Assembly (NCBI RefSeq): GCF_002252625.1
Contig: NZ_NQKW01000006.1
Span: 62,001-126,000 of the forward strand
DNA: 64,000 nucleotides
Direction: 5' to 3'
DNA from: Synechococcus sp. 1G10
GTDB lineage: Bacteria; Cyanobacteriota; Cyanobacteriia; PCC-6307; Cyanobiaceae
Positions 1-64,000 of this stretch are shown in pieces. The first letter of the stretch is position 1. Every line of letters begins with the position of its first letter. The position numbers were made by a program, and so were the translations under genes. The notes beneath the pieces were generated by a model. It made no database searches. It had not been told where the DNA came from and was given only the letters and a program-made list of their open reading frames with translations.

Positions 1-49
1 CTGTCATGGGGGCGGCCCCTAGGATCGACCCCAATGACGGCTCCTCTGG

Positions 50-1156
50 ATGGCCACCGCTGAACAGGCTCTCGCCGCCCTTGAGCCCCTCTGCGACGCG
101 GGCACCGGCCGCAGTCTGCTCGAAATGGGCTGGATTCAGCAGGTGCGTCCTCAGGGCAGCCGCGTGGTCTTCAGCCTGGCCTTGCCGGGTTACGCCACCA
201 GCCAGCGGGAGCGAATCGCCGCCGAAGCCCGCGCGGCGCTGATGGCCCTTGAAAGCATCGATGATGTACAGATCGAGCTGGCTCAGCCCAGCGGTGGAGG
301 GCGGCCCGAGGGATCACCGATCGGCGGAGCGGGTCACGGCCCCGGTGGTGGCGGCAACCTGCCCGAGCGCCAGGGCATCCCAGGCGTGGGCAGGATCATC
401 GCCGTCAGCAGCGGCAAGGGCGGCGTGGGCAAGAGCACCGTGGCGGTGAACCTGGCCTGTGCCCTGGCCCAGAGCGGCCTGCGGGTCGGCCTGCTGGATG
501 CCGACATCTACGGCCCGAACGCCCCGACCATGCTGGGTGTGGCCGACCGCACCCCGGAGGTGCGCGGCAACGGCAACGAGCAGGTACTGGTGCCGATCGA
601 GACCTGCGGCATCGGCATGGTTTCGATGGGGCTGCTCATCCAGGAGAACCAACCGGTGGTGTGGCGGGGACCGATGCTCAATGGCATCATCCGCCAGTTC
701 CTGTACCAGGCCGACTGGGGTGAACGCGACGTGCTGGTGGTGGACCTGCCGCCCGGCACCGGCGATGCCCAGCTCACCCTGGCCCAGGCGGTGCCGATGG
801 CCGGCGTGGTGATCGTGACCACACCCCAGCGGGTCTCGCTGCAGGACGCCCGCCGCGGCCTGGCGATGTTCCTGCAGATGGGGGTCCCCGTGCTCGGCGT
901 TGTCGAAAACATGAGCGTCTTCATCCCCCCCGACCGGCCCGAAGCCAGTTACGCCATCTTCGGCAGTGGCGGCGGGGCCACCCTGGCCGCCGAAGCTGAC
1001 GTGCCCCTGCTGGCCGAGCTGCCTCTGGAGATGGCGGTGGTGGATGGGGGAGACAGGGGTCAGCCGGTGGTGATCGCCAGACCCGAGTCGGCCACAGCCC
1101 GCGCTTTCCAGGCCCTGGCACAGCGGATCGCAAGCCTCAGTCTTGCCGCCGCCTGA
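50..1156 (+). CDS. mrp: Mrp/NBP35-family Fe-S carrier ATPase
   Basis: A 368-residue P-loop ATPase of the Mrp/ApbC family, which binds and passes on Fe-S clusters in the cytoplasm. Residues 1-80 look like the DUF59/MIP18 domain found at the front of many Mrp proteins. A Gly-rich linker (about 81-108) leads to the deviant Walker A SGKGGVGKST at 121-130, followed by DADIYGPN and the DLPPGTGD switch. The C-terminal CxxC of E. coli Mrp is not present: after VENMS the chain reads FIPPDRPEASY, so cluster binding, if any, must use other ligands. The ATG at 50 is the first that keeps the whole DUF59 region. It ends 5 bases before rodA, so the two are probably cotranscribed. Confidence 0.93.
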   Translation: MATAEQALAALEPLCDAGTGRSLLEMGWIQQVRPQGSRVVFSLALPGYATSQRERIAAEARAALMALESIDDVQIELAQPSGGGRPEGSPIGGAGHGPGGGGNLPERQGIPGVGRIIAVSSGKGGVGKSTVAVNLACALAQSGLRVGLLDADIYGPNAPTMLGVADRTPEVRGNGNEQVLVPIETCGIGMVSMGLLIQENQPVVWRGPMLNGIIRQFLYQADWGERDVLVVDLPPGTGDAQLTLAQAVPMAGVVIVTTPQRVSLQDARRGLAMFLQMGVPVLGVVENMSVFIPPDRPEASYAIFGSGGGATLAAEADVPLLAELPLEMAVVDGGDRGQPVVIARPESATARAFQALAQRIASLSLAAA

Positions 1157-1161
1157 TCAAG

Positions 1162-2436
1162 ATGGCCTTGCTGGGCACCCGGCGCAGCATGTTCTCGGCG
1201 GCGCGGCCAGCCCGTCGGCGGCCCCTTGAGGGGGTGGATCTGGTGCTGTGGGGCATTCCCCTGGCCATGGTGGCTGTGGCCGGCATCCTGATCGCCAGCA
1301 CCCAGCGCCAGGCCCCCTATGCCGTCTGGTATCAGCACTGGATCACCGCCGCTGTGGGGATGGGCCTCGCCCTGGTGCTGGCACGGATCCCGCTGGAGCG
1401 GTACCAGCCGTTCCGTTGGCTGATCTACGGGGTCATGGTGGCCAGCCTGGTGGCGGTAAGGGTGGTGGGGGTCAGCGCACTCGGCGCCCAGAGCTGGATC
1501 AACATCGCCGGCTTCAACGTGCAACCCTCCGAGTTCGCCAAGGTGGCAGCCATCCTGCTGCTGGCGGGTGTGCTCGCCCGCCATCCTGTGGAGCGGCCGG
1601 TGGACCTGATCCGGCCCGTGGCGATGATCAGCGTGCCCTGGCTGCTGGTGTTCGTGCAGCCCGATCTGGGCACCTCCCTCGTGTTCGGGGCCGTCCTGCT
1701 GGTGATGATGTTCTGGTCGGGCATGCCTGGAGCCTGGCTGCTGCTGCTGCTCTCGCCACTGTTCACCGCCATCCTGGCGGGCACCATCCCCTGGGCCCTG
1801 GTGGCCTGGGTTCCCGCCATGGGACTGGTCGCCTGGCGCTCCCTGCCCTGGAAGGCCCTGGCCACATCCTTGACCCTGGCCATTCAGGGCATCTTCGCCC
1901 TGGGCACTCCCTGGCTCTGGTCCCACGGCCTCAAGGACCACCAGCGGGCCCGCCTAACCATGTTTCTCGACCCCTCCCAGGATCCTCTCGGCGGGGGGTA
2001 CCACCTGCTGCAGAGCACGGTGGGGATCGGCTCGGGGGGGCTCTGGGGCACCGGCCTGATGCAGGGTCACCTCACCCTGCTGCGCTTCATTCCCGAGCAG
2101 CACACGGATTTCATCTTCAGCGCCCTGGGAGAGGAAACCGGCTTCCTCGGCACCACCCTGGTGGTGGTCGGCTTCGTGGTGCTGATGTGGCGCCTGCTCC
2201 AGATCGCCGGACGGGCACGCACGGATTACGAGTCGCTCGTGGTGGTGGGCATCGGCGCGATGCTGATGTTTCAGGTGGTGGTGAACATCAACATGACCAT
2301 CGGGCTGGGCCCGATCACCGGCATTCCCCTGCCCTGGCTGAGCTACGGCCGCTCGGCGATGCTCGTGAATTTCATCGCCCTGGGGCTGTGTGCCTCGGTG
2401 TCGCGCCACGGCCGGCCGCCCCAGCGGCGATGGTGA
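1162..2436 (+). CDS. rodA: Rod-shape SEDS peptidoglycan polymerase RodA
   Basis: A 424-residue polytopic membrane protein of the SEDS family (RodA/FtsW/SpoVE), the glycosyltransferase of the elongation complex that works with a class B penicillin-binding protein. Many hydrophobic segments run from residue 25 to the end. Family motifs include FNVQPSEFAK, the QPDLGTSLVF stretch, the loop IPEQHTDFIFSALGEE, and a late PLPWLSYGRSAML motif. Length is normal for RodA. It starts 5 bases after mrp, and its stop overlaps the next gene's ATG by 7 bases, which suggests translational coupling with the kinase-like protein downstream. Confidence 0.95.
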   Translation: MALLGTRRSMFSAARPARRRPLEGVDLVLWGIPLAMVAVAGILIASTQRQAPYAVWYQHWITAAVGMGLALVLARIPLERYQPFRWLIYGVMVASLVAVRVVGVSALGAQSWINIAGFNVQPSEFAKVAAILLLAGVLARHPVERPVDLIRPVAMISVPWLLVFVQPDLGTSLVFGAVLLVMMFWSGMPGAWLLLLLSPLFTAILAGTIPWALVAWVPAMGLVAWRSLPWKALATSLTLAIQGIFALGTPWLWSHGLKDHQRARLTMFLDPSQDPLGGGYHLLQSTVGIGSGGLWGTGLMQGHLTLLRFIPEQHTDFIFSALGEETGFLGTTLVVVGFVVLMWRLLQIAGRARTDYESLVVVGIGAMLMFQVVVNINMTIGLGPITGIPLPWLSYGRSAMLVNFIALGLCASVSRHGRPPQRRW

Positions 2437-3821
2437 GCCTGGCCGATCTGCGAGCAAGGCTGGCCCAGGGGGTCCCAGCGGGCCGCAGCGACGAAGACTC
2501 CGTGAGACGGCAGTGGTGGGGGGCGCTGGCCACCCTTCAGGACGATTTCCTGCCGCCACTGCAACCGCTGCGGGGAATCTGGCTGGCCTCGCCGCTGCCG
2601 GCGCTCTACGAGCCGGAGCTTCTGAAACCATTGCAGGGCTGGGTCTGGTCTCCGCCGCAGATCACCGGCGACTTCAGCCCCTCAGCTCCCCTGCTGCCCG
2701 GAGTGGGCTCAGCCGGGACCAGCGATGCCCCTGGAGGCGCCAGCCCCTACGAACGCCTGGCCCTGGAGTCCGAAGACGGCACCGACCCGCTGCTGATCCT
2801 GATCACGCCCAAGCTGCAGCTGGCCATGGCCCTGGAGGGCAGTCCGCAGCAGCGGCAGCTGGTGCTGCGCTTCGATCCCACCACCCTCTCGGAAACCCTG
2901 GCTCTGGTGGACGAGCGACTGCGGACCACGGCCCCCCAGGCCGCCCTGCGCTTGCGCAAGGCATTGCATGCGCTCGGTCCGCTGCGCAGCGAGGAGAACC
3001 TGGCCTTGCGATTCTGGCCGAAGCTTGCGGAACGGCTTGCGGCGATGGCGCCGAGCCTGACCCTGCAGCCCCTGGTCCACGGCCGTGAGAACGACCGGGA
3101 GAAGAGCAGCGGCGAACTGGCTCTGCTCGAGGCCCTCACCCACGAGGTGCGCACTCCCCTGGCCACGATCCGCACCCTGATCCGCTCGTTACTGCGACGC
3201 GTTGACCTCCCAGCGGTGGTGCGTCAGCGGCTGGAGCAGATTGATGGGGAGTGCAGCGAACAGATCGACCGTTTCGGTCTGATCTTCCATGCGGCCGAAC
3301 TGCAGCGGCAGCCGCGGCCCCGCCAGACCCTGGCCCGCACCGACCTGGCCAAGCTGCTGCAGGGCTTTGAGGAGCTCTGGCAACGGCAGCTGGAACGCCG
3401 TGGTCTGAAGCTGAAGCTGGAGATCAGCTCTCAACTGCCGCCGGTGCTGAGCGACCCGAACAGGCTGGAGACGATGCTGGGTGGCCTGGTGGATCGCTTC
3501 ATCCGCAGCCTGCCATCGGGCAGCACGGTGCTGATCCGGCTGCTGCCGGCAGGTTCACGCCTGAAGCTGCAACTGCGCTGCGCCGAGCCGCCCGGAGGGG
3601 AAGCAGCGCCTCCCAGCACCCCTGATGAAGACGCTGCCGCAGATGTGGGCCCCGTGCTGCGCTGGAATCCGCTCACGGGCAGCCTGCAGTTGAGCCGTCA
3701 GGCCACCCAGCGCCTGTTCCACAGCCTGGGGGGACGTTTCACGGAACGGGCCGGCCAGGGACTGACCGTCTTCTTTCCCGTGGCAGGTCATGCAACCGAC
3801 GCTGACGGCGACGTTTGTTGA
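2430..3821 (+). CDS. Sensor histidine kinase-like protein with degenerate ATP-binding domain
   Basis: A 463-residue soluble protein. An N-terminal region (about 1-220) of unknown fold precedes a clear dimerisation/phosphoacceptor helix, EALTHEVRTPLATIR, with the phosphorylatable His at about residue 238. The following domain aligns in position with a HATPase_c domain but its signature is eroded: the N-box asparagine position after DPNRLETML is Arg (GGLVDRFIR, about 351-359), no DxGxG G1 box is visible, and only a remnant GQGLTVFFP lies near the end. I chose ATG 2430 because the longer reading frame upstream runs antisense in meaning through rodA. It may be a pseudokinase or a partner that is phosphorylated by another kinase. 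The substrate regulator is not visible here. Confidence 0.8.
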   Translation: MVSLADLRARLAQGVPAGRSDEDSVRRQWWGALATLQDDFLPPLQPLRGIWLASPLPALYEPELLKPLQGWVWSPPQITGDFSPSAPLLPGVGSAGTSDAPGGASPYERLALESEDGTDPLLILITPKLQLAMALEGSPQQRQLVLRFDPTTLSETLALVDERLRTTAPQAALRLRKALHALGPLRSEENLALRFWPKLAERLAAMAPSLTLQPLVHGRENDREKSSGELALLEALTHEVRTPLATIRTLIRSLLRRVDLPAVVRQRLEQIDGECSEQIDRFGLIFHAAELQRQPRPRQTLARTDLAKLLQGFEELWQRQLERRGLKLKLEISSQLPPVLSDPNRLETMLGGLVDRFIRSLPSGSTVLIRLLPAGSRLKLQLRCAEPPGGEAAPPSTPDEDAAADVGPVLRWNPLTGSLQLSRQATQRLFHSLGGRFTERAGQGLTVFFPVAGHATDADGDVC

Positions 3822-3886
3822 CGGGTGTGAAGAGAGCTTCTCCCCTGGGAAGACGCCCCAGATTGCAGTGCTAGCTTCCAGCCGAC

Positions 3887-3922
3887 ATGGTCCGCCGACT
3901 CACTGATGGGTCCGCCGACTCA
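3887..3922 (+). repeat. Short direct repeat upstream of psaD
   Basis: The 13-base unit GTCCGCCGACTCA occurs at 3890-3902 and again at 3910-3922, 20 bases apart, just before the psaD start. The first copy carries an in-frame ATG (3887) that would add 17 residues to PsaD. The repeat looks like a recent local duplication in the psaD leader. Confidence 0.75.
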
Positions 3923-3937
3923 CCATCCCCAACAGCC

Positions 3938-4369
3938 ATGACAGCAACGGCGCTGAGCGGTCAACTTCCCAAGTCCATCGGCAGCACGGGCGGTCTGCTC
4001 AACTCCGCCGAAACCGAGGAGAAGTACGCCATCACCTGGACCAGTGCCAAGGATCAGGTGTTCGAGCTTCCCACCGGTGGAGCTGCAGAGATGAATGAGG
4101 GTGAGAACATCATGTACTTCTCCCGCAAGGAGCAGTGCCTGGCCCTCGGCACCCAGCTGCGCACCAAGTTCAAGCCTCGTATCGAGGATTACAAGATTTA
4201 CCGCATCTTCCCCGGTGGCGACACTGAATACCTCCACCCGAAAGATGGTGTTTTCCCCGAGAAAGTGAACGAAGGCCGCCCGATGGTGGGCCACAACCCC
4301 CGCAGCATCGGCCAGAACCCCGATCCTTCAACCCTCAAGTTCTCCGGACGCAACACCTTCGATTCCTGA
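3938..4369 (+). CDS. psaD: Photosystem I subunit II, PsaD
   Basis: A 143-residue stromal/cytoplasmic subunit of photosystem I that helps dock ferredoxin and stabilises PsaC on the reaction centre. Recognisable blocks include [19 protein letters not shown], the basic [17 protein letters not shown] segment and GEVFP-like [11 protein letters not shown] near the end. ATG 3938 gives the usual short N-terminus. An in-frame ATG at 3887 exists, but its 17 extra residues come from the duplicated leader repeat and do not resemble PsaD. The gene stands alone and is followed by a strong intrinsic terminator, so it is probably monocistronic. Confidence 0.97.
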
Positions 4370-4457
4370 GTTCAGCTCCTGGGTTCCACCCGGATCAAGC
4401 CTGGAGTCTTTCGCGGGAATCGGCTCCAGGGCGTGATTCCTCCAACCTTTAGAAAGG

Positions 4458-4482
4458 CGGGGCAGGGTGCCCCGTTTTTTTT
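4458..4482 (+). terminator. psaD: Intrinsic terminator of psaD
   Basis: A perfect 7-bp stem CGGGGCA/TGCCCCG (4458-4464 and 4468-4474) with a GGG loop is followed by eight T residues (4475-4482). It lies 88 bases after the psaD stop and just before trpE. Confidence 0.92.
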
Positions 4483-4499
4483 GCCTGCCGGTTGCCGTG

Positions 4500-6023
4500 A
4501 TGCCCTTCCCCGATCGCGACGCATTCCTCGCCCAGGTGGAGGAGGGCAGCACCTTCATTCCGCTCTGGAAGCGCTGGCCCGCTGATCTGGAGACCCCGCT
4601 CACCACCTGGCTGAAGGTGGGCGCCGCCAGCAGCCATGGCGTCTTGCTGGAGTCGGTGGAGGGGGGCGAGCGGCTGGGGCGCTGGAGCTTCGTGGTGGCC
4701 GATCCTGCCTGGACCCTCACGGTGCGCGGCGAGGACGGCGTGCAGTGCTGGCGTGATGGCCGTCGGGCCCAGTTGCAGGGCAACCCCTTCGAGCTCCTGG
4801 CCAGATGCCTGGCCTCACTGCAGCCCAGCACCATTCCAGACCTGCCACCTCTGGGGCAACTCTTCGGCTTCTGGGGCTACGAACTGATCCGCTGGATCGA
4901 GCCGAGCGTGCCCATCCACCCCAGCGACCCCGGGGGTCCGCCCGACGGTTGCTGGATGTTGGCTGACAGCCTGCTGGTTTTCGATCAGGTGAAGCGGCAG
5001 ATCACGGCTGTGGCCTATGCCGACCTCAGCGGCGGGGGAGATCCCCTCAGCGCCTACGCCGAGGCCGAGGCCCGGATCCAGTCGTTGGAGCAGCGCATGC
5101 ACGGCCCGCTGCCGGTTGGGGTCACCCCCCTGCGCTGGGACCCTGAACCCAGCGTGGAGCTGGAGACCCGCAGCAACCGCAGCCAGGCTGATTTCGAAGC
5201 GGCGGTCGTGGCGGCCCGGGAGCACATCGCCGCCGGCGACGTCTTTCAGCTGGTGCTCAGCCAGCGGCTGGAGACCCGCATCCAACGGGATCCCTTTGAG
5301 CTGTACCGCAGCCTGCGGATGGTGAATCCATCGCCTTACATGGCCTTCTTCAACTTCGGCGGCTGGTATCTGATCGGCTCCAGTCCCGAGGTGATGGTGA
5401 AGGCCGAGCCCGTAGCCGGTGGCATCCGGGCCTCCCTGCGACCGATCGCCGGCACCCGCCCACGTGGGGCTGATGAAGCCCACGACCTGGCCCTGGAGCA
5501 GGAGCTGCTGGCCGATCCCAAGGAACGCGCCGAACACGTGATGCTGGTGGATCTGGGCCGCAACGACCTGGGCCGGGTCTGCCAGCCGGGCACGGTCGAG
5601 GTGACCGAGCTGATGGTGGTCGAGCGCTACTCCCACGTGATGCACATCGTCAGTCAGGTGGAGGGCATGCTTGATGACTCCCACGACGTCTGGGATCTGC
5701 TCAAGGCCTCCTTCCCGGCCGGCACGGTCAGCGGCGCCCCCAAGATCCGGGCGATGCAGCTGATCCACGAATACGAGCCCGATGCCCGTGGCCCCTATTC
5801 TGGCGTTTATGGGGCTGTGGATCTGGCCGGCGCCCTGAACACCGCCATCACGATCCGCACCATGGTGGTGCTCCCCGATGGCGAGGGGGGCTGGCGGGTA
5901 CAGGTGCAGGCCGGTGCGGGCCTGGTGGCCGACTCCCAGCCAGCCGCCGAATACCAGGAAACTCTCAACAAAGCCCGCGGTCTGCTCAAGGCCCTGGCCT
6001 GCCTGCAGGGGAACGAGCCATGA
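4500..6023 (+). CDS. trpE: Anthranilate synthase component I
   Basis: A 507-residue chorismate-utilising enzyme that makes anthranilate from chorismate with ammonia supplied by a TrpG partner, the first step of tryptophan synthesis. The N-terminal LLES element (GVLLESVEGGERLGRWSF region) is the known site of tryptophan feedback binding. The catalytic half shows IGSSPEVMVK, RPIAGTRPRG, ERAEHVMLVDLGRNDLGR and FPAGTVSGAPKIRAM. ATG 4500 is preferred over the ATG at 4467, which lies inside the psaD terminator. Its stop overlaps the gshA start by 4 bases (ATGA). No trpG is adjacent. Confidence 0.95.
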   Translation: MPFPDRDAFLAQVEEGSTFIPLWKRWPADLETPLTTWLKVGAASSHGVLLESVEGGERLGRWSFVVADPAWTLTVRGEDGVQCWRDGRRAQLQGNPFELLARCLASLQPSTIPDLPPLGQLFGFWGYELIRWIEPSVPIHPSDPGGPPDGCWMLADSLLVFDQVKRQITAVAYADLSGGGDPLSAYAEAEARIQSLEQRMHGPLPVGVTPLRWDPEPSVELETRSNRSQADFEAAVVAAREHIAAGDVFQLVLSQRLETRIQRDPFELYRSLRMVNPSPYMAFFNFGGWYLIGSSPEVMVKAEPVAGGIRASLRPIAGTRPRGADEAHDLALEQELLADPKERAEHVMLVDLGRNDLGRVCQPGTVEVTELMVVERYSHVMHIVSQVEGMLDDSHDVWDLLKASFPAGTVSGAPKIRAMQLIHEYEPDARGPYSGVYGAVDLAGALNTAITIRTMVVLPDGEGGWRVQVQAGAGLVADSQPAAEYQETLNKARGLLKALACLQGNEP

Positions 6024-7174
6024 CCGATCGCCTCCTGCTCAAGGGTTTCGAGGTGGAGCTGTTCACCGGCCGGGCCGATGGCACCGTGGTGGGGGTGGCG
6101 GAGCAGGCCGCGGCCCAGCTCCAGGATTTCGTCACCGAACCAGACCATCGCAACCTGGAGTACATCACTCCTCCTGATGCCGACTACTCCCACCAGCTGG
6201 AGATGCTGCTGGAGCCGAGACGGCGCCTTCGCCGCTGGCTGGGTGAGCGGAGCCTGACCCTGCTCCCAGGCAGCACCCTGAGTCTTGGAGACAGTCGCCG
6301 CTTCGAGCGCTCCGACCCCTCGAATCCATACCACGGCTACATCGAGGCCACTTACGGCACAAAGGTGGTGACCGCCAGCGTGCACATCAACCTCGGGGTC
6401 ACTGATATGGAGGCCCTGTTCGCCGGCTGCCGGCTGTTGCGCTGCGAGGGCGCCCTGCTGCTGGCCCTGAGCGCCAGTTCTCCCTTCCTCGATGGGGTCG
6501 CCACGGGCGCCCACTCCCAGCGCTGGCTGCAGTTCCCGCTCACCCCGTCCAGGGTGCCGTTGTTTCTCGATCATCAGCACTACATCCAGTGGATGGAGGC
6601 CCAGCTGGCGGCCGGAGCCATGCGCAACGTGCGCCATCTCTGGACCTCCGTGCGGCCCAACGGGGAGAACCGGCCCCACGACCTGAACCGGCTTGAAATC
6701 CGGATCTGCGACCTGATCAGCAATCCACGCCAGCTTCTGGCCGTCACGGTGTTCGCGGAACTGCGCCTGCTGCAGCTCCTGGAAGACCCGCAGAGTCATG
6801 ATCCCCTGCGCGCCAGCCGGCTCAGGCCGGATCAGCTCGCCGAGCTGGCCGACCACAACGACCGCTCCGCCGCCCGCCAGAGCCTGCGGGCCATGCTCAG
6901 CGACTGGCGTACGGGGGAGGAGATCGAGGCTGGTGCCTGGATTCAGCGCGAGCTGGAGCAGGTGGCGCCTCTAGCCGCCAGGCTCGGCCTGAGCTCCTGG
7001 CTGGAGCCGCTCCACGACATCCTGAGCCAGGGCAATGAAGCGATGCGCTGGCTGGAGCGGCACGCCGCCGGAGTGCCGCTGCGCGAGATCCTCGCCGAAG
7101 GAGCCACGGCCATGCAGCTGGCTGAAGTGGAACCAGCACCACTCAACACAGCGGCTTCGCACCCTTTGGGATGA
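6020..7174 (+). CDS. gshA: Glutamate-cysteine ligase, cyanobacterial type
   Basis: A 384-residue ATP-grasp-like ligase that joins glutamate and cysteine as the first step of glutathione synthesis. It matches the cyanobacterial GshA type: [12 protein letters not shown] at the start, [13 protein letters not shown], the [21 protein letters not shown] block, ASVHINLGV, and [11 protein letters not shown]. These blocks carry the acidic and His/Asn residues expected at the active site. It is coupled to trpE (4-base overlap) and to ppc (4-base overlap), so trpE-gshA-ppc are likely one message. Confidence 0.93.
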
Positions 7175-10100
7175 TCATGGAGCCTTCCTCGCCTGCGCCG
7201 GACCCCATGCGGCAGCCCCTGTCCGCCCCATCCGCCGTACTGGCCCAGGCCGCCCAGGCAGTTCCCACGGCTCCAGCTCCCCGTGTCACCCGGCTGCTCG
7301 GAGAGCGGCTGGAACTGGTGGAGGATCTCTGGAAAACGGTCCTGCTCAGCGAGTGTCCGCCCGATCAGGCCGAACGGCTGCTGCGACTCAAGCAGCTGAG
7401 CGACCCCTCCGAAGCTGCCGACGGCACGGTCGACACCACGGCCTCCATCGTGCAGCTGATCCGGGAAATGGACCTCTCGGAGGCGATCGCTGCGGCCCGC
7501 GCCTTTTCGCTCTACTTCCAGCTGGTGAACATCCTCGAGCAGCACATCGAGGAAGACAGCTACCTGGCCAGCCTGCAGGAGGCTTCCACTCCCTCCAGAC
7601 CCGACCCCTTCGCCCCACCGCTGGCCAGCCAGACCGATCCGGCCACCTTCCGGGAGCTGTTCACCCGCCTGCGCGGACTGAACGTTCCCCCTGCCCAGAT
7701 CGAGAACCTGCTGCGGGAACTCGACATCCGGCTGGTGTTCACAGCCCACCCCACGGAGATCGTGCGCCACACCGTGCGCCACAAACAGCGGCGGGTGGCG
7801 GCCCTGATCCATCGCCTGCAGCAGGACAGTCCCTCAGAACTGCACGACGAACGCAGCCTCAGGCTGCAGCTGGAAGAGGAGATCCGGCTGTGGTGGCGCA
7901 CCGACGAGCTGCACCAGTTCAAGCCCTCTGTGCTCGATGAGGTCGATTACGCCCTCCACTACTTCCAGCAGGTTCTGTTTGACGCGATGCCACTGCTGCG
8001 CCAGCGCATCCTCAATGCACTCGCCGCCAGTTACCCGGATGTGGAGGCCCCACGTGACGCCTTCTGCACCTTCGGTTCCTGGGTGGGCTCCGACCGCGAT
8101 GGCAACCCTTCCGTCACTCCCGACATCACCTGGCGCACCGCCTGCTATCAGCGCCAGCTGATGATCGAGCGCTACATCACGGCGGTGCAGGGCCTGCGAG
8201 ACCAGCTCAGCATCTCGATGCAGTGGTCCCAGGTGAGCGCTCCCCTGCTCGAGTCCCTGGAGATGGACCGGCTGCGCTTCCCGGAGATCTACGAGGAGCG
8301 GGCAGCCCGGTACCGGCTCGAGCCCTACCGGCTCAAGCTCAGCTACATCGTCGAAAGGTTGCGCCTCACCCACCAGCGCAACAAGCAGCTGGCCGAAGCC
8401 GGCTGGGAATCCCCCTGCGACAGCGCCGGGCCGGCGGTGCTGAGCACGGGCACCGGGCCGATGGCAGCTGCCCCGCCCGAACTGCACTACGGCTCGGTGA
8501 ACGAGCTTCGCCAAGACCTGGAGCTGCTGCGCGACAGCCTCGAATCCACAGGCCTCAGCTGTGAACCGCTGCAGACCCTGCTCAGCCAGGTCCACATCTT
8601 CGCCTTCAGTCTGGCCAGCCTCGACATCCGCCAGGAGAGCACCCGACACAGCGATGCCCTCGACGAACTGACCCGCTACCTGCAACTGCCCATTCCCTAT
8701 GGGGAGATGGAGGAGGAACAGCGGGTTGAGTGGCTGCTGCAGGAATTGCAGACCCGCCGCCCCCTGCTCCCGCCCGCGACCCGATGGAGCCCGGCCACCG
8801 ACGAAACCTTCGCGGTGTTCCGCATGCTGCAGCGGCTGCAGCAGGAATTCGGCCCTCGCATCTGCCGCACCTACGTCATCTCGATGGCCCACACGGTCTC
8901 CGACCTGCTGGAGGTGATGCTGCTTGCCAAGGAGGCCGGTCTGGTGGACCCCAAGGCGGTGCAGACCCAGTTACTGGTGGTGCCCCTGTTCGAAACGGTG
9001 GAGGATCTGCAGCGGGCTCCGGCGGTGATGCAGCGCGTCTTCTCGGAGCCCTTCTACAGGGCCCTTCTGGCCAGCAGCGCCGAATCCGACAAGCCCCTGC
9101 AGGAGGTGATGCTCGGCTATTCCGACAGCAACAAGGATTCGGGCTTCCTCTCCAGCAACTGGGAAATTCACAAGGCCCAGATCGCTCTGCAGCGACTCGC
9201 CTCAGAGCACGAGGTGGCCCTGTGCATCTTCCACGGCCGGGGCGGCTCGGTGGGAAGGGGCGGAGGCCCGGCTTACCAGGCGATCCTGGCCCAGCCCAGT
9301 GGCACCCTCAACGGCCGCATCAAGATCACCGAGCAGGGTGAGGTCCTGGCCTCGAAGTACTCCTTGCCGGAGCTGGCGCTCTACAACCTCGAAACGGTGA
9401 CCACCGCAGTGCTGCAGAACAGCCTGGTGAGCACCAACGTCGATGACACCCCCACCACGAACGAACTGATGGGCCGCCTAGCAGCCCGCTCCCGGGTGCA
9501 CTACCGGCGCCTGGTGCATGAAAACCCCGATCTGGTGGCCTTCTTCCAGCAGGTCACACCGATCGAGGAGATCAGCAAACTGCAGATCTCCAGCCGCCCA
9601 GCCCGCCGCAAGAGTGGAGCCAAGGATCTCTCCAGCCTGCGGGCGATCCCCTGGGTGTTCGGCTGGACCCAGAGCCGCTTCCTTCTGCCCAGCTGGTTCG
9701 GTGTGGGGGCAGCCCTGCAGGAGGAACTCGACGATGATCCAGGCCAGCTGGAGTTGCTGCGTCTGCTCTACCAGCGCTGGCCCTTCTTCCGCATGCTGAT
9801 CTCCAAGGTGGAGATGACCCTCTCGAAGGTGGATCTCGAGCTGGCTCATCACTATGTGCAGGCCCTGGGTCGCCCCAGCCACCGCGAAGCCTTCGAGGAG
9901 ATCTTCCAGGTGATCGCGGCCGAGTTCGAACTCACCCGGGATCTGGTGCTGATGATCTCCGGTCACGGCCGCCTGCTGGATGGCGATCCAGCCCTGCAGC
10001 TCTCGGTCGACCTGCGCAACCAGACGATCGTGCCCCTCGGCTATCTGCAGGTGGCCCTGTTGCGGCGACTGCGCGACCAGAACCGGCAGCCGCCGATGAG

Positions 10101-10215
10101 CGAAGCCAGCAGCGGCGATGGCAATGACGGCCGCACCTACAGCCGCAGCGAACTGCTGCGCGGCGCCCTGCTCACCATCAACGGCATCGCCGCGGGCATG
10201 CGCAACACCGGTTGA
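7171..10215 (+). CDS. ppc: Phosphoenolpyruvate carboxylase
   Basis: A 1014-residue enzyme that fixes bicarbonate onto PEP to give oxaloacetate, feeding the C4 part of central metabolism. Active-site blocks are complete: [12 protein letters not shown] with catalytic His at residue 193, [38 protein letters not shown] (near 688-700) and the invariant C-terminal MRNTG. A Pro/Ala-rich loop (around [13 protein letters not shown]) is a variable insertion. The start at 7171 overlaps the gshA stop; ATG at 7177 is another option. It is followed closely by a small unknown gene. Confidence 0.97.
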
Positions 10216-10222
10216 ACCGCGC

Positions 10223-10705
10223 TTGATTCCCTTCCGCAGCCAACCGCCCGCCCCACGACTGCCCGAGGGCTACCGAACGGAGGCCGAGCCCCCCCAGCCC
10301 GGGGAGTTGAACATCTTGCTGATGGCCTGCGGCGAATCGCAGCGTGATGAGCAGCGCCTGGTCCTGGTGCTGGAGCGCAGCGCCTGGCAACTCTGTGTGC
10401 GGGATCCGCAGGGGCGGTTGGTGGGCTTCGTGCGGGCCACCAGCGATCAGGCCCTCAATGCCAACCTCTGGGATCTCTCGGCCTGGCCGGCGGATCCCCA
10501 TCGGTCCACCGTGCTGGCGGTGCTGGTGCACGGCGCCCTCAGCCGCCTGCGCCGCGAACTGAGTGGTTGCAGCATTTCAGTGGCAGCTCCACCGGAGGCT
10601 CTTTCAGCCCTTCAACAGCACGGCTTCATGGTCGACCCAGGTGGCATCCGCGCCATGGGTCTGGTGCTCACCACAGCTGAGAGAGAAACCCAGGGAGCCG
10701 AATGA
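10223..10705 (+). CDS. Conserved hypothetical protein downstream of ppc
   Basis: A 160-residue soluble protein that I do not recognise. It starts at a probable TTG 8 bases after the ppc stop; the same frame is open further upstream, but only as a shadow of ppc. The middle has alternating hydrophobic strands (LNILLMACG, RLVLVLERSAWQLCVRDPQGRLVGFVRATSD) and a helix with HGALSRLRREL, a pattern loosely like a GNAT acetyltransferase core, though no acetyl-CoA motif is convincing. It is probably cotranscribed with ppc. Function unknown. Confidence 0.65.
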   Translation: MIPFRSQPPAPRLPEGYRTEAEPPQPGELNILLMACGESQRDEQRLVLVLERSAWQLCVRDPQGRLVGFVRATSDQALNANLWDLSAWPADPHRSTVLAVLVHGALSRLRRELSGCSISVAAPPEALSALQQHGFMVDPGGIRAMGLVLTTAERETQGAE

Positions 10706-10707
10706 AA

Positions 10708-10781
10708 CGAGCATGGAGGGACTCGAACCCCCGACATTCAGAACCGGAATCTGACGCTCTATCCAACTGAGCTACATGCCC
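10708..10781 (-). tRNA. trnR: tRNA-Arg (CCG)
   Basis: Read on the minus strand, the 74-base sequence folds as a cloverleaf: acceptor GGGCATG/CATGCTC with one G-T pair, D arm GCTC..GAGC, anticodon stem TCAGA/TCTGA around loop TTCCGGT, and T arm with TTCGAGT. The anticodon is CCG, reading the Arg codon CGG. CCA is not encoded. Confidence 0.96.
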
Positions 10782-10840
10782 GAGCGGGGAGGTCATCCCT
10801 GGCCCGTGGTCGTAGCTTACCCGCACGCCGCTCCTGACCC

Positions 10841-12010
10841 ATTCGGCTGCATCGCCTGGAGCTGCTCGATTTTCGTAACTACGCCCAGCTCTCCCTCGAG
10901 CTCCGCCAGCCACGTCTGCTGGTCATCGGCGCCAACGGAGAGGGCAAGTCGAACCTGCTTGAGGCGGTGGAGCTGCTCGGCAGCCTGCGCTCCCACCGCA
11001 GCGGCCACGACCGCGACCTGATCCGCCATGGCCAGAGCCGGGCGCTGGTGCGCGGCTGGTGCGGCGATGGCGACACCCCTGGAGCACCAGTGCCAGCTCC
11101 TGGGCTGAATCAGCTTGAGCTCGAACTGGAGGTAAGGCGCCAGGGCGGGCGCCAGGCCCGCCGCAATGGCAAGGTCCTGGAGCGCCAGCTCGATCTGGTG
11201 GGCCCCCTGCGCTGCGTGGGCTTCAGTGCCCTCGACCTGGAGCTGGTGCGGGGGGAGCCCGCCCAGCGGCGCCAGTGGCTCGATCGGGTGGTGCTGCAAC
11301 TGGAGCCGGTCTACGGGGAGCTGCTGGCTCGCTATGGCCGATTGCTGCGCCAGCGCAGCCAGTTGCTGCGCCGCGGCCTGAGCCAGGGGGAGCAGCAGCT
11401 GCACTCTCTCCTCGACGCCTTCGATCAGCAGATGGCCTTGATCGGCACACGCCTGCACCGCCGCCGTCGCCGCGCCCTGGCTCGCCTGCAACCACTGGCC
11501 GCTGCCTGGCAGGCCCAGCTCAGTGGCGGTCGCGAACGTCTTGAGTTGCTTTATCAGGCTGGCAGCCAGCTGGAGGGGGAGGAAGCGGAGGGCCCCTGGC
11601 GGGAGGCCCTGCTGGAGCAACTGCGGCGGCAGCGTCCGGAGGAACGCCGACTGGGAGCCTGCCAGGTGGGTCCCCACCGCGATGAGGTGGCGATGCTGCT
11701 GGGGGAAGAGCCTGCCCGGCGGTTCGGATCCGCCGGGCAGCAGCGCACCCTGGTGCTGGCACTGAAACTGGCGGAACTGGAGCTGGTACAGCAGCTCTGG
11801 AGTGAACCGCCCCTGCTGCTGCTCGACGACGTGCTGGCAGAACTCGACCCAAGACGCCAGGAGTTGCTTCTGGAGGTGGTGGGCACAGGACACCAGTGCC
11901 TGGTGAGCGCCACCCACCTGACGTCGTTCAGCGCCAGCTGGCAGGGGGGCGACTCCCAGGTGGTGCAGATCTGCCGTGGGGAAATTGTCGAATCGGCCTG
12001 GCAACCGTAA
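10841..12010 (+). CDS. recF: DNA repair ATPase RecF with non-standard start
   Basis: An SMC-like ABC ATPase that binds ssDNA/dsDNA junctions and helps load RecA in gap repair. From an ATT at 10841 the frame reads a typical RecF start, [13 protein letters not shown], then Walker [10 protein letters not shown] (from 10928). Further features are [13 protein letters not shown] and Walker [14 protein letters not shown] near the end. There is no ATG, GTG or TTG in frame between the stop at 10835 and the GTG at 10967, which lies after the P-loop and would give an inactive protein. The start is therefore probably ATT 10841 (389 residues) or CTG 10847. A sequencing error at the start codon is possible. 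Confidence 0.85.
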
Positions 12011-12057
12011 GAAACCTGAAGGGATGCGTAGGATGGTCTCTTGTTTGCGCGCATTCG

Positions 12058-12540
12058 ATGACCCAGAGCCTGCCCTGCCTCCACCCCAACCCGGGATGGA
12101 GTGGAGCCCAAAGCACCCAGAGCTTTCAGAGCCAACCCCCCACGACCAGCGACATGGTGGGGAAACATTGCATCCTTGAGCTTTACAACTGCGATTCAAA
12201 AAAGCTCAACGACGAAGCTTTTCTCAGAGACGCCATCACGACTGCAGCGAAACGTGCTGGCGCCACTTTGCTCAATCTGATAACCCACCGTTTCGAACCG
12301 CAGGGGGTTACGGGTCTTGCCCTGCTGGCTGAATCTCACATCTCGATCCACACCTGGCCTGAGTCGGGCTACGCAGCAGTGGATGTGTTCACCTGCGGCG
12401 ATCACACCATGCCCGAGCGGGCCTGCCAGGTGCTTGGCGATGAGCTTGAGGCGGCCAGCCGCAACCTCAAGAGCTTCCGCCGGGAAACTCCCGACTCGAT
12501 CAGCGAGCAGATCAGGGAACCACTGGATCTGGCTGCCTGA
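12058..12540 (+). CDS. speD: S-adenosylmethionine decarboxylase proenzyme
   Basis: A 160-residue class 1B AdoMet decarboxylase precursor. It self-cleaves at Glu-Ser to form a pyruvoyl group and supplies decarboxylated AdoMet for spermidine synthesis. The cleavage site is in [13 protein letters not shown] (Ser at about residue 93), with the conserved Cys in [10 protein letters not shown]. The bacterial core begins at [14 protein letters not shown] (ATG 12154, 128 residues). The 32 residues upstream from ATG 12058 are Pro/Ser/Gln-rich and may be a genuine extension or leader. The 3' end overlaps the end of the convergent larE by 29 bases. Confidence 0.9.
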
Positions 12541-13420
12541 GGCCGGTTGAAGCCAGTGGCCCCGTGGCTGCTGGCTTCAGGCTCGCCTCACGGTTGAGCT
12601 TGCCGCTGATCAAACCCTCAAGATCCAGGCTGACAGCGGCGAAACCAAGCTCTCTGAACGCCTCCACCAGCTCCTGGCGCGGCAACCAGCTGAGCAGACC
12701 GTCAAGCTGGTCGGCGGGTACCTCCACACGGGCAGTCGCTCCCTGGCAGCGCACCCGCAGCTGCTGAACTCCGCGCTGGCGCAGCCAGTCTTCGGCAGCG
12801 GCAACTCGCTCAAGGCGCGAGGCCGTGACCGGCTCGCCGTAGGGAAAACGCGAAGCCAGGCAGGGCTGGGCCGGCTTGTCCCACCAGGGGAAGCCCAGGG
12901 CTCTGGAAATCTGACGCACGGCCGCCTTGTCGAGGCCGTGCTCGGCCAGGGGCGAGCACACACCCCGCTCGCGGGCAGCCCGGATGCCTGGCCGGTGATC
13001 GCCGAGATCGTCTCGGTTCACCCCATCCAGCACCTGGACGGCACCGCCAGAGAGAGCGGCAAGCAGGCCATGCAGCTCGCGCTTGCAGGCGTAGCAGCGG
13101 TCGGTGGGATTGCTGCTGTAGGCGGGATCCTCCAGTTCAGCGGTGGCCACTTCCCGGTGCCGGATTCCCATCCAGGCCGCCTGGGAGCGGGCTTCCCGCA
13201 ACAGATGGGGAGCCAGGGCCGGCGAGACCCCCGTAGCCGCCTCGGCGGCAGCGCCCAGTTGCTCGGCGGCGATCGCCGCCACCAGGGCACTGTCGACACC
13301 ACCGGAGTAGGCCACCAACACGGCGCCCAGCTCCCTGATGCTCTGACGCAGCTGGCCGAGGGCGTTCTCCAGCGGCAGTGGCAGAAATTCCACCAGCGGA
13401 TGGAGGGCCGGGGAGGTCAT
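12512..13420 (-). CDS. larE: ATP-dependent sacrificial sulfur transferase LarE-like
   Basis: A 302-residue PP-loop protein. The ATP-pyrophosphatase motif SGGVDS is at residues 39-44. [14 protein letters not shown] and the downstream [16 protein letters not shown] match LarE, whose latter Cys donates sulfur to make the nickel-pincer cofactor of lactate racemase in Lactobacillus. No larA, larB or larC is nearby, so the sulfur acceptor here is unknown. It diverges from cobO with only 46 bases between start codons, and its 3' end runs 29 bases into the antisense of speD. Confidence 0.88.
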
Positions 13421-13466
13421 GGCCTCGGTCGGGGGTCGTTAAGATCCAAACGTAGAAGGCCAGGCC

Positions 13467-14630
13467 ATGGCACCGACCTCCAGCGCGGCCTCCGGTGCGT
13501 CGTCCCGCGCAATTGGAATCCGCACGGCCTCAGGCAGCCACGAGCGCAGCCACGGCCAGTTGCACGTCTACGACGGCGACGGCAAGGGCAAGAGCCAGGC
13601 GGCCCTTGGGGTGGTCTTGCGGACCATCGGACTTGGGATCTGCGAGCGCAAGCGCACCAGGGTCCTGCTGCTGCGCTTCCTCAAGGGGCCCGGTCGCGCC
13701 TACGACGAGGACGCGGCGATCGAGGCCCTGCAGCAGGGCTTCCCCCACCTGATCGATCAGGTGCGCACCGGTCGTGGCGACTATTTCAGCGCCCAGGAGG
13801 CCACCCGCTTCGATCACCAGGAGGCCCAGCGCGGCTGGGATATCGCCCGGGGTGCCATCGCCAGCGCCCTCTATTCGGTGGTGGTGCTGGATGAGCTCAG
13901 CCCGGTGCTCGACCTCGGACTCCTGGATGTGGACGAGGTGGTGCGCACCCTCGCGGCCAAGCCGGCGGGCATGGAGGTGATCGTCACCGGCCGGGGCGCG
14001 CCGCGGTCACTGGTTCAGCTCGCCGACTTGCATTCCGAGATGCGGGCTCACCGGCGCGAGGCCAACGACAGTGCCGGCATCGCCGGCATCGAGATCTATA
14101 CCGGCGAAGGCAAGGGGAAATCCACCAGTGCCCTGGGCAAGGCCCTGCAGGCGATCGGGCGGGGCATCAGCCAGGACAAGAGCCATCGTGTGCTGATCCT
14201 GCAGTGGCTCAAGGGCGGCAGCGGTTACACAGAAGACGCGGCAATTGCGGCCCTCCGCGAAAGCTACCCCCACCTGGTGGATCATCTCCGCTCCGGCCGC
14301 GATGCCATCGTCTGGAGAGGCCAACAGCAGCCCATTGATTATGTGGAGGCGGAGCGGGCCTGGGAAATCGCCAGGGCGGCCATCTCCAGCGGGCTCTACA
14401 AGACAGTGATTCTCGATGAGCTCAATCCCACCGTTGATCTGGAGCTGCTGCCTGTTGAACCGATCATGCAGACCCTGCTGCGCAAACCAGCGGAAACGGA
14501 GGTGATCATCACGGGACGCTGCAAAAATCCCCCCGCCTATTTCGATCTGGCCAGCATCCACTCCGAGATGGTCTGCCACAAGCACTACGCCGAGCGAGGC
14601 GTCGACCTCAAGCGCGGGGTGGACTACTGA
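13467..14630 (+). CDS. cobO: Cob(I)yrinic acid a,c-diamide adenosyltransferase, two fused domains
   Basis: A 387-residue protein with two complete CobO/BtuR-type ATPase domains in tandem. Domain 1 has Walker A YDGDGKGKSQAALG, then RFLKG, VVLDELSPVLDLGLL and VIVTGRGAP. Domain 2 repeats these as YTGEGKGKSTSALG, QWLKG, VILDELNPTVDLELL and VIITGRCKNPP. The family adenosylates the corrin cobalt using ATP, late in cobalamin (in cyanobacteria, pseudocobalamin) synthesis. A single-domain CobO is about 200 residues, so this is a gene duplication and fusion. A CbiG-CobJ fusion for the same pathway lies at the far end of the window. Confidence 0.92.
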   Translation: MAPTSSAASGASSRAIGIRTASGSHERSHGQLHVYDGDGKGKSQAALGVVLRTIGLGICERKRTRVLLLRFLKGPGRAYDEDAAIEALQQGFPHLIDQVRTGRGDYFSAQEATRFDHQEAQRGWDIARGAIASALYSVVVLDELSPVLDLGLLDVDEVVRTLAAKPAGMEVIVTGRGAPRSLVQLADLHSEMRAHRREANDSAGIAGIEIYTGEGKGKSTSALGKALQAIGRGISQDKSHRVLILQWLKGGSGYTEDAAIAALRESYPHLVDHLRSGRDAIVWRGQQQPIDYVEAERAWEIARAAISSGLYKTVILDELNPTVDLELLPVEPIMQTLLRKPAETEVIITGRCKNPPAYFDLASIHSEMVCHKHYAERGVDLKRGVDY

Positions 14631-14652
14631 GCGGGCTGAGGATTCAGCCCGC
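14631..14652. terminator. Hairpin between convergent cobO and moeB
   Basis: A perfect 9-bp stem GCGGGCTGA/TCAGCCCGC with a GGAT loop begins directly after the cobO stop codon. There is no T run on either side, so it may act as a bidirectional barrier or RNA-stabilising hairpin rather than a classical terminator. Confidence 0.6.
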
Positions 14653-14695
14653 AGGTTGGGATGGTTTCCCAGACACTCAGTAGATCGGGAGACAT

Positions 14696-15868
14696 TCAGT
14701 AAATAGGCACGGCAGGGTCCACCTGCTCACTCCACGCCTGAATGCCACCACTCACGTTCACCCCTTCGATGCCATGGCGACCCAGGGCGAGCAGGGCCTT
14801 GGCACTGCGGCCACCCAGCTTGCAGTGCACGTAGAGACGCTTGCCCTGGGCCAGCCGGCGCACATCCTCGATCGCCTCACCGCTCTCGATCCGATCAAGG
14901 GGTATCAGCACCGATCCAGGGATCACGGCGATGTCGGCTTCAGGGGCGTTGCGCACATCCAGCAGCAGGATGTCCTCCAGCTGGCCGTCGATCACGGTCT
15001 TGAGTTCGGCCACGGTGATGCTGGGCACACTGCCGGCCTCCTCCTGGCCCGGTGCCGTGCCGCCCACGCCGCAGAACTCCTGATAGTCGATGAGCTTGTC
15101 GATCACCGGCCGCTCGGGGTTGGGCCGCAGCTTCAGTTCCCTGAACTTCATGGCCAGCGCATCGAAGAGCAGCAGGCGGCCACTGAGGGTGGTGCCGATG
15201 CCGGTGATGATCTTCACGGCCTCGGTGGCCTGGATCACGCCGATGATGCCGGGCAGCACGCCCACCACACCGCCCTCGGCGCAGGAGGGCACCATGCCCG
15301 GTGGCGGCGGCTCAGGGAAGAGATCGCGGTAGTTGGGACTTTCGGCATCCAGGTTGAACACCGTGGCCTGGCCCTCGAAGCGGAAGATCGAGCCGTACAC
15401 ATTGGGCTTGCCCAGCAACACGCAGGCGTCGTTGACGAGGTAGCGCGTAGGGAAGTTGTCGGTGCCGTCGCAGACCAGGTCGTAGGGCTCGATGATCTCG
15501 AGCGCGTTCTCGCTGGTGAGCGCCGTCTCGTAGAGATCCACCTGGCAGTGGGGGTTGATCTCGAGGATGCGCGCCTTCGCCGATTCGATCTTGGGCTTGC
15601 CCACCCAGCTGGTGCCGTGGATCACCTGGCGCTGCAGGTTGGAGTGATCCACCACGTCGAAGTCGACGATGCCCAGGCGGCCCACGCCGGCGGCAGCCAG
15701 ATACAGAAGAAGTGGGGAGCCAAGCCCACCGGTGCCCACGCAGAGCACGGAGGCGGCCTTGAGGCGCTTCTGCCCCGCCATGCCCACTTCCGGCAGGATC
15801 AGATGGCGGGAGAAACGCGCCACCTCGTCGGGACTGAGCTGGACGCCGCTGATGTCGGGGGGAAGCAT
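14696..15868 (-). CDS. moeB: MoeB/ThiF-family adenylyltransferase with C-terminal rhodanese domain
   Basis: A 390-residue E1-like enzyme that adenylates the C-terminal glycine of a small sulfur carrier (MoaD/ThiS type), followed by a rhodanese domain. The E1 half shows the nucleotide site GTGGLGSPLLLYLAAAGVG, DFDVVDHSNLQRQ and CDGTDNFPTRYLVND. Only single cysteines occur where zinc-type MoeB has CxxC pairs (VPSCAEGG and EFCGVGG). The rhodanese part ends in HCKLGGRSAKA, with an active-site Cys present, so it can carry persulfide sulfur. ATG 15868 is preferred over the TTG two codons upstream. It follows a JAMM-protein gene on the same strand. Confidence 0.92.
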   Translation of the reverse strand: MLPPDISGVQLSPDEVARFSRHLILPEVGMAGQKRLKAASVLCVGTGGLGSPLLLYLAAAGVGRLGIVDFDVVDHSNLQRQVIHGTSWVGKPKIESAKARILEINPHCQVDLYETALTSENALEIIEPYDLVCDGTDNFPTRYLVNDACVLLGKPNVYGSIFRFEGQATVFNLDAESPNYRDLFPEPPPPGMVPSCAEGGVVGVLPGIIGVIQATEAVKIITGIGTTLSGRLLLFDALAMKFRELKLRPNPERPVIDKLIDYQEFCGVGGTAPGQEEAGSVPSITVAELKTVIDGQLEDILLLDVRNAPEADIAVIPGSVLIPLDRIESGEAIEDVRRLAQGKRLYVHCKLGGRSAKALLALGRHGIEGVNVSGGIQAWSEQVDPAVPIY

Positions 15869-15919
15869 GGGCAAGAAGGCCGTGGGCCGCAGAAGGGACC
15901 GCGTGCGGCGGCCCTCTCC

Positions 15920-16429
15920 CTACTCTCCCAAATCCTCGCCCCCCGCTGATGGCCTGAGCGCCGGCGGGACCAGCGCCACTTCCCGCGCAGCCGGCAGGGC
16001 TGAGGAATCACCGGGCAACTCCGCGATCCACCAGGCGCGCAGTTCCCCTGATGCGCCGAGGATCAGCATCAAGACCGGAGTGAAGGCCCAGGCGCAATCA
16101 GTGGGGGAGGGAATCGCCGGCGAGCTGGGATGGCTATGGGCCGTGCCCAGCACTTGCCAGCCGCGCTGACGTCCCCACTTCTGGGCCATCAACTGCTCGC
16201 GGGGGTCGATGGCGAAACGCTCACAGCGCTGCTCGCTCTGAGGCCAGACGTTCAGGCAAGGCCAGATGAGCTGAAGACGGGCAGCCGCCTGGTCTCCCGC
16301 TCCCGCGCCAGCGGGGTGACCCAGCAGCAAGGCGCAGCCCTCCTGGGGGGCCACGGCAGCCAGCACGGCACGCAGAACGGTCAGCTGATGCGAATCAACC
16401 ACGAGCCGCTCTGGCCAGTCGCTGCCCAT
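15920..16429 (-). CDS. M67/JAMM-family metallopeptidase
   Basis: A 169-residue protein with a full JAMM zinc motif: Glu30, then GTAHSHPSS with His98 and His100, and Ser108/Asp111 in PSPTDCAW. Related proteins (Mec+ type) trim or release small sulfur-carrier proteins before or after they are charged by an E1-like enzyme. The gene lies 51 bases upstream of the MoeB/rhodanese gene on the same strand. This supports a shared role in sulfur transfer, although the carrier itself is not in the window. Confidence 0.85.
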   Translation of the reverse strand: MGSDWPERLVVDSHQLTVLRAVLAAVAPQEGCALLLGHPAGAGAGDQAAARLQLIWPCLNVWPQSEQRCERFAIDPREQLMAQKWGRQRGWQVLGTAHSHPSSPAIPSPTDCAWAFTPVLMLILGASGELRAWWIAELPGDSSALPAAREVALVPPALRPSAGGEDLGE

Positions 16430-16472
16430 GCCGATACCTTGAGCCCTTGACTCTCACACCATCGCCACTCCA

Positions 16473-16856
16473 TTGATGAGCGACGCAACCACCGAACAGG
16501 AGCCGACGACCAGCGAGGCCGGCACCACATGGGCGGAGAGCGAAGCTGGCGCCAACTTCAGCGAGCGCTACGGCGAGATCCTCTCCAAGGTCAACCAGAC
16601 CCTGGATCAGGTGGACTGGTCGCAGATCAGCCGGATCGGCAAGGGTGTCGGCGTCCTGCTGGCGGTGATCGTGGCCCAGGTGCTGATCAAAGGAGTGCTC
16701 GACACCATCAACCTGCTGCCGGTGGTGCCAGGCCTGCTGGAGCTCCTCGGCCTGGTGGTGGTCGGACAGTGGAGCTGGAAGAACCTCAGCACCAGCGAGA
16801 AGCGCTCTGGCGTGGTGTCCCGCTTCCAGACCCTGCGCCAGGAATACCTGGGCTGA
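16473..16856 (+). CDS. CAAD-domain thylakoid membrane protein
   Basis: A 127-residue protein with an acidic, disordered N-terminus (1-45), an amphipathic stretch ending in WSQISRIGKG, and two hydrophobic segments (about 60-80 and 86-103) separated by a Pro-containing turn (INLLPVVPG). This is the CAAD/CURT1-like arrangement. CAAD was first described as an appended domain on cyanobacterial aminoacyl-tRNA synthetases, and CURT1 proteins bend thylakoid membranes. No synthetase domain is attached here. It diverges from the JAMM gene with 43 bases between starts. Confidence 0.85.
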   Translation: MMSDATTEQEPTTSEAGTTWAESEAGANFSERYGEILSKVNQTLDQVDWSQISRIGKGVGVLLAVIVAQVLIKGVLDTINLLPVVPGLLELLGLVVVGQWSWKNLSTSEKRSGVVSRFQTLRQEYLG

Positions 16857-16910
16857 AGCGGCTACCGCCAGATCCACACGGTCAGAACCCGACTGCCAGG
16901 AACCCCCCGA

Positions 16911-17846
16911 TCAGTCCACAAGCCCGGCGATCAGGGATTGGGCCTGTCCCCAGTAGCCACCACCGAACAGGTTGGCGTGGTTCAGCACGTGATAGAGGTT
17001 GTAAATACGGCACCTCAGGGAATGGCCAGCTGGCCTGGGCCATTCCCCCTCGTAGCCGCTGAAGAAGAGCGGCGGGAATCCTCCGAAAAGTTGGGCCATG
17101 GCCACATCCACTTCCCGGTCCCCCCGGTAAACGGCGGGATCAAACAGGGCCACCTCGGCAGAGCCCTGGGTGATTGAGCTGGGGGCCATCCGGGCGGCAT
17201 TTCCTCCCCAGAGATCGCCATGCACCAGGCAGGGAACGGCCCCATGGCCATTCAGCCACTCAGGAGTGAGCTCCAGCAGCCTCCGGCTCCCCCTCAGCAA
17301 CCGGCCCGAGCGCTCGGCGAGCTTCAACTGCGGGCCCAGGCGCTGCTCGCTGAAAAAGTTTCCCCAGTCCTGGCTCCAGCGATTGCGCTGAGTGGCGCTG
17401 CCGATGAAGTTGTCACGCTGCCAACCGAAGCCGGGCGAGCCGGAGGCGGAACTGCGGCGATGCAACCGTGCAAGTGCAGCCCCGGCGGATTCCCAGGCCA
17501 GGTCGGCCTCGGCAGCAGCGGCTGGGGGAACTCCCAAGCCAGGTCCACCAGAGGTCATGTCCAACCAGTCCATCACCAGCAGGGCCTGGGAGCCCGCCAG
17601 GGCACAGTGCATGGGCATGGGCACCACCAGCTCAGCTCCGGCTGCCGAGGCCAGAGCCAGCAGACCCTCCATCTCCGCCTCCAGTGCGGGCAGCTGATTG
17701 GCCAGGTTCGTTTTGGCAAACAGCCGGCCGCCACCGGCGAGCTCCAGGGCCCAGGCACGGTGAATGCAGCCGCCAGCCACGGGCCGGCAGCGCTCCACCT
17801 CCTGGCCGAGGGTCTCCTCCAGCCAACTCACCCAGGGTTCGCGCAT
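16911..17846 (-). CDS. Fructosamine-kinase family protein
   Basis: A 311-residue aminoglycoside-phosphotransferase-like kinase of the fructosamine/ketosamine-3-kinase family, which phosphorylates sugar adducts on amines so that they fall off (protein deglycation). Recognisable elements are [12 protein letters not shown] and LFAKTN (nucleotide-binding Lys), [18 protein letters not shown], the catalytic loop [12 protein letters not shown], and the metal-binding [20 protein letters not shown] 17846 is taken as start; ATG 17873 would add nine residues and overlap the divergent crtD start. The reading frame stays open far upstream, but that part is antisense to crtD. Confidence 0.88.
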
Positions 17847-17871
17847 CGCAGGCCATGCCACGCCTGCCAGC

Positions 17872-19455
17872 ATGCCCGCCGTCCCTGCCGCCCAGCACTT
17901 GGCCGTCAGTCCCTCCCCCGCGGCTTCCCCAGCCAGGGATTCCTCCGCCACGGATGCACCGCTGCTGGATGTGACGGTCATCGGCGGCGGCATCGCCGGG
18001 CTGACCGCTGCCGCGCTGCTGGCCCGGGAAGGACTCTCGGTGCAGCTGCTGGAGGCCCACAGCCAGACGGGGGGCTGTGCAGGCACCTTTCGCCGCGGTG
18101 GATATGTCTTTGATGTGGGGGCCACCCAGGTGGCGGGGCTGGAACCTGGCGGCATCCACGAGCGCTTGTTCCACCATCTGGGGGTCGAGGCGCCTGCGGC
18201 CAGTCCGCTCGACCCAGGCTGTGTGGTGGATCTCTGTGACGGCCAGCCGCCCATCCAGCTGTGGCGGGATCCCGAGCGCTGGCGCCAGGAGCGCCAGCGG
18301 CAGTTCCACGGCAGTGAACGCTTCTGGAGCCTGTGCGCAGTCCTGCACGAGGCCAACTGGTCATTCGCCCGGCGCGATCCGGTGCTGCCACCCCGCACCC
18401 TCTGGGACCTGGGGCAGTTGCTGGGGGCGCTGAGACCCGCCAATCTCGCCTGTGGGACCCTGACCCTCGCCAGCGTGGCCGACCTGCTGTGCCTGAGCGG
18501 TTGCGGCAGCGATCAGCGCCTGAGGCGCTTCCTGGATCTGCAGCTGCGCCTTTACTCGCAGGAACCGGCCGAGGGCACCGCCGCCCTCTACGGCGCCAGC
18601 GTGCTGTCCATGGCCCAGGCACCGTTGGGCCTGTGGCACCTCCAGGGCTCGATGCAGGCCCTGAGTGAAAGGCTCGAAACCGCCCTGGCGCTCCAGGGCG
18701 GCCAATTACTGCTCAGCCATCGGGTGACGAGCCTGAAAGCGGCGGGACCCAAAGTCTGGTGCGTGCGTGGGACTGAGGCAGGCGGGCGCCCCTTCTCGAG
18801 CTGCAGCCGTGATGTGGTGGTGGCACTGCCCCCCCAGGCCCTGGCTGATCTACTGGGGGAGGCGATGCCTGCGGCCTACCGCCAGCGCATCAGCAGCTTC
18901 CCCGACCCCAGCGGAGCACTGGTGTTCTATGGCGCCGTCGAGCGGGCCCTGCTGCCAGCGGACTGTCCAGCCCATCTGCAGATCGACTGCAGCGATCCCG
19001 GTTCGTTGTTCGTTTCGGTGAGCCGTGAGGGGGATGGGCGGGCGCCGGCGGGGCAGGCCACGGTGATTGCCAGCGTGTTCACCCTGGCACGCCACTGGAT
19101 GGATATGGAGAGAGAGGCCTATGCGGAGGCCAAGCGTCAGGCCATGACCCAGATCCAGGCCGGCCTGGAGCGGAACCTGGGGCTGGACGCCACGGCCTGG
19201 CGCCACGGGGAACTGGCAACGCCGCGGGGATTTGCCCGCTGGACCGGGCGGCCCTTCGGCTTCGTGGGCGGGCTGGGACAGCACCCATCCCGGTTCGGAC
19301 CCTTCGGTCTGGCCAGTCGCACCCCCCTGCCGGGGCTCTGGCTGTGCGGCGACAGCATCCACCCGGGAGAGGGCACCGCAGGAGTGACCCTCTCGGCGTT
19401 GATGGCCAGCAGACAACTGCTGCAGGCTCGCGGCAGAAACCTGGCACTGCCCTGA
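17872..19455 (+). CDS. crtD: C-3',4' carotenoid desaturase CrtD
   Basis: A 527-residue FAD-dependent amine-oxidase/phytoene-desaturase-type protein. The FAD-binding motif [17 protein letters not shown] lies around residues 34-50, and [19 protein letters not shown] is typical of cyanobacterial CrtD. A late block [19 protein letters not shown] closes the FAD site. CrtD desaturates the C-3',4' bond on the way to myxoxanthophyll-type carotenoid glycosides; other carotenoid oxidoreductases of the family remain possible. The start at 17872 leaves 25 bases between it and the divergent kinase start. An in-frame ATG at 17764 would lie antisense within that kinase. Confidence 0.87.
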
Positions 19456-19486
19456 ACTCCAGCAGCCATGGCCCCAGGCCAGGGGG

Positions 19487-20356
19487 TCAGAGAAACTCAG
19501 GCCGCAGGTCCCGGCAGGCCTCCAGTTCCCGCCCCAGTCCGTCCCAGTCGTGCTGCTCGAGCAGACCTTCAAGGCCGTCGAGGGCCTGGCGGTAGTACCC
19601 AAGCGCCTCGGCCAAGGCGGCGCGGTTGCTCTGCGCCATCAAGGTGCCCAGCTCCGGATTGCCGCCGCCCACCCGGGTCGTGTCGGCGAAGCCGCTGGAG
19701 GCCAGGGCACGCACCAGTTGGGGCAAAGCCGCCTGGGACGACGCCTCTGCCCCATGCTCCGCCGCCCGCAGCAGGGCGGCGCTCACCAGCACCGGCAGGT
19801 GGGAGATCAGGGCCACGGCCCGGTCGTGGTCCTGGGCGTCGCATTCCAGCCACTGGGCCCCGAGGGCAACTGCCATGGCGCGAACGTGCTCCAGCGCTGC
19901 GGGGTCGGTCTGAAGCGTTGGGGTAGCCACCCAGGGCCGGCCGCGAAACAGGTTCGGCAGACCCGCCTCCACCCCGGCCGCGCTCGTGCCAGCCATCGGG
20001 TGGGTAGCCACGAAGTGGGGAACGAGTGACTCCCAGGCCGCCAGGACCGGCGCCTTCACCGAGGCCAGATCGGCGATCACCGCCCCCTCCGGCAGGGCTG
20101 CCAGCAGTTCAGGCGAAGGCTCCAGCAACTGATCGAGCGGCAGAGCCAGCAGCACCATCGCGCAGCCCGTGAGCACCGCCGGATCCGTACTCACCTGGCT
20201 GGCCAGGCCGCGCTGCCGTGCTCGCTCCGCCGTGGCGGGGCGATGGACCAGCCCGCGAACCTCAACGCCAAGGGCCATCAGGTCAAGGCCGATCGAGCCG
20301 CCGATCAGGCCCAGGCCCACCACTCCCACCGGTCTTTCATGCCAGAGGGTTGTCAT
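19487..20356 (-). CDS. tyrA: Arogenate/prephenate dehydrogenase
   Basis: A 289-residue NAD(P)-dependent dehydrogenase of tyrosine synthesis. The dinucleotide motif VGVVGLGLIGGSIGLDL is at the N-terminus, and HPMAGTSAAGVEAG plus the catalytic region SHLPVLVSAALL follow. In cyanobacteria the enzyme usually acts on arogenate with NADP; the sequence alone does not decide. It converges with crtD (31 bases between stops) and diverges from the helicase-like gene (42 bases between starts). ATG 20356 gives the normal length, although the frame remains open upstream. Confidence 0.92.
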   Translation of the reverse strand: MTTLWHERPVGVVGLGLIGGSIGLDLMALGVEVRGLVHRPATAERARQRGLASQVSTDPAVLTGCAMVLLALPLDQLLEPSPELLAALPEGAVIADLASVKAPVLAAWESLVPHFVATHPMAGTSAAGVEAGLPNLFRGRPWVATPTLQTDPAALEHVRAMAVALGAQWLECDAQDHDRAVALISHLPVLVSAALLRAAEHGAEASSQAALPQLVRALASSGFADTTRVGGGNPELGTLMAQSNRAALAEALGYYRQALDGLEGLLEQHDWDGLGRELEACRDLRPEFL

Positions 20357-20398
20357 CGCTGGTACGGCCCACTGGCTCCACCTTCCTACGATTCCGCG

Positions 20399-21832
20399 AT
20401 GTTGGAAGCCCGCGCCCACCAGCAGCTCAAGCAGCTCCTGCGCCAGGAGGGCGGCATCCGCTGGCCGCACCACCTGACCATGAGCCGGCTGGTGGCGCGC
20501 AGCCTGCGGCGCGCTGATCACACACTGGTGCGCCTGACCCCGGGCAGCGACCCCGACTGGCTGGTGGGCCTGCTGGTACCCCTGGCCCTGGGGGAAGCTT
20601 CGATCGCCATGGTGGTCAGCGATCCCCTGCGCCGACGCCTGCAGCAGGTGGAGATTCCAAGGCTGAAAACTGTTGGCCTGCAACTGCCCTGCTGGGAAGG
20701 ATCCCCCGGCGCCCCCGGGGTGGCTTCCCTCTGGCTGCTGAACCACGCCGAGCTGGAGCTGGCCTGGCGCCAGGGCCAGCTAGCGGAGCGGCAACTGGTC
20801 GTACCGGAGGCCGAGCGGCTGCACCAGCAACTGCGTCTTGCCCTGGATCGTCCGATCGACAACGGCGACTGGGAGCGACTGCGTCGGGTTCTGCCCAGCG
20901 CCGAACCCAGCCTGCTGGCGCTGCATGAGCGCATGAGCCGTCGAATCTTCGCCCATCCCCCCACACCCTCGGGACAGGTCCCGATCAGCCCCGAGGAGGA
21001 AGCTCCTCTGCGGCACCTGCTGGCGCTGCTGGGGCCCCTGCCGGAGGCCTGGCAGCTCTGGCAGTCCGCTGTTGGGCCCGGCTGGGCCAGCTGGGCCAGC
21101 GTCGACCGGCAGCTGCTGCAGTGGCGTCTGCACCGCCAGCCACTCGAACCACTGGAGGCCATGGAGGGCCTGCTCCACAGTCGCGGCGTCGTGCTGGTGG
21201 GCCAGCTCGGGCGGAACGCCGCTCTGGCCGGCATCAATCCACAGGTGAATGTGAACCTCTCGGATCCGCCCCTCTCCGATCCGCTGCCCCTCTATGCCCC
21301 CCTGGGCCAACCCTTCCCCAACAGCCCGCATTTCGGCACCCATCTGCTTGATCACTGCCGGCGACTGGTGTTGGGCCAGAGCGGCCTGACGATCGTGCTG
21401 GTGGATGAGCACTCCCAGCGGCTCAGCCTCGCCAGCGCCCTGGCGGCGGAGTTCGGCCGCCGGGTGGGACATGAAACCACCGCACCCGAGAGCAACGGAG
21501 TGATCTGCTGCGGCTGGCAGTGGTGGCTGGACCATCAGGGGCGGCTGCCGCTGCCGCGCCAGGTGATCGTCGGGCCACTACCGATCGCCAGCCTCGAAGA
21601 CCCCCTCACGGCGGCACGGGTCAACCGACTGCGCCAGGCTGGCCACGATTGGTTCCGGGAACTGCTGCTGCCGGAAGCCATGATCCGTCTCCAGTTGTCG
21701 CTGGCGGGGCTGCGCCGGGGCGGCGGGCGGCTGGCGGTGCTGGACGGACGCCTGCGCAGCCGCAGCTGGGGTCACCAGGTGCTCAGCGCCCTGGAGCCCT
21801 GGGTGGCCCTGAACAGATTGTTGCCGCTCTGA
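20399..21832 (+). CDS. DinG/XPD helicase-like protein lacking the P-loop
   Basis: A 477-residue protein whose last 150 residues look like the second motor domain of DinG/Rad3 helicases: PFPNSPHFG, a central strand TIVLVDEHSQRLSLASALA, and the final block LLPEAMIRLQLSLAGLRRGGG then AVLDGRLRSRSWGHQVLSAL. In active enzymes this block contains the arginine-finger motif GRLIRS. Here it is replaced by AGLRRGGG. No GxGKT/S Walker A or DEAH box is visible in the N-terminal part, which starts with a helical HQQLKQLLRQEGG segment. It is most likely a non-hydrolysing relative. Its partner and role are unknown. Confidence 0.7.
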   Translation: MLEARAHQQLKQLLRQEGGIRWPHHLTMSRLVARSLRRADHTLVRLTPGSDPDWLVGLLVPLALGEASIAMVVSDPLRRRLQQVEIPRLKTVGLQLPCWEGSPGAPGVASLWLLNHAELELAWRQGQLAERQLVVPEAERLHQQLRLALDRPIDNGDWERLRRVLPSAEPSLLALHERMSRRIFAHPPTPSGQVPISPEEEAPLRHLLALLGPLPEAWQLWQSAVGPGWASWASVDRQLLQWRLHRQPLEPLEAMEGLLHSRGVVLVGQLGRNAALAGINPQVNVNLSDPPLSDPLPLYAPLGQPFPNSPHFGTHLLDHCRRLVLGQSGLTIVLVDEHSQRLSLASALAAEFGRRVGHETTAPESNGVICCGWQWWLDHQGRLPLPRQVIVGPLPIASLEDPLTAARVNRLRQAGHDWFRELLLPEAMIRLQLSLAGLRRGGGRLAVLDGRLRSRSWGHQVLSALEPWVALNRLLPL

Positions 21833-21900
21833 GCAAGGCCGGATCAGGCGACCACAGCGAAGCCCGTAGCCTGTTGCCAGCCAGGTTGTCGCCGGGAAGC

Positions 21901-22146
21901 ATGGGAGAGGCCAAACGCCGCACGGAACAGGGATTACCGCCTCGCGGGCCGCAGAAGAACTCCAGCTCTGCCAAGGACACCTCACCGCGGCTGGCCCCCT
22001 GGCTGCCATTGACCCGCCGCCAGGCCGACCGCTTCATTCAGGTCTCCACCCAGGGGGCCTGGATTGGCATTGCTGCCCTGGTGCTGTTCTGGATCACAGT
22101 GCGCTTCATCGGACCCTCCGTCGGCTGGTGGAACCTCTCCGATTGA
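21901..22146 (+). CDS. Small membrane protein, DUF2839-type
   Basis: An 81-residue protein beginning MGEAKRRTEQGLPPRGPQ, a signature of the small cyanobacterial DUF2839 family. A basic, Ser-rich stretch and LPLTRRQADRFIQVSTQGAW precede a single membrane helix (about 55-73) and a short WWNLSD tail. Function unknown. It sits 68 bases after the helicase-like gene on the same strand; ATG 21901 is used because the family signature starts there. Confidence 0.82.
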   Translation: MGEAKRRTEQGLPPRGPQKNSSSAKDTSPRLAPWLPLTRRQADRFIQVSTQGAWIGIAALVLFWITVRFIGPSVGWWNLSD

Positions 22147-22233
22147 TCGGGTGCGCCTTTGCCCACACCAGAGCTCAGCCGTGGCAGAAAATGGAAGAAA
22201 ACATTAGAATCCCCCCAATTCCTGAGCTGGCCG

Positions 22234-22614
22234 ATGTTTCCCCGCCTCGCTGAGCAATACCGCTCCGTAGTGCTCGACCTGGTGATGAGCCTGCAGGCCT
22301 TGGCAAGCAGCCTGCAGCGCAAAGGCCTGGTAGCCACCTGCTATGTGTGCGGTGATGGCCGGGATGGCCATGGCGCATCGTTCGTGGCCGACCTCGGAGA
22401 CGCCCATATGGTGAGCTTCCTGGTCTCCGATTTCGGGATCAGCTGGGTGGAATCTCGCAACGGCTGCGAACTGGTGAAGCTCGAAGGCGCTGAGGCCATC
22501 CAGGAACTGCAGCGGGTTGCCACCTTCCTGCAGGACGCTCAACCGTGCGCCCCAACTCCTGCGGCCACCGGGCAAGATCCCGAGGCCAGCAGGCTTGAGG
22601 CTCCCCTGATCTGA
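22234..22614 (+). CDS. DUF1815-family protein
   Basis: A 126-residue soluble protein starting MFPRLAEQYRSVVLDLVMSL, with the internal segments YVCGDGRDGHGASFVADLG and VSDFGISWVES. This looks like the cyanobacterial DUF1815 family of unknown function. The last 25 residues are a Pro/Ala-rich variable tail. The upstream GTG frame extension is not family-like, so ATG 22234 is preferred. It converges with recA (26 bases between stops). Confidence 0.82.
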   Translation: MFPRLAEQYRSVVLDLVMSLQALASSLQRKGLVATCYVCGDGRDGHGASFVADLGDAHMVSFLVSDFGISWVESRNGCELVKLEGAEAIQELQRVATFLQDAQPCAPTPAATGQDPEASRLEAPLI

Positions 22615-22640
22615 TCTGAGCTCTGCTGCGCCCCCTGATC

Positions 22641-23840
22641 TCAGCTGACAGCCGGCTCCAGAGCATCAGCACCGTGCTCCATCGCTGATTCGGTGGATTC
22701 CGAGGCAGACGAAGCGTTCGAGCTGGTGGCGGCCAGCTTGGCGGCCGCCGCTGCCAGTGGCTTGAGCGAATTGGCGGTCACATCAGCACCCTCGGTGAGC
22801 TTGCGCCTGACCTCGGCCTCGATCTGCTCCTTCTGCTCCGGGTTCTGCTCCAACCAGGTGATGGTGTTGTCGCGGCCCTGACCGATGTTGTCACCGCCGT
22901 AGCTGTACCAGGCACCCTTGCGGATCACCACACCGGTTTCCTCGGCCAGGTCAATCACACAGCCCAGGGTGCTGATACCACGCCCGAAGAGAATATCGAA
23001 TTCGGCGATTCGGAACGGGGGCGCCACCTTGTTCTTGGCCACCTTCACCTTGGCACGGATGCCGTATTCCTCCGTACCGCGCTTGAGGGTCTGGATGCGA
23101 CGGATATCGAGCCGCACCGAGGCATAGAACTTGAGGGCATTGCCGCCGGTGGTGGTTTCAGGGTTGCCGTAGGTGACGCCGATCTTCTGGCGCAGCTGGT
23201 TGAGAAAGATCACCGTGCAACCCGACTTGCCGATGTTGCCGGTGATCTTGCGCATCGCCTGGCTCATCAGGCGGGCCTGGCTGCCGACGGCCAGATCACC
23301 CATTTCCCCCTCAATCTCAGCCCGCGGAGTGAGAGCCGCCACAGAGTCGATAACAACGATATCGACGGCGGCGGAGCGCACCAGCTGATCGACGATCTCC
23401 AGGGCCATTTCACCCGTATCGGGCTGGGACACCAGCAGATTTTCAACATCAACGCCCAAGGCAGCTGCGTAGACCGGGTCGAGTGCATGCTCCGCATCCA
23501 CGAAAGCGGCCACCCCGCCTCGCCGCTGCGCTTCGGCGATGGCGTGGAGGGTGAGGGTGGTCTTGCCGGAACTCTCAGGCCCGTAGACCTCCACCACCCG
23601 GCCCTTGGGATATCCGCCGCCCAGAGCCAGATCGAGGGTGAGGGCACCGGTGGACATCGTTTCCACCCGCATCCGGGAGGCATCCCCGAGGCGCATGATC
23701 GAGCCCTTGCCGAAGTTGCGCTCGATCTGGCCGAGCACAAGGTTGAGGGCCTTGTCGCGTTCCGCTGCGCCGGCCGCTGACGCGCTCGAGGAGCGGGGCT
23801 GGGCCGACCTGAGGTCGGTGCTCTTGGGGTCGACAGGCAT
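22641..23840 (-). CDS. recA: Recombinase RecA
   Basis: A 399-residue strand-exchange ATPase for homologous recombination and the SOS response. Walker A is [10 protein letters not shown], Walker B region [20 protein letters not shown], followed by the DNA-binding loops [17 protein letters not shown] and [17 protein letters not shown]. The C-terminal 50 residues are an Ala/Ser/Glu-rich acidic tail longer than in E. coli. ATG 23840 gives the usual short N-terminus; the frame upstream stays open but is not RecA-like. A LexA-like box lies about 160 bases upstream. Confidence 0.97.
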
Positions 23841-23960
23841 GGTCAGAAGAAAACGAAGGAACGGGCCGGAAAGGGACGGACCCCAGGGGATGTCGCCGTG
23901 CGGCCTCACAGCTACAGGTGCCACCAAAGCCGATGGATGTATCAGGGCGGTGGCAAAACA

Positions 23961-23981
23961 GCGGCAGCAGGCCCCTGCCGC
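23961..23981. other. GC-rich hairpin in the recA leader
   Basis: An inverted repeat GCGGCAG/CTGCCGC with a 7-base loop lies about 120-140 bases upstream of the recA start. It has no T run, so it is not an obvious terminator of the upstream HAD gene. It may shape the recA leader RNA. Confidence 0.45.
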
Positions 23982-23997
23982 CGGGTAGCTCAGAATT

Positions 23998-24011
23998 AGT
24001 ACAGGCGTACG
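23998..24011 (-). promoter_or_regulatory. recA: Candidate LexA operator upstream of recA
   Basis: On the minus strand the site reads CGTACGCCTGTACT. It fits the published cyanobacterial LexA consensus RGTACNNNDGTWCB at 13 of 14 positions, with C in place of the first R. It lies 158 bases upstream of recA and directly after the HAD hydrolase stop codon. Confidence 0.5.
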
Positions 24012-24019
24012 CTAGCGGA

Positions 24020-24769
24020 TCAGGGCCACGTAGCCAAGGGGGCCGCGAAGGCCGCCGGCTCCAGCACCGCCAGCCCCTCGGGCAGAGCGATCAGATCGTG
24101 GGGCCCCAGGTAGCCCCAGCTCACCAGGAAACAGCGCACCGCCTCCAGTCCAGCGGTGGCGCGCACCGCCTCGAGCGTGGGCCGGCGGTCCTCGATGAAC
24201 CAGAGCGGCCGCTGCAGCGCGCGCAGGCGCAGCAGCACCTCGGGCTTGCTGCCGTCCTCGTGGCCGAAGGTGTACAGAGGATCGAGGTCCTGGGCCGCGA
24301 GCAGCTCCCGGGCGAAGGCGCCGCCCTTGGTGGTGAGCACGGCCCAGTCGGCAGGCTCCGCTGCCAGGGCCCGCAGCCGCTGCGGCACTCCGGGGTAGGG
24401 CCGGTGCAGCGCCAGCCAATGCCTGCGATCGGCCGCAATGGCCTGCCGGCGCACTTCTTCGAGGGTGGCCTGCAAGGTCTCGGGGCTCCAGCCCCAGTGG
24501 GCCAGCGCTGGAGCCAGGGCCTCGTCGTAGTCCGCCCCCGGGGCGGTGAGGTCGCTGGAGCTGCGGGACAGCTCCGCGGCCACCAGCACCATCTCCCAGC
24601 CCTTGTGGATCAGCGGGCGCAGCCGGGCGAAGGCAACGGGAGCCTGCTCGGGAAGGGTGAGGTCCGGCCGCAGCTTCAGGACCGCCTGGCGAGCTGCCCA
24701 CCAGTACTCCGCCATGCCGTCGACGAGGACGCCATCGAAGTCGAACACCAGCAGTGGGCTGGGGGTCAC
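24020..24769 (-). CDS. HAD-family hydrolase
   Basis: A 249-residue haloacid-dehalogenase-type phosphohydrolase. Motif I is FDFDGVLVDG at residues 8-17 (both catalytic Asp present), motif II is the VLTTKGG strand, and motif III/IV is represented by KPEVLLRLR and FIEDRRPT. The substrate cannot be told; phosphoglycolate-phosphatase-like enzymes are relatives. The GTG at 24769 is chosen because it places motif I near the N-terminus; the longer frame runs through the tRNA-Gln. It is transcribed toward recA. Confidence 0.82.
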   Translation of the reverse strand: MTPSPLLVFDFDGVLVDGMAEYWWAARQAVLKLRPDLTLPEQAPVAFARLRPLIHKGWEMVLVAAELSRSSSDLTAPGADYDEALAPALAHWGWSPETLQATLEEVRRQAIAADRRHWLALHRPYPGVPQRLRALAAEPADWAVLTTKGGAFARELLAAQDLDPLYTFGHEDGSKPEVLLRLRALQRPLWFIEDRRPTLEAVRATAGLEAVRCFLVSWGYLGPHDLIALPEGLAVLEPAAFAAPLATWP

Positions 24770-24786
24770 GCAGGGATCTCTCAGAA

Positions 24787-24858
24787 CTGGGCCGCTAGGA
24801 TTCGAACCTAGGAATGGCGGGACCAAAACCCGCTGCCTTACCACTTGGCGACGGCCCA
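24787..24858 (-). tRNA. trnQ: tRNA-Gln (TTG)
   Basis: A 72-base cloverleaf on the minus strand: acceptor TGGGCCG/CGGCCCA, anticodon stem GCGGG/CCCGC around loop TTTTGGT, and a T arm CTAGG-TTCGAAT-CCTAG. The anticodon TTG reads Gln codons. CCA is not encoded. It lies 17 bases upstream of the HAD gene start. Confidence 0.96.
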
Positions 24859-25015
24859 AAGCTCCAGCGGCGGCCTTCCAATCCAGTCGATCCATGGGGA
24901 TGGATCCGGGTTGGTCGAGCGCTTGGCCGGTTGCCTTGTTAGTTACCCACAGCGGGCCGTCCTTCGTCAATCTCTGAATGCCGGCAGCGAACCTGCCAAC
25001 CCGTGCCGGGCCCTT

Positions 25016-26719
25016 TCATGGAGGAAAGACCCGCAGCCGCCGCAGGTCGCCGCTGCCGAATTCGGCACTGCGCAGGCCGTAGCCATTCACCTGATCGGCC
25101 TGGATGCCTCGCACCGACGGACTTCGGGGCAACAGCTCCACCGGCCGTCCCTGGAGAAGCACCACCTGCTCCACCGCCAGACGGCATTCCTCCATGGCGC
25201 CATGGGCGTCATCAGGGGCGCTGACAGGGTCAGTGGCAGCTGCCGTCCCTTCTCCGCCGCGACGGCGCAACAGCCGCTCCACTCCGCGTTGGATCTGGGG
25301 AAGGGTGTCGGCCTTGATCACCAGGATCGGCACATGCCGCTCGAGGGCCTGGCTGCGTACCTGGGGTTCGCGACCGAGCTGCTGGCGCAGGCTCAGCACC
25401 GCATCGGCGTCCTCCACCTGGCTGGCGCGCTGCACGGGCAACTGACGGCTGCGCACCACCTGCTCCAGCAACTGGGGGCTGACCCCGCAGCAGTAGAGGC
25501 GCAGGGGAGGGGCCGCAGGGGAAGGGGATGCCGAGCGGCGATGGGGCGGGAGCAGCTCTGGATCGGGCAGGGGCACCGGTGCCAGGGCTGAGCTGGGGGC
25601 TGAGGCTGAGCGGTCCCCAGCCAGAAGCGGACCACGCCGCGGCATCCGGGGGGGAGAGCGAAGACCGGGTTCGGGATCATCGAGTCGCAGCAGGCCGTCG
25701 CTGCCCAGCTCACGAACCTGGGGACGTACCGGCTGCCCTCGCAGCTGCTGATCAACGGTGCGGGCCACGTCACGGTGCACCAGCCAGCGGCTGCGGCTGT
25801 GCATCTCCACCGCCAGGGGGAAGGTGGGGTCAGCGCAGCGCTCGAGCACCGTCTTCTGGGAACCACGCCGGCGGGCCTCCTCATCCCCCAGGGTGACCGA
25901 CTGAATGCCCCCGATCAGATCGGCCAGGGTGGGGTTCTTGATCAGGTTGGCCAGCTCGTTGCCGTGGGCTGTGGCCACCAGCATCACGCCGCGCTCGGCG
26001 ATGGTGCGGGCAGCCTGGGCCTCGAGTTCGGTGCCGATCTCATCGATCACGATCACCTCGGGCATGTGGTTTTCCACCGCCTCGATCATCACCTGATGCT
26101 GTTGCTCAGGCCTCGCCACCTGCATGCGTCTGGCCCGGCCGATGGCGGGATGGGGAATGTCTCCGTCGCCGGCGATCTCGTTGCTGGTGTCGATCACCAC
26201 CACCCGCCGCTCCAGGTCGTCGGCCAGCACCCGGGCGATCTCCCGCAGTGCCGTGGTCTTGCCCACACCGGGCCGTCCCATCAGCAGCAGCGACTGGCCG
26301 CTGTCGAGCAGGTCGCGCACCATCGCCACCGTGCCGAACACCGCCCGGCCCACCCGGCAGGTGAGCCCGACCACCTCCCCACCGCGGTTGCGGATCGCAC
26401 TGATGCGATGCAGGGTGCGCTCGATACCGGCCCGGTTGTCGCCGCCGAAGGACCCGAGCCGCTGCACCACCGCCGCCAGATCGGCCCGCTCGATCGGCCG
26501 CTGATCCAGCAGCTGGGCGCGGCCCGGATAGCGAGCTTCGGGTGCACGGCCCAGGTCGAGCACCACCTCCAGCAACTGATCACGGCTGAGCGGGCTCGCC
26601 AGCGCTTCAGCGACACGCTCGGGCAACACCTCCAGCAGGCGATCGAGATCGTCGGTGATCCGCTGGGGGGTGATTAGCCGGGCGGCCGCGGCAGTGGCGG
26701 CAACGCTTGGACTGGGCAT
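25016..26719 (-). CDS. ycf45: Ycf45-like AAA ATPase
   Basis: A 567-residue ATPase like the chloroplast/cyanobacterial Ycf45 family, related to the SpoIIIAA-type ATPases. Residues 15-130 form a helical N-domain with [18 protein letters not shown]. Walker [14 protein letters not shown] is at 148-160 and Walker [12 protein letters not shown] near 215. A disordered Pro/Ser-rich linker (about 370-430) leads to a C-terminal domain with [20 protein letters not shown]. No membrane segment is evident. The role of the family is not established. ATG 26719 is preferred to the GTG two codons earlier. It is the last gene of the ndhN-ldpA-ycf45 run, 26 bases after ldpA. Confidence 0.87.
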
Positions 26720-26745
26720 GGACACGGCCCATCTGCACCAACGTT

Positions 26746-27801
26746 CTAGCCATCAGCGGCCAGCCAGGGGGAGACAAGCTCCTGCGCCAGCGCCAGGGCC
26801 TGGGGCCAGAGGGCCGGCTCATCGAGCAGACGCCGGCCACGTCGTTCCGCCTCCAGCACCAGGGGGGAGAGCAGCCGGCGAGCCAGACCACCGAAGGCCA
26901 CCCCGGCGGCGGCAGTACGAGCGGCCTGAGCGCCCCCGCTGCGCTGGTGCAGCAGCGGCAGGCTGCGGCCGTTGGTGCCGCCAGCGAGTTGCAGTGGCCC
27001 CGGCGGCGCCAGCCGGCGCACGGCAAGCAGCAGGTTGACGGCGGCATGGGCCGTGCCATCGCCCACATCACCACTCATCGGGCGGCCATCGAGTTGCCAG
27101 AGGGGACGGAAGCGATGGCGGCGCAGCAGGACGAACCGCTGCCAGAGCTCGCGGGCCAGGGTCGCCGGGCTGGCGTCAGGGGAGGGGGCAGCGGCGGCCG
27201 CGCCGGCCTCAAGGCCACAACTGACGGCCAGGCGCCGCAAGGGCAGGCCCGAGGCCGCCACCTGCTCCAGCCGCCGGGCGAAGGCCTCTCCCCGGCCCAG
27301 GCAGGTATGGATCTCCACCGCATCCGGGCGCAGGCGAGCGAGGAGCTCCGGCACTGCCGAGGCTTCGAGTCCATGACTGCGGGCCTCGATCAGTCCGTGG
27401 GGGCAGGCGGGCAAGCAGCGGCCACAGCCGTAGCAGCGCTCCCTGGTCACACCGGCCCCGGCCGGGATCGCCTCTGCAGGGCAGACACGGGCGCAGGGCC
27501 TGGGGCAGTCGGCCGGGCAACGGCTGGGATCGAACCAGGCCTTGCGGAAGTGGGGATCGTCGCCGTCGCTGAGGCTGAGCATCAGCCAGGGGGTACTCAG
27601 CTCAGGCCGCTGCTCACGGGCCCAGCGCAGGCCCCGGCGGGCGGCGGCCACCACCGCTTCATCAGCGGCCACATCAATGCAATGAACCCCAGCAAGGGCA
27701 TAGAGCCCGCAGAGGTCTTCGATGGCAGCGAGATCCTGATTGCTGGCCCCGCAGATCAACTTGACCCAGTGACCACAGGCGAGAGCCTGGTCAGGCGGCA
27801 A
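26746..27801 (-). CDS. ldpA: LdpA, Fe-S protein of the circadian input pathway
   Basis: A 351-residue protein resembling LdpA (light-dependent period), a redox-active Fe-S protein that adjusts the cyanobacterial clock to the metabolic state. The ferredoxin-like core shows [18 protein letters not shown] followed by [14 protein letters not shown], enough cysteines for two clusters. An upstream segment [14 protein letters not shown] and a downstream [12 protein letters not shown] block are typical of the family. The start is a TTG that overlaps the ndhN stop by 11 bases, so the two are translationally coupled. Confidence 0.9.
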
Positions 27802-28252
27802 CCATCTCCTCCAAAGGCTTCCAGCGCAGACTGCGGGACCCGCCCAGCTCCGCCACGATCTTCAGCCGGGGCTCGCGCCGGGTGAGCGAACAGAGCGACT
27901 GCAGCTCCGCCGAGGAGAGCACCTGAGCCTCCAGCAGCCACAACACCATGGGCTTGATGCCCTCCAGCAAGGCCCCCAACTGGGGCATCACCCGCTGCAC
28001 CTCGCCCACGGCGGCCCCACGGCCCACGCTGTGATGGCCAAGGTGGGGCGGACGGACCCCATGACTCTGGAACAGGAAGACCTCGGGGTCACCCAGGCCC
28101 CGGGCCGAAGTGATCTGAGCGCCGTACCCAGCTGCGCGCAGGCGGCGCAGCAGTCGGGTCTCAGCACCTCCTTCCAGAGGGGCGTAAAGGGCGAGGGCGC
28201 CGGCCTTCTCCAAGTCCTGACGGAAGCGGCGACCTGAGAGCAGCAGAGGCAT
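27791..28252 (-). CDS. ndhN: NAD(P)H-quinone oxidoreductase subunit N
   Basis: A 153-residue peripheral subunit of the cyanobacterial/chloroplast NDH-1 complex, which drives cyclic electron flow around photosystem I and respiration. Diagnostic segments are [44 protein letters not shown], and the C-terminal [13 protein letters not shown]. It leads the ndhN-ldpA-ycf45 operon and diverges from the ribosomal operon across a 413-base spacer. Confidence 0.95.
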
Positions 28253-28665
28253 GGGGCGGCTTCAGAACTGTTGGCGAAAGTCTGACAGGGGAGAGAAGAA
28301 TGTGGCCGGAGTCGATAGGGTATGGTGTTCTCTTGTGCATCTGATCTGCGCCCGACCGCTAGCCGGGCCTCCAGATCAATGTGCGGGATCGTCGCTGGCG
28401 ACGGTCTCTTCTGGTCAGTGCGGCCAGGCTTGCCGGTTTGCTCCGCGCAATGCCCAACCGCCGGGATACTGCCGCCTTGCCCAGCAGGCGCGGACAAGTC
28501 CCAGCCAACTGTTTCGCCAACCGCTAGCCCACCCGAAACCGCCCCGGAGCTTCCGCTCCCCAGCGGCTCGGGAGCCAGTTTTTCTGGCCAAGCGCGTCTG
28601 CACGAATCAGTATCGAGTGGCTCGCACCCGTGCGCGTCACTGTCCTGCTGGCGTTTCTCCCTCCT
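28253..28665 (+). promoter_or_regulatory. Leader and divergent promoter region before rplC
   Basis: This 413-base gene-free stretch separates the divergent ndhN and rplC. I find no convincing small gene. It must hold promoters for both directions, but no clean sigma-70 pair stands out; TATGGT at 28321 is only a weak -10 candidate. The last 120 bases can form alternative hairpins described separately as a possible attenuator. Confidence 0.6.
28546..28583 (+). promoter_or_regulatory. Possible transcription attenuator in the ribosomal operon leader
   Basis: Hairpin A pairs GGAGC (28546-28550 region) with GCTCC (28555-28559) across a TTCC loop. Hairpin B pairs GCTCCC (28555-28560) with GGGAGC (28570-28575) and is followed by CAG and five T residues (28579-28583). 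A and B share the GCTCC strand, so they exclude each other, as in an antiterminator/terminator switch. Stems are short, and the effect is untested. Confidence 0.4.
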
Positions 28666-29313
28666 ATGTCCTTCGGCATCCTTGGGAAAAAACTGGGCAT
28701 GTCTCAGTTTTTCGACCCCAACGGCAAATCCATCCCGGTCACCGTGATCGAGGCTGGTCCTTGCCGCATCACCCAACTCAAAACTCCTGCCACCGACGGC
28801 TACAGCGCCGCTCAGATCGGTTTCGGTGAGATCCGCGAGAAGCTCGTCAACAAGCCTGCGGCCGGTCACCTGGCCAAGTCAGGCGATGGGCTGCTGCGTC
28901 ATCTGCAGGAATACCGGCTGGAGTCCCTTGACGGCCTCGAGCTCGGCGCCTCCATCACTGTCGAGGCCTTCGAAGCCGGACAGAAAGTGGACGTCAGCGG
29001 CGACACGGTCGGCCGGGGCTTCTCCGGCTACCAGAAGCGCCATGGCTTCAGTCGTGGCCCGATGAGCCACGGCTCCAAGAACCATCGCGAACCCGGATCC
29101 ACCGGTGCCGGCACCACGCCCGGTCGGGTCTATCCGGGTAAACGCATGGCTGGCCGCTACGGCGGCAAGCAGATCACCACCCGCGGCCTCACCATCCTCA
29201 AGGTGGACAACGAGCGCAACCTTTTGGTGGTGAAGGGTTCGGTGCCCGGCAAGCCCGGCGCCCTGCTCAGCATCCGTCCCGCCCTGCGGGTCGGCGCCAA
29301 GGCCGCGAACTGA
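28666..29313 (+). CDS. rplC: Ribosomal protein L3
   Basis: A 215-residue large-subunit protein, an early assembly factor near the peptidyl-transferase centre. The start [16 protein letters not shown] and the central GFQKRHGF-like [17 protein letters not shown] with [13 protein letters not shown] are diagnostic. ATG 28666 fits the family; the GTG at 28630 would add a hydrophobic stretch not found in L3. It is the first gene of the ribosomal superoperon, since no rpsJ precedes it. Confidence 0.98.
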
Positions 29314-29324
29314 GGAGAAATCAG

Positions 29325-29960
29325 ATGGTGAATTGTGTTGTGCGCGATTGGCAGGGAAAGGAAGCCGGCGAGGCCAGCCTTGACCTGAAAGTCGCCAAGA
29401 AATCATCCGCCGCCGACCTGGTGCACAGGGCGGTGGTCAGGCAGCTGGCCAATGCCCGACAGGGCACTGCCAGCACCCTCACCCGGGCAGAGGTCCGTGG
29501 TGGTGGCCGCAAGCCCTACAAGCAGAAGGGAACGGGCCGGGCCAGGCAGGGCTCGATTCGCACCCCCCTGCGCCCTGGTGGTGGTGTGATCTTCGGGCCC
29601 AAGCCCCGTAGTTACACCCTGGCGATGAACCGCAAGGAACGTCGTCTGGCCCTGCGCACGGCCCTGATCAGCCGCGCCGCAGACATCCTCGTTGTCAAAG
29701 GCTTCGCCGCCGGTCTTGAGGTTCCCAAAACCAAGGAGATCGTGGCGGCTCTGGAGCGCTGGCAGGTGCCGGCTGGCAGCAAGGTGCTGCTCGTGATCGA
29801 TGCCCCCAGCGACGTGGTTCGCCGTTCGGTGCGCAACCTTGAGAAAGTGAAGCTGATCGCCGCTGATCAGCTCAACGTGTTCGACCTGCTCCACGCCAAT
29901 GTGCTGGTGTTGAGCGAAGAGGCACTGGCGAAGATTCAGGAGATTTACGGCGATGACTGA
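29325..29960 (+). CDS. rplD: Ribosomal protein L4
   Basis: A 211-residue large-subunit protein lining the exit tunnel. In E. coli L4 also represses its own operon through the leader RNA. The tunnel loop is seen as [21 protein letters not shown] good Shine-Dalgarno (GAGGAGA) overlaps the rplC stop 8-12 bases upstream. Its last 8 bases overlap rplW. Confidence 0.98.
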
Positions 29961-30255
29961 GCGTTTCAATGGCCGGCTCGCGGATGTGATCCGCAAGCCG
30001 CTGATCACCGAAAAAGCCACCCGTGCCCTGGAACTCAACCAGTACACGTTCGAGGTGGATCCCCGGGCCGCCAAGCCCGACATCAAGGCTGCCGTCGAAC
30101 ATCTCTTCGATGTGCATGTGGTCGGGGTCAGCACCATGAATCCCCCCCGCCGCAGCCGGCGGGTCGGGCGCTTCGCCGGCAAGCGTGCCCAGGTGAAGAA
30201 AGCCGTGGTGCGCCTCGCCCCTGGCGATGCCATCCAGTTGTTTCCAGAGGCCTGA
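29953..30255 (+). CDS. rplW: Ribosomal protein L23
   Basis: A 100-residue protein at the tunnel exit that docks trigger factor and signal recognition particle. It shows [36 protein letters not shown] and the basic loop [19 protein letters not shown]. It overlaps rplD by 8 bases, which implies coupled translation. Confidence 0.97.
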
Positions 30256-30270
30256 GGGGTCTGAATCGTT

Positions 30271-31134
30271 ATGGCAATCCGCAACTACCGCCCCTACACC
30301 CCCGGCACCCGCGGCCGCTCCTCCAGCGACTTCAGCGAAGTCACTGAGCGCCGTCCCGAGCGTTCGCTGGTGGTGGCCAAACACCGCCAGAAAGGTCGCA
30401 ACAACCGCGGTGTGATCACCTGTCGCCACCGAGGTGGCGGCCACAAGCGCCTCTACCGCCTCGTCGACTTCCGTCGTGACAAGACCGGCGTGGTCGCCCG
30501 CGTGGCCGCCATCCACTACGACCCCCACCGCAATGCGCGGCTGGCGCTGCTCTTCTACACCGACGGCGAAAAGCGCTACATCCTGGCTCCCGCTGGCATC
30601 ACAGTGGGCCAGACGGTCGTATCGGGTCCCGAGGCCCCGATTGAAGTGGGGAACGCCCTGCCGCTCTCGGCCATTCCTCTCGGATCCAGCGTCCACAACG
30701 TCGAGCTTTATGCCGGACGTGGCGGACAGATGGTGCGTACCGCCGGTGCCAGCGCCCAGGTGATGGCAAAGGAAGGCGACTACGTCGCCCTCAAGCTGCC
30801 CTCCACCGAAGTTCGGCTGGTGCGTCGTGAGTGCTTCGCCACCCTTGGCGAAGTGGGCAACGCTGAAGTGCGCAACACCAGCCTCGGCAAGGCCGGCCGC
30901 ACCCGCTGGCTCGGCCGCCGTCCCCAGGTGCGCGGCAGTGTGATGAACCCGTGCGATCACCCCCACGGTGGTGGTGAAGGCCGGGCTCCGATCGGCCGCT
31001 CCGGTCCTGTCACACCCTGGGGCAAACCCGCCCTGGGCCTGAAAACCCGCAAACGCAACAAGCCCAGCAATCGGTTTGTGCTGCGGAAGCGTCGCCGCAC
31101 CTCCAAGCGGAGCCGTGGCGGACGGGATTCCTGA
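30271..31134 (+). CDS. rplB: Ribosomal protein L2
   Basis: A 287-residue core protein needed for subunit joining and peptidyl transfer. Blocks include [31 protein letters not shown] and, near the end, [19 protein letters not shown], which carries the conserved His near the catalytic centre. Length is normal. Confidence 0.98.
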
Positions 31135-31169
31135 TGCTCAACACCGCACTGCTGTCTGCCTGATTCGCT

Positions 31170-31445
31170 ATGGGACGTTCACTCAAAAAAGGGCCTTTCG
31201 TCGCCGACCACCTGCTGCGCAAGGTCGAAGCGCAGAACAGCGCTGGCGACAAGACCGTCATCAAGACCTGGTCACGGGCCTCCACAATCCTGCCGATGAT
31301 GATCGGCCACACCATTGCCGTCCACAACGGCAAAAGCCATGTGCCGGTCTACGTGACCGAGCAGATGGTGGGCCACAAGCTGGGGGAATTCGCCCCCACC
31401 CGCACCTTCCGGGGCCACATCAAAGACAAAAAAGGTGCCCGTTAA
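31170..31445 (+). CDS. rpsS: Ribosomal protein S19
   Basis: A 91-residue head protein of the small subunit that contacts the A-site tRNA and L5. It begins [15 protein letters not shown] and contains [25 protein letters not shown] and [13 protein letters not shown], all diagnostic. It is 35 bases after rplB and 13 before rplV. Confidence 0.98.
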
Positions 31446-31458
31446 GGAGCGAATCACC

Positions 31459-31815
31459 ATGGCCAACACCACCCCCAGCCAAGAAGCCCGCGCCCACGGC
31501 CGCTACATCCGCGGTTCCGTGTCCAAGGTGCGTCGGGTGCTCGATCAGATCCGCGGCCGCACCTATCGCGAAGCGCTGATCCTGCTCGAGTTCATGCCCT
31601 ACCGCTCCACCGGACCAATCACCAAGGTGCTCCGCTCCGCTGTGGCCAACGCCGAGCACAACATGGGCCTCGATCCGGCCTCGCTCGTGATCAGCACCGC
31701 AATCGCCGATATGGGTCCCTCCCTGAAGCGCTTCCGGCCACGGGCCCAGGGCCGTGCTTACGCCATCAAAAAGCAAACCTGCCACATCAGCATTGCTGTG
31801 GCTCCTTCCGCCTGA
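31459..31815 (+). CDS. rplV: Ribosomal protein L22
   Basis: A 118-residue protein whose long hairpin reaches into the exit tunnel. Diagnostic segments are [29 protein letters not shown] and the tunnel-loop [22 protein letters not shown] 31459 follows a GGAG Shine-Dalgarno; the frame opens 8 codons earlier inside rpsS. Confidence 0.97.
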
Positions 31816-31834
31816 CCCCCGAGGACACCGCCCG

Positions 31835-32563
31835 ATGGGACACAAGATCCATCCAACCGGCCTGCGCCTGGGGATCACCCAGGACCACCGCTCCCGTTGG
31901 TACGCCCCCAGCAAGACCTACCCGATCCTCCTCCAGGAGGATGACCGGATTCGCTGCTTCATTCACAAGAAGTACGCCTCAGCCGGCATCAGCGATGTGC
32001 TGATCGCCCGCAAGGCCGATCAGCTGGAGGTCGAGCTCAAGACAGCCCGGCCTGGTGTGCTGGTGGGACGCCAGGGCAGCGGCATCGAAGAACTGCGCGC
32101 AGGCATCCAGAAAACCGTCGGTGATCGCAACCGCCAGGTGCGCATCAACGTGGTGGAAGTGGAGCGGGTTGACGCCGATGCGTTCCTGCTGGCCGAATAC
32201 ATCGCCCAGCAACTGGAGAAGCGGGTGGCGTTCCGCCGAGTCATGCGCATGACCGTGCAGCGTGCCCAACGGGCAGGCGTGCTCGGCCTCAAGATCCAGG
32301 TGAGCGGACGCCTCAACGGCGCCGAAATCGCCAGGACCGAATGGACCCGGGAAGGCCGGGTTCCGCTGCATACACTCCGCGCCGACATCGACTACGCAAC
32401 CAAGGTGGCCACCACCACCTATGGGGTGCTGGGAATCAAGGTGTGGGTGTTCAAAGGAGAAGTGCTTCCTGGTCAACAGGAAAAACTCCCCGTCGGGGCA
32501 GCACCACGGCGCCGCGCCAATCGCCGGCCCCAACAGTTCGAAGACCGCTCCAACGAGGAGTGA
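31835..32563 (+). CDS. rpsC: Ribosomal protein S3
   Basis: A 242-residue mRNA-entry protein of the small subunit. It opens [19 protein letters not shown], has the KH-domain loop [11 protein letters not shown], and continues with [16 protein letters not shown] and [14 protein letters not shown] 25-residue basic tail ends the protein. It lies 19 bases after rplV. Confidence 0.98.
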
Positions 32564-32579
32564 GCAGGAAGCCTGAACC

Positions 32580-33041
32580 ATGCTGAGTCCACGTCGCGTC
32601 AAATTCCGCAAACAACAGCGAGGCCGCATGTGCGGTGTCGCCAGCCGGGGCAACACCATTGCCTTCGGTCAGTTTGCGCTGCAGGCCCAGGAATGCGGGT
32701 GGATCACCTCCCGACAGATTGAGGCCAGCCGCCGGGCCATGACCCGCTACGTCAAGCGGGGAGGAAAGATCTGGATCCGGATCTTCCCTGACAAGCCCGT
32801 CACCATGCGCCCTGCCGAAACCCGTATGGGTTCTGGTAAGGGCAACCCCGAGTTCTGGGTGGCTGTCATCAAGCCCGGTCGCATTCTCTTTGAAATGGGC
32901 GGTCCCGAAATCACCGAAGCCATTGCCAAGGAGGCCATGCGCCTGGCCCAGTACAAGCTCCCCATCAAGACCAAGTTCCTGGCCCTTGACGAGCAGGCGA
33001 CCGCGGTCGAACCGGAGACCACCGTTCCTGTGGAGTCCTGA
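32580..33041 (+). CDS. rplP: Ribosomal protein L16
   Basis: A 153-residue A-site protein of the large subunit. The start [39 protein letters not shown] and [23 protein letters not shown] are diagnostic. The C-terminus has an acidic 15-residue tail, somewhat longer than in E. coli (136 residues). It precedes rpmC by 4 bases. Confidence 0.97.
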
Positions 33042-33045
33042 ACCC

Positions 33046-33261
33046 ATGGCCCGTCCTGACATCGCCGAGGTGCGCAAGCTCACCGACGCCGAAATCAGCG
33101 AACAGATCAACGGCTGCCGCCGCGATCTCTTCGATCTGCGCTTCCAGCAGGCCACCCGCCGGCTGGAACAACCCCACCGCTTCAAGGAAAGCCGCATCAA
33201 GCTGGCCCACCTCCTGACGGTGCAGAAGGAGCGTCAGAGCTCCGCCCCCTCCGCCTCCTGA
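33046..33261 (+). CDS. rpmC: Ribosomal protein L29
   Basis: A 71-residue two-helix protein near the tunnel exit. It shows [35 protein letters not shown] split over two helices, and [17 protein letters not shown]. The ATG at 33046 matches the family N-terminus; it starts 4 bases after rplP. Confidence 0.95.
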
Positions 33262-33278
33262 TCCCCCCCACACCACCC

Positions 33279-33530
33279 ATGGCACTCAAGGAAAGGGTCG
33301 GCGTCGTCGTCAGCGACAAGATGGACAAAACAGTGGTGGTGGCGGTTGAAAACCGCTTCCCCCATCCCATCTACCAGAAGACCGTCAGCCGCACCACCCG
33401 TTACAAAGCCCACGACGAGGACAATCGTTGTCGCGTGGGTGATCGGGTCCGCATCACCGAAACCCGTCCCCTCAGCCGTACCAAGCGCTGGGCCGTGGCC
33501 GAAGTTTTCACCACATCCGGCGCGAGCTGA
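33279..33530 (+). CDS. rpsQ: Ribosomal protein S17
   Basis: An 83-residue OB-fold 16S rRNA-binding protein. [39 protein letters not shown] and [18 protein letters not shown] are diagnostic. It is 17 bases after rpmC and 12 before rplN. Confidence 0.97.
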
Positions 33531-33542
33531 GAACACCCCACC

Positions 33543-33908
33543 ATGATTCAGCAGGAAACTTATCTCAACGTCGCTGACAACAGCGGCGCGAAGCGTATCC
33601 AATGCATTCGGGTGCTGGGTACCAATCGTCGCTATGCCCATGTGGGCGATGTCATCGTGGCCGCCGTCAAGGACGCCATGCCCAACATGGGCGTCAAGAA
33701 GTCGGATGTGGTCAAGGCCGTGGTGGTTCGCACCAGGGCCACCCTGCGTCGGGACACCGGCAATGCGATTCGCTTCGACGACAATGCCGCCGTGATCCTG
33801 GGCACCGACAACAACCCCAAAGGCACACGGGTTTTCGGACCCGTTGCCCGGGAACTGCGGGAGCGCAACTTCACCAAAATCGTGTCTCTCGCCCCGGAGG
33901 TGATCTGA
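33543..33908 (+). CDS. rplN: Ribosomal protein L14
   Basis: A 121-residue protein at the subunit interface. It starts [19 protein letters not shown], followed by [35 protein letters not shown] and [20 protein letters not shown]. It is separated from rplX by a single base. Confidence 0.98.
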
Positions 33909-33909
33909 G

Positions 33910-34266
33910 ATGGCCACAGCCACCCCAAAACCCAGGCCCGTTCACAGGGTCAAGATGCGCATCCGCAAGGGTGACACCGTCAAGGTGATTGCCGGCAAGG
34001 ACAAGGGCAAGACCGGTGAGGTCCTGCGCACCCTTCCCGATGAAAACCGTGTGGTCGTGCAGGGCATCAACCTGCGCACCCGCCACATGAAGCCCACTCA
34101 AGAAGGCGAATCAGGCCGCATCCTCACCGAAGAGGCCTCCATCCACGCGTCCAACGTGATGGTGTTTTCAACCACCAGCAACGTCCCCAGCCGGGTGGAG
34201 CTCGTCGTCGAAGCCGACGGCACCAAGAAGCGCCGCCTCAAGAAGACGGGTGAAGTCCTTGCCTGA
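33910..34266 (+). CDS. rplX: Ribosomal protein L24
   Basis: A 118-residue KOW-domain assembly initiator. [20 protein letters not shown] is the KOW motif, and [20 protein letters not shown] is typical. An 84-base spacer to rplE is the largest in this part of the operon and has no obvious hairpin. Confidence 0.96.
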
Positions 34267-34350
34267 GGGCACTGACAACCGCTCCCACCGCTGAACGCAA
34301 CCCCGTCCGCTTTCTGACAACGCCCAGAAGCGCATTCCCCTACCCCCGCC

Positions 34351-34890
34351 ATGTCACTCAAACAGCGCTATCGGGAGACGATCCAGCCCAAGTTGCTCAA
34401 GGATCTGACCCTCTCGAACATCCATGAAGTCCCCAAGGTGGTGAAGGTCACCGTCAACAGGGGGCTTGGCGAAGCCGCCCAGAACGCCAAGGCTCTTGAA
34501 GCCTCGATCAGCGAGCTGGCCACGATCACCGGACAGAAGGTGGTTGTGACGCGCGCCAAGAAAGCCATCGCCGGCTTCAAGCTTCGCCAAGGGATGCCGA
34601 TCGGGGTTGTTGTCACCCTGCGGGGGGACCGGATGTACGCCTTCCTGGAGCGCCTGATCAACCTGGCCCTGCCGCGCATCCGCGACTTTCGCGGGGTCAG
34701 CCCCAAGAGCTTCGACGGTAGGGGCAATTACACCCTGGGGGTGCGGGAGCAGATCATCTTCCCCGAAATTTCCTACGACAAGATCGACGCCATTCGTGGC
34801 ATGGACATCACCATCGTGACCAGCGCCCGCAACGACGAAGAGGGCCGGGCCCTCCTCCGCGAGATGGGAATGCCGTTCCGCAGCAACTGA
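34351..34890 (+). CDS. rplE: Ribosomal protein L5
   Basis: A 179-residue 5S-rRNA-binding protein. [51 protein letters not shown] and [20 protein letters not shown] are diagnostic. rpsN (S14), which follows rplE in E. coli, is missing here, and rpsH follows directly. Confidence 0.98.
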
Positions 34891-34910
34891 GCCCTCCTCG
34901 GATCCCAACC

Positions 34911-35312
34911 ATGGCCAATCACGACCCGATTTCCGACATGCTCACCCGCATCCGCAATGCGAGTGAAAAGAAGCATCAGACCACCAAGGTGCCCGCTTCA
35001 CGCCTTTCCCACAGCATCGCCAAGGTGCTGCAGCACGAAGGCTTCATCGCCCAGATCAGTGAGGAAGGAGAAGGCGTCGAACGCTTCCTCGTTCTCGAGC
35101 TGAAGTACAGCGGCAAGCATCGTCAGCCCACCATCCGCTCGGTGCAGCGGGTCAGCAAGCCTGGCCTGCGCATCTACAAGAACACCCGTCAGCTTCCCAA
35201 GGTCCTCGGCGGCCTCGGCGTGGCGATCATCTCCACGTCAAAAGGGGTGATGAGCGACCGTGATGCCCGCAAGCAGGGCGTTGGCGGTGAAGTGCTTTGC
35301 TACATCTATTGA
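34911..35312 (+). CDS. rpsH: Ribosomal protein S8
   Basis: A 133-residue central-domain 16S rRNA binder. [14 protein letters not shown] at the start and [20 protein letters not shown] with LCYIY at the end are diagnostic. In E. coli S8 is the translational regulator of the spc operon. It is 15 bases before rplF. Confidence 0.98.
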
Positions 35313-35327
35313 TCTGGGAGTTGATCC

Positions 35328-35867
35328 ATGTCACGTATTGGTAAAGCGCCGATCCCCATTCCCGACAAGGTGAACGTCACCCTGTCAGGTCTGGCGGTCA
35401 CGGTCAAAGGTCCCAAGGGCGAGCTCCGCCGCACCCTTCCCGATGGTGTGGCTGTCAGCCAGCAGGAGAACACCCTGGTGGTCACCCCTTCCAACGGAAG
35501 CCGCCGTTCCCGTGAGCGTCACGGCCTCTGCCGCACCCTCGTCGCCAACATGGTCGAGGGCGTCAGTCAGGGCTTCACCCGCAAGCTCGAGATCATCGGC
35601 GTGGGCTACCGCGCCCAGGTCCAGGGTCGCAAGCTCGTGGTCAGCGCCGGCTACAGCCACCCTGTGGAGGTGAATCCCCCCGAAGGCGTGAGCTTCACGG
35701 TCGAAGGCACCACCCAGGTGATGGTGTCCGGCGCCGACAAGGAGCTGGTTGGCAATGAAGCCGCCAAGATCCGCGCCATCCGGCCGCCTGAGCCCTACAA
35801 AGGCAAGGGCATCAAGTACGCGGGCGAGCGCATCCTGCGCAAGGCCGGCAAGACCGGTAAGAAATGA
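35328..35867 (+). CDS. rplF: Ribosomal protein L6
   Basis: A 179-residue two-domain protein near the factor-binding site. [48 protein letters not shown] and the C-terminal [20 protein letters not shown] are diagnostic. A GGGAG Shine-Dalgarno precedes the ATG. Confidence 0.98.
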
Positions 35868-35899
35868 GGCCTGCCTGAGCGTTCCCACCCTGTACTGCC

Positions 35900-36265
35900 A
35901 TGTCCACCCTTTCCAGAAAACAGCAGACCCAGAAGCGTCACCGCCGTCTGCGTCGCCATCTCAACGGAACCTCCGACCGTCCGCGGTTGGCCGTGTTCCG
36001 CTCCAACAACCACATCTACGCCCAGGTCATCGACGACGCGGCCCAGACAACCCTCTGTGCGGCATCGACCCTCGACAAGGATCTGCGCAGCAGCCTCGAG
36101 TCCAGTGCCTCCTGTGACGCCTCCGTCGCCGTGGGTCAGCTGCTGGCCACCCGTGCCATCGCCAAGGGCATCCAGCAGGTGGTCTTCGACCGCGGTGGCA
36201 ATCTGTACCACGGCCGGGTCAAGGCCCTAGCCGATGCCGCCCGGGAAGCGGGCCTTCAGTTCTGA
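35900..36265 (+). CDS. rplR: Ribosomal protein L18
   Basis: A 121-residue 5S-rRNA-binding protein. [32 protein letters not shown] and [20 protein letters not shown] are diagnostic. It is followed 13 bases later by rpsE. Confidence 0.97.
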
Positions 36266-36278
36266 ACCGCCTCCAACC

Positions 36279-36944
36279 ATGACCGAAACCAACGAACAGA
36301 CCAGATCCAGCGACGTGCCCTCCGCGGCCGTCGGCGTTCCTGCCGGCACTGAAGGCCAGCAGGAGCGTCGCGGCGGCGGCAACCGCGGTGGCGGCGGTGG
36401 TGATCGCCGTGGCGGCAGTGGCGGCGGACGCCGGGGCGACAACCGCCGCGGCCAGGAGCGCGACTCCGAATGGCAGGAGCGGGTGGTGCAGATCCGCCGG
36501 GTCTCCAAGACCGTCAAAGGCGGCAAGAAGATGAGCTTCCGCGCCATCGTCGTGGTCGGCAACGAGCGCGGCCAGGTCGGTGTGGGCGTTGGCAAGGCCG
36601 GTGATGTGATCGGTGCCGTGCGCAAGGGCGTGGCCGATGGGAAGAAGCACCTGGTGAAGGTGCCCCTGACCCGCACCAGCTCGATCCCCACCGACGGCCG
36701 TGGTGTCGACGGCGCCGCCAGCATCCTGATGCGCCCCGCCGCCCCAGGTACCGGTGTGATCGCGGGGGGCTCGATCCGCACCGTGCTCGAGCTGGCCGGG
36801 ATCAAGAACGTCCTGGCCAAGCGCCTCGGCAGCAAAACTCCCCTCAACAACGCCCGCGCCACCATCCAGGCGCTGCAGTCTCTGCGCACCCACAAAGAGA
36901 CGGCCAAGGAACGGGGCATCTCCCTCGAGCAGATCTACTCCTGA
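36279..36944 (+). CDS. rpsE: Ribosomal protein S5 with Gly/Arg-rich N-terminal extension
   Basis: A 221-residue S5, which shapes decoding accuracy and the mRNA entry channel. The ribosomal core begins at [18 protein letters not shown] and includes [30 protein letters not shown] and [13 protein letters not shown]. Before it, residues 1-62 are disordered, with Gly/Arg runs (30-58). ATG 36279 is used. The extension is real in this frame and is about 45 residues longer than E. coli S5 at this end. rpmD (L30) does not follow. Confidence 0.96.
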
Positions 36945-36949
36945 GCCCC

Positions 36950-37402
36950 ATGACCCTCTCTCTCAGCACCCTCACTCCCCAGACCGGTGCCCGTCGCCGC
37001 AAACTGCGCAAAGGCCGAGGCATTGCCGCCGGCCAGGGCGCCAGCTGCGGTTTCGGCATGCGCGGCCAGAAGTCCCGCTCGGGCCGTCCGACCCGCCCAG
37101 GCTTCGAGGGCGGTCAGATGCCCCTCTACCGGCGCCTGCCCAAGCTCAAGCATTTCCCGCTTGTGAACCCCAAGTACTTCACAGTGCTGAACGTGGGCAA
37201 ACTGGCCGATCTTGAGGCTGGCAGCACCGTTAACCTCGATTCCCTCGTGGACGCTGGCCTTGTCACAAGCCCCAAGCACCCTCTGAAGATCCTCGGCAGC
37301 GGTGAACTGAGCGTCAAGCTCAAGGTCGAGGCCACCGCCTTCACCGCCTCGGCCCGCGCCAAGATCGAGGCAGCCGGTGGAACCTGCGAGCTGATCCCCT
37401 GA
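36950..37402 (+). CDS. rplO: Ribosomal protein L15
   Basis: A 150-residue late-assembly protein. [40 protein letters not shown] and [16 protein letters not shown] are diagnostic. It begins 5 bases after rpsE, the place where rpmD sits between them in E. coli. Confidence 0.97.
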
Positions 37403-37535
37403 TCGGCCAAGACCTGACCCCTGATCCTCACGGGTCCGCCAGGCAACCAGCCGTCTGCCGCCGTTGATCGGATGGGCAGGCGGCTTTGCCATCGTTGCCC
37501 CTTTTCCGCCAGTCCGTCCCTCGTCCCTTCTCGCC

Positions 37536-38852
37536 ATGCTCGTCAGCCGGGGCCGCAACCCCAGTGCCGCGGAAATCATCACCCAGGTGATCCAGTCCAA
37601 GGGACTGAGGGATCGGGTTCTCACCACCCTGGGCCTGCTGTTGCTTGTGCGTCTGGGGATCTACATCCCAGTGCCGGGCATCGATCGCGTGGCCTTCCAG
37701 CAGTTCATCCAGCAGGGTGGCCAGCTGCTCGGCTTCCTGGACATCTTCACCGGCGGTGGCATCTCCACCCTGGGGGTGTTCGCCCTGGGAATCCTGCCAT
37801 TCATCAACGCCTCGATCATCCTGCAGCTGCTGACAGCGGCCCTGCCCCAGCTGGAGGACCTCCAGAAGAACGAAGGTGAGGCCGGCCGGCGCAAGATCGC
37901 CCAGATCACCCGCTATGTGGCCCTGGGTTGGGGCCTGCTGCAAAGCATCGTATTCGCGCTGATCCTGCGTCAGTACGCACTCCCTGGCATTCCCGTGCCG
38001 GTATTCGTGATCCAGACCACCCTGGCGCTGGTCACCGGCTCGATGGTGGTGATGTGGATCAGCGAGGTGATCACCGAACGGGGGATCGGCCAGGGTGCCT
38101 CACTGGTGATCTTCGTGAATATCGTGGCCACCCTTCCAAGGGCGCTCGGCTCAACGGTGAAACTGGCCGAAAGCGGCGACCGGGCCACCATCGGGGGAAT
38201 CGTGATCCTGGTGCTGATCTTCCTGGTCACGATCGTGGGCATCATCTTCGTGCAGGAGGGCAGCCGTCGCATCCCGATCGTGAGCGCCAAGCGCCAGGTG
38301 GGTCAGGCCAGTCTCGCCAGCCGCCAGAGCTACCTGCCGCTGAAGCTCAACCCCGGCGGGGTGATGCCGATCATCTTCGCTTCGGCGGTGGTCTTCCTGC
38401 CCCTGACGATTGCCAACATCACCAAGGCCCCCTGGCTGATTCAGCTGGCCGGCTATCTCAATCCCAACAGCAGCACCCCCTGGCTCTACGCCCTGATCTT
38501 CTTCGCTCTGATCTGTGGCTTTTCTCTCTTCTACGCCTCGCTCACCATCAATCCGATCGATATCGCCACCAACCTCAAGCGGGGGGGGGTGGCCATTCCC
38601 GGGGTGCGGCCCGGCTCGGCCACAGCCCAGTATCTGAGTGGCGTGCAGAACCGGCTGACCCTGCTCGGGGGGCTTTTCCTCGGAGCGGTGGCGATCATTC
38701 CCTCCGCGGTGGAAGGGGCCACCCAGGTGCGCACCTTCCAGGGTCTGGGGGCCACCTCCCTGCTGATTTTGGTTGGTGTCGCCATCGACACCGCCAAGCA
38801 GGTGCAGACCTATGTGATCTCCCAGCGCTACGAAGGACTGGTGCGGGAGTGA
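37536..38852 (+). CDS. secY: Preprotein translocase subunit SecY
   Basis: A 438-residue channel protein of the Sec translocon in the plasma and thylakoid membranes, with ten hydrophobic segments. PVPGIDRVAFQQFI, FALGILPFINASIILQLL, ITERGIGQGASLVIF and RKIAQITRYVALG are typical. ATG 37536 gives the normal N-terminus LVSRGRNPSAAEIITQ; the upstream ATG at 37464 would add an unconserved stretch. Confidence 0.97.
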   Translation: MLVSRGRNPSAAEIITQVIQSKGLRDRVLTTLGLLLLVRLGIYIPVPGIDRVAFQQFIQQGGQLLGFLDIFTGGGISTLGVFALGILPFINASIILQLLTAALPQLEDLQKNEGEAGRRKIAQITRYVALGWGLLQSIVFALILRQYALPGIPVPVFVIQTTLALVTGSMVVMWISEVITERGIGQGASLVIFVNIVATLPRALGSTVKLAESGDRATIGGIVILVLIFLVTIVGIIFVQEGSRRIPIVSAKRQVGQASLASRQSYLPLKLNPGGVMPIIFASAVVFLPLTIANITKAPWLIQLAGYLNPNSSTPWLYALIFFALICGFSLFYASLTINPIDIATNLKRGGVAIPGVRPGSATAQYLSGVQNRLTLLGGLFLGAVAIIPSAVEGATQVRTFQGLGATSLLILVGVAIDTAKQVQTYVISQRYEGLVRE

Positions 38853-38900
38853 TCCACCCCAGCCCAAAGCCACCGTTCCATTCCAGTCACCTCTCCCGCC

Positions 38901-39449
38901 ATGTCCAAGCGCCTTCTTTTCCTCGGCCCACCAGGAGCCGGCAAAGGCACCCAGGCCCAACTGCTGGCCGCTGAACGCGATCTTCTCCACCTCTCCACCG
39001 GCGAGCTGTTGCGAGCCGAAGTTCAGGCAGGCACGGCGCTGGGTGCGGAAGCCCAGGCCGTCATGGCTCGGGGCGAACTGGTGAGCGACGCCCTGGTGCT
39101 GGCGATCGTGCGGGACCGCCTGATCAGCCATGACGGAGGCTGGCTGCTGGATGGCTTCCCCCGCAACCTGGCCCAGGCCGAAGCCCTCAGTGAACTGCTT
39201 GAGGAGCTGAACCAGCCGATCGAGTGTGTCGTGCTTCTCCAGCTCGACGACGGCATCCTGCTGCAGAGGCTGCTCAGCCGCGGGCGTGACGACGACAACG
39301 AAGCGGTGATCCGCAACCGCCTCGAGGTCTACCGCGAGCAGACAGCACCCCTGATCGCCTTCTACCGCCAGCTGGGCCTGATCCGGGAAGTGGAAGCCGA
39401 GGGAGCTGTGGAAACGGTGGCTCAACGGGTCGTGGATGGACTTGGTTGA
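38901..39449 (+). CDS. adk: Adenylate kinase
   Basis: A 182-residue enzyme interconverting ATP, AMP and ADP. P-loop GPPGAGKGTQAQLL, the AMP-binding HLSTGELLRAEV, LLDGFPRNLAQAEAL and the LID region RLLSRGRDDDNEAVIRNRL are visible. The LID is short and without zinc cysteines, so this is the short, zinc-free type. It lies between secY and rpmJ, as in many bacteria. Confidence 0.97.
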   Translation: MSKRLLFLGPPGAGKGTQAQLLAAERDLLHLSTGELLRAEVQAGTALGAEAQAVMARGELVSDALVLAIVRDRLISHDGGWLLDGFPRNLAQAEALSELLEELNQPIECVVLLQLDDGILLQRLLSRGRDDDNEAVIRNRLEVYREQTAPLIAFYRQLGLIREVEAEGAVETVAQRVVDGLG

Positions 39450-39494
39450 CTGGTGTGATACGTTAGCTGTTTGCAAAATGGAGAGCCACCGCCC

Positions 39495-39608
39495 ATGAAG
39501 GTGCGTGCCTCAGTCAAGAAGATGTGCGAGAAGTGCCGCGTGATTCGTCGTCACGGCCGGGTGATGGTGATCTGCACCAATCCCAAGCACAAGCAACGCC
39601 AGGGCTGA
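39495..39608 (+). CDS. rpmJ: Ribosomal protein L36
   Basis: A 37-residue protein, [20 protein letters not shown] at the start, ending KHKQRQG. Cys11, Cys14, Cys27 and His32 form the zinc-binding set of the C+ type. infA is not found beside it. Confidence 0.96.
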
Positions 39609-39702
39609 CCCTGCCGCGTTCTTCCTTCCCAAGTGCCCTTCGGGGCACACCGCCCTGCCTTTGCCGGCCGGGCTCCCTCTGCCCAACTGAATCGTTTTTT
39701 TC

Positions 39703-40068
39703 GTGGCTCGGATTTCCGGTGTCGATATCCCTCGCGACAAGAGGGTCGAGATTTCTCTCACGTACGTCTACGGGATCGGGCTCAACCGCGCCCAGAAGAT
39801 TCTTGCCAAGGCCGGCGTCAACCCCGACATCCGCGTCAAGGACCTCGATGACGGCGATATCCAGAAATTGCGGGCAGCTGCCGAAACCTTCACCCTCGAG
39901 GGTGATCTGCGCCGTCAGGAGGGCATGGCCCTCAAGCGCCTGCAGGACATCGGCTGCCTCAGAGGCCGTCGCCATCGCATGGGTCTTCCCGTGCGCGGTC
40001 AACGCACCCGCACCAATGCACGCACCCGCCGCGGCGCCCGCAAGACCGTGGCCGGCAAGAAGAAGTAA
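39703..40068 (+). CDS. rpsM: Ribosomal protein S13
   Basis: A 121-residue head protein contacting P-site tRNA and L5. [32 protein letters not shown] and [20 protein letters not shown] are diagnostic. The start is a GTG after a T-rich stretch with no strong Shine-Dalgarno. Confidence 0.97.
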
Positions 40069-40135
40069 TCCGTCCGTCTGAACCCGGCTCCGCCGCTCAG
40101 TTTCACCACCCCATCACCCCACCAGGCCCCCGTCC

Positions 40136-40528
40136 ATGGCGAAGCCAGCCAAGAAATCCGGCGCGAAAAAAACCAAGCGCAATGTGCCCAACGGTGTTGC
40201 GCACATTCAGAGCACCTTCAACAACACGATCGTGTCAATCACCGACACGGCCGGCGAGGTGATTTCTTGGTCGTCGGCCGGCGCGAGCGGCTTCAAGGGA
40301 GCTCGCAAGGGCACTCCTTTCGCCGCCCAGACTGCCGCTGAGGCTGCTGGCCGCCGCGCCCTGGAGCAGGGTATGCGTCAGATCGAGGTGCTGGTGCGCG
40401 GCCCCGGCTCAGGGCGTGAAACCGCCATCCGAGCACTGCAGGTGGCTGGCCTCGAGATCACCCTGATCCGGGACGTCACGCCCTTGCCCCACAACGGCTG
40501 CCGCCGCTCCAAGCGCCGCCGGGTCTGA
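40136..40528 (+). CDS. rpsK: Ribosomal protein S11
   Basis: A 130-residue platform protein. [39 protein letters not shown] and [18 protein letters not shown] are diagnostic. It is 50 bases before rpoA. Confidence 0.98.
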
Positions 40529-40578
40529 ATACTCGCTCCAAGCCGCTCTTCGGCGTTCCTCTTCACCACCATCAGGCC

Positions 40579-41517
40579 GTGCATCACTATCAGATCGATC
40601 GGGTCGAGCATCACATTGCCGACGACCGCTCCCAGACCGGTGTGTTCGTGATCGGGCCCCTGGACCGCGGTCAGGCCATCACCCTCGGCAACGCCCTGCG
40701 TCGGGTGCTGATGGGCGGCATGGAGGGCAGTGCCATCACCGCCGTGCGCATCGCCGGCGTCAACCATGAATACGCAACGATCCCTGGAGTGCGCGAAGAC
40801 GTGCTCGACATCCTGCTGAACTGCAAGGAAGTCGTCGTCAACAGCCGCAATCGCGATCAGGAAATCGGACGGCTGATCGTGAACGGCCCCGCCAGCGTCA
40901 CAGCCGCTGACCTGCAGTTCTCCTCCCAGGTTCAGGTGATCGATTTCGATCGCCCGATCGCCACCGTGGCTGAAGGTCACTCCCTGGAGCTTGAAGTCCA
41001 CGTCGAGCGTGGCGTCGGCTACCGGCCGGTGGATCGTCATCACGAAGACACCAGCGCGATCGACCTGCTCCAGATCGATGCGGTGTTCATGCCGGTGCGA
41101 CGGGTGAACTACACGGTCGATGAAACGGCCGTCGGCGAAGGCGGTTCGGCCCGTGAGCGTCTTCGCCTGGAGATCGTCACCAGTGGCTCGATCACACCCG
41201 ACGATGCGATGGCCCAGGCCGCCAATCAGCTGATCCAGCTGTTCCAGCCCCTAGCCACTCTGACCATGGTCGAGGAGCCTGGCCTGGAACCCGAGCCCTC
41301 GGCCGAGAGCCAGATCCCCCTGGAGGAGCTGAACCTGTCGGTTCGCGCCTACAACTGCCTGAAGCGGGCCCAGGTCAATTCGGTCTCCGACCTGATGGGC
41401 TTCAGCTACGAGGATCTCCTCGAGATCAAGAACTTCGGCTCGAAGTCAGCTGATGAGGTGATCGAAGCTCTCGAGAGGATCGGCATCTCTCTGCCCCAGA
41501 GTCGCACCACAGCCTGA
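40579..41517 (+). CDS. rpoA: RNA polymerase alpha subunit
   Basis: A 312-residue assembly platform of RNA polymerase. The N-terminal dimerisation domain shows [19 protein letters not shown] and [14 protein letters not shown]. The C-terminal domain contains [19 protein letters not shown] and [16 protein letters not shown], which contact UP elements and activators. The start is a GTG ([11 protein letters not shown] follows), with little room for an earlier start. Confidence 0.98.
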
Positions 41518-41561
41518 GCGGCACCCTTTCCCACCTTCCCCTCTTATCATTCCCCGGAACC

Positions 41562-41912
41562 ATGCGACACCAGTGCCGCGTCCCCCTGCTCGGACGACCC
41601 GCCGACCAACGCAAAGCCCTCTTGCGTGGTCTCACCACTCAGCTGATCCGTGAAGGCCGCGTCACCACCACCAAGACCCGTGCCAAGGCCCTGCGTGATG
41701 AAGCCGAGCGGATGATCACCCTTGCCAAGGACGGCAGCCTGGCCGCCCGCCGTCGCGCCATCGCCTACATCTTCGACAAGCAGCTGGTTCACTCCCTGTT
41801 CGACAAGGCTCAGGAGCGATACGGCGAGCGCAGCGGGGGATATACCAGGATTATCCGCACCGTTCCACGCCGGGGTGACAACGCCGAGATGGCGATCATC
41901 GAGCTGGTCTGA
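41562..41912 (+). CDS. rplQ: Ribosomal protein L17
   Basis: A 116-residue tunnel-exit protein. [40 protein letters not shown] and [20 protein letters not shown] are diagnostic. It is 44 bases after rpoA and 24 before truA. Confidence 0.97.
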
Positions 41913-41936
41913 CACTCAACCAACGTCGGCGCGATC

Positions 41937-42887
41937 TTGCCCTCGCTCCCAGACCAGAGACCTCTCCACCGGATTGCTCTCTGCCTGCAGTACGAAGGCT
42001 CCTCATTCTGCGGCTGGCAACGCCAGCCGCAGCAGCCCAGTGTTCAGGAGACGCTGGAGCAGGCCATTGCCACGCTCGATCCTCATCGCCCCTTGCGGAT
42101 CACAGCCGCCGGGAGGACCGACAGCGGTGTTCACGCAGCGGGTCAGGTGGTGCATTTCGAGGCCAGCGGACCGATTCCCGCCAAACGCTGGGCTGCTGCT
42201 CTCAACGGCCGCCTGCCGACCTCGATCCGGGTCAGGGCAGCTGCCTCCGTACCCTCCAGCTGGCACGCCTGCTTCTCCGCCAGCTACCGCCGCTACCGCT
42301 ACACGCTCTACAACGGCCGTAAGCCCAACCTGTTTCTCTCCCCCTGGAGCTGGCACCGCTACCGGCAGCGCCTTGATGAGCGCGCCATGGCGGCCGCCCT
42401 GCGCGGATTGCTGGGCTTCCATGATTTCAGCGCCTTCCAGCGGGCAGGCAGCAGACGCGCCCATGCCCGCACCAAGGTCCAGGCCGTGAGCCTGGAGCGT
42501 CACGGCGACCTGGTCGTGGCCGAGATCCAGGCGAGCGGCTTTCTATACGGGATGGTTCGCCTGATCATGGGTCAGCTGGTGGCTGTGGGGGAAGGCCAGC
42601 TGAGCCTGGCTGGCTTCGAGGGGCGCTGGCGGCAGCGGGCCCGCTCGGAGGTCAAGGAGGCAGCCCCTGCCCACGGACTCTCTCTGCTGCGGGTTGGCTA
42701 CCCAGCCTCTCCTTTCCCACTGTCTGCCTGGTATGATTGCCAACCGCGGCACTGGCTGGAATGCCAGGATCCGCCGGAGCTTCCTTCCCTGAGCCCGCCT
42801 CCGCTGTTCACCAGCCTTAAGGCGTGTTCGCCGCTGGATCACGTATCCAGTGGATACCCGGAAACGGGCCAAAGGGCCAAAGGTTAG
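41937..42887 (+). CDS. truA: tRNA pseudouridine synthase A
   Basis: A 316-residue enzyme making pseudouridine at tRNA positions 38-40. The catalytic Asp lies in [18 protein letters not shown], preceded by [16 protein letters not shown], and later [17 protein letters not shown]. The only in-frame start is TTG 41937. A 50-residue Pro/Ser-rich tail follows the catalytic core and is longer than usual. Confidence 0.94.
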
Positions 42888-43001
42888 GCTCAGGACTTGC
42901 GCGTCGTGCTGTTGGGGTCACCCTTCGACGCCGCCCTTCCGCCCCATGTCCAGCCCCATCCTCTCGGATGGCGCCTTACTCCGATCCGGCCTGCCGGTGC
43001 G

Positions 43002-43454
43002 ATGAACAAGACCTCCGTTCCTTCTCTTGATTCCCTCGACCGCCAGTGGTTTCTGGTGGACGCCGAGAATCAGACTCTCGGCCGTCTGGCCAGCGAGGTG
43101 GCCAGTGTGCTGCGCGGCAAGAACAAGCCAACCTTCACCCCCCACCTGGACACCGGTGACTTCGTGGTCATCATCAACGCCGACAAGATCCGCATCAGCG
43201 GCAACAAGGCCAGCCAGAAGATCTACCGCCGTCATTCCGGTCGTCCTGGCGGCATGAAGACCGAAACCTTCGAGGCACTGCAGGCTCGCCTGCCCGAGAG
43301 GATTGTCGAGAAGGCCATCAAGGGCATGCTTCCTCACAACGCCCTCGGCCGTCAGTTGTTCCGCAAGCTGAAGGTGTACAAGGGTGCCGAGCATCCCCAC
43401 ACCGCCCAGCAGCCTCAGGTTCTGGCTCTCGATCCTTCTGCCACCGCCAAATGA
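43002..43454 (+). CDS. rplM: Ribosomal protein L13
   Basis: A 150-residue early-assembly protein. [38 protein letters not shown] and [20 protein letters not shown] are diagnostic. ATG 43002 is chosen over ATG-like starts 35 codons upstream, because that region is not conserved. Its stop overlaps the rpsI start (ATGA). Confidence 0.97.
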
Positions 43455-43858
43455 GCACCGCTTCCAATCGCGTCGTCTACTGGGGCACCGGCCGCCGTAA
43501 AACGGCAGTAGCCCGCGTGCGTGTCGTTCCCGGCACCGGCTCGATCACCATCAATGGTCGCCCCGGCGACAACTACCTCAACTACAACCCCAGCTACCTC
43601 AGTGCAGTGAAGGCACCCCTTGACACACTGGGGCTCTCCACCGAGTACGACCTGCTTGTCAACGTCAGGGGCGGCGGTCTTACCGGTCAGGCCGATGCCA
43701 TCAAGCAGGGAGCTGCCCGGGCCCTCTGTGAGCTCTCGCCGGACAACCGGAAGCCCCTCAAAACTGAAGGTCACCTCAGCCGCGATCCCCGGGCCAAGGA
43801 ACGGCGTAAGTACGGCCTGAAGAAAGCCCGCAAAGCGCCCCAGTTCTCCAAGCGCTGA
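43451..43858 (+). CDS. rpsI: Ribosomal protein S9
   Basis: A 135-residue protein whose C-terminal tail touches P-site t[23 protein letters not shown] and the ending [19 protein letters not shown] are diagnostic. It is coupled to rplM by a 4-base overlap. Confidence 0.98.
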
Positions 43859-43890
43859 TCCTTCCTCTCGGTATCCATTCCATTCCAGCC

Positions 43891-44163
43891 ATGCCCAAGG
43901 CCGACATCCATCCCACTTGGTATCCCGACGCCAAGGTGATCTGTAACGGAGAGGTGGTGATGACCACCGGCTCCACCCAGCCAGAGCTGCACGTCGACGT
44001 CTGGAGTGGCAACCACCCCTTCTACACAGGCACCCAGAAGATCCTCGATACCGAGGGCCGCGTGGACCGTTTCATGCGCAAGTACGGCATGGGCAGTGCC
44101 GATACCGCCAGCACCAAGCCGAGCAGCGAAGAGCCCAAGGCCGAGGTTGAGGTCGAGGCCTGA
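43891..44163 (+). CDS. rpmE: Ribosomal protein L31, zinc-free type
   Basis: A 90-residue L31. HPTWYPDAKVICNGEVV, ELHVDVWSGNHPFYTGTQKI and DRFMRKYGM are diagnostic. Only one of the four zinc cysteines of the C+ form is present, so this is a C- form. A 20-residue acidic tail ends it. Confidence 0.94.
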   Translation: MPKADIHPTWYPDAKVICNGEVVMTTGSTQPELHVDVWSGNHPFYTGTQKILDTEGRVDRFMRKYGMGSADTASTKPSSEEPKAEVEVEA

Positions 44164-44186
44164 TCGCTCGAGATCCGCTTCAGAGA

Positions 44187-44212
44187 CCGGACACTCCCCA
44201 GTGTCCGGCTTT
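44187..44212 (+). terminator. Hairpin between rpmE and prfA
   Basis: A perfect 9-bp stem CCGGACACT/AGTGTCCGG (44187-44195, 44200-44208) with a CCCC loop is followed by CTTTG. The T run is short, so it may only partly terminate the ribosomal message before prfA. Confidence 0.65.
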
Positions 44213-44235
44213 GTGCTGTCTGCTCACCTGCCCCC

Positions 44236-45339
44236 ATGGATTCATCCTTGCTGCGTGAGCGCCTTGAGGCTGCCGATCGCACCTTCCACGCGCTCGAGCG
44301 TCAGCTGGCAGATCCCGCCGTAGCCGCCGACCCCTCTGAGTTACGCCGTCTCTCCAAGGAACGGGCCCGGCTTGAGCCGCTGGCCACGGGCCTAAGCCAC
44401 TGGCAGAGCCTGCAGCAGCAACTGAAGGATGCTCAGCAACTGGTGCGCCAGAGCAAGGGGGATTCCGAGATGGAGGCCCTGATCCAGGACGAGCTCACCC
44501 AGCTCGGAGGTCAGCTCGATGCACTCGAGCAAGAGCTCACCCTCGCCCTGCTCCCCAGTGACCCCCGTGATGAGCGCAGTGTGATGCTGGAGATCCGCGC
44601 CGGCACTGGGGGGGATGAAGCGGCACTTTGGGCCGGCGATCTCGCCCGGATGTACGAGCGCTTTGCCCAGGCCGTGGGCTGGAGCGTTCAGCCCCTCAGT
44701 GCTTCGGAATCCGACCTGGGCGGCTTCAAGGAGCTGATCCTGGCGATCCGCGGCGATGGCGTCTACAGCCAGCTCAAGTACGAGGCCGGCGTTCACCGGG
44801 TCCAGCGGGTGCCTGCCACCGAGTCCCAGGGACGGGTGCACACCTCCACCGCGACCGTGGCGGTGATGCCGGAGGCTGATCCGGTGGAGGTCCAGCTTGA
44901 TCCCGCTGATCTCGACATCAGCACGGCCCGCTCAGGTGGAGCCGGCGGGCAGAACGTCAACAAGGTGGAAACAGCTGTGGATCTGCTGCACAAGCCAACG
45001 GGCATCCGGGTGTTCTGCACTCAGGAGCGCTCCCAGCTGCAGAACCGTGAGCGGGCTCTGGAGATCCTGCGGGCGAAGCTGCTGGAGAGGGAGCTGGCTG
45101 AGGCCGCTGCCGCCGAGAGTTCTGCCCGCCGTGCCCAGGTGGGCAGCGGTGAACGCAGCGAAAAGATCCGCACCTACAACGCCAAGGACAACCGGGTCAC
45201 CGACCACCGCCTGGGGCGGAACTTCGCTCTTGAGCCGGTGCTGCAGGGACAGCTCGCCGAAATGATCGGCGCCTGCGTGGCGGCGGAGCAGAAAACCCGT
45301 CTGGAGCAACTGGTGGCCGAGGGCGCAGGCGCGGACTGA
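44236..45339 (+). CDS. prfA: Peptide chain release factor 1
   Basis: A 367-residue factor that reads UAA and UAG and releases the peptide. The GGQ loop [16 protein letters not shown] triggers hydrolysis. [10 protein letters not shown]-like [18 protein letters not shown] precedes it, and [13 protein letters not shown] is in the C-terminal part. It is 72 bases after rpmE, past a hairpin. It converges with the HNH gene. Confidence 0.97.
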
Positions 45340-45372
45340 GGTCCAAGCTGAGGGGCGTCCCGAAAGCGTGCT

Positions 45373-45870
45373 TCAGGCCCCGATCACGTACTTGGCCCAT
45401 TCCTGGCGACCGGAGCGGATGTGGCGGCTGGCCTCGAAGTAAAGGGTGCTCACCGGCCGCCTCGGCACCCGGGCCAGGGGCATGGCCGCTTCTCTGGGTG
45501 TGCGGCTGCCCTTGTGCACATTGCAGCGCAGGCAGGCCGTGGTGACGTTCTCCCAGGTGTCGGTTCCGCCGCGGCTGCGGGGGATCACATGGTCGATCGA
45601 GAGTTGCTCGCCCTGGTAGCCGCAGTATTGGCAGCTATGGCCATCACGCTGGAAGACGTTGCGTCGGGTCAGCGGCAACTGCTTGAAGGGCACCCGCACG
45701 AACTGGCGCAGACGGATCACCGAAGGCAGAAGCATCTCGCCACGGATCGGATGCTGAGAATCGTGCTCAAGACCTTCAGCCTTGCCCTTGAGCAGCATCA
45801 CCGTGGCCCGACGCCAACTGGTGATGTTCAAAGGCTCATAGGATGCATTCAGGACCAGAACCTGGCTCAC
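45373..45870 (-). CDS. HNH endonuclease-like protein
   Basis: A 165-residue protein. The N-terminal half starts SQVLVLNASYEPLNITSWRR, typical of a widespread stand-alone HNH family in cyanobacteria. The HNH/zinc fold is RDGHSCQYCGYQG, then LSIDHVIPRSRGGTDTWEN and CLRCNVHKGSRTP, with both CxxC pairs and the catalytic His present. No methylase or intron context is seen, so it is probably a housekeeping nuclease of unknown target. Confidence 0.9.
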   Translation of the reverse strand: MSQVLVLNASYEPLNITSWRRATVMLLKGKAEGLEHDSQHPIRGEMLLPSVIRLRQFVRVPFKQLPLTRRNVFQRDGHSCQYCGYQGEQLSIDHVIPRSRGGTDTWENVTTACLRCNVHKGSRTPREAAMPLARVPRRPVSTLYFEASRHIRSGRQEWAKYVIGA

Positions 45871-46006
45871 GGCGCATGGTCCACGGAAGGGGTGCCAGAT
45901 CCCCAGATGGCCGCCATGCTAATGGGTCTGAGCCATCAGGCACGAGATTGGACTCACGGATCACATCAGATTGACCCTGCTGCGATGCCGGTCTGAGCTT
46001 GCACCG

Positions 46007-47218
46007 ATGCCCCAGCCCTGCCAACAACTGCCAGTTGAGGATCCCCAGCGGTTCGGGGCACCCGGAGTGCACGCGCGGCAGAGGGCCTGGGTGGAGGTGG
46101 ATGAGAAAGCAATCGAGAACAACGCCAGGGCGCTCGGCCGGTGGCTGGCTCCGGAGTCGTCGCTGATGGCAGTGGTCAAGGCCGATGGCTACGGCCATGG
46201 CGCCGCACCGGTGGCTCGCGCGGCCATGGCCGGTGGCGCAACCTCCCTGGGGGTGGCAACCCTGCAGGAAGGCATCGAGTTGCGCCAGTCGGGCCTGAAA
46301 GCGCCGGTACTGGTGATGGGGAATCTGATCCACCCCGACGAGCTGCGCAGCTGCCTGGAGTGGGAGCTGATGCCCACCATCAGCGGCATGCGCGAAGCTC
46401 TGCTTTGCCAGAATCTGGCCAGCGGCAGCGGCCGCTCCATGGCGCTGCACCTCAAGCTCGACACCGGCATGGCCCGGCTTGGAGTGGACTGGAGCGATGG
46501 GGTGAGGCTGCTGCAGGCCCTCCATGGTCTGGAGGCGACACATCTGGCTGGGATCTACTCCCATCTGGCCGATGCCGACTCTCCCGACCCGGGAGGTGGG
46601 GGACTGACCGCCGTTCAGCAGCAGCGCTTCGAGAGTGTGCTGCGCGGGGCCGTTGAGCTGGGGCTGCCCACCGGGGTGCGTCATCTGGCCAATTCAGCCG
46701 GCACCCTGCGCTGCCGCCAACTCCACTACGACCTGGTACGTGTGGGCCTGGCGCTTTACGGCCAGTCCCCTGCCGAGCACCTGAGCCACGCAGTGTCCCT
46801 GCAGCCCGCCATGAGCGTGCGCGCAAGGGTCTGCCTGATCCGCGAGGTGCCTGCCGGGGTTGGAGTGAGTTACGGCCACCGCTACCGCACCCGGCGTCCG
46901 ACCAGGCTGGCGGTGGTCACGATCGGCTACGCCGATGGGGTGCCAAGGCTGCTCAGCAACCAGCAGGAAGTGCTGTTCGCCGGGCGCCGGCTGGCCCAGG
47001 TGGGGGCGATCACCATGGATCAGCTGCTGATCGATGCCACCGAGGCTCCCCAGCTGGAGGTGGGCTCGGTGGTCACCCTGCTGGGTGACGACGGAGATGA
47101 GCGCATCTCCCCCCAGGACTGGGCCCAGGCCACTGGCACCATCCCCTGGGAGATTCTCTGCGGCTTCAAGCACCGTCTACCCCGCCTCCACCTTGGCGAG
47201 GCCGAGCGCGATCGCTGA
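46007..47218 (+). CDS. alr: Alanine racemase
   Basis: A 403-residue PLP enzyme that makes D-alanine for peptidoglycan. The PLP Lys is in MAVVKADGYGHGA, the substrate loop is KLDTGMARLGVDW, and the catalytic Tyr region is GVGVSYGHRYRTRRP, followed by TIGYADGVPRLL and ITMDQLLID. The N-terminal 30 residues before RAWVEVDEKAIENNARAL are extra. ATG 46007 is used; the upstream ATG at 45971 is less likely. A tRNA-Ser follows 18 bases later. Confidence 0.95.
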   Translation: MPQPCQQLPVEDPQRFGAPGVHARQRAWVEVDEKAIENNARALGRWLAPESSLMAVVKADGYGHGAAPVARAAMAGGATSLGVATLQEGIELRQSGLKAPVLVMGNLIHPDELRSCLEWELMPTISGMREALLCQNLASGSGRSMALHLKLDTGMARLGVDWSDGVRLLQALHGLEATHLAGIYSHLADADSPDPGGGGLTAVQQQRFESVLRGAVELGLPTGVRHLANSAGTLRCRQLHYDLVRVGLALYGQSPAEHLSHAVSLQPAMSVRARVCLIREVPAGVGVSYGHRYRTRRPTRLAVVTIGYADGVPRLLSNQQEVLFAGRRLAQVGAITMDQLLIDATEAPQLEVGSVVTLLGDDGDERISPQDWAQATGTIPWEILCGFKHRLPRLHLGEAERDR

Positions 47219-47236
47219 TAAGCTCTTTCGGCCCCT

Positions 47237-47325
47237 GGAGAGGTGGCTGAGTGGTTGAAAGCGGCTCCCTGCTAAGGAGTTACAGGAGGCAACTTCTGTC
47301 GAGGGTTCGAATCCCTCCCTCTCCG
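47237..47325 (+). tRNA. trnS: tRNA-Ser (GCT)
   Basis: An 89-base cloverleaf with a long variable arm. The acceptor pairs GGAGAGG with CCTCTCC, the anticodon stem CTCC/GGAG holds loop CTGCTAA (anticodon GCT, codons AGC/AGT), and the T loop is TTCGAAT. CCA is not encoded. Confidence 0.96.
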
Positions 47326-47398
47326 TTCCAAGACCCTGGCTCCAGAAGCATCTTCGCCACGAAGACCCAGCCTGGCGAGGCTTTCCGCCCAGTGATGA

Positions 47399-48331
47399 TC
47401 AGCTCGCTGAACAAGCCTCGCTGAGCAGCCAGCTCAGCTCCGGAAGAAGCTTTTCATCGGCGGCCCGCTCTGCCCCTTCGCTGAAGATCACCAGCAGGAA
47501 GGGAGCCCGTCCCTCGATCTCCACGTAGGCCGCGTCATGGCGGGCCTGGCTCATCCAGCCGGCCTTGCTCCACAGCCGGGCAGAAGCTGGCAGCCCCGCG
47601 CCGATGAAACCATCCACCTGGTTCTCCGGATCCGCCGCCCTCAGCTCAGAGTCGAGAGAACGGCTCAGCAGCTCCCGCATCCGGGTGCAGGCGGGGGGAG
47701 ACACCAGGGCGCCGGCCATGATCACGTGCAGGAGCCGGGCCGTGGCATCAGTGCTGAGCCGGTTGCGATTCTCCAGCTCCGGTCCGTAGAACTGCCGCTC
47801 CCGTCCGTAGGGGCCATCACCCCAGGTTTTCTGGCAGACGTTGCAGCCCTCGAATTCGGGCCAGCCCTGGGCGGCGTACCACTGGTTCACCAGCTGGCGG
47901 GCCTCGATCCAGGCCCGCAGCGGCCGCTCAGGCAGGTCGGGGCCGCTGGTGGTGCCCGTGAGCCAATCCACCAGCACGGCGGTGGCATCGTTGCTGGAGT
48001 CGCGGATCATGTCGGCCATCGCCCGCCGCAACTCGGGGCCGTCTTCGAGCAGCTGGCGCTGGAGCCAGGCTTCGGTGGCCGCCAGGTAGAAGAGCTTGAC
48101 CACACTTGCCGGATAGCGGGCCGTGGAGCCGTCCCAGGTGGCACCCGCCACTGGCTCCAGCCAGGGCCTCAACGAATCACTGGCCTCGGCCGCGCCGATC
48201 AGGCTGCGCTGATAGCGCAACCAGGTGATCGAGACCTGGGAGGCCAGACCGGGGCGGCCCTGGAGCTCCAGGGAATGGAGATGGTCCTCGAGGATCGCTC
48301 TCATCGCCGCATCGGGGCTGTAGAACGCCAT
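47399..48331 (-). CDS. Class A beta-lactamase-like serine hydrolase
   Basis: A 310-residue protein with the class A order of active-site elements: Ser76-x-x-Lys79 in YPASVVKLFY, an SDN-like SSN at 112-114 (RDSSNDATA), and KAG in WSKAGWMSQARHD. Cyanobacterial relatives are annotated as serine hydrolases and are not proven antibiotic-resistance enzymes. No signal peptide is visible, which is unusual for a periplasmic enzyme. It diverges from an NlpC/P60 gene with just 17 bases between starts, which suggests a shared cell-wall role. Confidence 0.85.
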   Translation of the reverse strand: MAFYSPDAAMRAILEDHLHSLELQGRPGLASQVSITWLRYQRSLIGAAEASDSLRPWLEPVAGATWDGSTARYPASVVKLFYLAATEAWLQRQLLEDGPELRRAMADMIRDSSNDATAVLVDWLTGTTSGPDLPERPLRAWIEARQLVNQWYAAQGWPEFEGCNVCQKTWGDGPYGRERQFYGPELENRNRLSTDATARLLHVIMAGALVSPPACTRMRELLSRSLDSELRAADPENQVDGFIGAGLPASARLWSKAGWMSQARHDAAYVEIEGRAPFLLVIFSEGAERAADEKLLPELSWLLSEACSAS

Positions 48332-48348
48332 CGGAACCGCTGTCTGCC

Positions 48349-49080
48349 ATGGAGAGCCTAGGAACCGGGGTGAACGCCGATGGGCTGGAGGCAGGCCGCT
48401 GCTGGCGTCTGAGCGCCGACATCAACGGCCACGCCCGCTCCAGCGGGCCTGGGCTGGCCACCCAGGCCCGCCGTGGCCGCAGGCTGCAGCTGCTCGGCCC
48501 GCGCGAGGGAACCCGGCTGCGGGTCCGGCTGCTGGAGGATGGCTACCCCTGCTGGCTGGAAATCAGCCAGCTGCTTGAGCGGGCCATCCCCGCCCAGCCT
48601 CTCAGGGCGCTCCTCCTGGAGCCGAGCAGCATCGCCTCTCGCCTGCCGGAGGTGCTGACCTTCGCCGAGCGGGCCCGGGAGCAGCCCAACCGGTACCTCT
48701 GGGGCGGCAGCCTCGGCCCCGACTTCGACTGTTCTGGCTTTGTGCAGAGCGCCTTCGCCAGCGTCGGGATCTGGATCCCCCGCGATGCCTACCAACAGGA
48801 GCACTTCTGTCAGCCGGTGGCTGTGCGGCCTGGAGTCTTCGCGCTGCTGCAGCCGGGGGATCTGATCTTCTTCGGCCGTCCCCAGCGCTGCAGCCATGTG
48901 GGGCTGTATCTCGGCGCGGGGCGCTATCTGCACAGCTCCGGCAAGGAGCATGGCCGGGATGGCCTCGGCATCGACCAGCTCAGCCCCGAAGCCGATCACC
49001 CCGTTTCGTGCCATTACCGCAGCGAACTGCGCGGAGCCGGACGGGTGGTGCGTTGCCATGACGGCACCACCCTGGCCTGA
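48349..49080 (+). CDS. NlpC/P60-family peptidoglycan hydrolase
   Basis: A 243-residue protein. A possible SH3-like region (about 40-75) precedes the NlpC/P60 domain, with Cys128 in DFDCSGFVQSAFA, His183 in SHVGLYLGAG and His195 in YLHSSGKEH forming the catalytic set. Relatives cut D-Glu to diamino-acid bonds in peptidoglycan stems. No classic signal peptide is present, so export is unclear. It precedes a membrane glycosyltransferase by 43 bases. Confidence 0.88.
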   Translation: MESLGTGVNADGLEAGRCWRLSADINGHARSSGPGLATQARRGRRLQLLGPREGTRLRVRLLEDGYPCWLEISQLLERAIPAQPLRALLLEPSSIASRLPEVLTFAERAREQPNRYLWGGSLGPDFDCSGFVQSAFASVGIWIPRDAYQQEHFCQPVAVRPGVFALLQPGDLIFFGRPQRCSHVGLYLGAGRYLHSSGKEHGRDGLGIDQLSPEADHPVSCHYRSELRGAGRVVRCHDGTTLA

Positions 49081-49123
49081 CCCGGGACTCCCGTAGGTTG
49101 CAGCTCGACACAGCCCAGCCGCC

Positions 49124-50095
49124 ATGACCGCGTCGCACGGCCCAGAGCTCTCGGTCGTGATCCCTCTGTTCAACGAGGAGGAAAGCCTCGGCCCACTGGT
49201 TGAGAAGGTTCTCGCCAGCGTCAGGCCCCTGGGTCGCCGCTTCGAGCTGGTTCTGGTCGACGACGGCTCCAGCGACGGGACCGCGAGCCGGCTTGAGGAA
49301 CTCGCCTCAGCGATCCCCGAGCTGGTGGCGGTGCTGCTGCGTCGCAACTACGGCCAAACCGCCGCCATGGCCGCTGGCTTCGATGCCAGCCACGGCGCCG
49401 TGATCGTCACCCTCGATGGCGATCTGCAGAACGATCCCGCCGACATCCCCCTGCTGCTGGACCGGCTTGAGCAGGGCTACGACCTGGTGAGCGGCTGGCG
49501 CCACCAGCGCCAGGACGCGGCCCTGCAGCGCCTGCTGCCCTCCAAGATCGCCAACCGTCTGATCGCCCGGGTCACCGGAGTGCGCCTGCACGACTACGGA
49601 TGCTCCCTCAAGGCCTACCGCCGCGAAGTGGTGGCGGACATGAACCTCTACGGCGAACTGCACCGCTTCCTACCGGCGCTGGCCTTCATCGAAGGAGCCC
49701 GCATCACCGAGGTGAAAGTGAACCATCACGCCCGCCGCTTTGGTCAGAGCAAATACGGCATCGATCGCACCTTCCGGGTGCTGATGGATCTGCTCACGGT
49801 CTGGTTCATGAAGCGCTTCCTGACCCGGCCGATGCATGTATTCGGTTTCGGTGGCCTGGCCTGCCTGGCGATCGGCCTGGTGCTGGGGCTCGTGCTGATC
49901 GGCGAGAAGGTCTTTCTCAACGCCGACGTGGGCGACCGGCCGCTGCTGATGGCGGCAGTGCTGGCGATCATGGCCGGCATCCAGCTGTTCTGCTTCGGGC
50001 TGCTGGCGGAGCTGCAGATGCGCACGTATCACGAAAGTCAGGGCCGGCCGATCTACCGGGTACGCGCCACATTGCGCGGCAGCCTGGCGGGCTGA
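49124..50095 (+). CDS. Family 2 membrane glycosyltransferase
   Basis: A 323-residue GT2 enzyme like dolichol-phosphate-mannose synthase or GtrB, which loads a sugar from a nucleotide onto a polyprenyl phosphate. SVVIPLFNEEESL, LVLVDDGSSDGT, LDGDLQNDPADIP (DxD-like) and the DYGCSLKAYRREV block are visible. Two C-terminal membrane helices (about 240-262 and 273-298) anchor it. The exact sugar is not clear. Its last 43 bases overlap the end of the convergent HEAT-like gene. Confidence 0.9.
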   Translation: MTASHGPELSVVIPLFNEEESLGPLVEKVLASVRPLGRRFELVLVDDGSSDGTASRLEELASAIPELVAVLLRRNYGQTAAMAAGFDASHGAVIVTLDGDLQNDPADIPLLLDRLEQGYDLVSGWRHQRQDAALQRLLPSKIANRLIARVTGVRLHDYGCSLKAYRREVVADMNLYGELHRFLPALAFIEGARITEVKVNHHARRFGQSKYGIDRTFRVLMDLLTVWFMKRFLTRPMHVFGFGGLACLAIGLVLGLVLIGEKVFLNADVGDRPLLMAAVLAIMAGIQLFCFGLLAELQMRTYHESQGRPIYRVRATLRGSLAG

Positions 50096-50583
50096 GGGAG
50101 GTAGGCCTGAACGGCAGTCCGACCGCGGAACGCCGCAATCCCCTCGGCGGCCAGGGCTGCCACGCAGGGGTCGGGATCGAAGCGAGCCCGCTTCAGCAGC
50201 GGCAGGCTGGCCCGATCGCCCCAGGCAAGACAGGCGGCCATGGCCGCGAGACGCTCGCCTTCGCTGCCTGTGGCAGCTGCGCGAAGCTCGGCGAGGATCT
50301 GCCGGCGCCAGCGAGGATCCAGCCGCGTGCCGGGCTCCACTGAGGCCAGGGCTTCCAGCAATGGCTCCCGCGGCGCGAGCGCACCAGGAGCGGTGATCGC
50401 CAGCGCAGTGGAGGCTGATGAGGCGGCAGATGCGGTGGCCGGGGTCACGACCCGCTCGAGCTGCGCCCTGTTGAGGGCGGCCACGGCACTGCCGTCATCG
50501 CGCCAGAGTATGGGCAGCCTGCGGCTCCGCACAAGCCAGACCATCAGCAGAAGAGCCGCGGCGGCGGGGAGGGCCTGCTGCAT
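50053..50583 (-). CDS. HEAT-repeat-like protein with N-terminal membrane helix
   Basis: A 176-residue protein with a hydrophobic N-terminal helix (about 3-19) followed by [16 protein letters not shown]. Its second half has repeated helical pairs ([47 protein letters not shown]), typical of HEAT-like repeats. The function is unknown. It lies between the glycosyltransferase (43-base antisense overlap at the 3' end) and the divergent psaI (92 bases between starts). Confidence 0.7.
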
Positions 50584-50675
50584 CGGATTGAATTTTTATT
50601 TCGCAAAGGCAGGGCGACAAGGCCTGCCCAGGAGTGATCTTTACACTATCGGCGGTTGCTGTATTGGCCCGCGCC

Positions 50676-50792
50676 ATGACTGGAGAATTCGCTGCCGCCT
50701 GGCTGCCCGCGTTGTTGGTCCCCGTGGTGGGGATCCTCGGCCCTGCTGTGGCCATGGCCCTGCTGTTCAACGTGATCGAAGCGCGCGACTGA
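50676..50792 (+). CDS. psaI: Photosystem I subunit VIII, PsaI
   Basis: A 38-residue single-helix subunit: after [16 protein letters not shown] comes a hydrophobic core [16 protein letters not shown] and the tail VIEARD. The pattern of AAAWLPA and [10 protein letters not shown] is typical of PsaI, which helps bind PsaL in the trimer domain. It lies 47 bases before psaL, so psaI-psaL form one unit. Confidence 0.92.
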
Positions 50793-50839
50793 GCGCCTCG
50801 TCCGTTCTTCTGCCTTTCGTTCCCACCACGAGCCCGCCC

Positions 50840-51331
50840 ATGACCGTGCATCCCGTGGCCGACCCCACCGTCGGCAATCTCGCCACCCCCATCAACAGCA
50901 GCTACTTCACCAAAGCGTTCCTGAACGCTCTCCCCGCCTATCGCCCGGCGCTTTCCCCCAACCGCCGCGGCCTGGAAGTGGGAATGGCCCACGGGTTCTT
51001 CCTCTACGGACCGTTCGCCCTCACCGGCCCCCTGCGGAACACCGAGTACGCCACCACCGCTGGCCTGCTGGCCACGATCGGCCTGGTGACGATCCTCACG
51101 ATCTGCCTGTCGATCTATGGCACCGCTGGCACCGGACCCAGCGTGCAGCCCCCCGACGCCACGATCGACAATCCGCCCGCTGATCTGTTCACCAAGGCCG
51201 GCTGGGCCGAATTCGCCAGCGGTTTCTGGCTGGGTGGCTGCGGTGGTGCCGCGTTCGCCTGGTTCCTGGCCAGCACCGCTCTGGTTTCACCCCTCGTCGA
51301 CCTCGTCGGCGGCGGCTGGAGCGCCGGCTGA
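50840..51331 (+). CDS. psaL: Photosystem I subunit XI, PsaL
   Basis: A 163-residue membrane subunit that holds together photosystem I trimers in cyanobacteria. [54 protein letters not shown] and late helix [19 protein letters not shown] are typical. ATG 50840 is used; the long upstream frame is not PsaL. A strong terminator follows. Confidence 0.96.
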
Positions 51332-51392
51332 GCCGCACAGCGCACCGAGCTGACCTCAGAATCCGGCAAGTGCAACTTCAGCATTGCGCCAG

Positions 51393-51415
51393 GCCCCGCT
51401 AACGCGGGGCTTTTT
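51393..51415 (+). terminator. Intrinsic terminator of psaI-psaL
   Basis: A perfect 7-bp stem GCCCCGC/GCGGGGC with a TAAC loop is followed by five T residues, 62 bases after the psaL stop. Confidence 0.92.
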
Positions 51416-51516
51416 CATGGCCGGGGATCCCCCGCTGATCGAGCCAGGAGGCTCAGCGGCAGTGGCAGCGGCAGGGCGGGCAGACTCTTCCAGCGTGCCC
51501 TGCCACTGCCGTTTCG

Positions 51517-54500
51517 ATGTCAGTCTCCGATCCATTCCTGCGTCGGCCTGTGCTCACCCTGGTGGTGAGCCTGCTGATCGTGATGGCCGGCCTGCTGAGC
51601 CTGCCTGGCCTGCAGGTGGAGAACCTGCCCCCGATCGCGCCGGTGCGGGTGAACGTTCGCGCCACCTATCCCGGAGGCGGAGCCCTTGCCGTGGAGCAGG
51701 GGGTGACCACTCCGCTGGAGCGGCAGCTGAACGGGCTGGATCGCCTGGAGAGCATCCGCTCCACCAGTTCCGCCAACGGCAGCTCGATCACCCTCACCTT
51801 TGAGGGAGGCAATCCCGAGCTCAACCAGATCAATGCCCAGAACGAAGCCGTTCTGGTGAACCGCCGACTGCCGCCGGAGGTGGCTCGCCTGGGGGTGCAG
51901 GTGCGCCGCAGCTCCGACGACCTGCTGATGGTGATCAGCTTCAGCACCCCGAAGGGGATGTACAGCGACGCCTTCCTCAGCGGCTGGCTTGACCAGCGCC
52001 TCAGGGATGAGCTGCAGCGGGTACCCGGCGTCGGCAACGTGGCCATCGCCGGTGGCAGTGAACTGGCGTTCCGGGTCTGGCTGGATCCGGTGGCCCTGGA
52101 GCAGCGCAAGCTCACCATCACAGACGTCGAAAACGCGCTTGAGGAGCAGAACGTTCTCGCCGCTCTGGGCCAGGTGGGAGATGCACCCAGCCCTGGTGGT
52201 CAGGAGATCACCCTGCCCCTCGAAATGGAGGGGCGGCTGCGCACCCCCGCTGAACTGGAGAGTCTGGTGGTGAGCCGGGCCAGCAATGGCGGCGTGGTCC
52301 AGCTCAAGGACGTGGGGCGGGTCGTGCTCGACGTGGAAAGTTTTGAGAGCACCGCCATGAACCTGGCCGGAGAACCCACCCTGGCGGTGCAGATTTTCCA
52401 GCGCGACGGGAGCAACGCCCTTGAGGTGAGCAAGGCTGTCAACGCAGCGCTGAGCCGCCTGGAGCCCGACTTCCCGCCGGGGGTGGAGCTGCAGCGCATC
52501 GTTGATGTGGCCGACAGCGTGCGCGAGAGCATCGAGCTCACCTGGAGCAGCCTGCGTGACGCGGTGCTGCTGGTGCTGCTGGTGCTGCTGCTTGCGCTTG
52601 GCAACAGTCGCCTGGCGGCCATCACCGCTGTGGCTGTGCCCGTAGCCCTGGTGGGAAGCTTCACGGTCCTGCGTCTCACCGGAAGTTCGATCAACACCCT
52701 CAGCCTGTTCGGCATGGTGCTGGCCACAGGTCTGGTGGTGGATGACGCCATCGTGGTCAGCGAAGACATCGGACGCCGGCTCCAGGACGGAGAAACGCCC
52801 TGGGAGGCCGCCCGAAACGCCATGCAGGAGCTTGGCAGTGCCGTGATCGCCACCTCCCTGGTCCTGGTGGTGGTGTTTCTGCCGGTACTGGCGATGCCCG
52901 GCAGTGTGGGCCGCCTTTACCAGCCGATCGCGATCACGATCAGCGCCACGATCCTGTTCTCCACCATCAATGCGCTCACCTTCACGCCAGTGGCCTCCAG
53001 CTGGCTGCTGCAGCATGGCTGGACGGAACCACTCTGGATGCGCCGGCTGCTGGATCGACCCCAGCGCTGGATCCACCGGCTTGGAGAGCAGTACGGCAGG
53101 GCGATCGATCGCAGTTTTCGCTGGCGGCGGCGCATCCTGCTTGGCTTGCTGGGCAGTCTGATCCTGGCGGGCTGGGGCCTGGGGCAACTGCCCACAGCCT
53201 TCATTCCCCAGGAAGACGACAGTCAGATTCGCGGCGTGGTGGCGTTGCCTGGGGGAGCCTCGATCCAGCGCACCGAAGCGGTGATGGAGCAGGTCCGGAA
53301 GCAGGTGACTAGGGAGCCGCTTGTGCGGGTCGGCAACTTCTACGCAGGCCGCTCCTTTGGAGACAGTGCCCCGAACCGGGGCATCTTCTTTTTGCGCCTG
53401 CTACCGCTGCAGGAGCGCGGCTCCCGGCCTGAAGACAGCAGTGCAGCGGTAGCCGAACGACTCTCCAAACGGCTGCGCAGCTCCATCAGCGAGGCCACCG
53501 TGCAGGTCAGCGTTCCACCGGTCGTGAGGGGCTTCAGCAGTGAGGGGGGACTGGAGCTGGAGCTTCTCGATCTCAGCGGCGGACGACTCAGCCTGAGCGA
53601 ATTCGAGCAAGCCACCCGCGAATTCATCGCCGCCGCCAACGCCACCGGGGAATTTGAGCGGGTGGGCACGCGCTTCAGTGCCGATTCACCGCAACTGCGC
53701 CTGAAGCCCGACCGGCTGCGCATGGCGTCACTGGGGGTGGACCTCGACACGGTTGTGACGACTCTCGGTGCCAGCTTCGGCAGCAGCTATGTCAACGACA
53801 CCTTCGAAGGCGAGCGCGTCAGGCGGGTGATCGTGCAACTGGATGGGGCCTACAGGCGCACAGCCGCAGATGTGCTTTCGCTTCAGGTGCGCACCCGGGA
53901 AGGAAACCTGATTCCCCTCCGCGAGCTGATGACCCTGGAGCAGGACAGCGGGCCGTCGGTGATCAACCACAGCCGCCTGGCACGCTCGATCACCATCCAG
54001 GCCATGCCCAAAGCTGGACTCAGCACAGGCAAGGCGATCCAACGGCTGGAGGAGGTCAAGCAAGAACTGGACAATCCCGTGATCGCTCTGGAATGGGTGG
54101 GGCTGGCCAAGGAGGAGCGTCAGGCGGGAGGGCGCACCTGGCAACTGTTCGTCCTGGGGATGGCGGCTGTTTTCCTGGTGCTGGCCGGCCTCTACGAGAG
54201 CTTTCTCGATCCGCTGATCATCTTGATCACGGTGCCCATGGCCCTGCTGGGCGCCCTGCTGGGCCTGGCCGGCCGCGGGCTTTTTCTCGATATCTATGCC
54301 CAGGTGGGAATGCTTGTTCTGGTGAGCCTGGCCGCCAAAAACGGCATTCTGATCGTTGAGTTCGCCAATCAGCGCCTGAAGGAAGGGCTGGGCTTACGGG
54401 AGGCCGTTGAAGAGGCTGCCATCAGCCGCCTTCGCCCGATTCTGCTCACAGCCCTCTCGTCCCTGGCTGGATTCCTGCCTTTGCTGCTGGCAACCGGAGC

Positions 54501-54651
54501 CGGGGCAGCCAGCCGGATCAGTATCGGCACGGTGGTGTTCTTCGGGTTGCTGGTATCAACCGTGCTGACTCTGTTCGTGGTGCCGGTGGTGTACCTGGAG
54601 GTGAAACTTCTGGAAGGCCGTCGCTGGTGGCCCCAGGCGAAAAGGTCATGA
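51517..54651 (+). CDS. RND-family efflux permease (AcrB-like)
   Basis: A 1044-residue proton-driven exporter of the HAE1/AcrB type. Twelve hydrophobic segments flank two large periplasmic loops, one after the first helix and one after the seventh. The proton-relay pair Asp409/Asp410 is in ATGLVVDDAIVVSEDIGRR, and AAKNGILIVEFANQR is the matching late-helix block. It begins MSVSDPFLRRPVLTLVVSLL. No membrane-fusion protein or TolC-type partner is adjacent, so it must work with partners encoded elsewhere. Substrates cannot be predicted. Confidence 0.93.
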   Translation: MSVSDPFLRRPVLTLVVSLLIVMAGLLSLPGLQVENLPPIAPVRVNVRATYPGGGALAVEQGVTTPLERQLNGLDRLESIRSTSSANGSSITLTFEGGNPELNQINAQNEAVLVNRRLPPEVARLGVQVRRSSDDLLMVISFSTPKGMYSDAFLSGWLDQRLRDELQRVPGVGNVAIAGGSELAFRVWLDPVALEQRKLTITDVENALEEQNVLAALGQVGDAPSPGGQEITLPLEMEGRLRTPAELESLVVSRASNGGVVQLKDVGRVVLDVESFESTAMNLAGEPTLAVQIFQRDGSNALEVSKAVNAALSRLEPDFPPGVELQRIVDVADSVRESIELTWSSLRDAVLLVLLVLLLALGNSRLAAITAVAVPVALVGSFTVLRLTGSSINTLSLFGMVLATGLVVDDAIVVSEDIGRRLQDGETPWEAARNAMQELGSAVIATSLVLVVVFLPVLAMPGSVGRLYQPIAITISATILFSTINALTFTPVASSWLLQHGWTEPLWMRRLLDRPQRWIHRLGEQYGRAIDRSFRWRRRILLGLLGSLILAGWGLGQLPTAFIPQEDDSQIRGVVALPGGASIQRTEAVMEQVRKQVTREPLVRVGNFYAGRSFGDSAPNRGIFFLRLLPLQERGSRPEDSSAAVAERLSKRLRSSISEATVQVSVPPVVRGFSSEGGLELELLDLSGGRLSLSEFEQATREFIAAANATGEFERVGTRFSADSPQLRLKPDRLRMASLGVDLDTVVTTLGASFGSSYVNDTFEGERVRRVIVQLDGAYRRTAADVLSLQVRTREGNLIPLRELMTLEQDSGPSVINHSRLARSITIQAMPKAGLSTGKAIQRLEEVKQELDNPVIALEWVGLAKEERQAGGRTWQLFVLGMAAVFLVLAGLYESFLDPLIILITVPMALLGALLGLAGRGLFLDIYAQVGMLVLVSLAAKNGILIVEFANQRLKEGLGLREAVEEAAISRLRPILLTALSSLAGFLPLLLATGAGAASRISIGTVVFFGLLVSTVLTLFVVPVVYLEVKLLEGRRWWPQAKRS

Positions 54652-54681
54652 AAAAACCCTCGGAGAATATCTCCGAGGGTT
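54651..54681 (-). terminator. Intrinsic terminator of psaA-psaB
   Basis: A 12-bp perfect stem AACCCTCGGAGA/TCTCCGAGGGTT with an ATA loop is followed, on the minus strand, by four further T residues (the A run at 54651-54654). It lies 43 bases after the psaB stop, and also sits just after the RND permease stop. Confidence 0.93.
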
Positions 54682-54723
54682 GATTGGTGGAGGTGCGTCC
54701 CTCGGGGTGGCTGATCGCTTGGA

Positions 54724-56943
54724 TCAGCCGAACTTGCCTGAAGTGGAGGCGATCAGGAAGGCGCCGTAAGTGAGGATGTATCCCACTGTGAAGTGGGCCA
54801 GACCAACTACACGGGCCTGAACGATCGACAGAGCCACTGGCTTGTCGCGCCAGCCAACCAGGTTGGCAAGCGGGGTGCGCTGGTGAGCCCAGACGATGGT
54901 TTCAATCAGCTCCTGCCAATAACCGCGCCAGGAGATGAGGAACATGAAACCGGTGGCCCAAACCAGGTGACCGAACAGGAACATCCAGGCCCAGACGGCA
55001 AGGTTGTTCGAGCCGAACGGGTTGTAACCGTTGATCAGCTGGGAGCTGTTCAGCCAGAGGTAGTCGCGGAACCAGCCCATCAGATAGGTGCTGGATTCGT
55101 TGAATTGAGCCACGTTGCCCTGCCAGATGGCGAGGTGCTTCCAGTGCCAGTAGAAGGTGACCCAACCAACGGTGTTCAGGGCCCAGAAGACGGACAGGTA
55201 GAAGGCATCCCAGGCCGAGATGTCACAGGTGCCGCCACGACCGGGGCCGTCACAGGGGAAGGAGTAGCCGAAGTCCTTTTTGTCGGGCATCAGCTTGGAA
55301 CCCCGGGCATCCAGGGCACCCTTCACCAGGATCAAGGTGGTGGTGTGCAGTCCGAGGGCAATGGCGTGGTGAACAAGGAAGTCACCAGGGCCGATCTGCA
55401 GGAACACATCAGTGTTGCCATTGATGGCATCCAGCCAGAAGTGATCGCCAGGGATGTTGGCTGAAGCCAGGCTGGCGGCACTCGTCGGGTTGGAGAGCAA
55501 CACATCGAAGCCATAGATGGCTTTACCACTCGCCGCTTGAACGAACTGGGCAAAGACAGGCTCGATCAGGATCTGCTTCTCGGGAGTACCAAAGGCCACG
55601 ACCACATCGTTGTGGACGTAGAGACCAAGGGTGTGGAAGCCGAGGAACAGAGACACCCAGCTCAGGTGGCTGATGATCGCTTCTTTGTGCTCGAGCATCC
55701 GAGCCAGAACATTGTTCTTGTTGGCTTCGGGGTCGTAGTCACGGATGAAGAAGATTGCACCGTGAGCGAAGGCACCGCACATCAGGAAGATGGCGATGTA
55801 CTGGTGGTGGGTGTAGAGCGCAGCTTGTGTCGTGTAGTCCTTAGCGATGAACGCATAGGACGGCAGCGCATACATGTGCTGCGCCACCAAGCTGGTGATC
55901 ACTCCGAGGCTGGCGAGGGCCAGACCCAGCTGGAAGTGCAGGGAGTTGTTGACTGTGTCGTAAAGACCCTTGTGACCTGCACCGAGAGCACCTCCGAAAG
56001 GAGTGCCTTTCGGGGGGTTGTGAGCCTCCAGAATCTCCCGGATCGAGTGGCCGATCCCGAAGTTGGTGCGGTACATGTGGCCGGCAATCACGAAGATGCA
56101 GCCGATCGCCAGGTGGTGATGGGCGATGTCGGTGAGCCAGAGCGCCTCGGTCTGGGGGTGGAAACCACCCAGGAAGGTGAGGATCGCGGTACCGGAGCCT
56201 TCGGAGGTGCCAAACACCTGGTTGAGGGTGTCGGGATTTTCGGCGTAAACGCCCCAGTTGCCGGTGAAGAACGGTGCCAGACCGGCGGGATGAGGCAGCA
56301 CATTCAGGAAGTTGTCCCAACCGACGTGCTGACCGCGGGCTTCAGGGATGGCCACGTGAACCAGGTGACCGGTCCAGGCGATTGAGCTGAAGCCGAAGAG
56401 GACGGCGAGGTGATGGTTGAGGCGGGATTCAGCGTTCTTGAACCAGGCCAGTGAAGGCCGGAACTTGGGCTGAAGGTGGAGCCAGCCGGCGAAGAGCGCC
56501 CAGGCCGACAGGATCATCATGAAGATGGAACCCTGATACAGCTCGGCGTTGGTCTTCATTCCGATCGTGTACCACCAGTGGTACAGGCCGGAATAAGCGA
56601 TGTTCACCGGTGAGGTTGCACCCGCCTGTGTGAAGGCGGTGATGGCCCCCTGGCCGAAGTGCGGATCCCAGATCGCATGAGCGATGGGACGGACATGCAG
56701 CGGATCGGCGACCCACTGCTCAAAGTTGCCCTGCCAGGCGATATGGAACAGGTTGCCCGAAACCCAGAGGCCGATGATCGCCAGGTGACCGAAATGGGTG
56801 GAGAAGAGCTTTTGGTAAAGCTTCTCCTCCGTCATCCCGTCGTGGCTCTCGAAGTCGTGAGCCGTGGCGATGCCGTACCAGATACGGCGGGTTGTCGGGT
56901 CCTGTGCCAGACCCTGGCTGAACGAAGGAAATTTCGTTGCCAT
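54724..56943 (-). CDS. psaB: Photosystem I core protein PsaB
   Basis: A 739-residue reaction-centre protein with eleven membrane helices that binds P700, A0, A1 and, with PsaA, the FX cluster. The start [20 protein letters not shown] and the FX loop [20 protein letters not shown] (two Cys) are diagnostic. Length is exactly in the usual range. It follows psaA by 21 bases on the same message. Confidence 0.99.
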
Positions 56944-56964
56944 TGGGAAAGGTCAGGTGTGAGG

Positions 56965-59268
56965 TCAGCCGACCGCGATGAGTCGGGACAGGAAGAAGGC
57001 CCAGGTGGTGGCGATACCGCCCAGGAGATAGTGGGCAACGCCTACGGCACGGCCCTGGGTGATGCTCAGAGCGCGTGGCTGGATGGCCGGAGCCACTTTC
57101 AGCTTGTTGTGAGCCCAGACGATGGACTCAATCAGCTCTTGCCAGTAGCCGCGGCCGCTGAACAGGAACATCAGGCTGAAGGCCCAGACGAAGTGGGCAC
57201 CGAGGAACATCAGGCCGTAAGCACTGGAGGACGAGCCGTAGCTGTTGATCACCTGTGCGGCCTGAGCCCAGAGGAAATCACGCAGCCAGCCATTGATGGT
57301 GATGGCACTCTGCGCAAAGTTCCCATTCGTGATGTGCTGGACGCTGCCGTCCGCATTCACGGTTCCCCACACATCGCTCTGCATCTTCCAGCTGAAGTGG
57401 AAGATCACGATCGAGATGGAGTTGTACATCCAGAAGAGGCCGAGGAACACGTGGTCCCAAGCCGAAACCTGGCAGGTACCGCCACGGCCGGGGCCGTCGC
57501 AGGGGAAGCGGAAGCCCAGGTTCGCCTTGTCGGGGACAAGCCTGGAGCTGCGGCTGTAGAGAACACCCTTCAGCAGGATCAGCACGGTGACGTGGATCGT
57601 GAAGGCGTGAATATGGTGGACCATGAAGTCGGCCGTTCCGAGGGGAATCGGACCGGCAGCCACCTTGCCGCCAACGGCGACGACGGCGCCATTGAACACC
57701 TCGCTGACACCGGCCAACGCATTGGGAGCGGTGGTGCCGGCAGCGGCGGCGTGCAGACCCTGAATCCACTGAGCGAAGACGGGCTGCAACTGAATGGCGG
57801 AGTCGCTGAACATGTCCTGGGGACGGCCCAGGGCACGCATGGTGTCGTTGTGGATGTAAAGACCGAAGCTGTGGAAGCCCAGAAAAATGCACACCCAGTT
57901 CAGGTGGCTGATCAGGGCATCACGAGCTTTGAGCACCCGATCCAGCACGTTGTCCACGTGCAGGGCGGGGTCGTAATCGCGGATGAGCGCAATGGCCGCA
58001 TGGGCACCGGCGCCAACGATGATGAAGCCACCGATCCACATGTGGTGGGTGAACAGCGACACCTGCGTTGGGTAATCGATCCCGATGTAGGGATAGGGCG
58101 GCATCGCATACATGTGATGCGCCACGATGATGGTCAACGAACCGAGCAGCGCCAGGTTCACGGCCAACTGGGCATGCCAGGAAGTGGTCATGAACTCGAA
58201 CAGGCCGTCGTGACCTTTCGGAGCAGGGAACAGCAGGGGATCGCCCTTCTGTCCTTCAAGAATTTCCTTGATGCTGTGACCGATGCCCCAGTTGGTGCGG
58301 TACTGGTGGCCGGCCACGATGAACAGCACCGCGATCGCCAGATGGTGATGGGCGATGTCGGTCATCCAGAGGCTGCCGGTGACAGGATTAAGCCCACCCT
58401 TGAAGGTGAGGAAATCGCTGTAGGCGGCCCAGTTGCCGGTGAAGAAAGCGGAGAGACCCGCACCGAATCCTGGGTACAGCTGGGTCAGCAGATCCAGGTT
58501 CAGGAATTCATGGGGCAGGGGGATGTCCGCCACCGAGGCGATGGTCTTGCCGTCGAGCACCAGCGGCTTGCCGGCGTCGATGGCATCCATCAGGGCCGTG
58601 GTCGGCAGGGACACGTGCAGCAGGTGCCCGGTCCAGGAGAGGGAGCCCAGGCCCAGAAGGCCAGCAAGGTGGTGGTTGAGCATGGACTCAACGTTCTGGA
58701 ACCACTCGAGCTTGGGAGCTGCCTTGTGATAGTGGAAGACGCCGGCGTTCAGCATCAGGCCAGCCATCACCAGGGCACCGATGGCAGTGCAGAGCAGCTG
58801 GAACTCACTGGTGAAACCCCAGGCTCTCCACACATGGAAGAGACCTGAGGTGATCTGGATGCCGTGGAAGCCGGCGCCCACATCTGCGTTGAGAATTTCC
58901 TGGCCGAAAATGGGCCAGACCACCTGAGCACTCGGCTTGACGTGCAGGGGGTCGGCCAGCCAGCCGGTGTAGTTGGAGAAGCGGGCACCGTGATAGAAGG
59001 CGCCGCTCAGCCAGATGAAGATGACGGCCAAGTGGCCGAAGTGAGCGCTGAAGATCTTCCGGGAGACCTCTTCGAGATCGCTCGTGTGGCTGTCGAAATC
59101 GTGAGCGTTGGCGTGGAGGTTCCAAACCCAGGTGGTGGTTTTGGGACCTTTGGCGAGGGTGCGATCGAAATGCCCGGGCTTGCCGAGAACATCGAAGTCG
59201 ACAGGAACAGGGTTCCGGTCGACCATGGCCTTCGCCGTTTTCCCACGCTCTGGTGGGCTGATGGTCAT
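56965..59268 (-). CDS. psaA: Photosystem I core protein PsaA
   Basis: A 767-residue partner of PsaB in the P700 reaction centre, with eleven membrane helices. It starts [20 protein letters not shown], and the FX-ligating loop [20 protein letters not shown] holds both cysteines. Length is normal. It is the first gene of psaA-psaB, preceded by a long leader with a good -10 element 200 bases upstream. Confidence 0.99.
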
Positions 59269-59722
59269 CGAGACGTTCCTCGAGGGACGGAGTCGAGGTG
59301 GAGGTCCACCCCTCCGGACCGGGCCGAAAGGCCAGGCCGGTGGGCCTCACGGTTCCGCGGATCGAAACCCTTGGAACCATGGGCACCAGTGCGGATTGGC
59401 TCCGGAAAAGACCGAAAGCCGCTGCCATCACTGGAGCTGGGGCCCCGATGAGGGGACCGCTGGCGGAAGTATAAGGGCGAGTTTCAGGCCCCTTGGGGGG
59501 TCAGTAACAAAGGTTCAATCCGCCGCCACCCCTGTCTGGAACAGGGCTCTGACCCAGGCTCCCTATCACTCATCGATGGCGCGATGGCGCGCTTTGTTTA
59601 TCCAAATCCCAGCATATTTGGAGCTACATTCGGCATCATTTTTTTACAGGCCCGAGACACTCTGGGCAAACTGTTGCCTGGGTTCCGGCACCAAGGCCGC
59701 GGGCCGACTTCGATCAGGAGCG
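59269..59722. promoter_or_regulatory. Divergent regulatory region between psaA and the next gene
   Basis: This 454-base stretch has no recognisable gene. On the minus strand, TATACT (59468-59473) is a good -10 for psaA, implying a leader of roughly 190 bases. The leader has small hairpins, among them GGCC-GAAA-GGCC and GGTGG-AGGT-CCACC. Near the plus-strand gene there is a palindrome (59602-59621). AT-rich blocks lie at 59596-59649. I see only a partial match (GTTACT) to the HLR1 element of RpaB, so high-light control is not shown. Confidence 0.6.
59602..59621. promoter_or_regulatory. Palindrome CCAAAT-N8-ATTTGG
   Basis: Half-sites CCAAAT (59602-59607) and ATTTGG (59616-59621) form a perfect inverted repeat within an AT-rich patch between psaA and the plus-strand membrane protein. 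Such spacing suits a dimeric regulator, but the factor is not identified. Confidence 0.4.
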
Positions 59723-61135
59723 ATGCACATGTTGGCAGCGGGGCTTCGGGGCCTGGGGGCGGTGCTGCTCTGCCTGGCTGTGCTGCTGAGCGGAGGCTGG
59801 AGCCTGCGGCCCAGGCCCCAGGAGCCGCCGGCCATAAGCAGCCAGCCGGCCGCATCCGGGCGCCTGCGGGAGATCCCCCCACCCAAGGCCAGCCAAGCCT
59901 TGCGGCTACGTCTGGCGGAGCTTCAACCCCGGCTGCAGATCCTGGCTCCAGCTGACGACGCCGTCCTCCCCATCGCCCCCTGGTCGCTGGATCTGTCGCT
60001 TGAAGACTGGCCCTTGGCCGATGCCGGCGCCCTGGGTCTTGGCGCCCACCTGGTGGTGCAGCTCGATGCCCAGGCGCCCCTGCGTCTGGGCCCCAAAGAT
60101 CCCGAGGGACCAATCAGCAAGGACACCCGGCTGAGCGTGGCCATGGCGCCGCTCAGCCCAGGCAGCCACCGCCTGACTGTCTATGCGGCCAGGCCCTGGG
60201 GTGAAGCAGTCAAAGATCCCGGCGCCGCCGTGCAGATCCGCCTCCACGGGCTGGCCGCCAACCCCCTCAGCCAACCTCTGCGGGGAACCCCCCAGCTGGT
60301 GAGCAGCACCCCCAGCGATCTGATCCATCACGAACCCGTGCTGATCGACTGGCTGCTGATCGACGCACCCCTCCAGCCCCTCGAGGGAGACGGTTCGAAC
60401 TGGCGGCTGCGGGTGACCCTCAATGGCGACAGTTTCCAGGTGGACCGGCAGGAGCCGCTCTGGCTCACAGGGCTGCGCTCCGGCAGCAACCCCCTGCAAC
60501 TGGAGCTGCTCGACGGGCTGGGGGAACCACTGAATCCACCCTTCAACAGCCTGGTGCAGGACCTGGTCATGCGTCCAGAAGACCCCCATCCCTGGCAGAC
60601 GGCATCGATCTCCGCCGAGGATCTGAAGCGTCTGCTGGGTGAGCTGCCAAGCGAGCCCGCAGGTGAGATCACACCTTCACCACAGCCCGTCGAGGCCGCT
60701 GGGCAGGAACCCAAACCGCGGACGGAGCTGGATCTCCAGGCTGAGGGGATGGCCACCGACCGCAGCGAAGCCGCCACCTCATTGACGACAGCAAGCACTG
60801 AGCAACCGCTTGAAGCGGAGGCCGTTGCATCTGAGACGACGCCTGAACCTGAAGCTGCGACTGAACCTGAGGCAGGTGAACGCAGGAGCTTTACGGAGCC
60901 GGCACCAGTGATGCCGGAGCATGTTGAGCCTGTGGAGCCTGTGGAGCCTGTGGACTCCCCTGACCCATCGGAGTTGCTTGCACCGCCCGGATCCGCAGAA
61001 CCGCAGCCCTCGCCCGAAACGCTTGGCTCAGCTCCTCTGAAGAAGCCCTCAGAGGAGCCGGCGGCCAAGACTGTGATGCTGCCTGAAGCGTCGGCATCGC
61101 CGCTGGATCGGCTGCGTGCCAGGTTCGGGGGATGA
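59723..61135 (+). CDS. Membrane-anchored Pro/Glu-rich protein of unknown function
   Basis: A 470-residue protein. Residues 1-25 form a hydrophobic signal or anchor (LAAGLRGLGAVLLCLAVLLS). Residues 65-310 look like folded beta-rich domains, with LQILAPADDAVLPIAPWSL, GSHRLTVYAARPWGE and GSNPLQLELLDGLG. From about 320 on the chain is a disordered Pro/Glu/Ala-rich tail with the repeat EPVEPVEPVD. I do not recognise the family. The gene overlaps the start of cobJ by 4 bases. ATG 59723 is chosen because it places the hydrophobic segment at the N-terminus. Confidence 0.75.
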   Translation: MHMLAAGLRGLGAVLLCLAVLLSGGWSLRPRPQEPPAISSQPAASGRLREIPPPKASQALRLRLAELQPRLQILAPADDAVLPIAPWSLDLSLEDWPLADAGALGLGAHLVVQLDAQAPLRLGPKDPEGPISKDTRLSVAMAPLSPGSHRLTVYAARPWGEAVKDPGAAVQIRLHGLAANPLSQPLRGTPQLVSSTPSDLIHHEPVLIDWLLIDAPLQPLEGDGSNWRLRVTLNGDSFQVDRQEPLWLTGLRSGSNPLQLELLDGLGEPLNPPFNSLVQDLVMRPEDPHPWQTASISAEDLKRLLGELPSEPAGEITPSPQPVEAAGQEPKPRTELDLQAEGMATDRSEAATSLTTASTEQPLEAEAVASETTPEPEAATEPEAGERRSFTEPAPVMPEHVEPVEPVEPVDSPDPSELLAPPGSAEPQPSPETLGSAPLKKPSEEPAAKTVMLPEASASPLDRLRARFGG

Positions 61136-62904
61136 GTGATTTGATCTGCTGGGGACTGGCCCTGAGCAGGGCCGGTGCCCCCGTGCTCGAGCGCCTGGAT
61201 GAGGGCGGACTGGTGGAGGCCCGAGCTGAGCCCGGCGCCGGCGCCGCCGAGCTGCTCAGACAACATTGGAAGGGGGCGTCGGCCTTCGTGGTGGTGGGAG
61301 CCTGCGGGGCGGTGACCCGGCTGGTGGCCCCGCTGCTCCAGGGCAAGGAGCACGACCCGGCCGTGGTGGTGGTGGATCCCCAGGGGCGCTTCGCCATCCC
61401 CCTGCTGGGGGGGCACGGGGCTGGAGCAGAGCAGCTCAGCCAGCGGGTGGCCGCCCTGCTGGGGGGCGAAGCGGTGCTCACGGGCGCCAGTAGTGGCAGC
61501 GGCAGCCTGGCCCTCGACAGCTTCGGGCTGGCCTGGGGCTGGCGGAAGGGCCTGGGCGACTGGGATGCCCTGATGAAAGCCGCGGCACGGGGTGAGCGGA
61601 TCGCCGTGCAGCAGGAGAGCGGTTGCCCCGACTGGCAGGGACTGGATGCCGCCGCAACGCTGCTTCAGCTCCCGGCAGAGAACCTGCCGGGGCAGATGCT
61701 GATCAGTCCACGCCTGGGCCCCGGATGTCGCTGGCATCCACCCAGCCTCTGGCTGGGCTTCGGCTGCGAGCGTGACACCAGCCTCAGCCTGCTGGAGCGC
61801 TTGCTGGAGCAGGCCCTGGATGGCGCCCAACTGGCCATGGACGCAGTCGCCGGGCTGGCGAGCATCGACCGCAAAGGCGATGAGCCGGCCCTGCTGGAAC
61901 TGGCCCGGCGGCATCAGTGGCCGCTGCGGCTGTTCAGTGCCGAGGCCCTGGCGGCGGTGCAGGTGCCCAGCCCATCGCAGGCGGTGCTCAAGGAAATGGG
62001 AACCGCCAGCGTGGCTGAAGCGGCCGCCCTGCTGGCGTCATCCCCACAGTCGGAGCTGCTGCTGGAGAAGCGCATCGAGCGGGCCCAGCCCGGTGAACGG
62101 GGAGCCGCCACCCTGGCGGTAGCCCTGACTGCCGGGCAGTGGGCCCCGCAGCGGGGGAAGCTGCATCTGGTGGGCAGCGGTCCTGGACAGCTCGACCTGC
62201 TCACCCCGGAAGCTCGGCTCGCCCTGGCCGAGAGCACGGTCTGGGTGGGCTATGGCCTCTACCTGGATCTGCTGGAGCCCCTGCGGCGCCCCGACCAACT
62301 ACGCCGGGACGGCCAGCTCACCCAGGAGCGCGACCGCTGCCGGCTGGCCCTGGAGCTGGCCGAAGCCGGACTGAGTGTGGCCCTGGTGTCGTCGGGTGAC
62401 AGTGGCATCTACGGCATGGCGGGTCTGGCCCTGGAGCTCTGGCTGGAGCATGACCCCCAGACCAGGCCCGCCTTCTCGGTGCATCCCGGCCTCTCCGCCC
62501 TGCAGGTGGCCGCGGCCAGGGCCGGCGCCCCCCTGATGCACGATTTCTGCACGATCAGCCTGAGCGACCGGCTCACACCCTGGCCGACGATCGAGAAACG
62601 GCTGCGGGCCGCCACCAGCGGGGATTTCGTGGTTGCGCTCTACAATCCCCGATCACTGGGCCGCGACTGGCAACTGGGCCGGGCCCGGGAGTTGCTGCTG
62701 GAGGGGCGCAGCGCCGACACTCCTGTGGTGCTGGCACGGCAACTGGGCCGGGCAGAGGAAAGTGTGCAGCTGCATACCCTCGGGGACTTGCCCCTGGAGC
62801 AGGTGGACATGCTCAGCCTGGTGCTGGTGGGCAACAGCACCTCTCGCCACCAGGACGGAGTGATGGTGACACCCCGGGGCTACCCGGGCGCCGAACTGAG
62901 CTGA
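61132..62904 (+). CDS. cobJ: CbiG-CobJ fusion: precorrin-3B C17-methyltransferase
   Basis: A 590-residue fusion of the cobalamin pathway. Residues 1-330 resemble CbiG (cobalt-precorrin-5A hydrolase): SAFVVVGACGAVTRLVAPLL, LLGGHGAGAEQL and WLGFGCERDTS. Residues 340-590 are a corrin SAM methyltransferase with VGSGPGQLDLLTPEA, VALVSSGDSGIYGMAGLALE, HPGLSALQVAAARAGAPL and DFVVALYNPRS. It makes the ring-contracted corrin intermediate. The fusion saves a separate cbiG. It is coupled to the upstream gene by an ATGA overlap. Confidence 0.92.
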   Translation: MSDLICWGLALSRAGAPVLERLDEGGLVEARAEPGAGAAELLRQHWKGASAFVVVGACGAVTRLVAPLLQGKEHDPAVVVVDPQGRFAIPLLGGHGAGAEQLSQRVAALLGGEAVLTGASSGSGSLALDSFGLAWGWRKGLGDWDALMKAAARGERIAVQQESGCPDWQGLDAAATLLQLPAENLPGQMLISPRLGPGCRWHPPSLWLGFGCERDTSLSLLERLLEQALDGAQLAMDAVAGLASIDRKGDEPALLELARRHQWPLRLFSAEALAAVQVPSPSQAVLKEMGTASVAEAAALLASSPQSELLLEKRIERAQPGERGAATLAVALTAGQWAPQRGKLHLVGSGPGQLDLLTPEARLALAESTVWVGYGLYLDLLEPLRRPDQLRRDGQLTQERDRCRLALELAEAGLSVALVSSGDSGIYGMAGLALELWLEHDPQTRPAFSVHPGLSALQVAAARAGAPLMHDFCTISLSDRLTPWPTIEKRLRAATSGDFVVALYNPRSLGRDWQLGRARELLLEGRSADTPVVLARQLGRAEESVQLHTLGDLPLEQVDMLSLVLVGNSTSRHQDGVMVTPRGYPGAELS

Positions 62905-62920
62905 AAGGCTCCGGGCGGCC

Positions 62921-62965
62921 ATCGGCCCCGAAGCTCAGAAATCGGCCCCGAAGCTCAGAAATCGG
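62921..62965. repeat. 20-base tandem repeat after cobJ
   Basis: Two identical copies of ATCGGCCCCGAAGCTCAGAA run at 62921-62940 and 62941-62960, then the first five bases of a third copy (62961-62965). It lies in the spacer between cobJ and the chimeric ORF. Confidence 0.9.
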
Positions 62966-63159
62966 GATGACAGGATTGGATCGCCTTGTCATAGAGCTAG
63001 ACCTAGAAGTACCACCTGAGGGTGATACCTGAGATCCGTGAAAGCTCCTCTTAGAAACATACACCAAGCGAGTGATCAGTCAACCCTGCTACCTCCTGGT
63101 GGTAAGGGAGGCGTATCGCAGGCAAGGGGTGGCGCATCGGCGCTCCGAAGTTGAAGCGC
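62966..63159. other. Gene-poor spacer after cobJ
   Basis: Lower-GC sequence than the neighbours, with no supported gene, tRNA or clear terminator. Together with the preceding tandem repeat and the following chimeric ORF, it looks like a decayed or recombined region. Confidence 0.5.
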
Positions 63160-63438
63160 TCAAGCCATGTCGTCCAGGAATTTCGATCCCACCCCGCCAC
63201 TGCTGATCTGCAGGTGATCCCGTGCTCGGGTGCAGGCCACATAGAGCAGATGCCGTTCGGCGGCATAAACCTCATCCAGGTCGCAGTCGTCGGTGATCGC
63301 TTCGATCCTTGAAGGGCTTGGGATCACGTCCTCGTCGCAGGCCATCACAGCCACGGCACGGAACACCGGCTCCAGCAGCCGCCACACCCCCGGCCAGTCG
63401 GCGGGCTCAAACGGGCGGATCTTCAACGGAGATGTCAT
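63160..63438 (-). pseudogene. Chimeric remnant: GNAT acetyltransferase start joined to UvrD-type helicase end
   Basis: A 92-residue ORF of two unrelated parts. Residues 1-25 (SPLKIRPFEPADWPGVWRLL) look like the first strand and helix of a GNAT acetyltransferase. From residue 26 it reads FRAVAVMACDEDVIPSPSRI and then ERHLLYVACTRARDHLQISS, the C-terminal motif V/VI region of a UvrD/Rep-type helicase. Neither domain is complete: the acetyl-CoA site and all helicase motifs I-IV are absent. The junction falls on the codons FRA at 63355-63363. It is best read as a deletion scar, perhaps still translated. Confidence 0.65.
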
Positions 63439-63491
63439 TGGTCGGTCACGGACCGGATCCCTACATTGACCACCAGAGATCTTTGCCCATT

Positions 63492-64000
63492 GATGCGCAT
63501 CCTTGGTGTTCTTCACCCATCTGGTCTTCTGTCGTCCACGGCAGCTGCTCTGACGGTCGTGCTGCCGCTGTACGGGGTTGGTGGGGCCCAGGCCAGCCCG
63601 CCGGCAGAAGCCACCCCTACACCAGCCGCGACGCTGTTCGAGAACGTGCGCATCTTCAATGGCACCTCTCCTCAGCTTTCACCTGCCTCCAACGTGCTGG
63701 TGGTCGGGTCCACGATACGAACGATCTCAACCGCCCCGATCTCTCCGCCTTCCGGCTCGGCGCTCACCCGCGTCGCCGGCAACGGCCGGGTGCTGATGCC
63801 AGGCCTGATCGACAACCACGTGCACCTGCTGATGAGCGCCAGCAGTCAACGCGACCTGGTTGACCCCAAGATGCCCCTGGCCCTGCTGCAGGAGCGCGCC
63901 ACCGCCGAGGCCGGCGCCACCTTGATGCGCGGCTTCACCAGCGTTCGTGATCTGGGTGGCCCGATGCTGGAGGCGCGGCCTGCCATCGATCGCGGCAGAC
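63492..64000 (+). CDS. Exported amidohydrolase-family protein, 5' part
   Basis: The visible 169 residues begin with a signal peptide-like segment (LLSSTAAALTVVLPLYGVGGAQA). Next comes a composite-domain strand LFENVRIFNGTS and the metal motif GLIDNHVHLLMSA (HxH), typical of the imidazolonepropionase/Xaa-Pro-dipeptidase-like amidohydrolases. RGFTSVRDLGGPM follows. The window ends before the remaining metal ligands, so the substrate cannot be judged. ATG 63492 is the most likely start. Confidence 0.82.

Follow-up and report, generated by a model that had tools for sequence, protein, structure and literature searches.

Near one end of a 64,000-nucleotide stretch of the Synechococcus sp. 1G10 genome (contig NZ_NQKW01000006.1, positions 62,001 to 126,000 of the forward strand, hereafter the window), a short open reading frame (ORF) begins like a GNAT acetyltransferase and ends like a UvrD-type helicase. 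This locus raises the question of whether two genes have been joined there, by which route this may have occurred, and whether the product is a gene in use or a remnant.

Two sources of a 92-codon ORF

Read on the minus strand from 63438 to 63160, the ORF encodes MTSPLKIRPFEPADWPGVWRLLEPVFRAVAVMACDEDVIPSPSRIEAITDDCDLDEVYAAERHLLYVACTRARDHLQISSGGVGSKFLDDMA, and a GTG at 63516 provides an earlier possible start in the same frame. The initial annotation had described it as a GNAT/UvrD chimera, and comparison with both parent families bore this out, since its 92 codons and stop are matched by two sources. The chimera is real, and consists of a GNAT head from picocyanobacteria joined to the tail of a UvrD-type helicase. 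In the 92-residue protein, Pfam UvrD_C was found at residues 26-79 (E 4.4e-5; 23.5 bits, just below the curated cut-off of 25.6) and the PHROG 1967 profile, 'DNA helicase', at residues 26-81 (E 3.2e-9), indicating that the C-terminal helicase motif region is present in the fusion; the LLYVACTRARDHL segment is presumably the last helicase motif. The helicase similarity predicted to follow residue 26 was clear, UvrD-type tails matching residues 26-92. No GNAT model reported the 28-residue head in the profile searches, and this half therefore rests on direct comparison. Nine DNA matches, all ending at 63351-63358, came from eight GNAT loci, including a locus of the same genome, and head residues 1-28 showed 86% amino-acid identity to one copy each in genomes G004 and G007. 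Tail residues 26-92 are 85-86% identical to G108 and 72% to the G001 helicase. The nearest tail, that of G108, is carried by a 3,779-base contig of an uncultured Cyanobium (CALFOF010000232.1; 400 family genomes, among the best 80 of 540 relatives).

Table 1. Features of the chimeric ORF and of the island that carries it. Positions are those of the window; contig-equivalent positions lie beyond its end.
Feature	Position	Strand	Evidence or remark
Two full 20-bp repeat units	62921..62960		host side of island boundary, between cobJ and island
Conserved distal terminus	62960..63088		85% identical over 130 positions to G279 island terminus
Left island boundary, 16-bp copy of tRNA-Pro gene 3' end, TCGGGATGACAGGATT	62962..62977		sequence match
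Island, 10,265 bp	window 62962 to contig-equivalent 73226 (L145:1963-12227); in-window part 62962..64000		empty site in 8/8 other genus genomes
Chimeric ORF, GNAT head and UvrD tail	63160..63438	minus	92 codons and stop; comparison with both parent families
Helicase-derived tail, residues 26-92 and stop, containing LLYVACTRARDHL	63160..63363	minus	profile and protein matches
11-base joint GTTCCGTGCCG	63354..63364	minus	aligned parents; shared-word count; C or T at one place
GNAT-derived head, residues 1-28	63355..63438	minus	DNA and amino-acid matches to GNAT loci
Amidohydrolase gene, island cargo	63466..64911 (in window 63466..64000, 5' part)	plus	Pfam Amidohydro_1 E 9.9e-38
Esterase-like hydrolase	contig-equivalent 64911-65966		island cargo
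Small-terminase gene	contig-equivalent 66474-67067		phrog_6299 E 2.2e-21
987-residue replication-like ORF	contig-equivalent 68414-71377		weak ResIII match, E 0.0024
Ribbon-helix-helix-like ORF	contig-equivalent 71395-71913		E 0.00088, below cut-off
Integrase-like ORF, 405 aa, adjoining tRNA	contig-equivalent 71910-73127		phrog_1 E 0.0022
tRNA-Pro(CGG) gene	contig-equivalent 73226-73300		3' end at island junction
Second copy of TCGGGATGACAGGATT	contig-equivalent 73227-73242, beyond window		10,265 bp from first copy

Used as a query, the 92-residue protein gave matches at E 0.001 or better in eight of the nine genus genomes, its own included. One of them, G001, encodes an intact helicase of 691 residues, the last 67 of which match fusion residues 26-92 at 72%. 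The N-terminal part was matched in six other genus genomes (G003 to G008) and at a second place in the genome itself, with GNAT-type ORFs of 171 residues in G003, G004 and G005. In these comparisons, the two halves match different intact gene families that occur within the same bacterial family. In the wider survey, 90 of the 400 family genomes had some match to the fusion protein, and among the best 80 of 540 relatives two loci matching from residues 7 and 18 turned out to be helicases without a GNAT head. The initial annotation had named conserved full-length orthologues in many genomes as a finding that would speak against a chimera; none was recovered beyond the genome itself, as residues 1-92 were matched across in one of the 400 family genomes by protein search and the junction pattern was found in one of 379 order genomes, these sets (400, 380 and 379 genomes) being samples from larger groups. 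The junction pattern was absent from IMG/VR, where relatives of the fusion (23 loci on 23 contigs) are all helicase tails covering residues 26-92.

The UvrD-type helicases of PHROG 1967 thus resemble the fusion as the source of its residues 26-92, but only 67 of 691 residues are retained. The intact helicase is matched by the PADLOC models NERD+UvrD and GajB (E 2e-26 at best, with the protein of G001), and its N-terminus is weakly RelE-like (HigB-like toxin, E 0.0059, below cut-off).

Broken helicase or GNAT-family copies were also noticed elsewhere, with internal gaps or an internal stop (L203:6373-9590, L204:11138-14703, L016:5213-5439 and L018:4229-4732). In the helicase frame at L123:3846-4082, the stretch just before the conserved AKGLEFRAV is joined in frame to an earlier part of the protein, which looks like an internal deletion near that point, unless the assembly is at fault there. 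At L202:4222-13735, a ResIII ORF and an N6_N4 methylase ORF precede the helicase in one direction, like a restriction operon.

A genomic island at tRNA-Pro(CGG)

The surroundings of the ORF correspond to a genomic island (Table 1). A direct repeat of the tRNA 3' end (16 bp) bounds it and the site is empty in all eight relatives, two traits of tRNA-site islands. With its end repeat, its empty sites and an integrase-like gene beside the tRNA, the element is a tRNA-site genomic island by plan. In the eight other genus genomes examined, cobJ (a name taken from the initial annotation, made from sequence only) runs straight into tRNA-Pro(CGG), the sequence found at 73227. No gene lies between the two in any of these genomes, and the GNAT and UvrD genes that were to be sought beside each other between cobJ and the amidohydrolase gene did not materialize. 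The CobJ protein is present in 9/9 genus genomes, with 85-98% identity in the other eight. The amidohydrolase, whose proposed identity was confirmed by Pfam Amidohydro_1, was detected at E 1e-30 in one of the nine genus genomes and in 3 of 380 family genomes, its own included in the latter. The chimera is the outermost ORF of the island and, among the cargo, lies closest to the conserved terminus; it arrived with, or arose in, the integrated island.

The call of an integrase is not secure on sequence grounds: the phrog_1 match is weak, Pfam gave no match at E 0.01, and a Thr may occupy the position of the usual catalytic His. If R250, T347, R350, H373 and Y382 are taken as the catalytic positions, four of them (R250, R350, H373 and Y382) are invariant in the four aligned proteins, but T347 stands where the first His of HxxR would be expected. 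The predicted structure of the integrase-like ORF is a weak model.

A tandem repeat adjacent to the ORF had been regarded as a sign of local instability at the joint. The repeat does exist at 62921-62965 (2.2 copies of a 20-bp unit, 100% match). It is, however, separated from the ORF by about 195 bp and sits outside the island boundary, towards the chromosome, where G005 and G006 have one diverged 20-bp unit. This host-side duplication says nothing on the GNAT/helicase joint, and a role in the fusion mechanism was rejected because its full units lie outside the island carrying the ORF.

The joint and the origin of the fusion

When the DNA of both parent families was aligned at the joint, GNAT relatives typically read GAGCCGGTGTTCCGCGCCGG, helicase relatives CTGGAGTTCCGYGCSGT and the window GTGTTCCGTGCCGTGGCT, the word GTTCCG[C/T]GCCG being common to the two families. 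The switch from one parent to the other lies inside GTTCCGTGCCG, because the preceding base follows the GNAT side and the following base the helicase side. The 'three-codon match' of the initial annotation thus stood as a shared word, its length being refined to 11 bases. Shared words were compared between six GNAT and four helicase genes, giving 24 proxy pairs in which some copies end short of the stop. The junction word was recovered with 10-11 bases in 10 of the 24 pairs, being the longest or joint-longest shared word in nine; in the other 14 it did not appear among the shared words of at least 9 bases. All ten pairs involve two of the four helicase genes, G001 or G267; in G108, the nearest tail, one base departs from the GNAT word. 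Codon-shuffled pairs (60 shuffles each) had a mean of 0.5-1.0 shared words of at least 11 bases and, by our own arithmetic, two breakpoints placed at random would both land in a word of this kind in roughly one case out of 10^5. A joining through the match is therefore supported, with the caution that the pairs are proxies and not the true parents.

A shared word at the joint, in a draft genome of 84 contigs, is also what a misjoining of two contigs by the assembler would leave. In that case, however, the missing halves should turn up at other places of this genome, whose completeness is rated at 99.9%, and they were not found. The first 623 helicase residues are absent from the assembly except for a distant UvrD relative (27% identity), and the other GNAT-family places consist of one copy with an internal TAA and a second copy split in two, with a TGA in one of its parts. 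In addition, the joint is located inside a 178-kb contig, and its 11 bases are far below the usual assembly word size, assembly words being usually far longer. A misjoining is thus extremely improbable, and the fusion is most likely not an assembly product.

Our preferred interpretation, which we hold with good though incomplete confidence, is that the ORF is a remnant fusion produced by short-homology illegitimate recombination, most likely without enzymatic function, and carried as island cargo. Illegitimate recombination would have joined, in frame and within the 11-base word, the first 28 GNAT codons to the last 67 helicase codons, probably in one step, through breakage or replication slippage. 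The joining may have happened within the island cargo rather than before its capture. Today the fusion is the cargo ORF lying furthest out in the 10.3-kb island that occupies the 3' end of tRNA-Pro(CGG). According to excerpts of PMC2884548, short-homology-dependent illegitimate recombination and replication slippage between short repeats are described in bacteria, and a threshold of 30 bp is quoted for RecA-dependent recombination. The 11-base joint word, being under this threshold, resembles the cases described in those excerpts, but the two genes fused in frame here are unrelated to each other. Among the literature titles screened, none concerned this fusion or this island.

The initial annotation had suggested a deletion between two genes through a short match. 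The short shared word was indeed found at the joint, so that the core of this proposal stands, whereas a pair of neighbouring genes at this site is not borne out by the eight other genus genomes. A deletion between two neighbouring genes of the same direction is a plausible route, as the simplest form of the event, and G242 does have a GNAT gene upstream of the helicase gene in the same direction, the only such case among the genomes compared, with 11.4 kb and restriction-type genes between them. No close GNAT-helicase neighbours in the required order were found among the matches in the 400-genome family survey. A further candidate, G343 C53:11376, was dropped as a GNAT gene near a helicase, the locus being a helicase fragment. 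BLAST comparison of the ORF surroundings with the GNAT and helicase loci gave matches at chance level (best E 0.31 to 0.72), and by eye the upstream regions of the ORF and of the parent loci are unlike. Since the flanks are at chance level, they do not fix the direction and size of a deletion. The event could instead have involved two separate molecules, for example the chromosome of the host cell and an island or phage genome that had entered it. The scarcity of close neighbours would agree with such an exchange, as would the fact that the outer flank of neither parent is recognisable beside the ORF, that the helicase-tail relatives occur on 23 IMG/VR contigs, and that in G242 the helicase stands behind restriction-type genes. 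Deletion on a single molecule is nevertheless simpler and the G242 arrangement offers a precedent for its gene order, so that we consider recombination between two molecules rather unlikely, but a serious candidate.

Whatever its route of formation, the fusion retains only residues 1-28 of the acetyltransferase and lacks the Acetyltransf core (best Acetyltransf_1 stretch in the intact G004 relative, 39-138). It likewise lacks the helicase ATP-binding domain, as the UvrD-helicase match in G001 begins at residue 237 and the tail at residue 625. Enzymatic function is most likely absent because both the GNAT core and the ATP-binding domain are missing. Divergence of the tail from G108 is mostly synonymous (dN 0.075, dS 0.84); this analysis and the residue counts covered only tails that matched without gaps, 103 in number and representing 97 distinct proteins. 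Four tail residues are unseen in the 97 distinct helicase tails, and as many were counted in 2/97 intact tails by leave-one-out. At well-conserved positions the fusion shows two departures, while two or more occur in 4/97 intact tails; T60A and E86K affect near-invariant positions. These counts lean to relaxed constraint, the signs of decay being weak and not decisive.

If the fusion were a young functional gene, its small product would work through the helicase tail, either as the partner of a helicase or as a dominant-negative piece of one. The open frame, the in-frame joint, the low dN/dS of the tail against G108 and a G+C content of 0.75 at third codon positions versus 0.46 at second positions all go in this direction. 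However, a frame open to the helicase's own stop and mostly silent divergence are expected if the fusion is recent, equally if its product is kept, and a low dN/dS is as expected of a tail that would have belonged to a working helicase until recently. Moreover, the ORF is restricted to one genome (1/400 by protein, 1/379 by junction pattern), which has no intact helicase of the tail's family, and T60A and E86K speak against a conserved role. Its single-sequence fold is also weak (mean pLDDT 61.9, pTM 0.41, all helix), although a model made with no alignment is weak evidence either way. We therefore regard a functional gene as improbable. As a remnant, the fusion provides a clean example of an in-frame gene joining at an 11-base match, and of how an annotation may gain a 'GNAT' or a 'UvrD' gene that is neither.

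Related islands and known element types

The island has defined ends, sites that are empty in relatives, and a related element in a different genus; for follow-up on picocyanobacterial mobile DNA it is a more useful observation than the fusion itself. Relatives of the integrase-like ORF were found in 5 of the 400 family genomes, its own included, and all five lie beside tRNA-Pro(CGG), the G285 copy being in fragments. In G279, the integrase is 84% identical and a far-end copy of the tRNA tail is located 16,864 bp away; no second tRNA-tail copy was found in the stretch examined of G176, G318 and G285. Among the cargo of the G279 island is an HsdR protein, and neither the GNAT nor the helicase family of the fusion is represented there. 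Just past the far end of this island (L193:7897-19901 and L194), a second integrase fragment at L194:5030-5284 suggests a tandem remnant.

The 987-residue ORF has relatives in 13 of the 400 family genomes, its own included. Three are 67-69% identical (L197, L198 and L199). In two of these a tRNA-Val(TAC) is found at a distance of about 2 kb, and in L197 a tmRNA, which may be unrelated, at 7.1 kb. A small-terminase relative is found downstream of the 987-residue-ORF relative in two of the three (L197 and L199). Going by these placements, island modules seem to be exchanged between elements. One could imagine an undescribed satellite-like family in picocyanobacteria, in which one integrase type would be fixed on tRNA-Pro(CGG), replication and cargo modules would be exchangeable, and cargo genes would be broken and joined at the distal end, the chimera being a by-product. 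This proposal is speculative and we regard it as doubtful.

A small-terminase or packaging gene and a large replication-like ORF are traits of satellites. The island carries both, as tycheposons and phage satellites would, the packaging gene, a satellite or tycheposon trait, being a terminase small subunit (phrog_6299, E 2.2e-21). It differs from them in its 987-residue ORF, for which no match was found among 50,697 phage records or in IMG/VR, where neither relatives of this replication-like ORF (peptide-pattern scan) nor of the integrase or the small terminase were detected. In its plan the island does not differ from the Islander-type tRNA-targeted islands outlined in excerpts of PMC4383910, with an integrase-like gene by an intact tRNA gene, a displaced 3' tRNA fragment at the far end and an empty site in relatives, although known profiles give its integrase-like protein a low score (phrog_1, E 0.0022). 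For tycheposons, a size of 4-200 kb is quoted in excerpts of PMC11389934 and PMC10872708, and the island lies near the low end of this range with 10,265 bp. It shares with the tycheposons and phage satellites of these excerpts the tRNA site, the integrase-like gene and the variable cargo.
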